Assembly: GCA_009691245.1 (NCBI GenBank)
Contig: SHUM01000036.1
Location: forward strand, 1 to 36,048
DNA from: Acidobacteriota bacterium
GTDB lineage: Bacteria > Acidobacteriota > Terriglobia > 2-12-FULL-54-10
Direction: 5' to 3'
Length of the DNA: 36,048 bases
Positions 1 through 36,048 of the stretch are shown in pieces. The notes beneath the pieces were generated by a model that ran no database searches, was not told the DNA's origin, and worked only from the letters and a program-made list of their open reading frames with translations. Every line of letters starts with the position of its first letter. Position 1 is the first letter of the stretch. The translations under genes were made by a program, and so were the position numbers.

Positions 1-950
1 AAGCCGAACGCCAGGCGAAGTTGCAGGATGCCTTGCTGGTCCATGAACTTAAAAGTTTTCTCGGCGTAGACGGGCAGGCGCGTGGAGATGGTGGTGATGC
101 CTTCGGCGATCAGTTCGTCATTGGCCATCTTGAAAATCGGCGCCATGACAAAGGCATCGGGCTCCGGCAGTTTTTCCAGCGCGAAACGCAGGCCGGGCGA
201 TTCGAGGTGTCCCTCGGGCTTGCCGGTCTGGTCCACCCAGAAGCGGCCGTACTTCTTGAAGAAGTCGGCGTGCTCGGCCCAGAGAATGTCGATGGCCTTG
301 CTGTTCGCCAGCACGCCGTTCACGTTGGGCCAGGTGAAGCCCATGACCACGGGATTGTTGGGCGTTACCTTATCCAACTCGTAGCGGTTCATGCCGTCGA
401 GCATGACCTTCTCGACGATGCCGGAGGGCAATCCACCGCCACCGCCGCCTTCGCCGCCGCCTGCGCCCTCCGCGCTGCCGAAATAGACCCACTCACCGGG
501 CTTGAACTTATATTTCTCCATGACGCCGCGCACCTGATTGAGCGCGTCCTGCACACTGCGCACGCCGCCCCAGTTGATGGGGTAAGCCTTGATGCCCTCG
601 AATCCGATGTAGCCGGCATAGTTCGATTCGGCCTCGTCGTTCTGGTGGATGTGGGTGTGGATCAGCCCGGGGATAACCGTGCGGCCCTTAAGGTCCATTT
701 TCATGGTATTGGGACCGGCAAGCTTCAGCATGTCGTCATTGGTGCCCACAGCCGCCACTTGATTGCCGCGAATAGCGACGGCCTGGGCGATCGTGAAATT
801 GGCGTCCACAGTCAGAACCTTCGCGTTGTGCAGCACGGTGTCGACCGGCTGCTGCGCGCTCAGGAAACCCGGCGCGAGAGCTAGCATTCCCACCATTAAT
901 GCCGCGCAAGTGATTGATTTATAGATATTTGATAATATGTTAGTACGCAT
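1..950 (-). CDS. Secreted YtcJ-type amidohydrolase, C-terminus cut by window edge
   Basis: The minus frame is open from ATG 950 to the left edge (about 316 codons) with no stop, so the 3' end lies outside the window. The start is well supported: AGGAGG lies about 10 nt upstream. The protein opens with a basic, then hydrophobic, signal-like stretch ending near FLSAQQ. It continues with the composite-domain amidohydrolase start VLHNAKVLTVDANF, then GRTVIPGLIHTHIHQND, where the HxH metal-ligand motif is visible. This is the layout of the YtcJ/imidazolonepropionase-like amidohydrolase_3 group, which hydrolyses C-N bonds of mostly unknown substrates. A Gly-rich insertion follows at about residues 155-165. 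Substrate cannot be inferred. A second family member lies at 24803-26710. Confidence 0.85.
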   Translation of the reverse strand, partial: MRTNILSNIYKSITCAALMVGMLALAPGFLSAQQPVDTVLHNAKVLTVDANFTIAQAVAIRGNQVAAVGTNDDMLKLAGPNTMKMDLKGRTVIPGLIHTHIHQNDEAESNYAGYIGFEGIKAYPINWGGVRSVQDALNQVRGVMEKYKFKPGEWVYFGSAEGAGGGEGGGGGGLPSGIVEKVMLDGMNRYELDKVTPNNPVVMGFTWPNVNGVLANSKAIDILWAEHADFFKKYGRFWVDQTGKPEGHLESPGLRFALEKLPEPDAFVMAPIFKMANDELIAEGITTISTRLPVYAEKTFKFMDQQGILQLRLAFG

Positions 951-1351
951 TTTACTTGAGCCTCCTGGCAAATCCACTTTAAACCTGAATTCCTCTGGAA
1001 CTTCGCCGCGAACCCGCCACGCCGGGCGGCTCGGTTCTTGAACTCCACTGCCGATTGATTAGCCGACGATTAGCCTTGTATCACAGGCCGGAAGAGGCTG
1101 TCAACGCACGAAGTACGCACGAAGCAGTTGGCCGGGAAAACAAACCAAGACAATGCGCCAAGACAAGCATCATAGTTGTCGGGTTGTGCATCCTACCACC
1201 TGAGACGCCGCAGTGGTACGGTTCCCTGATTCCGTGTTCTGAGGCAGGCAACGGCTTGGTCGGGAATATTGCACCTTTTCGGGAACGTTTAGGTTTACTA
1301 TAGCGGCAGGAGTCCGCCGCCCGGGCGTGGGCTGGATTGAGGAAAACTCTT
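951..1351. other. Intergenic region between divergent genes
   Basis: About 400 bases separate the divergent amidohydrolase and M48 genes, so both promoters should lie here. I see the amidohydrolase Shine-Dalgarno at 961-966 and an 11-bp near-perfect tandem repeat (ACGCACGAAGT, 10 of 11 matching) at 1104-1125. A TACTAT box at 1296-1301 could be a -10 for the M48 gene, but no good -35 lies at standard spacing. Short frames crossing this stretch have no recognisable protein features. Confidence 0.5.
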
Positions 1352-2440
1352 ATGAGGAACCGCAAACATTTTCTTAACATTTTCCTGTCGCTGATTCTGC
1401 TAGCAGCCGTGGCTGCGCCATCGAGCCTGCTCGCGCAGAAGAAGGCTGACTTGAAGACAGAACCGAAGTCTGATCCCAAAAAGGATAAGGCGGATGTCGA
1501 GAAGATTGGCGAGCGCGAAGTCGGCAAGGGCATGAACTTTTACTCCATTGAGGAAGAGATCGCGCTCGGCAAGCAGCTTGCGCAGCAGGTGGAGCAGTCC
1601 TCGCAGTTGGTGCAGGACCCGGTCATCGCCGAGTACGTCAATCGCTTGGGCCAGAACGTCGTGCGCAACTCGGACGCGCAGGTGCCCTTCACCATCAAGG
1701 TGATTGATTCCGATGACGTCAACGCCTTCGCCCTGCCCGGCGGATTTTTCTACGTCAACACCGGCCTGATACTGGCGGCGGAAAATGAAGCGGAGTTGGC
1801 GGGCGTGATGGCTCACGAGATCGCCCATGTGGCCGCGCGACACGGCACTAAGAATGCCAGCAAGGCGGAGTTGGCCAATTGGCTGAGCCTGCCGCTGATC
1901 TTCATTGGCGGGCCGATTGGCTATGGCATACAGTCGGCGGCCGGCCTGCTGATTCCCATGAAATTCCTGCAATTTTCCCGCGGCTCAGAGCGTGAAGCGG
2001 ATTATCTCGGCTTGCAGTACCTCTACAAATCCGGCTATGACCCGGATGCGTTTATCAGTTTCTTCGAGAAGATTCAGGCGCGGGAAAAGAACCGGCCCGG
2101 ATCGCTCTCCAAAGCCTTCTCAACTCATCCCATGACCCCGGAGCGCATTGACGCGGCGCAGAGCGAGATCAGCACGGTGCTGCCGAGCCGCGACGAGCAC
2201 GTGATCACCACCGGAGAATTCGCGCGCATTCATGCGCGCCTGAAGTCGCTGGTGAATCGCGGTCGCGTCGAGGAAGCGGAAGCCGATAAGGATCGCCCCA
2301 CGCTACGCCGCAAAACCACCGGAAAAATTCCCGACGCCGGCACCACTGACGGCACGGCGGGCGACAGCAAGACCAACAGCGACACGGGAACAACTGAAGA
2401 AAAAGATGAGGAAGCCCGCCCCACGCTGAAGCGCCGCTAG
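1352..2440 (+). CDS. Exported M48-family zinc metalloprotease
   Basis: The 362-residue protein starts at ATG 1352. A GAGGA Shine-Dalgarno 8 nt upstream makes this better than the in-frame TTG at 1337. An N-terminal signal peptide (hydrophobic residues about 9-26, ending near LLAQ) predicts export. The M48 catalytic core is intact: HEIAHVAARH, with the HExxH motif at residues 155-159, and the downstream SEREADYLG segment supplying the third zinc ligand. The tail is Lys/Asp/Thr rich and looks disordered. Family members such as BepA/LoiP act in periplasmic protein quality control; that role is inferred. No TPR repeats are evident, so it is smaller than BepA. Confidence 0.9.
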   Translation: MRNRKHFLNIFLSLILLAAVAAPSSLLAQKKADLKTEPKSDPKKDKADVEKIGEREVGKGMNFYSIEEEIALGKQLAQQVEQSSQLVQDPVIAEYVNRLGQNVVRNSDAQVPFTIKVIDSDDVNAFALPGGFFYVNTGLILAAENEAELAGVMAHEIAHVAARHGTKNASKAELANWLSLPLIFIGGPIGYGIQSAAGLLIPMKFLQFSRGSEREADYLGLQYLYKSGYDPDAFISFFEKIQAREKNRPGSLSKAFSTHPMTPERIDAAQSEISTVLPSRDEHVITTGEFARIHARLKSLVNRGRVEEAEADKDRPTLRRKTTGKIPDAGTTDGTAGDSKTNSDTGTTEEKDEEARPTLKRR

Positions 2441-2443
2441 CTT

Positions 2444-2489
2444 ACAGTGCCGCGTGACAGTGCGCGCGTAACAGTGCCGCGCGCGGCAC
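2444..2489. repeat. GC-rich short repeats and palindrome between convergent genes
   Basis: Three imperfect copies of ACAGTGCCGCG(C/T)G lie between the M48 stop and the DUF507 stop. The last forms a perfect 16-bp palindrome, GTGCCGCGCGCGGCAC, at 2474-2489. It could act as a bidirectional transcription barrier, but neither strand has a T tract after the stem. Confidence 0.45.
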
Positions 2490-2495
2490 GGCAAA

Positions 2496-3113
2496 CTAAA
2501 TGCGTTGGTTGAGGGCTTGCTGGGAGGGCTGGGCGGGTGGCGCGACACCCAGTTTGCGCAGTTCGTCCTGATAATATTTTCTGAAGAGAATATCCCACTC
2601 TTCGCTCATCTCGGCGATCTCGCGCTTCTGCGATTTAATCTTGGCGCGCACGGCCTGATCCATCGCATACTCTTCGCGCAGAATAGCCTGCATTTCCTTC
2701 AATATCTCCAGCCGAAAATCGTTCGGATCGCCCACTAATTTCACCGCTTGCTTGAGCGTAATCAGGCCCTTGGCCAGTTGATGCGAGAGATCAATAGACT
2801 TGTCGCGGGAAATCTTGGTCCCGTCTTCCGGGCGCATGGGAACCATCTTGTGCTTCTTCATCAACTCTTTCTTCACCAGCTTGTAAAGCTCCTGGTAAGA
2901 AAGCGCATCGCGGCGAATCTGCTCGTTGTGTTTCTCCAGATGATCGCGCACTTCCTGATTGAGCCGATCCTCGCGCGCGAATTCATCCTGAAACACCTGA
3001 TGCACACGCTCGACGGCCGCAGGCTGATTCAATAAAGTCACTTTGCCGGACTTCTCCAGCCGCTTGACCAACTCGGGCACCAGATAGCCCAGATACTCCT
3101 TCGGAAGCGCCAT
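2496..3113 (-). CDS. DUF507 family protein with two repeats
   Basis: A 205-residue, highly charged, mostly helical protein with no signal peptide. The N-terminal half matches my memory of DUF507 (YLGYLVPELVKRL, then FAREDRLNQEVRDHL). The second half looks like a second copy: VFQDEFAREDRLNQEVRDHL aligns by eye with EMQAILREEYAMDQAVRAKI, and QELYKLVKKELMKKHKM aligns with WDILFRKYYQDELRKLG. Single DUF507 proteins are around 90-100 residues, so the length fits a tandem duplication. Function is unknown. It ends just past the palindrome that separates it from the convergent M48 gene. Confidence 0.8.
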   Translation of the reverse strand: MALPKEYLGYLVPELVKRLEKSGKVTLLNQPAAVERVHQVFQDEFAREDRLNQEVRDHLEKHNEQIRRDALSYQELYKLVKKELMKKHKMVPMRPEDGTKISRDKSIDLSHQLAKGLITLKQAVKLVGDPNDFRLEILKEMQAILREEYAMDQAVRAKIKSQKREIAEMSEEWDILFRKYYQDELRKLGVAPPAQPSQQALNQRI

Positions 3114-3227
3114 GAACCCTGCCTGTCAATTCAGAACAAATGGTTTAGAATACCATTCAGTCTAACGGCGACTGTAGGGAACTGTCAAACGGGTGGTGCG
3201 TCAGAACCATGTCGTTAATGAGAAAGA

Positions 3228-4563
3228 TTAAAACTTGGTTGCTTCGGTGAAGTGGAACGATGACACCTTCATCGCGGGGACGACCATGGGGAAGGATTCT
3301 TCGCCGCTCGAGCGCTCAGGCTTCGCCATCATCTCGACCGCGTTCAGCATGTCCACCAGGCTTTCGTTAAAGCGGAAGTTGCGGATGCCGTACTGGACTT
3401 TGCCGTTCTCCACGAGGAATGTGCCATCACGAGTCATGCCGGTGAGTATCTTCTTGTAGGGATCGACTTCGCGGATGTACCACAGGCGCGTTACCAGAAT
3501 GCCGCGCTCGGTGCTGGCGACCATCTTGTCAATCGAGCTAGTGCCGCCGGCAATGACAATGTTCGACGGGAACTCACCGGCCTCGTTGGGTAGAGGGAAG
3601 CCGTGGCCGGTGGGCGTGACTCCGGCGACTTTGGCCGACTGGCGCGAGTAGGCCAGTTCCTTGATGACTCCGCGCTCGACCAGCCTAAGGCGCTGGCGCG
3701 GGAGGCCTTCGCCATCGAACGGCGCGCCCGATTGCAGCGGGTGATACACGTCGTCGGTGATGGAGATATTCTCGCCGAAGAGTTTTTCGCCAACGCGCCC
3801 GGTGAGGAAGCTGCGCTGGTCGCGCAGCGCTTGCCCGGAAAAATCATAGAACAGGAAGCCCAGCAGATCGAGCACGGCGGCGGGCGAGAGAATTGTCACA
3901 TAACGCTCCGGCGGAATTTCGCGCGGCTCGGCGCTGCGCGCGGCGATGCGGCAGGCCTCGGCGGCGAGCGCCTCGGCGTTGATCTCGCGGAACTCCGGCA
4001 CCGTCTTCTTGGCCCAGCCGGTGCTGGTGGGTGCAGTCGCCGTGAAGGAGAACTCGGCGTGCGAGCCGCGATAATACGCCGCCAAGCCGCGTGAGTTCAG
4101 CAGCGCGTGCATCCCTTCGCCCGTCGAGAGCGTGCCCGCCGCCACCTGCCCGCTGCTCTCGGCGATGTGGATTGCCGCGACGGCGCCGTGTGCGCGCTGA
4201 TCCGCAGTGGCGTTCGCGGTCTCCTCGAAATAGCGATTCACCGGCTCGTACTGCTGCGGGCCAGGCATGGGCAGCAGTTCCGCATCAGGCTGCTGCTGGC
4301 GCGCAAGTGAAGTTGCCTCGGCCACCACGCGCTTGAGTGACTCCGCATCAAAACGATTCGTCGTGGCGCGCGCGGTGCGTTGCCCGAAGGAAGTCCGCAC
4401 TGAAAGCGCGTAGCCTTCCTCGGCCACATTCTGATGAATGGTATTATTAGCGAAGCGAGTCAGTGAGTGAGTGCCTCCGCCGATGAGTAACTCCGTCTCA
4501 TCGGCCTGTGAGTGCTTGAGTAACTCGGCAAAGAGTTCCTGGCAACGCTGCAACGTGAGTAGC

Positions 4564-4574
<11 letters not shown>
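3228..4574 (-). CDS. pmbA: TldE/PmbA-type metalloprotease partner subunit
   Basis: The 448-residue protein starts at MADRLLTLQRC, ATG 4574, with GGGAG upstream. A longer frame to 4718 is only upstream tldD sequence read out of frame. It belongs to the TldD/PmbA family but lacks the HExxxH zinc motif, as expected for TldE. In characterised systems TldE forms a heterodimer with TldD that trims unfolded peptides such as microcin precursors or antitoxins. The start codon lies inside the end of tldD (11-nt overlap), so the two are translationally coupled. The C-terminal half has the family-typical GEFPSNIVIAGG and MTRDGTFLVENG segments. Confidence 0.92.
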
Positions 4575-6021
<1,447 letters not shown>

Positions 6022-6089
6022 GGATGCATGGTATCAAAACCGGATTGAAATTAGACGGTTCGTGCAAAAGGTTCGACGGACACACGTTC

Positions 6090-6177
6090 TTTCGCCCCTA
6101 CCGAGGCTGGTTATGCTATGCAAAAGTAAGCCCCGGGCTTGCGCCCGGGGCTACTATCTTTCGCCCCTTCCGGGGCT
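6090..6177. repeat. Dispersed hairpin-type repeat, two TTTCGCCCC(T/C)... units
   Basis: Two related 19-bp units, TTTCGCCCCTACCGAGGCT (about 6090-6108) and TTTCGCCCCTTCCGGGGCT (about 6159-6177), flank a strong GC hairpin. The second unit is itself self-complementary (CGCCCCTTCCGGGGC). The arrangement resembles REP-like intergenic elements I associate with Acidobacteriota. Confidence 0.5.
6129..6152 (-). terminator. Probable ahcY terminator hairpin
   Basis: A perfect 10-bp inverted repeat (AGCCCCGGGC / GCCCGGGGCT, loop of four) lies about 58 nt past the ahcY stop. On the minus strand it is followed by TACTTTTG, a short T run. It sits inside the dispersed repeat, so termination may be a secondary role. 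Confidence 0.5.
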
Positions 6178-6209
6178 CTGAATTGAACGGCAACACAATT
6201 AGAAATGGC

Positions 6210-7487
6210 CTATGTGCCTTCCGACCAAGAGGCCAGATACTTCACCTGCTCGGGAGTCAGCTTGTCGATCTTGATGCCCATGGATTCCAGCTTGATCTTG
6301 GCGACCTGCTGGTCAATGGACTTCGGCACGTCGTAGACCTTTTTCTCAAGCTTCTTGGCGTTCTTCACCATGTACTCGGCGCAGAGGGCTTGATCGGCGA
6401 AGCTCATGTCCATCACCGAGGCGGGGTGGCCTTCGGCGGAGGAGAGGTTTACCAGGCGGCCATCGGCCAGCAGGTAGATGCGGCGGCCGTTGGCGAGCTT
6501 GAACTCCTCGACGAACGGGCGGGCGATGCGGCGCGACTTGGCGAGTTTCGTGAGCGCGGGGATGTCGATCTCGACGTTGAAGTGGCCGGAGTTGCAGACG
6601 ATGGCGCCGTCCTTCATCTTGACGAAGTGCTGGCGCGTGAGCACGTTCTTGTCGCCGGTAACGGTGATGAACAGGTCGCCGGTTGCCGCCGCGACGCCCA
6701 TGGGCATCACTTCATAGCCATCCATCACGGCCTCCAGAGCGCGCGTGGGATCGACTTCCGTAACGATCACGTGCGAGCCCATGCCGCGCGAGCGGCTGGC
6801 GATGCCGCGTCCGCACCAGCCGTAGCCGGCGATGACCACGCGCATTCCAGCGAGCAGAACGTTGGTGGCACGCAGCACGCCGTCGAGCGTGGACTGGCCC
6901 GTGCCGTAGCGGTTGTCGAACATGTGCTTGGTGTCGGCGTCATTCACCGCCATGATGGGGTACTGCAAGACGCCTTCAGCGGCCATGCTGCGCAGGCGGA
7001 TAACGCCCGTGGTGGTCTCTTCCGTTCCGCCGATAATCTGCTTGGCATACTGCGCGCCCTTGGTCAGCGCGAGCGTAACCAGATCGGCGCCATCGTCCAT
7101 GGTGATGTGCGGGCGGTGCTTGAGCGCGGCCTCAAGATGCGAGTAATATGACTTGTTGTTCTCGCCTTTGATGGCAAACGTCGGGATACCGTAGTGCTTC
7201 ACCAGCGCGGCGGCCGTCTCGTCCTGCGTGCTCAGCGGATTGGACGCGCACAGCACGACGTCGGCTCCGCCATCGCGCAGCGTGATGGCTAGGTTGGCCG
7301 TCTCGGTGGTAACGTGCAGGCAGGCCGACAGGCGCATGCCCTTCAGCGGCTTCTGCTTGAGAAAGCGCTGGCGAATAATGGCCAAGGTAGGCATGGATTG
7401 CCCAGCCCACTCGATGCGGCGCTTGCCTTCATCGGCCAGTTTAATATCTTTTACATCATAAGAACCCTTGCGCAATGCTGCCATCAT
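6210..7487 (-). CDS. ahcY: Adenosylhomocysteinase (S-adenosylhomocysteine hydrolase)
   Basis: The 425-residue cytoplasmic NAD-dependent enzyme splits S-adenosylhomocysteine into homocysteine and adenosine, relieving product inhibition of methyltransferases. Visible family blocks are CLHVTTETANLAITLRDGGA, CASNPLSTQDE, the NAD-binding GYGWCGRGIA, EVDPTRALEA, CNSGHFNVEID, and the C-terminal AEGHPASVMDMSF with the final EGT. Length fits the shorter bacterial/archaeal form. Two adjacent ATGs (7487 and 7484) follow a GGAGAG Shine-Dalgarno. It lies directly downstream of metK on the same strand but behind a terminator hairpin, so co-transcription would need readthrough. Confidence 0.97.
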   Translation of the reverse strand: MMAALRKGSYDVKDIKLADEGKRRIEWAGQSMPTLAIIRQRFLKQKPLKGMRLSACLHVTTETANLAITLRDGGADVVLCASNPLSTQDETAAALVKHYGIPTFAIKGENNKSYYSHLEAALKHRPHITMDDGADLVTLALTKGAQYAKQIIGGTEETTTGVIRLRSMAAEGVLQYPIMAVNDADTKHMFDNRYGTGQSTLDGVLRATNVLLAGMRVVIAGYGWCGRGIASRSRGMGSHVIVTEVDPTRALEAVMDGYEVMPMGVAAATGDLFITVTGDKNVLTRQHFVKMKDGAIVCNSGHFNVEIDIPALTKLAKSRRIARPFVEEFKLANGRRIYLLADGRLVNLSSAEGHPASVMDMSFADQALCAEYMVKNAKKLEKKVYDVPKSIDQQVAKIKLESMGIKIDKLTPEQVKYLASWSEGT

Positions 7488-7550
7488 TACTCTCCGTGAA
7501 TTCTCGCCATGCCGGTCGGGCGCGGCGGATAGATTGATTGAAGCGTTTGG

Positions 7551-7576
7551 GAAAAGGGCCTGCGCGAGACAGGCCC
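7551..7576 (-). terminator. metK rho-independent terminator
   Basis: On the minus strand, GGGCCTG - 7-nt loop - CAGGCCC is followed immediately by TTTTCCC, about 43 nt after the metK stop. This is a classic intrinsic terminator layout. Confidence 0.7.
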
Positions 7577-7618
7577 GGTGAGATTACCGCATGTGGATTG
7601 CCAAATATACCAATGCGC

Positions 7619-8794
7619 CTAGCGGCGCGCCCCGGCGCTCGCGGCAATGCCTGCGGCTTGGCGCAAATCCTCGGCCTTGTTGGTGAGCTCCCACGTGAAG
7701 CTGGGTTCATGGCGTCCGAAGTGTCCAAAGGCGGCCGTGAGTTCGTAGATTGGACGGCGCAGGTTCAAGTAGTCAATGATGCCCTTGGGCGTGGTCGAAA
7801 AATGCTCGCGCACCAGCGCTTCGATTTTCGCTTGCGGAATCGCGCCGGTGCCAAATGTCTCCACCATGATGGAGACCGGCTCGGCGACACCGATGGCGTA
7901 GGCAAGCTGCACTTCGCAACGATCGGCCAGGCCAGCCGCCACCAGATTCTTGGCGATGTGCCGCGCCATGTAGCAGGCCGAGCGATCCACCTTAGTCGGA
8001 TCTTTGCCGGAGAACGCGCCGCCGCCGTGATGGCCCATGCCGCCGTAAGTGTCTACGATGATCTTGCGCCCGGTGAGGCCGCTATCGCCCATGGGTCCGC
8101 CGGTTACGAAGCGTCCGGTGGGGTTGATGTGGTACTTGGTGTCCTTGGTGAGCATCTTCTCGGGGATGACGACCTTGATGACTTCGTCCATGATGCCCTG
8201 GCGCAGCTTTTCATTGGATACCGACTCGCTGTGCTGCGAGGAGACCACCACGGCCTCGACGGCCACGGGCTTGTCGTCCACATAGCGCACCGAAACTTGC
8301 GACTTGCCGTCGGGACGGAGAAAGTCGAGCGTGCCGGCGCGGCGCACCTCGGAGAGGCGGCGCACAAGCTGGTGCGCCAGCATGATGGGCGCGGGCATCA
8401 ACTCTTCGGTGTCATTGCAGGCGTAGCCGAACATCATGCCCTGGTCGCCGGCGCCGCCGGTGTCAACGCCCATGGCGATGTCGTTCGACTGCGCGTGGAT
8501 GGCGGTGGTTACGCCACAGGTGTGGCAATCGAAGCCATACTTGGCGCGATTGTAGCCGATGCGATCAATCGTCTTGCGGGCTAGCTCCGTGTAGTCCACC
8601 ACGGCGTTGGCGGTGATCTCACCGGTCATGAAGACCAATCCAGTGGTTACCACGGTTTCGCAAGCGATGCGCCCGCGCGGGTCCTGGGCCAGAATGGCAT
8701 CGACAACAGCATCTGAAATCTGGTCGGAGATTTTGTCAGGATGCCCTTCCGTCACCGATTCGGACGTGAAGAGATAATTGCGTGCTTGACTCAC
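7619..8794 (-). CDS. metK: S-adenosylmethionine synthetase
   Basis: The 391-residue enzyme makes S-adenosylmethionine from methionine and ATP. Conserved motifs are all present: [17 protein letters not shown] with the catalytic His at 18, [12 protein letters not shown], and the glycine-rich P-loop-like [16 protein letters not shown]. Translation begins at GTG 8794, supported by AAGGAGG 7 nt upstream. The neighbour ahcY removes the SAH that SAM-dependent methylation leaves. I looked for SAM or SAH riboswitch features in the leader and recognised none. Confidence 0.97.
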
Positions 8795-8869
8795 CGGAAA
8801 TCCTCCTTGGGATGGTCCGCCCTGCAGGCAGGAACTAGGACGCGCGGAAAGAGTTACAGATAACTTATT

Positions 8870-8898
8870 ATGCTACCCGACCGGCTGGGCAGAGTCAA
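8870..8898 (-). promoter_or_regulatory. metK: Candidate sigma-70 promoter for metK
   Basis: Reading the minus strand, TTGACT (8898-8893) is followed by a 17-nt spacer and TAGCAT (8875-8870), about 75 nt ahead of the GTG start. The -35 matches 5 of 6 and the -10 matches 4 of 6. A nearby CATAAT lies at a less favourable spacing. Confidence 0.4.
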
Positions 8899-8899
8899 A

Positions 8900-8921
8900 G
8901 ACTTATCCGGGACTTATCCGG
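8900..8921. repeat. Perfect 11-bp tandem repeat in a divergent promoter region
   Basis: GACTTATCCGG occurs twice head to tail, between metK and the divergent hydrolase gene and just upstream of the proposed metK -35. It may be a paired regulator site or simple slippage. Confidence 0.4.
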
Positions 8922-9032
8922 GAGGGCGGCGCCAGTGTCAGCAAATGCACAGAATCCGCTATGCGCGCGGGGCCCGGATGGTGCAGAATGGCTGCCAGGC
9001 CGGGTAGATTCCGACAATTCTGGAGGTTGGTT

Positions 9033-9917
9033 ATGAGACGATTCCTGCGTAATTCCCTGGGCACATACTTCGTGCTGATAGCTCTTTCTGTTTCTGTGGC
9101 AATCTCCGCCGCGGCGCCCGCGCAGCGCGGCATCGCCGAGGTCAACGGGACGAAGCTCTACTACGAAGTCGCGGGCAGCGGCCCGGTGGTGGTGCTGATC
9201 CACGGCGGAGCGGTGGATAGCCGCGCCTGGGACGATCAGTTCAGCGAGTTTGCCAAGCAGTTCACGGTCATCCGCTATGATCTGCGCGGCTCGGGCCAGT
9301 CGGCCAGCCCGGTGAAGCCGTTCTCCAATACCGAAGACCTCTATCAATTGCTGCAGCATCTCCAGGTGGCGAAAGCCAGCTTGGTGGGCATCTCGCGCGG
9401 TGGGGGAATGGCCTTTGATTTCGCACTGGATCACCCGGAGATGGTCGCATCGCTAGTGCTGATTTCGTCCAACTTGAGCAACGTGCCGAAGGCCTACGAG
9501 GACATGTTCGAGCGCACCACGGAAGTTGGCAAGAAGGAAGGCGCGGCTGCCGCCGCACGCGTGTGGGGGTTGGACCCCTATCAGGGGCCGCAGCGCAAGG
9601 AGGCGGTGCCCGGCGTGCTGAAGATCATCGAGGAAAATGTAGTTCGATTCCGCCACATTGATGGCTCCCCGGCTGTCCGGCAACTGGCTTCATCCGACAA
9701 GCCGCGCTCTGAGCGGCTGACGGAGATTCACGTACCCACGCTACTCGTCTTCGGCGAAAAGGACAACGTCGACGCGCGCGCCAACTACGAGCGCTGGGCC
9801 AAGGGCATCCCCGGCGCAAAGCGAGTGACGTTCCCTCGTGCCGCGCATCTCGTGCCCATTGACCAGCCCGCGGAGTTCAATCGCACGGTGCTGGACTTCC
9901 TGAGTGGCTTGCAGTAG
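9033..9917 (+). CDS. Secreted alpha/beta hydrolase
   Basis: The 294-residue protein starts at ATG 9033, six bases after a GGAGG Shine-Dalgarno; an in-frame ATG further upstream at 8961 has no such support. A signal peptide (hydrophobic about residues 11-30, ending near AAPAQ) predicts export. The alpha/beta hydrolase fold is shown by LIHGGAVDSRAW (oxyanion region), the nucleophile elbow GISRGG with Ser121, GEKD with the likely acid Asp244, and AAHLVPIDQP with His272. The substrate could be an ester, lactone or epoxide and cannot be told from sequence. The stop lies immediately before the operator-like palindrome of the next operon. Confidence 0.88.
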   Translation: MRRFLRNSLGTYFVLIALSVSVAISAAAPAQRGIAEVNGTKLYYEVAGSGPVVVLIHGGAVDSRAWDDQFSEFAKQFTVIRYDLRGSGQSASPVKPFSNTEDLYQLLQHLQVAKASLVGISRGGGMAFDFALDHPEMVASLVLISSNLSNVPKAYEDMFERTTEVGKKEGAAAAARVWGLDPYQGPQRKEAVPGVLKIIEENVVRFRHIDGSPAVRQLASSDKPRSERLTEIHVPTLLVFGEKDNVDARANYERWAKGIPGAKRVTFPRAAHLVPIDQPAEFNRTVLDFLSGLQ

Positions 9918-9938
9918 TGTACAATTTTAATTAGTACA
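9918..9938. promoter_or_regulatory. Operator-like palindrome of the DUF1778/GNAT operon
   Basis: TGTAC - 11 nt - GTACA begins at the base after the hydrolase stop codon and ends 19 bases before the antitoxin ATG. A TACAAT hexamer inside it (9920-9925) could be the -10. RHH-type antitoxins commonly autorepress by binding such inverted repeats. Confidence 0.5.
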
Positions 9939-9957
9939 TTAAACGAGGTGTGGAGCC

Positions 9958-10242
9958 ATGCCCAGAATGGCCGTCGAAGACAACAGCCGGATGTCGTTGC
10001 GGATTCGCGCAGAGGAAAAAGCCCTGCTTATGCGCGCGGTGGCATTGCAGGACACCGACCTGACAGGGTTTGTGATTCACCATTCGCTGCGCGCCGCCAA
10101 GAACGTAATTGAGAAAGCCGATCACTTGCAACTTTCCGCCCGCGATAGTTTGCGGGTGCTGAACTTGCTGGAAAATCCGCCTGCTCCAAACGCCAAGCTG
10201 CTGGCTGCCGCCCGGGCATTGCCGAAGCGAACACGCCGCTGA
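9958..10242 (+). CDS. DUF1778 (TacA-like) ribbon-helix-helix antitoxin
   Basis: A 94-residue protein with the DUF1778 pattern: a short N-terminal beta strand (RMSLRIRAEEK), helices in the ALLMRAVALQDTDLTGFVI stretch, and a C-terminal tail that in TacA wraps around the toxin. In characterised pairs it neutralises a GNAT acetyltransferase toxin and represses the operon. The stop overlaps the toxin start as TGATG, giving tight translational coupling. An in-frame ATG three codons in (9967) is an alternative start. The upstream palindrome fits autoregulation. Confidence 0.9.
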   Translation: MPRMAVEDNSRMSLRIRAEEKALLMRAVALQDTDLTGFVIHHSLRAAKNVIEKADHLQLSARDSLRVLNLLENPPAPNAKLLAAARALPKRTRR

Positions 10243-10778
10243 TGGCCTGGCATGAAGAGCCCATCGGCAAGAAGCATGATCGGGAATCATTCGACTGCGG
10301 CGATGAGTCGCTGAATGAGTTCCTCCGCCGGCATGCGCGCAAGAGCCACAAACGCGGCGGCGAGAAGACATTCCTTGCCATCGACGACACTGACCGCAAA
10401 ACCATCCTCGGCTGCTACAGTCTTAGCCCCGCATCGATTCAGTACGCACGAACTCCGGAGATCGCGCGGCGCGGGCTGGCACGCCATGATGTGCCCGGCT
10501 TCCGTCTAGCGCGGTTGGCAGTAAACCGCAATCATCAAGGCAAAGGTCTTGGCGGGCAATTGCTGCTCGCCGCCGGACGCCGCTGCCTGCTGGCCGCGCA
10601 AGAGGTTGGCGGAGTAGTGTTGGTTATCGATGCTAAGAATGACCGTGCCGCCCGCTGGTACGCCAGCTACGGCGCAATCTCGCTGCTGGACACCTCGTTA
10701 ACTCTGCTGTTGCCGCTGGAAACCATCGAGGCCGCGCTGAATGCCGCCGGGAAATTCGGAAAGGAATATCGATGGTAA
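10242..10778 (+). CDS. GNAT acetyltransferase toxin (TacT-like)
   Basis: A 178-residue GNAT protein. The acetyl-CoA-binding motif A reads LARLAVNRNHQGKGLGGQLL (Q-x-x-G-x-G), followed by VIDAKNDRAARWYASYGA, where the family has its WY...G block. Characterised TacT toxins acetylate the amino group of aminoacyl-tRNAs and block translation. It begins on the last base of the antitoxin stop codon, as expected for this toxin-antitoxin type. The reading frame is intact, unlike two of the other toxin-antitoxin-like modules nearby. Confidence 0.9.
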   Translation: MAWHEEPIGKKHDRESFDCGDESLNEFLRRHARKSHKRGGEKTFLAIDDTDRKTILGCYSLSPASIQYARTPEIARRGLARHDVPGFRLARLAVNRNHQGKGLGGQLLLAAGRRCLLAAQEVGGVVLVIDAKNDRAARWYASYGAISLLDTSLTLLLPLETIEAALNAAGKFGKEYRW

Positions 10779-10856
10779 ACGTCTTATCTGTCCCCCGTTC
10801 CAAGTCTGGTTTACTTTGTTCAGCGACTTGTTCGGAGCGGGATTATGCCCGAGGTG

Positions 10857-11301
10857 TCACACTTCCCCTAGCATTTCGAGGTCCGCCAAGTCCCTCTGTC
10901 TGCCCGTGGCGCGTTTGTTGGCAATGAGCTGCTCCCGGCCAATGTAGTACACAGGCACATCTCCGTAGCTCCCGGCGGTCTTGCCAGCGAACGCCGCGAC
11001 CCACGAGACGCCGGTAAGCAGGGCGACCAGATCAATGCGCACGGGAGGAACGCCAAGTTGTATCACTTGATCTGGATGGGAGAAATCTTCCGGCGTCACG
11101 CCCATCGAGGCGAATCCAAAGGCTTCCAGGGCGGAAAGGATACGTTGGGCATTCTCAGGATCAGGTTGGACGAGGACACCAATATCCCCAGTGAAGCGCG
11201 GTGCCCCGTGAAAGGCCAGCGCGTACCCCCCCCCCGACGATCATATACTCAACGTGGTGGGCGTTGAACAACGCGAGCAATTCTCTGAAGTCTAGCTGCA
11301 T
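10857..11301 (-). pseudogene. Nucleotidyltransferase, frameshifted at a run of ten G
   Basis: Read on the minus strand from ATG 11301, the frame gives MQLDFRELLALFNAHHVEYM IVGGG and then shifts at a run of ten G (plus strand C10, 11226-11235). With nine G the protein continues as YALAFHGAPRFTGDIGVLV, later VPPVRIDLVALLTGVSW, and ends NKRATGRQRDLADLEMLGEV. This is a small nucleotidyltransferase of the AbiEii/DUF6036-like sort. The expected GDID(V/L)LV metal motif reads GDIGVLV, so the second acidic residue is missing as well as the frame being broken. It overlaps the small upstream protein, which usually accompanies this family. The tract could alternatively be phase-variable or a sequencing error. 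Confidence 0.75.
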
Positions 11302-11437
11302 TCCCATAGTATTGCTGGCGCAAAAAGTCCACGGTTGCGACCCGTTCCTCCGGCGTTTTGCTCAGCCAATACGCCAAATCCTCTTTGGTAGAGTCGGGAT
11401 ATTGTCCGCTGTGCTTCGTCACCGTTTTCTCGATCAT
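11249..11437 (-). CDS. Small partner protein of the nucleotidyltransferase (antitoxin-like)
   Basis: A 62-residue protein with the block LAYWLSKTPEERVATVDFLR followed by QQYYGNAARLQRIARVVQR. From memory this is typical of short proteins encoded just upstream of small nucleotidyltransferases like the one at 10857-11301. The two overlap by 53 nt in different frames, so they are presumably translationally coupled. The role as antitoxin is inferred from gene order only. No clear Shine-Dalgarno precedes ATG 11437. Confidence 0.6.
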   Translation of the reverse strand: MIEKTVTKHSGQYPDSTKEDLAYWLSKTPEERVATVDFLRQQYYGNAARLQRIARVVQRPPR

Positions 11438-11530
11438 GTCTTATTTTACCACATGGTCCTATCACATGGCCCGGAAGCCGTAGCAGGTCCGTTGCCGTTA
11501 AATTCTTCCCAAGAGGCAGAGAATTGACTC

Positions 11531-11725
11531 ATGGGCAACCAAGCCCCCCTCACCGCCCAGGAAATCAGAGATGTTATGCCTTACATGAACACCTTGGGGA
11601 CAGGTGCAGTACGTCGGCTAGAAGCAGAGGCTGCATTACAGAATCTTGAGGCGATACAGAAGAGCGTTGAAGCAATTCAGAAGTTTGATGAAAGCACTGG
11701 GAAAACAAGCAGGCAAAGCCTCTGA
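11531..11725 (+). CDS. N-terminal fragment of a TGA-interrupted membrane protein
   Basis: A 64-residue hydrophilic, helix-prone segment (AEAALQNLEAIQKSVEAIQ) with no recognised family. Its TGA stop (11723-11725) is followed in the same frame by LNGSMLLLSVLAIGLSL, the start of the next listed gene. The two therefore look like one protein with a single interruption; a Trp codon (TGG) at this place, just before a membrane helix, would fit. Base composition is visibly more AT rich than the flanks, which suggests acquisition from elsewhere. It could also be an independent small gene. Confidence 0.5.
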   Translation: MGNQAPLTAQEIRDVMPYMNTLGTGAVRRLEAEAALQNLEAIQKSVEAIQKFDESTGKTSRQSL

Positions 11726-11737
11726 CTCAATGGTTCA

Positions 11738-12352
11738 ATGCTGTTGCTTTCTGTACTCGCAATCGGGCTTTCCCTTTGTTCATACAAGAAAGCCGAAGTA
11801 TCCGGTAAGCAACAGCAAACGACCCTTGATGCATCTCGCACGGCTCTCGAAGGAACAGTGAAGAGTCTCCAGTCGCTTACGACAATTTCAGAACAACAAT
11901 ACGCTAGAGAGATCGAAAGGGAAGGTCGCAAACCAAAGCTTGAGGTAAGCCTACGCCACGAACTGAAGACTACTTCACCTGAATGGAGATTTCCCGCACG
12001 AGGGGAGTTGGAGTTGAAAATTCCCCAACATTCGGCAAAAGTATTCTTCCTATTAAAAAACACCGGCAACGCGCCTGTTTTGAGACCGACATACATTTTC
12101 GTTGCTGACCCGGAAACGGTGAAGGTCGCGTGCGCCGCAGAGTTTCCTCAGTATCGACCTTCGACTGAGGGCAATATATGCCAGTTCAATAGCCCGTCAA
12201 ATCTTGCACCTACGGAAAACGGTTTGCCCCATGCAGTCGGGCACGATCTGCAAATTCCCACTGAGCTATCGATTGTTGGACTAGAGTTCATGCTGCTGGG
12301 TGAGAACATACCGATGCAAAGCTTCAAAACTCGCTTCACGCTTCAAAAGTAG
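11738..12352 (+). CDS. Single-pass membrane protein of unknown function (C-terminal part)
   Basis: A 204-residue reading frame. The first residues MLLLSVLAIGLSLCSY form a membrane helix. They are followed by a Gln/Ser/Thr-rich coiled-coil-like segment (to about residue 65) and a beta-rich domain containing VFFLLKNTGNAPV, reminiscent of CARDB-like extracellular folds. No family is recognised with certainty. It is in frame with the preceding 64-residue segment and separated from it by one TGA, so it may be the bulk of a broken gene or a restart product. No Shine-Dalgarno is visible before ATG 11738. Low GC content sets it apart from its neighbours. Confidence 0.55.
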   Translation: MLLLSVLAIGLSLCSYKKAEVSGKQQQTTLDASRTALEGTVKSLQSLTTISEQQYAREIEREGRKPKLEVSLRHELKTTSPEWRFPARGELELKIPQHSAKVFFLLKNTGNAPVLRPTYIFVADPETVKVACAAEFPQYRPSTEGNICQFNSPSNLAPTENGLPHAVGHDLQIPTELSIVGLEFMLLGENIPMQSFKTRFTLQK

Positions 12353-12405
12353 TAACGGTCCCAAAACTTCCTTATCTAAAACCAACCATTCCCGTACAAA
12401 GCCTA

Positions 12406-12437
12406 CATAAAACAACGGGCTGGCAGTTAGGCCAGCC
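12406..12437 (-). terminator. Candidate terminator after the beta-propeller gene
   Basis: On the minus strand GGCTGG - 8 nt - CCAGCC is followed by CGTTGTTTTATG, about 39 nt after the stop at 12476. The stem is short (6-7 bp), so strength is uncertain. Confidence 0.4.
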
Positions 12438-12475
12438 GTCGATAGTGCATGTGAATTGTGCTTCGCGCCCCGGCG

Positions 12476-13300
12476 CTAGAAAACCTCCGGGACGTGGAAG
12501 TTGAAGATGGCGTTGTGGGTTTTGTCGGAGACGATGACGTTTTTCTCTTTGGGGTCTAGGGCGATGCCCCGCACGTCCTTCAGCAGGTTGTTGGGGCCGC
12601 CGATGGTGTAGAGCGGATAGACCTCGCCATCGTCGAAGACGCTCCAGACGCCGATGAAATCCTCCAGCGCGAAACGCCCGCCGACGCGCGTGTTGGCGAA
12701 GATCAGGCCGCGCTGCGAATTGACGGTCATCAGCGCGGTGGCCATTTGGCGGCTGCCGCCGTCGCCGTCATCGATGCCCTTGGGGTGATACTCCTTGGGG
12801 ATGTTGATGACGCGCAGCGGCTTGTCGTTGCCCGATGCCGTGCGGTTATAGATGCGGAGCTTCGGCCCGCCGGAAACAACCAGCAGGTTATGCACCGTGT
12901 CAATCGTCACGCGGTTCGGGTCCGGGTCATCGGTGATCAGGATGCGCTTGGGCTTCACATTGCCGTTGGCCAGGCCATCAAACACCAGCAGGCGGTTATC
13001 ATCCTGAGGAACGTAATACTCGTTGTTGACCGCATCCACGGAGACCGCGTCGTTATTCTTGATCTGCGTGTCGGGGCCGAAGATTTTGCGGATCGGCGGC
13101 ACGTTGCCGTTGGCGTTGCCCGCGAAGGTGAGAATCGCGAAGGTCATGAACTGGGGCACCACGATCTCGTCGCGAACCTCGTTGTAGGCCATGTCGTGAA
13201 TCGTGCGCGTGATCAGGGTGTTCTGTCCCGCAATGGAACGACGGGGTTCAGCAGCTCCATTCGCCGACCTGGCGAATACCGCAATTTGCGGGTGAGCCAC
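12476..13300 (-). CDS. Beta-propeller protein, C-terminal part after in-frame TGA
   Basis: A 274-residue frame made of propeller-like repeats, each with an xFxxxAxGNxxPxR blade signature (AGNANGNVPPIRKIFGP, DGLANGNVKPKRIL, NRTASGNDKPLRVI). It starts with GTG immediately after the TGA that ends the frame at 13301-14749. The repeat spacing continues across that stop: NEILVAN-stop-VAHPQIAVFARSANG matches NELWVANFGNHSATVYAIDASG from an upstream blade. It is therefore the second half of one propeller gene rather than an independent gene. No Shine-Dalgarno or signal peptide of its own is seen. Confidence 0.75.
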   Translation of the reverse strand: MAHPQIAVFARSANGAAEPRRSIAGQNTLITRTIHDMAYNEVRDEIVVPQFMTFAILTFAGNANGNVPPIRKIFGPDTQIKNNDAVSVDAVNNEYYVPQDDNRLLVFDGLANGNVKPKRILITDDPDPNRVTIDTVHNLLVVSGGPKLRIYNRTASGNDKPLRVINIPKEYHPKGIDDGDGGSRQMATALMTVNSQRGLIFANTRVGGRFALEDFIGVWSVFDDGEVYPLYTIGGPNNLLKDVRGIALDPKEKNVIVSDKTHNAIFNFHVPEVF

Positions 13301-14749
13301 TCAGTTGGCGACGAGGATTTCATTCCTCTTGGTGTCGTAGGCCATGGTGTGCGGATTGCCGATCATGGGCGTCGGCGTGCCGATGGGAGCGCTGCGAATC
13401 ATGCGCTTGGGCGCGACGTTGCCGCTGGCGTCGATGGCGTAAACAGTCGCCGAATGGTTGCCGAAGTTGGCCACCCACAGCTCGTTGTTCTTCTCATCGA
13501 CGGCCACGCCGGTGGGGTGCTTGATGTTCGTCTTCGGCCCGGTCAGCACGCGGATGGGAGCCACATCGCCGTTGGCGTCGCCCTGGTAGACGGTGATGGT
13601 GTGGGTGGTGTCATTGGCCACGAACAACTCGTTGCGCCCGGCGTGAAACGCCATCGCTGTCGGCCAATCGAGTTGGGTCTTGGGCCCGCTGATGGTCTGC
13701 AACGGCGCGACATCGCCGCTGGCGTCTTTGGGATACACGGTGATGGATGCCGGTATCCACTCGCCTGAACCGGCGTTGTTCTGATTGCGGCCAATCGGCC
13801 AGCCGCGCTTCTGACGTTGCGGATCGCTGGCCGCGCGCGTATTGCGGCTGCCCCAGTTGCTGACGAAGACCTTCTTGCGTATGGGGTCGAGCGTGATGCC
13901 GTGCGGGTCGGCCATCATCGTCTTGGGGCCTTGGATGACGCGCGTGCCGGCATCTTCGTCCTTGGCGCCCTTCTTGAACACCTGAATGGCCTGATCGTCC
14001 TGAATGGTGATTAGCAGTTCCTGCCGCTCTTCATCAGCCACGATGCCGAAGGTGGTGTGCGGCGTGGCCAGGCGGCGCAAAGGCTTGGCGTTGCCGCGCG
14101 CGTCGCGTCCGAACACCGGCATCCAGTTCAGCGTGTCGTTGTTGATGCCGTAGATTTCCCCGCTGGTCGGGTCCACATAGACCGAGCAGGCGAATTCGAG
14201 CGAAGTGTCCTCCCCCTGAATCATGCGCTTCGGCTCGCTCCTGCTGGCGTTGGGCGGCGTGTTCGTGGTGCGATCATAGACATGGATGCTGAACAGGTTC
14301 TCATCCGCCATCACCACTTCGCCGCGCGCGACATCAATGGCAATTCCGGCATAGCCGGGGTTGGGATCCTTCATCACATATTTCGGATTGCGGCGCGCCA
14401 TCGCGTCGCGCTCCGCTTTGCTGGGACGCGTTCTGGGCGCGCCGGAGACTCCGGCGGCGCGAGGGGCGGCTTGGCCGCCACCATATTGCGCAGCGGAAGC
14501 AATCAATTCTTCCGACGCGCTGGCGGTCCTGAACTCCGGCGTAAACTCACACATCGGCCCGTTCATCTCAGCCAGGTATTCGCTGGCGACGATGCGGTCC
14601 GAGCCAATCATCTGCGTCCTGCGCGCCACACTTGCTTCCCGGCCAGTGACTAATGTCACCAGACCAGCGCCCGCTACCGCGGCGAGCAGCAAGAAGAGTC
14701 GCAGGGAACGAGAGGTCATTTTTCCAGGGGCCATACTTTCGTTCTCCAT
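13301..14749 (-). CDS. Secreted beta-propeller (NHL-like) protein, N-terminal part
   Basis: A 482-residue frame with an N-terminal membrane or signal segment (SLRLFLLLAAVAGAGLVTLV). Repeated blades of about 45-50 residues follow, each with a hydrophobic (I/V)xVYxxxAxGxxxPxRxxxGPxT core and a GIxxDxxxxELxVAN strand. Such surface or periplasmic propellers mediate binding; no ligand can be predicted. ATG 14749 is listed as start; ATG 14734, nine bases after a GGAG, is equally plausible. The frame ends at a TGA in the middle of a blade, and the propeller continues in frame to 12476 (about 757 codons in all). Confidence 0.75.
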   Translation of the reverse strand: MENESMAPGKMTSRSLRLFLLLAAVAGAGLVTLVTGREASVARRTQMIGSDRIVASEYLAEMNGPMCEFTPEFRTASASEELIASAAQYGGGQAAPRAAGVSGAPRTRPSKAERDAMARRNPKYVMKDPNPGYAGIAIDVARGEVVMADENLFSIHVYDRTTNTPPNASRSEPKRMIQGEDTSLEFACSVYVDPTSGEIYGINNDTLNWMPVFGRDARGNAKPLRRLATPHTTFGIVADEERQELLITIQDDQAIQVFKKGAKDEDAGTRVIQGPKTMMADPHGITLDPIRKKVFVSNWGSRNTRAASDPQRQKRGWPIGRNQNNAGSGEWIPASITVYPKDASGDVAPLQTISGPKTQLDWPTAMAFHAGRNELFVANDTTHTITVYQGDANGDVAPIRVLTGPKTNIKHPTGVAVDEKNNELWVANFGNHSATVYAIDASGNVAPKRMIRSAPIGTPTPMIGNPHTMAYDTKRNEILVAN

Positions 14750-14897
14750 TTCTTCAGTTGAGAGTACACAAGTTAAACGTAATCAATAACTGCTTCGTTG
14801 CAATGAATAGTTAATGGGGACCTGTCTGTAGAAAGTCCTTGCAAAAAGTATAGTCGATTGGGGATACCCGTCAAGCCGAAAGCACCAGCAGCGCCAT

Positions 14898-15142
14898 TCA
14901 CCGATAGATGTCCTTGCGATGGGCGACCGCAAACACGATCAGGCGCTCCGGTGCCAGGTCAAAAACAACCCGTAGTCTCCGATTCGGAAACGATATTGAC
15001 CGATCCGGCTGTCGGTAAGTTTCACCGCATGCTGTAACGGATCGCGCGAATACAAAAGCATTTTTGATTGCAGCCGCGACTGCATGCCTTTCGAAAGTTT
15101 GTTCCAATCGCGCCAAGCCGCGGGTGTGAAGGAGATTTCCAT
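14898..15142 (-). pseudogene. RelE/ParE-type toxin with a one-base deletion
   Basis: From ATG 15142 the minus frame reads MEISFTPAAWRDWNKLSKGM ... IGQYRFRIGDY, the start of a RelE/ParE toxin. It then leaves the family pattern. Adding one C in GACTAC|GGGTT (plus strand near 14971) restores RVVFDLAPERLIVFAVAHRK DIYR and the normal TGA stop at 14898, giving a standard toxin of about 81 residues. RelE toxins cleave mRNA in the ribosome; ParE relatives poison gyrase. As sequenced the C-terminal active region is lost. The cognate antitoxin immediately upstream is intact. Confidence 0.8.
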
Positions 15143-15145
15143 GAA

Positions 15146-15349
15146 CTATCGGAATGGAGAGATCAGCTTCCCGGCTGCGGATGCTTTGCGGCCCTGGCTA
15201 ATACGGCGCAGGAATTTGGGGGAGGCGAGCGCCTCCCGGTCTTCGAGCCGGTCCTGCATTTCCTGCCAAAGTTTCAGAGGAACGATGACAACCGGTTCTT
15301 TCCCGATTCGCAGGATGGTTTCTTTTTCAAGAACAGCTTTTTTGCTCAT
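15146..15349 (-). CDS. Phd/RelB-like antitoxin
   Basis: A 67-residue protein starting at MSKKAVLEKETILRIGKEPV (ATG 15349). The frame extends further upstream but that part is unlike the family. The N-terminal strand-helix with VVIVPLKLWQEMQDRLEDRE resembles Phd/YefM or RelB DNA-binding antitoxins, and a basic tail follows. Three bases separate its stop from the toxin start, the usual antitoxin-first operon. With the toxin frame broken it would be an orphan antitoxin if the sequence is right. Confidence 0.7.
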   Translation of the reverse strand: MSKKAVLEKETILRIGKEPVVIVPLKLWQEMQDRLEDREALASPKFLRRISQGRKASAAGKLISPFR

Positions 15350-15454
15350 CGTAGGGCTATGGTAGCAGGCCGGCTGGAGTGATTCAAGCAAACCAAGTTA
15401 GCCACCCAACGATGGCAGCGTAAATCAAGTCACCGGGATGATCCTGGAGATTGC

Positions 15455-15772
15455 TTACAGCATCTTCGTTCGCTCGGGCGGCGCGAAGAACACGAGCACT
15501 TCCAACTCGTCCTTAATTTCATAGAATTGGTGTGCTTCCAGCGCGGGTACGAACAGGATGTTGCCGGGCGCGACCGCGACATCGCGCTCGCCGCCGCGAA
15601 ACCGGGCGTGGCCGGAGACGACATAGTAAATCTCTTCCTCGCCATGCGGTTGCTGCGGGTCCGCAGCGCCGGCGGCCAAGCGGTAGACGCCAGCGCTGAG
15701 TTTCCCCGTGCGCAGAAACTCAATGTAAGGTTTGCCGTCCGCTCGCACTTCCGAAAAACGATGAAGTTCCAT
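15455..15772 (-). CDS. Small cupin-domain protein
   Basis: A 105-residue single-domain cupin. Motif 1 is seen as QQPHGEEEIYYVVSGHARFR (His plus two or three Glu ligands, then the YxVxxG strand). Motif 2 is PGNILFVPALEAHQFYEI, with the metal-ligand His. Such stand-alone cupins bind a metal and act as small isomerases, dioxygenases or sensors; the substrate here is unknown. The start is ATG 15772. It is transcribed away from a strong 30-bp inverted repeat that lies upstream of it. Confidence 0.85.
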   Translation of the reverse strand: MELHRFSEVRADGKPYIEFLRTGKLSAGVYRLAAGAADPQQPHGEEEIYYVVSGHARFRGGERDVAVAPGNILFVPALEAHQFYEIKDELEVLVFFAPPERTKML

Positions 15773-15815
15773 TTGTATACCTTTCTCAACGGTCTGAGGG
15801 AGTGCCTGCGTTAGG

Positions 15816-15896
15816 TGTCATCCTGAGCGTAGCGAAGGACCTGCTTTACTCTGCGAAAGCAGGAACAGCAGGTCCTTCGCTACGCTCAGGATGACA
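15816..15896. repeat. Perfect 30-bp inverted repeat (dispersed palindromic element)
   Basis: TGTCATCCTGAGCGTAGCGA AGGACCTGCT (15816-15845) and its exact reverse complement (15867-15896) flank a 21-nt loop. The element sits between the pyk stop and the cupin start, in a non-coding gap. The long perfect stem and its sequence resemble MITE/REP-like elements I know from acidobacterial genomes. It could stop transcription leaving pyk. No transposase is encoded inside. Confidence 0.75.
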
Positions 15897-15921
15897 GCCG
15901 GTGCGGGTTGCCAGTAGACCC

Positions 15922-17340
15922 TTACGCGCTCACGCGGACCAGGCGCATGCGGTCGGTTTGGCCGGGCTTGGCGGGATTGCCGGCGACCACGGCCAGGATA
16001 TCTCCGGGAGCGACCAGCCGTTTGTGCAGCAGGACTTGCGTGGCCTCGATCAGCGTCGATTCGCTGTCGAGCGTCAGCGGCATGATGAACGGCGTCACGC
16101 CCCAGTAGAGCGCGGCGCGGCGCGCCACGGCCTCATCGTCGCAGAAGGCGTAGACCGGGCGCGGCGGCCGGTATTTGGAGATCAGTCGCGCCGTCGAGCC
16201 GCTACGCGAGAAAGCCACCAGGGCTCGCACGTTCAGCATCTGGGCGGTGTGCACCACCGTCTCGCAGATGGTCTCGGCGATATCCTCCAGCCGGTGCTGG
16301 CGGCGCATCGACCAGGTGTCCTGGCGGCTTTGATCGGCCTGAACGGCGATGCGCACCATCATCTCGAGCGCCTCAATGGGGTATGCGCCGCTGGCTGTCT
16401 CGCCGGAGAGCATCACGGCGTCCGTGCCGTCGAGAATAGCGTTGGCCACGTCGCTGGCCTCGGCACGTGTGGGCCGCGGATGCACGGTCATCGACTCGAG
16501 CATCTGCGTCGCTGTGATCACCGGCACGCGCGCCGCGGCTGCCGCCTGGATGATTTTCTTCTGCACCAGCGGGACTTTCTCTGGCGGCAGTTCCACGCCC
16601 AGGTCGCCGCGCGCCACCATCACCCCGTCGCTGACCGCCAGAATCGCGTCCAGATGCTCGACCGCCTCGGGCTTTTCGAGCTTGGCCACCACGGCAATGT
16701 TGGCCTTGGCGCGCTTCAGCAGACTGCGCAGACGCTGCACGTCCGCGGCGCGCCGCACGAAGGACAGCGCCACGTAATCCACGCCGATAGCGATGCCGGC
16801 CTGCAAGTCGGCTTCGTCCTTCGGCGTCAGCGACTCGACACGCAGCTTCACGCCGGGCAGGTTCACGCCCTTGCGCTCGCGCAGCAGCCCGCCGGTGATC
16901 ACCTCGGCCTGGACATCGCTTTTCTTGCTGCCCAGCACGCGCAACTCGATCAAGCCGTCATCAATCAAGATGCGGTCTCCCTTGCGCACGTCGCGCGCCA
17001 GCCCCTCGCAGGAAATCTCGAAGCGCTGGCTGCTGCCGACGATGTTGTCCGAGGTGAGCAGCACGCTTGCGCCGCTCTTCAGCTCCACTCCTTTGCGAGT
17101 CTTAAATTTTCCGGAGCGAATCTTCGGGCCGCACAAGTCCTGCAGCAGGGCGACAGTCTTGCCCTGCTCATTGGCCGCCTGCCGCACCAGCCGCGCCACG
17201 CGCGCATGATCCTCATGCGTGCCGTGCGAAAAATTCAGCCGCGCCACGTCCATGCCGGCGCGCACCAGCTCGCGTATTTTTTCGAGGCTAGCCGTGGCCG
17301 GCCCCAGCGTGCATACGATTTTTGTTCGCCGCATAGTCAT
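15922..17340 (-). CDS. pyk: Pyruvate kinase
   Basis: The 472-residue glycolytic enzyme transfers phosphate from phosphoenolpyruvate to ADP. Conserved features are RRTKIVCTLGPA, ARLNFSHGTHEDH, the active-site Lys region (VAKLEKPEAVEHLDAI), MVARGDLGVELPPEKVPLVQ, the signature VITATQMLESM, and TRAEASDVANAILDGTDAVM. The C-terminal domain is present and the length is normal. ATG 17340 is the longest start, but ATG 17334 (MRRTKIV) has better spacing from GGTGAG and is the family-like start. It lies downstream of a small unrelated gene on the same strand. Confidence 0.97.
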   Translation of the reverse strand: MTMRRTKIVCTLGPATASLEKIRELVRAGMDVARLNFSHGTHEDHARVARLVRQAANEQGKTVALLQDLCGPKIRSGKFKTRKGVELKSGASVLLTSDNIVGSSQRFEISCEGLARDVRKGDRILIDDGLIELRVLGSKKSDVQAEVITGGLLRERKGVNLPGVKLRVESLTPKDEADLQAGIAIGVDYVALSFVRRAADVQRLRSLLKRAKANIAVVAKLEKPEAVEHLDAILAVSDGVMVARGDLGVELPPEKVPLVQKKIIQAAAAARVPVITATQMLESMTVHPRPTRAEASDVANAILDGTDAVMLSGETASGAYPIEALEMMVRIAVQADQSRQDTWSMRRQHRLEDIAETICETVVHTAQMLNVRALVAFSRSGSTARLISKYRPPRPVYAFCDDEAVARRAALYWGVTPFIMPLTLDSESTLIEATQVLLHKRLVAPGDILAVVAGNPAKPGQTDRMRLVRVSA

Positions 17341-17407
17341 CTCACCGCGCTACTGGATTCAATTTCATTCGCCGCCTGCCTTCGATCCATGGTCTGTCGC
17401 AACCGTG

Positions 17408-17611
17408 TTATTTGGGCTTTGCCAGCGCCTTCCCCATGACCATATCCCCGTTGGGAAGTCGCGCCCACTCAATCTGATCCGCCGAAAAGGCATCGGAAAC
17501 TTCCAGCTTCCCTCGGCGCCGCCGGTAGAGAACAAACACCGGGCCGCTCAGAGCCGCCGCATCCCGCTGGAACTGCTTCTCTTCTCCATTTGCAAATCTG
17601 ACGGTTATCAT
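17408..17611 (-). CDS. Small conserved-looking hypothetical protein
   Basis: A 67-residue soluble protein beginning MITVRFANGEEKQFQRD, with a central strand PVFVLYRRRRGKLEV and a DQIEWARLPNGDMVMGKAL tail. Beta-rich, no signal peptide, no recognised family. A GGGA about nine bases upstream of ATG 17611 and codon use like its neighbours suggest it is translated. Its stop is 67 bases before pyk, so the two may share a transcript. Confidence 0.55.
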   Translation of the reverse strand: MITVRFANGEEKQFQRDAAALSGPVFVLYRRRRGKLEVSDAFSADQIEWARLPNGDMVMGKALAKPK

Positions 17612-17661
17612 CGTTTGCTATCCCGCACATTTCAGATTTCGCCAAACTCCACGACCAATCT

Positions 17662-18062
17662 CTACGGTTGAATCAATCGTTGTTTCCCGTCCCTGTTTAC
17701 CAGTTTCAATAAACTAACCGGGCCATCCGCTTGCAGCAATACCTGGGTCTCGTCCGTATAGCCGATCAAGCCAAAGCCTGCGCCCAGCTCCGACGCTCCG
17801 AGTTGCACCTCGGGTCGCCCTTTGGGATCACTGAGCCGCAACATCACGGTGTCCGGGTAAGGTTTACCGTTGGGCATTTTGTTCGCTTTATCTTCAGGAT
17901 GCACTTTTATACCCGCCCGAACTCTTCCGTTATCTCCAGCATGCGAGCACGGAGCACTGGCGCAATGTCTTGCGCCTCCACCGGCCGGACCTATGGCAAC
18001 TGAACCACCAAAAGGCCGCAATTGGCAACCGTGAGGACAACCAGAAGTCGCTGAGTCTTCAT
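17662..18062 (-). pseudogene. Small secreted protein gene broken by TAG and a frameshift
   Basis: A good Shine-Dalgarno (AGGAG, nine bases) precedes ATG 18062. That frame gives MKTQRLLVVLTVANCGLLVV QLP, a signal-anchor-like start, then TAG (17993-17991). It continues in frame as VRPVEAQDIAPVLRARMLEITEEFGRV, and near 17910-17922 the coherent protein moves to another frame: RAGIKVHPEDKANKM ... LRLSDPKGRPEVQLGASE ... LVNRDGKQRLIQP. Together these make a small exported beta-rich family I associate with acidobacteria. Two independent lesions argue for real decay. An alternative is that only the 3' frame (17662-18021) is used, but it has no sensible N-terminus. Confidence 0.65.
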
Positions 18063-18211
18063 AAGTCTTTTCTCCTATCAGCAGTTTTTAGATTTGGCTA
18101 TTGGGCTTCAATTCCAGCGGATGCATCATACTGACAATGATCCGCATCCATAGTACTATGAGGCTGACTTAGCCCGGTGTGGATTCCTCTTTTTTAAGGG
18201 AGCGCGGCGTT

Positions 18212-19318
18212 ATGAAGAAACCCGGACAACTGGTCGTCATTTTCGCAGGCATCGTCCTGCTAACTTCCTTGCTGCCATTTCGGGCCGCCGCGCAGCTTCC
18301 TTCCGGCGGACCCAGCCGCGGCGTCGGCGAGACCGTCATCGTACCCAAGCCCAAGGCTCCCGAGCCTGCTCCTAGGAGAGAAAAGCCGCCAAATCCCGAC
18401 GAGACTTTCCAGATTCGCACCGAAGTTAACGAAGCTAACATAAGCGTCGTGGTGCAGGAAAAAGGCGGGATGTTCATCCCCGGGCTGAAGAAAGAGAACT
18501 TCAAGCTGGAAGAAGACGGCGTGGTCCAGACCATTAAGCGCGTCTCGGCGGGCGAAGCACCCATGACCGTGGTGCTGGTGATGGAGTTCAGCAGCAAGTA
18601 CTACGAGTTTCTCTACGATACTTTCACCGCCGCCTTCGGCTTCGTCAACTCACTCAAGCCGGAGGACTGGATCGCGATCATGATCTACGATCTGCGGACC
18701 GACATCCTGCTCGACTTCACCAAAAACAAGGCCGCCGCGCTGGGCACACTGCAAACGCTGAACCAGCCGGGCTTCAGTGAATCGAATCTGTTCGACGCGG
18801 TCAGCGAGGCGGTCGAGCGCATGCACGACATTGACGGCAAGAAGGCCATCGTGCTGATCTCGAGCGGCGAAGACACCTTCTCGCGCAAGCGCTACGACGC
18901 CGTGCTGAAGCAGGTGCAGGCCTCCGACACGCCCATCTACGCCATCGGCACCGGGCAGGCCGTGCGGCTGTATTATGAAGGCCGCGGCGCCATCGACTCG
19001 CCCACCAGCATCGGCTTCTTGCAGGCCGACAATCAGCTCCGCACCTTTTCGCGCATGTCCGGCGGCAAAGCCTATCTGCCGCGCTTCGAGGGCGAATTTC
19101 CCGGCATCTTCGGCGACATCTCCGCCGCGCTGCGCAATGAGTATGTGCTCAGCTACTCGCCCACCAACACCTCGAAAGACGGCAAACTCCGCAAAATCAA
19201 AGTCACTTTGGTTGATGTGGATGGCAAGCCGCTGAAGATCGTGGACGAAAAGCGTAAGGAACTGAAGTACGAAGTCCGCGCCCGCGAAGGCTACACCGCC
19301 CCCCGCGAAGTGGATTAG
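18212..19318 (+). CDS. Secreted VWFA-like domain protein (acidobacterial type)
   Basis: The 368-residue protein starts at ATG 18212, nine bases after AAGGGAG; the longer GTG frame from 18179 lacks support. A signal peptide (about residues 5-28) and a Pro-rich linker precede a beta-rich N-terminal segment (ISVVVQEKGGMFIPGLKKENF KLEED). A von Willebrand A-like domain follows. This is the VWFA-related layout found in many copies in Acidobacteriota. The MIDAS DxSxS motif reads MEFSSKY (Glu125 in place of Asp), so metal-dependent binding may be weakened. The later strand IVLISSGEDTFSR and the closing VLSYSPTN and KIKV segments fit the family. Probably extracellular protein binding; role inferred. 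Confidence 0.85.
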   Translation: MKKPGQLVVIFAGIVLLTSLLPFRAAAQLPSGGPSRGVGETVIVPKPKAPEPAPRREKPPNPDETFQIRTEVNEANISVVVQEKGGMFIPGLKKENFKLEEDGVVQTIKRVSAGEAPMTVVLVMEFSSKYYEFLYDTFTAAFGFVNSLKPEDWIAIMIYDLRTDILLDFTKNKAAALGTLQTLNQPGFSESNLFDAVSEAVERMHDIDGKKAIVLISSGEDTFSRKRYDAVLKQVQASDTPIYAIGTGQAVRLYYEGRGAIDSPTSIGFLQADNQLRTFSRMSGGKAYLPRFEGEFPGIFGDISAALRNEYVLSYSPTNTSKDGKLRKIKVTLVDVDGKPLKIVDEKRKELKYEVRAREGYTAPREVD

Positions 19319-19381
19319 AAACTCCCGCGCTACAGACTCTCGGCTGTCCCCGGCTTCCCGGTTTTCCCATTTCACTGTAAA

Positions 19382-19711
19382 TCAGGTTCTCTGTCCGGGA
19401 AAGTCGAGATGCTCCCCGCAGTGCGCGATTATGATCTTGTTGAGCTTTCGGTCTGCCTCGAAATAGATCTGAAGACAGTTCTTCCGGTCTCCGCCACCTA
19501 GATCGAGGTGCTGGTATATCTTCCTCTTGGAACCGTTCACTGTGAATTCCCGATACCGCCCATACTTGCGGTAGTCGTTCTTGACTGTGTCACTCTCGGT
19601 CTGTTTGTATTGTGTAAATCCACGCTTGTCTAGCTGCTCGGCCCAACCGCCCATTGATGTACAGGTACGGACGGAGTCGAAATACAGGTTCCCGACATCT
19701 CTAATCGCCAT
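19382..19711 (-). CDS. C-terminal fragment of a TGA-interrupted large protein
   Basis: A 109-residue frame from ATG 19711. The frame stays open upstream as far as the TGA at 19795 that ends the next listed gene, and the intervening residues (DLLILDAAKDSAGTSEFARP EEVYQAL) read like protein. The fragment has a compact domain ending in the block HLDLGGGDRKNCLQIYFEAD ... IIIAHCGEHLDFPGQRT. I recall this as a conserved C-terminus of larger uncharacterised proteins, so the stop at 19382 is probably the natural end. It is best read with 19793-21007 as one gene. Confidence 0.6.
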   Translation of the reverse strand: MAIRDVGNLYFDSVRTCTSMGGWAEQLDKRGFTQYKQTESDTVKNDYRKYGRYREFTVNGSKRKIYQHLDLGGGDRKNCLQIYFEADRKLNKIIIAHCGEHLDFPGQRT

Positions 19712-19792
19712 GAGTGCCTGGTAAACTTCCTCGGGACGGGCAAACTCAGAAGTGCCGGCTGAGTCCTTGGCGGCGTCAAGGATCAGGAGATC

Positions 19793-21007
19793 TCAGCCGA
19801 ACTCATGCTCGGCCTGCCCTAGAGCATCCAGCGCGGATTCTAGCTCGATTTCCTCCAACTCCTGAGCCGCCGTAAGTTCGTCCTCGACGCTAAGCGCCTG
19901 GTACTGCTGGAATACACTCCAATTTGACTTGACCGCGTGCAACTCGATCGTCAATTCTGATTTTTCTTTCTCTAATTGCTTCATTCGCTCAAGGAGTGAC
20001 GCGTTTTCATCCATCGCCATTTCTTGGAGGGCTTCCAGTTCCTGAAGTGTGTGTGCGTCGCTCGCTCCCTGCCGAATCTGCTTACGAATTCGCTCGGATT
20101 CGGTCAACCGTTCAGCGTCAATCCGCGCCTGGATCGCGCGAATCACTTCTCCGTCGGCGAAGCGGAATACCGACACCTTCGACAAAAAGGAAAACAGCCG
20201 CCGTTCGAGAGGTTTTCCTGAGAATTCAAATTTCTCGATCTGAACAGGAAAGTAGAGTTCATGCTTCATCGGATCTGACTTTCGTGTAAGGCCAGGCCAA
20301 TAGATTCGGACGCAGCCGTTGAAACACGAAAGAGTCTTGCCCAAGCTGTCAGTGAGTCGGAAGGCAGCCCATTTGTTGAATACTGCTACATGTGCAAATC
20401 CCAGAAGCGCACGATGCAACCGATCTGCATCGACGTTAGTCCGATCGCTGAACCTGTCATGGGACACGACCACAACCGGAATAGTCCGTTTGTCATCGAG
20501 TAGGATCTCATTGACGAAAGTCGGCACATCCGGGGCTTCAACCACTTGTTTATTAGAAGGGATCGGGCGGGGTCCAGCCCAGCACGAGTAGTTCGTTAGG
20601 ATTTCCGTGACAATCCCTGGACGTCCGATCGTTAGCCACGCTGGTCTCACCACGAATGACATCGAAGCTGCACCAAGCTGAAGGGAGAATTGGATCCGGT
20701 CATCCAGCCAGCCGAGAGCGATGTCGGTGGTCCAGAGCATTGATCCATCTTTTTCATCTGGATGGATCCAGCGAACACGAACCAGTGCCCCTCCGGCGAC
20801 AGCATCTCGGGAGAAATGAATGGGATGTCCTACCAACGGTTCAGCGACCGTGTTCTCTGGCGGGAAAGCACACGGGGTATTCCAAGACCTGCCATACTTT
20901 TCCACCACCCAGTTGGCGACACGGGTCTGGAGATCAGTTGACAAGTCTACTGCTTTTTGTTCATTGGCAGGGTTGACTTCAAACTGGACAGAATACAGAT
21001 TTGCCAT
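19793..21007 (-). CDS. Large uncharacterised protein, N-terminal part, next to a HigBA pair
   Basis: A 404-residue soluble protein with no signal peptide and no family I can name. The N-terminal ~270 residues are mixed alpha/beta. They contain WIHPDEKDGSMLWTTDIALGW and a PTFVNEILLDDKRTIPVVVVS segment, then YFPVQIEKFEFSG. Residues about 275-390 form a long coiled coil rich in Glu (RIRKQIRQGASDAH ... LLERMKQLEKEKSELT). The frame ends ...EHEFG-TGA and continues in frame to 19382, so the full protein would be about 540 residues. It lies 62 bases downstream of a toxin-antitoxin pair on the same strand. That context hints at a mobile or defence role, but nothing catalytic is visible. Confidence 0.65.
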   Translation of the reverse strand: MANLYSVQFEVNPANEQKAVDLSTDLQTRVANWVVEKYGRSWNTPCAFPPENTVAEPLVGHPIHFSRDAVAGGALVRVRWIHPDEKDGSMLWTTDIALGWLDDRIQFSLQLGAASMSFVVRPAWLTIGRPGIVTEILTNYSCWAGPRPIPSNKQVVEAPDVPTFVNEILLDDKRTIPVVVVSHDRFSDRTNVDADRLHRALLGFAHVAVFNKWAAFRLTDSLGKTLSCFNGCVRIYWPGLTRKSDPMKHELYFPVQIEKFEFSGKPLERRLFSFLSKVSVFRFADGEVIRAIQARIDAERLTESERIRKQIRQGASDAHTLQELEALQEMAMDENASLLERMKQLEKEKSELTIELHAVKSNWSVFQQYQALSVEDELTAAQELEEIELESALDALGQAEHEFG

Positions 21008-21069
21008 CGAAAGTATAAACCTCTTGAGAAAATCTGGGTAGACGGGGCGCGTTTCCGATTTCTCCGTTA

Positions 21070-21351
21070 CTAAACCAGTTCGAGGCGGATTTCGCGGCCG
21101 ACGGCGGTGGCGGCTTTCCGCAGAGTGCTGAGGGTTACTCCGTCATTGTCGGGATCGAGGAGTCGATCCAGAGAGGCGCGGCTGGTTTGCATGCGCTTCG
21201 ACATCTCGGACTTCGATAGCTTCCGCTCTTTCATGGCGCTCTCGATCTGCCGCGCCAGCACACGCTTGATCGCCGCCGAAGTGGCTGCTTCGTAGATGCC
21301 TTCCTCGCGCAGCCAGCTATCGAAAGACGAGCCAACATTTTTCTTCTTCAT
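21070..21351 (-). CDS. XRE-family HTH antitoxin (HigA-like)
   Basis: A 93-residue protein with an N-terminal helical segment and a C-terminal helix-turn-helix: RKLSKSEMSKRMQTSRASLDR followed by VTLSTLRKAATAVGREIRLEL. This is the usual layout of the antitoxin paired with Gp49-like toxins, where it binds toxin and operator. The start ATG 21351 overlaps the toxin stop as ATGA, a toxin-first order typical of HigBA. The frame is intact. Confidence 0.88.
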   Translation of the reverse strand: MKKKNVGSSFDSWLREEGIYEAATSAAIKRVLARQIESAMKERKLSKSEMSKRMQTSRASLDRLLDPDNDGVTLSTLRKAATAVGREIRLELV

Positions 21352-21698
21352 GCGGCAATTCCTTTCTTGCGTTTCAGTGCCAGTTCCAAATCCCGCCGCG
21401 GCGTCTGCTGCGTCTTCTTGATGAAGCCGTGCAGCAGCACCATTGCGCCCGGCTCGACCGTAAAGATCACGCGAGCAATCTTGCCGCCGGTCAGGTTGCT
21501 GCGGACCTCCCAGAGTCCATTGCCCAGGCCGCGCACCAGCGGCATTCCAATCGGCCAGGCGAATTCAACGTCCTTAATATCCTCGCCGATGATCTTGCGG
21601 TCTTCGAGGTTCAGCTTCTTGAGCCACTCCCGCACCGGCTCGCGGCCACTATCCAGCCGAAAGAAATGAGCGGGCAGACGCTTCAGTCCCGGATTCAT
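21348..21698 (-). CDS. Gp49-like / HigB-type RelE-superfamily toxin
   Basis: I place the start at ATG 21698 (MNPGLKRLPAHFFRL), giving 116 residues, the usual length. A longer frame runs to 21776 but its extra part is unlike the family. Conserved-looking blocks are GREPVREWLKKL, IGEDIKDVEFAWPIGMPLVR, GLWEVRSNLTGGKIARVIFT and VLLHGFIKKTQQTP. HigB-like toxins of this type cleave mRNA on ribosomes. ATGA coupling to the downstream antitoxin and an upstream palindrome complete a normal toxin-antitoxin operon. No Shine-Dalgarno is obvious before the chosen start, so leaderless translation is possible. Confidence 0.87.
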   Translation of the reverse strand: MNPGLKRLPAHFFRLDSGREPVREWLKKLNLEDRKIIGEDIKDVEFAWPIGMPLVRGLGNGLWEVRSNLTGGKIARVIFTVEPGAMVLLHGFIKKTQQTPRRDLELALKRKKGIAA

Positions 21699-21705
21699 AA
21701 GCGAA

Positions 21706-21723
21706 TGTATCATTATTGGTACA
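21706..21723. promoter_or_regulatory. Operator-like imperfect palindrome upstream of the HigB-like toxin
   Basis: TGTATCATTATTGGTACA: TGTA/TACA ends with C and G one base further in on each side. It lies directly upstream of the toxin start on the minus strand and resembles the TGTAC...GTACA site before the DUF1778/GNAT operon. Confidence 0.35.
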
Positions 21724-22072
21724 CTCCGGTCAAGCGGCTCTTTGCGGAAAGGGACAAAAATGATGGCCCGGCACATGTGAAGAAATTAAAACTGTAGGTG
21801 TTTGAGGGAATAGAAAATGTCTCCTTACCCCCTAGAAATCGATTGTAAAACAATAATGGAGGGGGTCTCAACCCGCTGATTCAGAATCAATTTCTGCACA
21901 TGCCCACTGCGGGACGTTTCCCGCCACCCCGTCTCTTCGCTTGAACAGCCACAGGCGGTGAAGCTAATCGCTTCCCCCGGTGGTTCCGTTCCAATTCAGC
22001 CATCGTGAGCAGGCAGCACAATCCTCGCTACCCGCATCTCGTAGACTGATAGAATCATTGCGGAGGGTCATC
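21724..22072. other. Intergenic region between divergent genes
   Basis: About 350 bases between the divergent toxin operon and the secreted protein gene at 22073. It contains a small palindrome (TGATTCAGAATCA, near 21877) and an AT-rich stretch around 21780-21860. The Shine-Dalgarno (GGAGG, 22062-22066) of the next gene lies at its right edge. No RNA gene or coding sequence is recognised. Confidence 0.4.
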
Positions 22073-22927
22073 ATGCCAAACAACTTCCGGAAGTATCGTC
22101 CGTTGTTTTTCACCTCGCTGGCCTTGGCGTTGGTCGTTTTCGCGCCGGGATCCGCGCGGGCCGATACGGAGTTTCAGACGCGCAAGATGACGCGCACCGA
22201 TGTCCCGCTGGGCAAGGGGCAGTGCGACATCCGGCTGCGCGTGGATGGCGAAGTGGAGGTCAGCGTGAGCCTGGACCGCGTCCAGGTGCGCACCATCGGC
22301 GGGCGCGATGCGCGCGACGAAGGCTCCGAGTGCAATGAGTTATTGCCGGCGCGGCTGGTGGAGAGGTTCAACTTCGAGAAACTGGATGGACGCGGCGAAA
22401 TGCTGTTGCTCGCACCGCCCGACCGTCCGACCGGTTTCCGCGCCGTGGTGCGCATCCGCGATGCGCAGGGCGGCGACGCCCGCTATGTCTTCCGCCTGAG
22501 CTGGATGCTGGATGGACGCGGCCCCGGCCAGCCTGGTGGATTCGGCGGCCCCGGCGGACCCAATCGCGGGCGCGACGGCGGACGCTTTGGTCAAGGCGGT
22601 CCGGGCAATCCGGCGCCGGAGAGCCGCAACAGCGATGGCAACCAGCCCGGCTATGATCGTGGGGAACGCAATATGCCCATGCGCATGGGCATGGAGGAGG
22701 CGACCCGCATCTGCACCGCTTCGGTCCGCGCGGCGATTGACCGCGACTACCGCTACTCGAACGCCGAGATTCAGCACGCCCGCCTCGACAACCGCCCCGG
22801 CCGCAACGACACCATCATCGGCGACGCCACCGGCCGCCGCGGCGGGAGCGTCGAGGAGTTCATCTTCTCCTGCTCCGTCAACTTTGACAACGGCACCGTG
22901 CGCACCGTGGACGTACGACGGCGGTAA
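22073..22927 (+). CDS. Secreted Gly/Arg-rich hypothetical protein
   Basis: A 284-residue exported protein starting at ATG 22073, six bases after GGAGG. The signal peptide covers about residues 8-29 (LFFTSLALALVVFAPGSARA). A beta-rich domain with an isolated Cys pair (GKGQCDIRLRVDG, EGSECNELLP) is followed by a low-complexity Gly/Pro/Arg linker (about 145-200). A C-terminal domain contains EEATRICTASVRAAIDRDY and SVEEFIFSCSVNFDNGTVRTVDV, with two more Cys. The four Cys suggest disulfides in the periplasm or outside. No family is recognised. Confidence 0.75.
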   Translation: MPNNFRKYRPLFFTSLALALVVFAPGSARADTEFQTRKMTRTDVPLGKGQCDIRLRVDGEVEVSVSLDRVQVRTIGGRDARDEGSECNELLPARLVERFNFEKLDGRGEMLLLAPPDRPTGFRAVVRIRDAQGGDARYVFRLSWMLDGRGPGQPGGFGGPGGPNRGRDGGRFGQGGPGNPAPESRNSDGNQPGYDRGERNMPMRMGMEEATRICTASVRAAIDRDYRYSNAEIQHARLDNRPGRNDTIIGDATGRRGGSVEEFIFSCSVNFDNGTVRTVDVRRR

Positions 22928-22952
22928 TTGGGCCACGCTGTCTGTTTGGAAG

Positions 22953-22981
22953 TTGACGTGGCAGAATGACATCTTGATACT
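22953..22981 (+). promoter_or_regulatory. Sigma-70 promoter for the restriction-modification operon
   Basis: TTGACG (22953-22958), a 17-nt spacer and GATACT (22976-22981). The -10 ends six bases before ATG 22988, so the transcript would begin at or next to the A of the start codon, a leaderless mRNA. There is no Shine-Dalgarno before that ATG, which agrees. Confidence 0.55.
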
Positions 22982-22987
22982 AGGCAC

Positions 22988-23158
22988 ATGGCAACTTCTG
23001 CTCGAAGAGTGTCTGACGCTCCAGACCCAGTGGAAACCGTTCGCTCTCTGGACACATATGTCCCCGATGCTGTCCGATTAGCGAAGTATGACCAGAAGGC
23101 CATACCTGCGCTTGCCAAGGACGCACATGCGGTTCGATTGATCGAATCGGCTGTCTAA
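22988..23158 (+). CDS. N-terminal segment of the DNA methyltransferase, cut by TAA
   Basis: A 56-residue segment: MATSARRVSDAPDPVETVRS ... YVPDAVRLAKYDQKAIPALAKDAHAVRLIESAV, then TAA (23156-23158). The same frame continues GIPTTHTLCHGDARAMDSLP and runs directly into the methyltransferase at 23204. As I remember relatives of this methyltransferase, they begin with a similar region (AKYDQ.xIPALAKDPHA), so this is the true N-terminus of that gene. A promoter immediately upstream supports ATG 22988 as the original start. Confidence 0.6.
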   Translation: MATSARRVSDAPDPVETVRSLDTYVPDAVRLAKYDQKAIPALAKDAHAVRLIESAV

Positions 23159-23203
23159 GGCATCCCCACAACTCACACTCTCTGTCATGGCGACGCCAGA
23201 GCA

Positions 23204-24001
23204 ATGGATTCACTTCCTGCCGAATCCATTCACTTGATCGTCACCTCTCCCCCTTACTGGACGCTGAAGAATTACCGGGATTCAGATGGCCAACTGGGAC
23301 ATGTTGCCGACTATGATGCATTTCTCGCCGAACTGGATAGGGTTTGGCAACATTGTTGCCGGGTTCTTGTGCCGGGCGGTCGCCTGATCTGCATTGTGGG
23401 CGATGTTTGTTTATCGCGCCGGGAGAATGACGGTCGGCACACTGTAGTCCCGCTCCATGCATCGATACAGGAGCGTTGCCGCAAGATTGGATTTGATAAT
23501 CTTGCTCCAATCATCTGGCACAAGATTTCCAACGCTGCTTATGAAGTGAAGAATGGTTCATCATTCCTAGGAAAACCCTACGAGCCGAATGCCGTAATCA
23601 AGAATGATATTGAATTCATCTTGATGGAACGCAAACCCGGCGGCTACCGGGCGCCAGATATTCCTACGCGCATCTTGAGTCTCATTTCAGCGGAAAACTA
23701 TCAGAAATGGTTTCAGCAAATCTGGACGGGATTGCCCGGCGCCTCCACGAAGGATCATCCTGCGCCATATCCTTTGGAGCTTGCCGAGAGGCTGATCCGC
23801 ATGTTCAGCTTTGTTGGCGATACGGTTCTCGACCCCTTCATGGGCACGGGAACCACCGCCGTGGCAGCGGCGAAGTGGGGCAGAAATTCCGTTGGATTCG
23901 AGATTGATCCGTATTACTTCAAGCTGGCTCAGAATCGAATCGCCCGAGAAACCTCCTCGCTATTCGGCACGGCAACTGTTCACACCACCGCTACCACCTG
24001 A
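23204..24001 (+). CDS. Beta-class DNA methyltransferase of a type II R-M system (N-terminus detached)
   Basis: A 265-residue frame with the catalytic motif IV TSPPYW at residues 14-19 close to the start and the SAM-binding motif I DPFMGTGTT near residue 212. This order is typical of beta-class enzymes modifying exocyclic amino groups; SPPY favours N4-cytosine, though N6-adenine cannot be excluded. Long stretches such as GGRLICIVGDVCLSRRENDG and GFDNLAPIIWHKISNAAYEV are family-like. As sequenced the gene is split from its first ~70 codons by TAA 23156. Both core motifs lie after ATG 23204, so a restart product might still work. The restriction gene starts four bases after its stop. Confidence 0.85.
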   Translation: MDSLPAESIHLIVTSPPYWTLKNYRDSDGQLGHVADYDAFLAELDRVWQHCCRVLVPGGRLICIVGDVCLSRRENDGRHTVVPLHASIQERCRKIGFDNLAPIIWHKISNAAYEVKNGSSFLGKPYEPNAVIKNDIEFILMERKPGGYRAPDIPTRILSLISAENYQKWFQQIWTGLPGASTKDHPAPYPLELAERLIRMFSFVGDTVLDPFMGTGTTAVAAAKWGRNSVGFEIDPYYFKLAQNRIARETSSLFGTATVHTTATT

Positions 24002-24005
24002 CAAT

Positions 24006-24734
24006 ATGACTCTCTCTTCTGACTTCAAATCGCATTTGCGCAAGGCAGTACGGCATTTCTGGAAAACACGCGCGGCGCAGTCCAGGCGGCAAGGCACCAA
24101 AAGCGGCACGCGCGATGCGGGAGCACGCGCGGCAGTGACTGGCGGGCGTCAGATGGATGGGTTCGTAAATATGATCAGGGGAATCCTGATCGATGCGGGG
24201 TTGAGAGAGCAGGATGTTCATTGCAGCACGGATATGGAACTTCCAGGTTGGTACCGCTCCGAGAAAAGATGGGACTTGTTGGTAGTGGTGGATGGCCAGT
24301 TACTCGCCGCCGCGGAATTCAAATCCCAAGTGGGTTTGTTCGGAAACAATTTCAATAACCGCAGCGAGGAAGCCATCGGAAATGCGGCGGATATCTGGGC
24401 TGCGTATCGCGAAGGAGCCTTCAAGCCTTCGTCGCGCCCTTGGCCGGGCTATCTAATGCTGATCGAGGAAGCGTCGGGCTCAACTCGCCCGGTCAAGGTG
24501 GTGGAGCCCCATTTCAAAGTGTTCCCGGAATTTGTCGAATCTTCATATGTCCAGCGTTACGAGATTCTGCTTACCAAACTCATGCGCGAAAGATTATACG
24601 ATTCCACCTGTCTGCTGCTTTCCACTTCCACGGATGGTCCCAATGGTCACTACCGGGAATCAAATCCTGAACTGGTATTTGCGAAATTCGCAGCTTCCCT
24701 CCTGGCACGAGCCCGATCCGTGGTGAAGGACTAG
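24006..24734 (+). CDS. PaeR7I/XhoI-type type II restriction endonuclease
   Basis: A 242-residue protein, close to the length of PaeR7I (about 246). I recognise the PaeR7I family from TGGRQMDGFVNMIRGIL, KRWDLLVVVDGQLLAAAEFK SQVG and FGNNFNNRSEEAIGNAADIW. A PD-(D/E)xK nuclease core is visible as Asp90 with Glu104-Phe-Lys106. Known members cut CTCGAG; that specificity is inferred from the family. The start is ATG 24006, just after the methyltransferase TGA, so both are co-transcribed. An intact endonuclease beside an apparently split methyltransferase would be lethal unless protection persists. Confidence 0.88.
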   Translation: MTLSSDFKSHLRKAVRHFWKTRAAQSRRQGTKSGTRDAGARAAVTGGRQMDGFVNMIRGILIDAGLREQDVHCSTDMELPGWYRSEKRWDLLVVVDGQLLAAAEFKSQVGLFGNNFNNRSEEAIGNAADIWAAYREGAFKPSSRPWPGYLMLIEEASGSTRPVKVVEPHFKVFPEFVESSYVQRYEILLTKLMRERLYDSTCLLLSTSTDGPNGHYRESNPELVFAKFAASLLARARSVVKD

Positions 24735-24802
24735 ATTCACCAGTGGGCCAGGCGCCACATCTTCATTCGCTTATCCGTACAACTCCAATGATTGGGCCGG
24801 AG

Positions 24803-26710
24803 CTACTCGGCACTCCGCTCCGTGAAGGTGTATTTCACCTGCGGGCCGACGTTGGCCATGCCGAGTTCCTTGCCAAACTCTTCGCGCAGGATCACGATCT
24901 TGCCGCCCAGCACGGTCATCACCGGATAGACTGAGCCGAGTTGCGCGACCGGGACGGTGAGGTAGTCTTTGTTGAAGACCACCAGGTCGGCGAACTTGCC
25001 CACCTCCAGCGTGCCCAGTTCCTTCTCGCGCAGCACGAAGAACGCGGCCCACACGGTGGACATCTTCAGCAGCGTTTCGCGGTCAATGGCCTGCTCGGGC
25101 GCGACGATGATGCCGTTCTTGTTGCGCCGCGTAACCAGCGCGGACGCGCCCAGGTAGGGCGGCTCAGCCTGCGCCCCGCGGTAGTCGAGTCCCTCCACTT
25201 CCAGCGTGGTCATCACCCCGGCGTCGAGCGCCTTGCGGATGGGCGAGATGTTGCTGGCCTTGTCCTCGCCGTAGAGTTTCAGGTACGGGAAGCTGCGCGT
25301 CAGCGTGCCCGCGCCGCAACTGATCATGATGCCCAGCTTGGCCATGCGCGGCAGTTGCGCGGTGCGCGGATAGAAGCCGCAATGGTCGGCGCTCAACCGC
25401 ATCGCGCGCACTTCGTTGAGCGAGATGTCCGGGTTGTCCTTCATCACCTGCTCCATGATGTCCATCACATAGTCGAGCGGCTTGTCGCCGTAAAGGTGAT
25501 TCACCACGTAGCGATAGCGCGCGCGCAGCGCCGAATAGATGGCCTTCCAGTAGGAATTGTCCGGCTTGAGGATGCAGTCCTCCTTGGCCTTGTCTTCCGG
25601 CGGCGCTTCATAGGTGGTGCAGATGGCCGGCGGACCATTGTCGATGCCGCCCAGCGTCAGGCCGACATTCCAGAAATATTTGCTGCCCAGGCCCGCCCAG
25701 TCGCCCATGCGCAGGAAGCAGCCGGGGATGTCCGTCTCCACCTGCTGGCAGAAGCGGTGCGAGAACGCCAGGCGCATGGGCATCTTGCCCTCGCGCACCA
25801 GACGCATGTAGGCCGGCATCTTGCGCAGGCCCACGATGTGCGAGCTGAATGTGGTGAAGCCGCCCGCCGGCGGATAGGTCAGGTGCTCAGCAATGACGCT
25901 GGCCAGCTCGTCCATGTGCGTGTCGAAATAGCGGTCGGAGATGAGCGAGCGTCCGATAGTGGTCGATATGGTGATGGCCGACTGCTCATTGTCGTCGGTG
26001 GGCTCAACTTCATAGAGGCGCAAAAAATCGTTGCGCGCCGCGGTGTTCCACAGGAACGCCGGATGCGCGCCGATGAACACCGGAAGCTTGGGGGCAAGGT
26101 CGTCCAATTGCTTGCGATCCATGCCGTTCTTGATGAGGTAGTCCGCGCCGATGCCGATGCCGGAGCCGTCCACCGGCAGATCGATCCAGGCCCACTGGCC
26201 GGGCGTGGGCCGCGCCATCTGCTCTTTCACCACCAGCTCGATGCCCTTGGTGATCTCCTGAAAGGTTTTTCCCGTAACGGAGAACTGCTTGCGCACGCTT
26301 TCGATCTTGGAGGGGTTGGCTTTCGCCCAATAATCCACCGCTGCATCGTGCAGATGCTGGTGCGTGTCAATCAGGCCGGGCACCACGGTGCGGCCCTTCA
26401 AGTCAATCTTGCGCGTCTGCGGCCCGGCCAGGCGCAGGATTTCGTCATTGCTGCCCAGCCGCTGGATGGTGTCGCCGCGCACGGCAATCGCCTGCACCGT
26501 GCGACCCAGCGAATTGGAAAGCGAATAATCATCCACGGTGACAACCTTGCCGTTGTGCAGTATCATGTCGGGATAGTTCACCAACTCCTCGGGTGCCTGC
26601 ACCGTGCGCTGCGCGTGGGCAGGGAAGATCACCGCAATCAGCAACACCATCACCCAGCACGGCAGCAACGCCATCCGCAAAATCGCCACCTGCAAAAGAG
26701 AACGAAGCAT
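24803..26710 (-). CDS. Secreted YtcJ-type amidohydrolase
   Basis: The 635-residue protein starts at ATG 26710, five to six bases after AAGGAG; the frame extends to 26788 without support. A signal peptide (about residues 5-32, ending PAHAQ) predicts export. The composite amidohydrolase domain starts MILHNGKVVTVDDYSLSNS. It has GRTVVPGLIDTHQHLHD (HxH ligands), a long alpha/beta barrel with MRLSADHCGFYPRT, and the C-terminal LGTLEVGKFADLVVFNKDY typical of amidohydrolase_3. Substrate unknown. It is paralogous to the partial gene at 1-950, which shares the HNxKVxTVD and GRTVxPGLI blocks. It converges with the restriction gene. Confidence 0.9.
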   Translation of the reverse strand: MLRSLLQVAILRMALLPCWVMVLLIAVIFPAHAQRTVQAPEELVNYPDMILHNGKVVTVDDYSLSNSLGRTVQAIAVRGDTIQRLGSNDEILRLAGPQTRKIDLKGRTVVPGLIDTHQHLHDAAVDYWAKANPSKIESVRKQFSVTGKTFQEITKGIELVVKEQMARPTPGQWAWIDLPVDGSGIGIGADYLIKNGMDRKQLDDLAPKLPVFIGAHPAFLWNTAARNDFLRLYEVEPTDDNEQSAITISTTIGRSLISDRYFDTHMDELASVIAEHLTYPPAGGFTTFSSHIVGLRKMPAYMRLVREGKMPMRLAFSHRFCQQVETDIPGCFLRMGDWAGLGSKYFWNVGLTLGGIDNGPPAICTTYEAPPEDKAKEDCILKPDNSYWKAIYSALRARYRYVVNHLYGDKPLDYVMDIMEQVMKDNPDISLNEVRAMRLSADHCGFYPRTAQLPRMAKLGIMISCGAGTLTRSFPYLKLYGEDKASNISPIRKALDAGVMTTLEVEGLDYRGAQAEPPYLGASALVTRRNKNGIIVAPEQAIDRETLLKMSTVWAAFFVLREKELGTLEVGKFADLVVFNKDYLTVPVAQLGSVYPVMTVLGGKIVILREEFGKELGMANVGPQVKYTFTERSAE

Positions 26711-26824
26711 AAAGACTCCTTTCACACTGTCAACCGATTCGGGCCGGACACAGTTAGGCGCGTACGCCTGCAACCGTTCTGCGCACATTGTAGATCAATT
26801 GAGTTTGAGGTCAAGAGGAAAAGT

Positions 26825-27790
26825 TCAGAGTGCAGGCTGGGCAGCAATTCCGCGGATGCTGGCGGCGACTTCTTCGAGCACGGCGTGGTGGACGTTGATG
26901 CCGCCGAGGATGCTTACCTTCTGCGCGCCGGTGAACCATTCGGGGCGGAGTTGGGATTTGTTTTCGATGCGATGCAGCGTGGCGCACTTGCCAACGCCGG
27001 CGCGGCGCGCGGTTTCTTCGATTTCTTCTTCGAGATATCTAGCAACTTTGCCGATGTCCACAAGCACCACCACGTCGCTCTCCTCCGCGATCTTGCGCGC
27101 GGCGGGGACTCGGGCCAGCGAGTCGATGCAGCTGGTGTCCATCACGCGCACTTCGCGGAAGGTGCTGACCAGCTCGGCGATGGCGTCTTTAGCGAGCGAC
27201 ATGTGCCAGGTCGTCTGCAGGATCACGCCGATGCGCGTCACGCGCTTGAACGGCAGTTTCGCCACATCCTCAGGGCGATGTGCGACGTGGACTTCCTTGT
27301 CGTAGAGTTGCGCCAGACCGCGCAGGCGCGGCAGGCCGTGATACTCGGGCAATCCGCAGAACACTAACTGATATCCCTCATCGAGCAGCTTGCGCGCGGC
27401 GGTCTCTTGGGTGGTGACGTATGGGCAGGTGGTGTCCATGATGACTTCTAGCTGCCCCGCACCCTGCCGCCGCGCCACCTCAGCGCGGGTTTGCGGGGAA
27501 GCCCCGCGCGTGCCCATCACGAACGGGACGTTGTCGGGCACATCCTGAATCTTGTCCACCAGCTTGGTGTCGGGAGCCATCTTCAGATAGCGGCGGCGCA
27601 GCGTGTCTTGCGTGCGGTCTTTCTGCTCCTGCGTGGAGCCCGCGGGCAGGTGAAAGTAAACGTAGAGTGACTGCTCGGTGTGATACTCCTGCGCCTTCTT
27701 GTCAGCCATCTGATTGGTGCGCGCGATGCCGTAGCACAGGCTGTTCTGCACTCCAGGCACTTTGCTCAGATCGACAATCTCCACCTGCAT
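26825..27790 (-). CDS. Divergent IspH/LytB-family iron-sulfur protein
   Basis: The 321-residue protein starts at ATG 27790 after GGAGG; seven extra codons upstream are possible. It resembles IspH, the [4Fe-4S] HMBPP reductase of the MEP pathway. The three cluster cysteines are placed as in IspH: Cys19 (NSLCYGIAR), Cys122 (MDTTCPYVTT) and Cys221 (VMDTSCIDSL). The QTT block (192-194) and a GLPEYHG block are also present. In IspH the last reads GHPEV, so the substrate-binding His is Leu here while the catalytic Glu (149) remains. This suggests a paralogue with a changed substrate rather than the housekeeping enzyme. No other isoprenoid gene is nearby. Confidence 0.75.
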   Translation of the reverse strand: MQVEIVDLSKVPGVQNSLCYGIARTNQMADKKAQEYHTEQSLYVYFHLPAGSTQEQKDRTQDTLRRRYLKMAPDTKLVDKIQDVPDNVPFVMGTRGASPQTRAEVARRQGAGQLEVIMDTTCPYVTTQETAARKLLDEGYQLVFCGLPEYHGLPRLRGLAQLYDKEVHVAHRPEDVAKLPFKRVTRIGVILQTTWHMSLAKDAIAELVSTFREVRVMDTSCIDSLARVPAARKIAEESDVVVLVDIGKVARYLEEEIEETARRAGVGKCATLHRIENKSQLRPEWFTGAQKVSILGGINVHHAVLEEVAASIRGIAAQPAL

Positions 27791-27835
27791 GGAAGCCTCC
27801 GCTCGCCACAATTACTCTATGCCAGTTAATAAGAA

Positions 27836-28299
27836 CTAAGGCCGTCGGCCTCTTCCGTTATCTCTACCGGCACCACCCGCGTTGGGAGGGCCGTCAGGCG
27901 CCGCTTGCGGCATCTGGAATTCCTTCATACGAAGCGATTCATACCCCTTGCGGCGACCGATGATGCGATAGTCGAAGGTCGCGGTCGAGGCACCCCCACC
28001 ATTCTCTCGAACTTCAAAGGTGCCGGGAGTCTTCTGGGAGACATACATGCCTTTAGAATCCACAGCGCCGTCCCGCCCGTCTGCTCGGCGTGGAGAGAGA
28101 ACATAACCCCCTTAGCCCCATTCACCGCCACGCCTGCATCATCCTGCAGGACTCCGGAAAAAGGCACCAGATGCGGCACTATCGCCACATTCACGGGTTC
28201 AACTCCCGCTGTTTCGGCGGCGAAAGCTGTTCGAGGCGGAACGGAAAGCTGGATCAGAATCAATACCAAAGAGGCGAGATAGGCGATGTTTCTGTTCAT
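27836..28299 (-). pseudogene. Small secreted protein gene with frame break or chimeric junction
   Basis: From ATG 28299 (GAGG upstream) the minus frame encodes a signal peptide (ending near TAFAAE) and a domain start VPHLVPFSGVLQDDAGVAV ... FSLHAEQTGGTALW. At about 28060 the coherent protein moves to another frame, DSKGMYVSQKTPGTFEVREN GG ... DYRIIGRRKGYESLRM, with a Pro/Gly/Arg-rich tail to 27836. The two parts remind me of two different acidobacterial protein types: a secreted carboxypeptidase-regulatory-like start and a C-terminal 'MYVSxKT' domain. An internal deletion that fused them out of frame is therefore as likely as a simple indel. Confidence 0.6.
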
Positions 28300-28847
28300 T
28301 GGAATTTTCCTCGTAGAATTTATGGTTGCAACCGCCGGATGCTGCAGCGGGGGGAAGCAGTCTCACTCCCCGGAGTGAGTCGTAGCAAGCAATAAGCGCC
28401 AGTCTTCATTAGCGGGCGTTTCATCTGAGCGTCTCGGTCAGCGAGCAGTTAAAGGCTTTAACTTCGCGCTCCTGGAATTGCACGGGCTTCTCCCTGGGAA
28501 GCCCTCGAATCGTAACTGGAACTCAATTATCCGCCATGCTGCCTCCGATTGGAATGGGAAACAAGTCCCAATTGCAAGTAGGTCTTCCTAGGCTAACCAG
28601 AAACGGAGGGGAGTGGAAATGGCTGCCGCTGGGAATCATGAAGGCATAATGCGGCTATCGCTAGACTTGTCCCTGCCAAAGTGCGTTGAGAAAGCCGAAC
28701 TTGAGGTCGCTGATGCGGTATGCTGCGGGGCTCGCGGGGCTATCGCCCGGTCGAATGACGGGAAATGAATCGCTGGCGCCGGGCGAGGCCGGCAGGTAAG
28801 CTTGCACGGGAAGGATTGTGCGGAGCACCGCCGCCACTTGGTTCTGA
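28300..28847. other. Non-coding region with several hairpins
   Basis: About 550 bases between divergent genes. I see three clean inverted repeats: CTCACTCC/GGAGTGAG (28362-28379), AGTTAAA/TTTAACT (28447-28463) and GGGCTTC/GAAGCCC (28484-28504). A minus frame at 28661-28858 (65 codons) is open but unsupported. No known riboswitch or tRNA was recognised. The promoter of the 28848 gene should lie here. Confidence 0.45.
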
Positions 28848-30020
28848 ATGCAACCCACCTGGACAGATGAAGATCGGCTTTGCCTTTTAGCCGCTGTTGG
28901 AAGGCAAACTCCCTCCGAAAAAGATCGGCTAAAAGAATTGCTTGGCCGTCCGTTAGACTGGAACCGCGTAGTGGCACGGGCACTCCAGCACCAAATCTAT
29001 CCCAGCCCCTACAGGAACTTGAGGGAATACGGGGATTCGAAGGTTCCCAAGGAAACGCAACGATTGCTGGAAGCCCACTACCGAACAAATGCCTTCAGAA
29101 ACACACTGTTAGCTGAAGAAATGGCTGGAATTTTGCTCTCCTTGCAGAAGGCGGGAGTGGCGGCGCTACCGTTGAAGGGATTGCCCCTAGCCGAGCGAAT
29201 ATACGGAGACAGAAGCTTCCGCGTGTGCGCTGACATTGATATTTTAGTTCCTCGCCCGGAACTGACGGCCGCATACGATCTGCTGGCGGCAAGGGGTTAT
29301 GCGGCGCAGTATTCGCGGGATTTTCTATCGGACCGGATTACACGAAATACCTATGAGTTTCCGATGATTCGCGCAACCCGAATGATGGTTTATCCGGTGG
29401 AACTTCATTGTGGATTGTTATGGGAAATGTCGGCGGAGACAGGAAGCGCATCGGAAGTTTGGAAAACGGTTGAGGCTTGCGAGTTCCATGGCTCGCCGGC
29501 GTTCCGAATGAGCCACGAATGGGAATTCCTGTTCTTGGTTATTCATGCGGCTCGGCACAGATGGGGCTGTCTAAAATGGCTTGTGGACATCCATGAACTC
29601 TGCAAGAGAGAGGAATTTGACTGGACAAAAGTTCGCAATCTAGCCGTACAAATGGGCTGGGAACGAGTTGTGGAGCAGACCTTAATCATCTGCCGAGGGC
29701 TGCTTGGCACATCGGCCCCTCCGGCATTTGACGTACAGGAGGATTCCCCGGCGGATCTTCAAAACCTGCACCGCTATTTCACCGCCCCGGAGATTCCGAC
29801 CCCGATGCAAAACACCTTGTTGTGCATGAGTCTGGTGAGGTCTCCCGTCGCAAAAATCCGGTTCTTCTTCCGGCGGTTGCTGGTTCCCACTCCTCGGGAC
29901 GCAGCGTTGTGCCGTTTGCCAGTTTCGTTAAATTTCCTGTATTACCTTCTTCGCCCGGTTCGACTTGGATTAAAGGCATTTGCTGCTTTGCTTCGGATTC
30001 GCCCGGCAGGCGGGGGCTAG
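28848..30020 (+). CDS. Uncharacterised nucleotidyltransferase (PF14907-like) of a polysaccharide locus
   Basis: A 390-residue protein of the NTP_transf_5 type often found in exopolysaccharide clusters. The nucleotidyltransferase core is visible as LPLKGLPLAERIYGDRSFRV CADIDILV, with the DxD metal pair in ADIDILV. The His/Trp-rich block FLFLVIHAARHRWGCLKWLV DIHEL follows. The C-terminal ~60 residues are hydrophobic and basic. Actual substrate is unknown for the family. No strong Shine-Dalgarno precedes ATG 28848. It converges on the minus-strand sugar operon, with 62 bases between the stops. Confidence 0.82.
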   Translation: MQPTWTDEDRLCLLAAVGRQTPSEKDRLKELLGRPLDWNRVVARALQHQIYPSPYRNLREYGDSKVPKETQRLLEAHYRTNAFRNTLLAEEMAGILLSLQKAGVAALPLKGLPLAERIYGDRSFRVCADIDILVPRPELTAAYDLLAARGYAAQYSRDFLSDRITRNTYEFPMIRATRMMVYPVELHCGLLWEMSAETGSASEVWKTVEACEFHGSPAFRMSHEWEFLFLVIHAARHRWGCLKWLVDIHELCKREEFDWTKVRNLAVQMGWERVVEQTLIICRGLLGTSAPPAFDVQEDSPADLQNLHRYFTAPEIPTPMQNTLLCMSLVRSPVAKIRFFFRRLLVPTPRDAALCRLPVSLNFLYYLLRPVRLGLKAFAALLRIRPAGGG

Positions 30021-30082
30021 GCTACCGAAGGATGGGACAGTAACCAACAGGAAGACATACGGAACCCTTTTCCACTCCCATC

Positions 30083-31591
30083 TCAATCCTTGGTAGCGTA
30101 TTGAATGCGGTGGGATAGTCTCTGCAGGGCCTCCCCCAGCGCGCCATTGAAGAGGGTGGTGAACACATTGATGTCCAGCAGTAAAATCCCGGCATCGTAA
30201 GGACGTAGTACGGTAAGTGTCCCGATGTTATCGCAAGTTTCAGTCGTGAGCGCAAGCTTAAGTTCCCACTCTTGCGTGGAAGGGGCGGAAACGGTCAGGT
30301 TACATAGGACTTCCCCTTCGCCAATTCGAATCAAGGTGGCCGGCAAAGGTTCCGGTAAAGTACCCGGCGGGGCAAGTTTCAACACAAATCGGCTAAAGCC
30401 GAGGGGGCGAAGCGTTTCGGCTAGCAATTGAAAAATCTCGCTGGTTCCCTCACCGGTCTGCAATGATTGCGCCGCCCGGCGCACACTTAGATTATTCTTG
30501 ATGATTCTTTTCTGCCGGAAGATCTGTTGGACCAGACGGTGCAATTCGACGAATTCCTCATATCGCAGATGGCGGAGTCCCAAATATGTGCCGATTCCTG
30601 CTAAAGAGACGACCATGGTCACGGTGATCCCGCCGTGGAACAGAGCCAGACTGAGCATCGCGAATCCCGCGGAGACGGCATAAAGGATTAGTACGGCATT
30701 GCGCTGGGACACGCCGCGTTTGAGAAGCCTGTGGTGGACATGATCCTGATCGGCGCCGAAGAGCGGCTTGTCGTTCATATATCTCCGCAGGACGGCGATG
30801 CCAACATCCAATATCGGCAGCCCGCAGGAGATCACAGGGATCGCTACCGCCAACATGATTGTCGATTTCTGGGATCCGGCCAAGGCCAACGCACTAATAA
30901 GAAAGCCTATAAACAAAGACCCGCAATCGCCCAGGAAAATTGTCGCGGGGTGAAAGTTGTGGCGCAGGAAACCGAGAATTGCTCCTGCCAGGACGACGGC
31001 GAGAAAGGCAATCGAAAAATTGTCAGACAGCAGGGATTGGATGCACAGAACCATGGTTGTAAAGAGCGCAGAGCCCACCGACAGACCATCCAGCCCGTCA
31101 ATCAGGTTAAAGGCGTTGGTAATGAGCAGCACCCAAAATATCGTCAAGGGTAATCCGATCAGGGTGCGCAGCATTTCTCCTTCCACCAACATATCCAAGC
31201 GGTGAATACCGATGCCCCCCACATACAGCCAAATTGCGGCGATGGCCTGAACGGTAAACTTCTGGTATGGACTACCCCCAAATATGTCATCGTACAATCC
31301 CACGATAAAGATCAGTGTGGCAGGGCCAAGTATAGGGTAGAAACCGGATGGTGAAATAAGCGCCGGAGAGGCAAGGGTGCGGGACGCCAGCAGCGATATT
31401 CCAGTCACGGCCACGAAACTGAGAAAGATCGCCACGCCTCCCAGACGGGGTACGGGGAGCAGATGCAAGTGGCGGCCGCCAACGGGCAGGTCCATCCAGC
31501 CGCGTGCCCTTGCGAAATCCCGGACGTACACAGTGAGGAAGGCAGACAGGGCTATCGCGCCAAGAAAAGCTGTGATTTGAGCAAGCATCAT
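30083..31591 (-). CDS. WecA/TagO-type polyprenyl-phosphate GlcNAc-1-P transferase with C-terminal extension
   Basis: About 502 residues from ATG 31591 (ATG 31588 is equally possible; the frame extends to 31633). The N-terminal ~340 residues form a MraY/WecA-like multi-helix membrane enzyme. Visible motifs are VPRLGGVAIFL, GLYDDIFGGSPYQKF, the catalytic NAFNLIDGLDGL, FLGDCGSLFIGF and DQDHVHHRLLKRG (the HxHH motif of the WecA branch). It should load a sugar-1-phosphate, probably GlcNAc-1-P, onto undecaprenyl phosphate to start a repeat unit. The last ~145 residues are an extra cytoplasmic domain (EIFQLLAETLRPLGFSRFVL onward), not part of ordinary WecA. It is last in the minus-strand operon. Confidence 0.9.
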   Translation of the reverse strand: MMLAQITAFLGAIALSAFLTVYVRDFARARGWMDLPVGGRHLHLLPVPRLGGVAIFLSFVAVTGISLLASRTLASPALISPSGFYPILGPATLIFIVGLYDDIFGGSPYQKFTVQAIAAIWLYVGGIGIHRLDMLVEGEMLRTLIGLPLTIFWVLLITNAFNLIDGLDGLSVGSALFTTMVLCIQSLLSDNFSIAFLAVVLAGAILGFLRHNFHPATIFLGDCGSLFIGFLISALALAGSQKSTIMLAVAIPVISCGLPILDVGIAVLRRYMNDKPLFGADQDHVHHRLLKRGVSQRNAVLILYAVSAGFAMLSLALFHGGITVTMVVSLAGIGTYLGLRHLRYEEFVELHRLVQQIFRQKRIIKNNLSVRRAAQSLQTGEGTSEIFQLLAETLRPLGFSRFVLKLAPPGTLPEPLPATLIRIGEGEVLCNLTVSAPSTQEWELKLALTTETCDNIGTLTVLRPYDAGILLLDINVFTTLFNGALGEALQRLSHRIQYATKD

Positions 31592-31639
31592 GATCCTGAA
31601 CGTGACATTATCCGAACCAGCGAAATCTCGCAACTGGTT

Positions 31640-32851
31640 CTAGTCCCTGGGCACTTCCAAAACGGGGACGAAATGACCAAGAATTTGCCGGGCCGCCGCC
31701 ACCGCCGAAAAGGAGCATTCGAGCAATCGCCGCCCGTTTCGGCCCATGGATGCGCGCAATTGCGGATCACCGGACAGTCTTAGGGTTGCGGCGGTCAGGC
31801 CCACGTCGTCACCATTCAGGAGGCAAATGCCCGCTTGATTGTTCTCTAACATGGCGAAAAGATCATTGCCGGGATTCAGACTCGCCAGAACTGGCAGGCC
31901 GCAATATAAATATCCCAGGAGTTTCCCCGGCACGTTGTGAGTGGTCAGGCGGCGGTCCAGCGAGATTAGGCCCACATCGAATTCGGAAAGGGTTGCGAGA
32001 TATTCTCTTGGTTCGAACGCTGGAAGTATCTGAACGTTTTGAAGGCGCCGGGTGCCGATCAATTGCTGTACCCGCTCCTCCTCGCTCCCACTGCCGATCA
32101 GGAGAAAATGGATGTGCTTCTCCGCGGAGAGATTCTCTGCCAGGCGGATGATGTTATCCATATCCTGCGCCACGCCAATATTACCGCCGTAAAGGAACAC
32201 AATTTTATTTTCCAGTCCCCACTGCTTGCGGTAGGAGGTCGCTGGAAGGTCCGTCTCCTGGAGCGCCGTCCAGTTGTAAAGCAGCTCCGTTCGAAGCTGG
32301 ATGTGGGGAAACGCGGCTGCAAAGTAATCCAGGTTGGCAGGCGATTGCACGCCGATAATATCTGCGGCGCGATACTGCTCAAGCTCTTTCGCGCGAAGGA
32401 AGCGCCACGCCAATCCCTTGTGTAAGAGGCCGGCGTCGACCGCCCATTGCGGGAAGATGTCGCGCAAGATCAAATAGGCGGAGCACTTCCACATGGATTT
32501 CAGGCGTTTGACCAGCGGTCCCCAAAAAATGGACGGCGAATAAAAGACTATAAGATCAGCAGGGTTTGCTCTCAGGAAGGGCCCCGCCCGCCTCCAGATA
32601 TTCCAAGAAAGTCGAAACTCCTGAAACGCACGAAATAGTCTACGGGCACCCTTAATTTTGCCCGTCCGAACTCGCGCCACCCGCACGCGGTCTTTTATCT
32701 CTATCTCGAAGGACACGGAGATGGTTTCGAGCGGCGTTAGTATGGTTACTTCGTGACCTTGTTGGACGAACTCGGCCGCGAGATCGTGGATCAGTTTCGC
32801 TCCTGCGCTGATCTTGGGGAAGTAGCAATCGACGAGTAGCAGGATTTTCAT
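31640..32851 (-). CDS. wbuB: WbuB-like glycosyltransferase (GT4), probable L-FucNAc transferase
   Basis: A 403-residue GT-B glycosyltransferase. The N-terminal domain starts MKILLLVDCYFPKISAGAKL IHDLA, the acceptor half. The C-terminal half has VFLYGGNIGVAQDMDNIIRL, LLIGSGSEEERV and the donor-site region HNVPGKLLGYLYCGLPVLAS LNPGNDL. The pattern matches WbuB of E. coli O26, which transfers L-FucNAc. The adjacent fnlA/B/C genes make exactly that donor (UDP-L-FucNAc), which strengthens the call. It lies about 48 bases upstream of the WecA-like gene on the same strand. Confidence 0.82.
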   Translation of the reverse strand: MKILLLVDCYFPKISAGAKLIHDLAAEFVQQGHEVTILTPLETISVSFEIEIKDRVRVARVRTGKIKGARRLFRAFQEFRLSWNIWRRAGPFLRANPADLIVFYSPSIFWGPLVKRLKSMWKCSAYLILRDIFPQWAVDAGLLHKGLAWRFLRAKELEQYRAADIIGVQSPANLDYFAAAFPHIQLRTELLYNWTALQETDLPATSYRKQWGLENKIVFLYGGNIGVAQDMDNIIRLAENLSAEKHIHFLLIGSGSEEERVQQLIGTRRLQNVQILPAFEPREYLATLSEFDVGLISLDRRLTTHNVPGKLLGYLYCGLPVLASLNPGNDLFAMLENNQAGICLLNGDDVGLTAATLRLSGDPQLRASMGRNGRRLLECSFSAVAAARQILGHFVPVLEVPRD

Positions 32852-32962
32852 ACCAGATTTGGCTGCTCAATATACCAATTTAAGGGGCGAATTCGGCCAG
32901 CCGCTAGATAATTTTGTTAATCCTTCGTCTTGAGATGATCCCTGGTTTCCTGTTGGGTAGAG

Positions 32963-32983
32963 GGCTGCCGGTTGGAGGCAGCC
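32963..32983. other. Hairpin in the fnlC-wbuB gap
   Basis: GGCTGCC - 7 nt - GGCAGCC lies 32 bases after the fnlC stop in a 163-base gap. No T run follows on the minus strand, so it may attenuate transcription or stabilise the upstream message rather than terminate. Confidence 0.35.
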
Positions 32984-33014
32984 GCGCACAGATTGGCGAG
33001 GAAGATTACTCGGA

Positions 33015-34094
33015 TCAGCGGAAGCCCAGCACAATTCGGCAGACCGTTGAGGCCACATGCGGAGCCAGATATTCTTGCGGAGGCACCCAATTCCCGCCCT
33101 GACTTGTCACAAACTGCACGGCATTGCAGATGGCTAGCGGTTCGCAGCCAGCCAACAGATTAGATCCACGCTCGATCGTTTCGGGCCTCTCCGTCACATC
33201 CCGGATGGTAACATTGGGGACTTTCAGAATACAACTCTCCTCCTGAACCGTTCCGCTGTCGGTCAGCAAGCAGAATGCTCCCTGCTCGAGGCGCACAAAA
33301 TCGAAGAACCCCAGTGGCTCGACAAAGCGCAAACCAGGCCGTTCCAAGTCAATCCCAAACTCCTGCGCTTTCGAGCGAGTCCGCGGATGCAGAGAGCAGA
33401 TCAAGGGATACCCGTACTGCTTGTGCAGCAGGGATAGGGAGTCTATCAGACTGCCGAGGCGTTCCGGGAGATCAACGTTCTCGGCGCGATGCATGGTAAC
33501 CAGGAAATACTGTTTCTCTTGAACGGCGAAGGTCTGAAGGGCGGAGCTGGCGGCAATCTGTTCCGAAAAATGGTCCATCACTTCTTTAATTGGATTCCCC
33601 GTAACATAAATCTGATTGCCGGGGATTCCCTCCTGCAACAGGTTCTCCCGGCTCCTCTCGGTGTACGGCATCAGAACCGAGCTAATCTGGTCGATGATCC
33701 GGCGATTGATCTCTTCCGGAACGCGAAAATCAAAGCAGCGGTTTCCTGCCTCCATGTGATATACGGGAATACCCAGCCTGCGGGCCACAATCGCACTCAA
33801 TGCGCTGTTGGTATCCCCCAGTATCAAAATACGATCGGGGCGATGTTCCCGGAATACCGGCTCGATCCTGGAAAGGATCTGCCCAACTTGCTCGCCAAAA
33901 CTACTGCTGCGCACGTTCAAAAAGATATTCGGTGGCCGGATAGCTAGTTCCCGGAAAAACAGTTCGTTCAATCGATCGTCATAGTTTTGGCCCGTATGGA
34001 CGAGCAGATGCTCTGAATGTTCATCCAATAGCTTGATGACCAGGCTGAGCCGGATAATCTCCGGCCGGGTGCCCAGTACTGTCATAATTTTCAA
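33015..34094 (-). CDS. fnlC: UDP-GlcNAc 2-epimerase family enzyme, probable FnlC
   Basis: A 359-residue non-hydrolysing UDP-HexNAc 2-epimerase of the WecB fold. Seen are MTVLGTRPEIIRLSLVI, VHTGQNYDDRLNELFF, ILGDTNSALSAIVARRLGIP VYHMEAGNRCFD, VPEEINRRIID and the C-terminal TDSGTVQEESCILKVPNVTI RDVTERPE. In the UDP-L-FucNAc route FnlC converts the L-talo to the L-fuco isomer. The gene starts at TTG 34094, overlapping the fnlA TGA; ATG 34085 is an alternative. Its neighbours fnlA and fnlB decide between FnlC and plain WecB. Confidence 0.88.
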   Translation of the reverse strand: MKIMTVLGTRPEIIRLSLVIKLLDEHSEHLLVHTGQNYDDRLNELFFRELAIRPPNIFLNVRSSSFGEQVGQILSRIEPVFREHRPDRILILGDTNSALSAIVARRLGIPVYHMEAGNRCFDFRVPEEINRRIIDQISSVLMPYTERSRENLLQEGIPGNQIYVTGNPIKEVMDHFSEQIAASSALQTFAVQEKQYFLVTMHRAENVDLPERLGSLIDSLSLLHKQYGYPLICSLHPRTRSKAQEFGIDLERPGLRFVEPLGFFDFVRLEQGAFCLLTDSGTVQEESCILKVPNVTIRDVTERPETIERGSNLLAGCEPLAICNAVQFVTSQGGNWVPPQEYLAPHVASTVCRIVLGFR

Positions 34095-35155
34095 CGCAGC
34101 ACCTCCGCCGCTTCGTGCCTCGAATCTTCCGGCATCAGCTTGTGTTGCCGCAAGAGAGCCTGTACCGCCTCAAACGGCATTACGGCATCGGCGGAACTGT
34201 ATTCTTTTTGTAGAGGACGCGGTCCGTCGAGCGGGACGCTGAGCTCCGGCAACAGCGGCTCGATCACATAGTAATTTCCGCGTTCCAACGTGCGTGTTGC
34301 TTCCTCTTCGTTGACCAAAATTTCGTGGATTTTTTCCCCTGGACGGATGCCAGAGACCTTGGTCTCAATCTTGCGATTCCCCATTAGGGCCTTGGCGATG
34401 TCCGTGATTCGAGCCGAGGGAACCCGGGGAATGTAGGTCTCTCCCGCTCGAGCCTCTTTCACGGCGGCAAAGATGACCTCGACTGCGTCCTCCAGGCTTA
34501 ATAGAAATCGCGTCATATCCAGGGTAGTCAGAGTTACCGGGCCTCCGTTTCGAATTTGATTGAGAAAGAGAGGAATAACCGAGCCACGCGAGGCCAGCAC
34601 GTTGCCGTACCGAACGCAGATGAAGCGCGTTGCGGGCCGCCGAAGGTTGGATTGAATGAATAGCCGCTCTTGGATGGCTTTGGTCATGCCCATGGTGTTG
34701 ACTGGCTTGCAAGCCTTGTCGGTGGAGATTCCTACCACCGTGTCGATGGGCAGGTCATGTTCCTGAATGGCGCGGATAATGTTTTCTGGCCCGCCGATAT
34801 TTGTTTGCACGGCCTCGAATGGAAAATACTCGCAGGTGGGCACTTGCTTCAGCGCCGCTGCATTAAAAACCATATCCACCTGGCGCAGTACTGCGGCCAC
34901 GGAGTGAAAATCCCGCACGTCTCCAATCCGGAATTCGAGCCGTTGCTGAAAGTTGTGATAAATGACCTCATCGGTGGCGGCGGTGCGGTGTTGGTACTCC
35001 AGCCTCATCTCGTGCTGCTTGGCTTCATCCCGTGAAAACACAATGATCTTGGCGGGAATTCCTTTGTCCCCGGAAAGCAATCGGCGCACCAAAACCTTCC
35101 CCAGGGACCCCGTCCCACCAGTGATTAGGATTCGTTTGTCCGTAAAAAGGCTCAT
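34091..35155 (-). CDS. fnlA: FnlA/CapE-type UDP-GlcNAc 4,6-dehydratase/epimerase
   Basis: A 354-residue extended SDR enzyme starting at MSLFTDKRILITGGTGSLGK (Rossmann GGTGSLG at residues 13-19). Family blocks include VFNAAALKQVPTCEYFP, ISTDKACKPVNTMGMTKAIQ ERL, and RPGEKIHEILVNEEEA. FnlA and its homologue CapE carry out C4,6 dehydration with C5/C3 epimerisation of UDP-GlcNAc, the first step to UDP-L-FucNAc. The start codon overlaps the fnlB stop (ATGA) and the stop overlaps the fnlC start, so the three genes are tightly coupled. Distinguished from 6-deoxy-D sugar dehydratases partly by this neighbourhood. Confidence 0.9.
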   Translation of the reverse strand: MSLFTDKRILITGGTGSLGKVLVRRLLSGDKGIPAKIIVFSRDEAKQHEMRLEYQHRTAATDEVIYHNFQQRLEFRIGDVRDFHSVAAVLRQVDMVFNAAALKQVPTCEYFPFEAVQTNIGGPENIIRAIQEHDLPIDTVVGISTDKACKPVNTMGMTKAIQERLFIQSNLRRPATRFICVRYGNVLASRGSVIPLFLNQIRNGGPVTLTTLDMTRFLLSLEDAVEVIFAAVKEARAGETYIPRVPSARITDIAKALMGNRKIETKVSGIRPGEKIHEILVNEEEATRTLERGNYYVIEPLLPELSVPLDGPRPLQKEYSSADAVMPFEAVQALLRQHKLMPEDSRHEAAEVLR

Positions 35156-36048
35156 CTCTCTAATTCCCTCCATTTCTCGTAAGGAGTCGTATCTGACGCC
35201 AGTTGGTCGATCAGGTCGGGCCAAGGCGGACAGGAATGCCCCGTAGCTCGCTCAAACTTTTCCCCCACCATGCTGCGGTCGCAGCGAAAACTGGGGTCGG
35301 GCAGAATCACTATATCCAGCTTGAATGCATCGCGAATCAATGATAGCAGCTCAAACTTGCTGATCGTTTGGCCGGTGACTTGGTAGACACCGGAAAGATT
35401 CAGGTGATTTTGAATCAGATCGGCCACTACGTCTGCCAGCCAGATGTTGGTAGCACCGGAAAACAGGGCGTTCGTATAGCCATTCACTCGGCCATGATTG
35501 CTGCCCAAGAACCATTCCAGCAGCGACGAGCGATGCATGAGTTCCCGACCGATGAATGAAGTTCGCAAGGTGATCGCGGAACTGCCCCGGACTTCTCCGA
35601 GATATTTCGTCCTGCCATAAATATCCTCGGCGTCTGAGAAATCCTCTTCGCGATACTCTCCTCGTTTGCCGCTGAAAACGCAGTCGGTGCTGAAATGAAT
35701 GAGCTTGCCCTCCCAGCGGTCGCAGAATTCCGACAACTTATGCGGGAGCAGGGAATTCGCCGTCAGGCTGGCAACCATGTCGCTGGTTTGGGGCCTTTGC
35801 TTGATGACTCCGATGCAATTGATCAGAACCCGGGGCTTGATTTCCAGCAGGAGCTTCTCGACCGCGGGGAAATCGGTGGCGTCAAAATTCTCGATAACCT
35901 TGCCGTTCTGGAAAAGTTCCACTTGCCGAAGCGGGCGGTCAGTAACGGCGCCGCGGATCGTGCAATAGGTTTCCGGGAATTGCCGGCGCAACACCTGAAA
36001 CAATTTGTGGCCCAACGATCCGGTGCCGCCAAGGATCAGAATATCCAT
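35152..36048 (-). CDS. fnlB: RmlD-like SDR reductase, probable FnlB/CapF
   Basis: The 298-residue frame begins with ATG exactly at the right window edge, so an upstream start cannot be excluded. It is an RmlD-type reductase: MDILILGGTGSLGHKL (GGTGSLG at 7-13), LINCIGVIKQRP, HFSTDCVFSGKRGEY and the catalytic YGRTK within DIYGRTKYLGEVRG. In the FucNAc pathway this enzyme performs the NADPH-dependent C4 reduction (with epimerisation) after FnlA. The TGA stop overlaps the fnlA ATG. Gene order fnlB-fnlA-fnlC differs from the E. coli O26 order but contains the same set. Confidence 0.85.
   Translation of the reverse strand: MDILILGGTGSLGHKLFQVLRRQFPETYCTIRGAVTDRPLRQVELFQNGKVIENFDATDFPAVEKLLLEIKPRVLINCIGVIKQRPQTSDMVASLTANSLLPHKLSEFCDRWEGKLIHFSTDCVFSGKRGEYREEDFSDAEDIYGRTKYLGEVRGSSAITLRTSFIGRELMHRSSLLEWFLGSNHGRVNGYTNALFSGATNIWLADVVADLIQNHLNLSGVYQVTGQTISKFELLSLIRDAFKLDIVILPDPSFRCDRSMVGEKFERATGHSCPPWPDLIDQLASDTTPYEKWRELER

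Follow-up and report, generated by a model that had tools for sequence, protein, structure and literature searches.

To our knowledge, the IspH family has been treated as having one reaction. The HMBPP reductase IspH/LytB (PF02401, TIGR00216), represented by the structures from E. coli (3KE8), A. aeolicus (3DNF), and P. falciparum (4N7B), is the closest described system to the gene that we report here. As described in PMC4243142, the ligand in 3KE8 is bonded by H41, H74, H124, T167, S225, S226, N227, and S269, and the cluster by C12, C96, and C197. The IspH mutants E126Q, E126D, and E126A are described as having almost no activity, and the mutants H124A and H124F as having very low activity (PMC8837944). 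Glu126 is assigned as the proton donor, and three histidines are assigned as substrate-binding residues (PMC9745026).

The window, a stretch of 36,048 nucleotides from an Acidobacteriota bacterium (contig SHUM01000036.1), carries a gene whose product, judged by its residues, is a real but unusual member of the IspH superfamily, neither an HMBPP reductase nor a fresh duplicate of one. The gene and its likely ribosome-binding site are as follows:

26825 to 27790, minus strand: P0001, an IspH/LytB-superfamily paralogue of 321 amino acids (open reading frame and translation; PF02401)
27796 to 27800, minus strand: GGAGG, a likely ribosome-binding site as read from the sequence, 5 nt before the P0001 ATG

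The reading frame starts with an ATG at 27790 and ends with a stop codon at 26825-26827, and an in-frame TTG lies upstream of the ATG at 27811. An earlier, sequence-only reading had placed an IspH homologue at 26825-27790, and both the intact frame and the homology to PF02401 agree with it; the coding strand is the minus strand, and the plus-strand translation of the same interval contains internal stops. PF02401 (LYTB) is the single Pfam family on P0001 (97.6 bits versus a cut-off of 24.5), and P0001 belongs to it by score, by its three cluster cysteines, and by its predicted IspH trefoil fold. All eight NCBIfam ispH models that match P0001 with E <= 0.1 remain under their own cut-offs (8/8): the highest score is that of NF002187 (98.7 bits versus 276), and TIGR00216 reaches 82.8 versus 187.85, so that the equivalog cut-off is missed.

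The source genome (3.4 Mb in 96 contigs, with a listed completeness of 100 and contamination of 3.25) contains a second PF02401 gene, a canonical ispH (L001) at G000:C5:71244-72074 that scores 314 bits, and ispG is also present, on G000:C4. Every expected IspH residue is in place in the alignment of L001, whose identity to other IspH rows rises to 71% and whose nearest row comes from its own family. The check for a canonical ispH elsewhere in the genome thus found one, and P0001 is not the sole ispH. With a separate canonical gene present, P0001 is, on sequence grounds, not the cell's own IspH.

To compare residues, we built an alignment of P0001, its orthologue P0002, and 65 further IspH sequences, of which phylum genomes supplied 59 and plasmid records 6 (E. 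coli, Neisseria, Burkholderia, Halomonas, Collinsella, and Sulfurovum), omitting loci that repeat P0001, P0002, or L001. H41, H74, C96, H124, E126, T168, C197, T200, S225, N227, and S269 are invariant in all 65 other rows; C12 is present in 64 of the 65, the remaining row being gapped there, and the T167 position holds Thr in 56 rows and Ser in 9. The identity of P0001 to these rows is 19.6-25.7%. The features around the cluster are:

27734 to 27736, minus strand: codon of Cys19, putative cluster ligand (E. coli C12), from alignments
27425 to 27427, minus strand: codon of Cys122, putative cluster ligand (E. coli C96), from alignments
27128 to 27130, minus strand: codon of Cys221, putative cluster ligand (E. 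coli C197), from alignments
27566 to 27649, minus strand: extended segment between the first two cysteines, approximately residues 48-75, from the Cys-to-Cys spacing

MAFFT and profile-profile alignments both place C19, C122, and C221 on the three cluster ligands of IspH, as had been proposed, and all three are kept in both P0001 and P0002; from these kept ligands we infer a [4Fe-4S] cluster in P0001. The region between the first two cysteines had also been called unusual, and indeed they lie 103 residues apart in P0001, the spacing being 73-86 in the other rows with a first Cys (64 of 65).

In contrast to the cluster site, the substrate site has changed at the following places:

27506 to 27508, minus strand: Arg95 at the position of the substrate-binding His74, from alignments (His in 65/65 others)
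27317 to 27355, minus strand: GLPEYHGLPRLRG, residues 146-158, replacing GHxxHPEVEG, with L153 or Y150 at H124 and R155 at E126
27035 to 27052, minus strand: GKVARY, residues 247-252, where IspH has its diphosphate-binding S-x-N loop, from alignments with uncertain register
26894 to 26896, minus strand: Asn299 at the position of Ser269, from alignments (Ser in 65/65 others)

Both P0001 and P0002 retain T167 and T168, and both have lost H74, H124, E126, T200, S225, N227, and S269, each of which is present in 65/65 rows elsewhere. In P0001, S224 occupies the T200 position. S225 lies opposite R251 in one MAFFT alignment and opposite A250 in another and in the profile-profile alignment, and N227 lies opposite L253 or Y252 depending on the method; neither the Ser nor the Asn is ever kept. 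H41 is ambiguous, as its partner is Q56 in one MAFFT alignment and H47 in another MAFFT alignment and in the profile-profile alignment. Under any alignment, five of the six residues of the diphosphate-binding set (H41/H74/H124/S225/N227/S269) are replaced, H41 being the ambiguous one. The predicted loss of a substrate-site His is therefore borne out, with no His at the H124 position in any alignment made, and the loss is larger than was claimed, since Arg95 stands at H74 and T200, S225, N227, and S269 have also changed. The suggestion that another His might be aligned to the same site does not hold for H124, but it may hold for H41, through H47.

The same sequence-only reading took the GLPEY motif (residues 146-150) for GHPEV with its Glu retained, and this part is not supported. 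Gly146 pairs with the strand-ending glycine, the first G of IGHAGHPEVEG, and not with the glycine preceding HPEV; profile-profile, phmmer to E. coli IspH, and MAFFT agree that the P0001 loop has three extra residues. PRLRG of P0001 is thereby brought opposite PEVEG, and the helix of the predicted model starts at P154. In each of the gapped alignments (profile-profile, phmmer to E. coli, and MAFFT), R155 is the residue that faces E126, the proton donor, and H124 lies opposite L153 (phmmer to E. coli, five-row MAFFT, and profile-profile) or Y150 (the other MAFFT). The phmmer alignment to Aquifex IspH is ungapped here and puts Y150 and G152 at H124 and E126. None of the phmmer, MAFFT, or profile-profile alignments places E149 on E126, or any His on H124, and we rejected the GLPEY register. 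Because of the three-residue insertion and the position of PRLRG opposite PEVEG, not only the His but also the Glu is gone.

An AlphaFold2 model of P0001 was built from a five-row alignment consisting of P0001, the orthologue (L033), and three IMG/VR IspH loci, one of them partial. Its pLDDT is 75.5 and its pTM 0.69, and a Foldseek search of the PDB at E <= 0.001 returned 12 chains, all of which are IspH (12/12). The best VIA-align match is 3t0f_A (Z 22.9, rmsd 2.8, 279 residues); Z is 20.7-22.9 for eight IspH entries and then drops to 8.1. The rows at Z <= 8.1 (ferrochelatases, glutamate racemases, NadA, and nitrogenase-like proteins) are far below the IspH entries, and we did not accept kinship with them. 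A model from the two orthologues only is of poor confidence (pLDDT 53.0, pTM 0.40), and with it Foldseek returned the same 12 IspH chains at E <= 0.001, with TM 0.31-0.36 and rmsd 14-15; this model supports kinship with IspH and not the geometry. P0001 is thus predicted to have the whole IspH fold, in a good model whose alignment included canonical IspH rows.

The orthologue P0002 is found in the sole congener (G001), with 92% identity over 315 residues (90.6% in the dN/dS comparison); none was found in the five other genomes of the order, which are 83-91% complete, so that its absence from them is not assured. P0001 was searched against 396 genomes of the phylum, 399 of the class, and 38 + 162 genomes of the G117 and G381 classes, samples that overlap. 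Across all these samples, the best non-orthologous match has 76.9 bits and 31% identity, the identities listed are <= 33%, and the 59 phylum rows that were aligned are all ordinary IspH. Plasmid records gave 33 matches of <= 28% identity, and the six examined are ordinary IspH (6/6); phage records gave six matches to P0001 of 23-27% identity. IMG/VR gave no match to P0001 and one match to query A1; canonical queries retrieved a few ordinary IspH there. A scan of the genome contigs with exact peptide patterns, which covers close relatives only, found one locus, that of the congener. As for sensitivity, P0001 matched nothing in 112 of the 396 phylum genomes, most of which can be expected to carry an ispH; such a search would therefore overlook relatives of less than about 25% identity.

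The proposed placement in an IspH family tree was carried out as a quick maximum-likelihood tree of 66 rows, with one cut-off row omitted. A branch of 8.87 changes per column, with support 100, sets the P0001/P0002 pair apart from the other 64 rows, whereas L001 falls among the IspH of its own class. The root is a midpoint for drawing only, and a long-branch warning makes the attachment point of P0001 unsure. With L001 within its own class and P0001 on a very long branch, we rejected the idea that P0001 arose when the ispH of this genome was recently duplicated.

The frame of P0001 is under purifying selection: between P0001 and P0002, dN is 0.062, dS is 0.427, and dN/dS is 0.146, with no stops, and 82 of the 119 nucleotide differences are at third codon positions. 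For the same genome pair, dN/dS is lower for an amidohydrolase (0.079) and pyruvate kinase (0.044); a protein named VWA-like by eye has 0.133, and one hypothetical protein has 0.237. The 25 differences between P0001 and P0002 in residues 1-315 are rarer around the presumed pocket sites: there are 2 in 71 residues within +/-3 (one-sided Fisher p 0.050), 3 in 89 within +/-4 (p 0.043), 4 in 107 within +/-5 (p 0.035), and 4 in 125 within +/-6 (p 0.008), these being weak, uncorrected p-values from a site list of our own choosing and one comparison of two sequences.

Downstream of P0001 lies the following gene:

24803 to 26713, minus strand: Amidohydro_3 amidohydrolase (Pfam), with a signal-peptide-like start as judged by eye

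Its likely ATG, at 26713, is 111 nt past the P0001 stop. Two promoter-like sites lie on its strand, at 26814-26787 and 26733-26706, the latter extending into the start codon (two in 1.8 kb versus 0.4 expected). The pair is adjacent in the congener too, where approximately 650 bp separate the conserved blocks versus 40 here. The amidohydrolase family has been multiplied many-fold in the order, and we rejected a functional link with P0001 as uninformative. Amidohydro_3 matches at E <= 1e-60 number 24 in G000, 17 in G001, and at least 30 in G006; they occur in 7 of 41 genomes, all seven from the same family, and in none of the 34 genomes of other families. Among the neighbours scanned with Pfam, none is a redox partner or an isoprenoid gene.

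Elsewhere in the window, a Type II restriction-modification pair, composed of a DNA methylase (PF01555) and an XhoI-family endonuclease (PF04555, 1.2e-73), occupies 23204-24734 on the plus strand. The conserved blocks on either side of it are 1,882 bp apart here and 108 bp apart in the congener, which suggests that sequence was gained in this genome or lost from the congener. Directly upstream of P0001, the match of 27839-28060 (minus strand) to a 179-amino-acid congener reading frame (L061 9659-10198) is confined to the last 74 residues of that frame, with 85% identity over them, and synteny with the congener breaks at 28060.

How should P0001 be understood? We consider it fairly probable that P0001 is a lineage-specific, deeply divergent [4Fe-4S] protein of the IspH fold, and that it probably reduces a substrate that is not HMBPP and may be anionic. 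A very divergent but working HMBPP reductase, in which H47, H151, R95, and R155 have taken over diphosphate binding, could draw on the placement of H47 on H41 in two alignments, on the Arg, Lys, and His residues that could bind phosphates, and on the IspH fold kept in the predicted model. However, the genome already has a canonical ispH, the proton-donor Glu is absent from all alignments made, and every ispH equivalog cut-off is missed, and we regard this as improbable. We judge it very improbable that P0001 is a decaying or recently non-functional copy whose fold is kept by inertia: its reading frame is intact in both species with a dN/dS of 0.146 and a likely ribosome-binding site, and its long branch shows that the ispH of this genome did not give rise to it recently. 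What speaks for decay is its occurrence in two genomes of one genus only and an amino-acid identity of 0.906, versus 0.948 for the amidohydrolase and 0.970 for pyruvate kinase.

An unlikely alternative is a non-catalytic Fe-S protein that senses redox state, iron, or oxygen, or that serves in electron transfer or as a scaffold, without turnover of a small molecule. Such a role would fit the retention of the cysteines with the loss of the proton donor and substrate cage, as well as the lack of an adjoining metabolic partner gene; on the contrary, P0001 has no added Pfam domain, and its cluster loops beyond the cysteines are near-unchanged between the orthologues (albeit with weak p-values). The objections to our preferred reading, a reductase with another substrate, are that (i) with Arg at the E126 position, no evident proton donor remains, and catalysis may be absent; (ii) the neighbours are uninformative and point to no substrate, electron donor, or pathway partner, a promoter-like site separates P0001 from the amidohydrolase gene, and the congener has about 600 bp more between these two genes; and (iii) the dN/dS of P0001 exceeds those of the amidohydrolase and pyruvate kinase.

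P0001 is unlikely to bind HMBPP, and a different function is the best reading of its residues. The earlier proposal of a reductive Fe-S enzyme with another substrate is supported as regards the different function, by the canonical ispH and the lost pocket residues, and its reductive part is plausible. The mechanism below is proposed because the cluster site is kept and basic residues stand in the pocket. The three cysteines would bind a [4Fe-4S] cluster and leave its fourth iron open to a ligand. The pocket above it appears to have been rebuilt, the diphosphate cage of His, Ser, and Asn and the proton-donor Glu having been lost, with R95, R155, K248/R251, H196, and H301 as candidate replacements by alignment; with cage and Glu gone, P0001 would not reduce HMBPP, a reaction presumably left to the separate canonical IspH. 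The open iron site would then most likely be used for a two-electron reduction or a reductive elimination, with a different small molecule, perhaps an anion, as the substrate. We tentatively propose, at a little under an even chance, a branch of the IspH fold outside isoprenoid synthesis, seen in one genus: a [4Fe-4S] reductase or reductive lyase with an Arg/His pocket and a non-HMBPP substrate.

If this is true, P0001 is a natural IspH member that keeps only the cluster site, and the chemistry of a [4Fe-4S] cluster with an open iron would be adaptable to other substrates. A PF02401 match alone should not be named an HMBPP reductase. Our literature searches on IspH paralogues, families, and new functions turned up no report of an IspH that lacks its active site. 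IspH-RPS1 and IspH-UbiA are, like P0001, variants inside the IspH family, but they are described as fusions around the IspH domain (PMC4746011), whereas P0001 has no extra Pfam domain. LytB1 of Mycobacterium tuberculosis is, like P0001, an additional IspH-family gene and no equivalent of the working copy, but as described it keeps all the conserved residues (PMC4550268), and P0001 does not. Compared with IspH/LytB itself, P0001 differs in the replacement of H74, H124, E126, T200, S225, N227, and S269, in its low identity, in the longer segment before the second Cys, and in the three-residue-longer loop, and it shares with IspH/LytB the near-full-length predicted fold, the three cluster cysteines, T167/T168, and the overall length.
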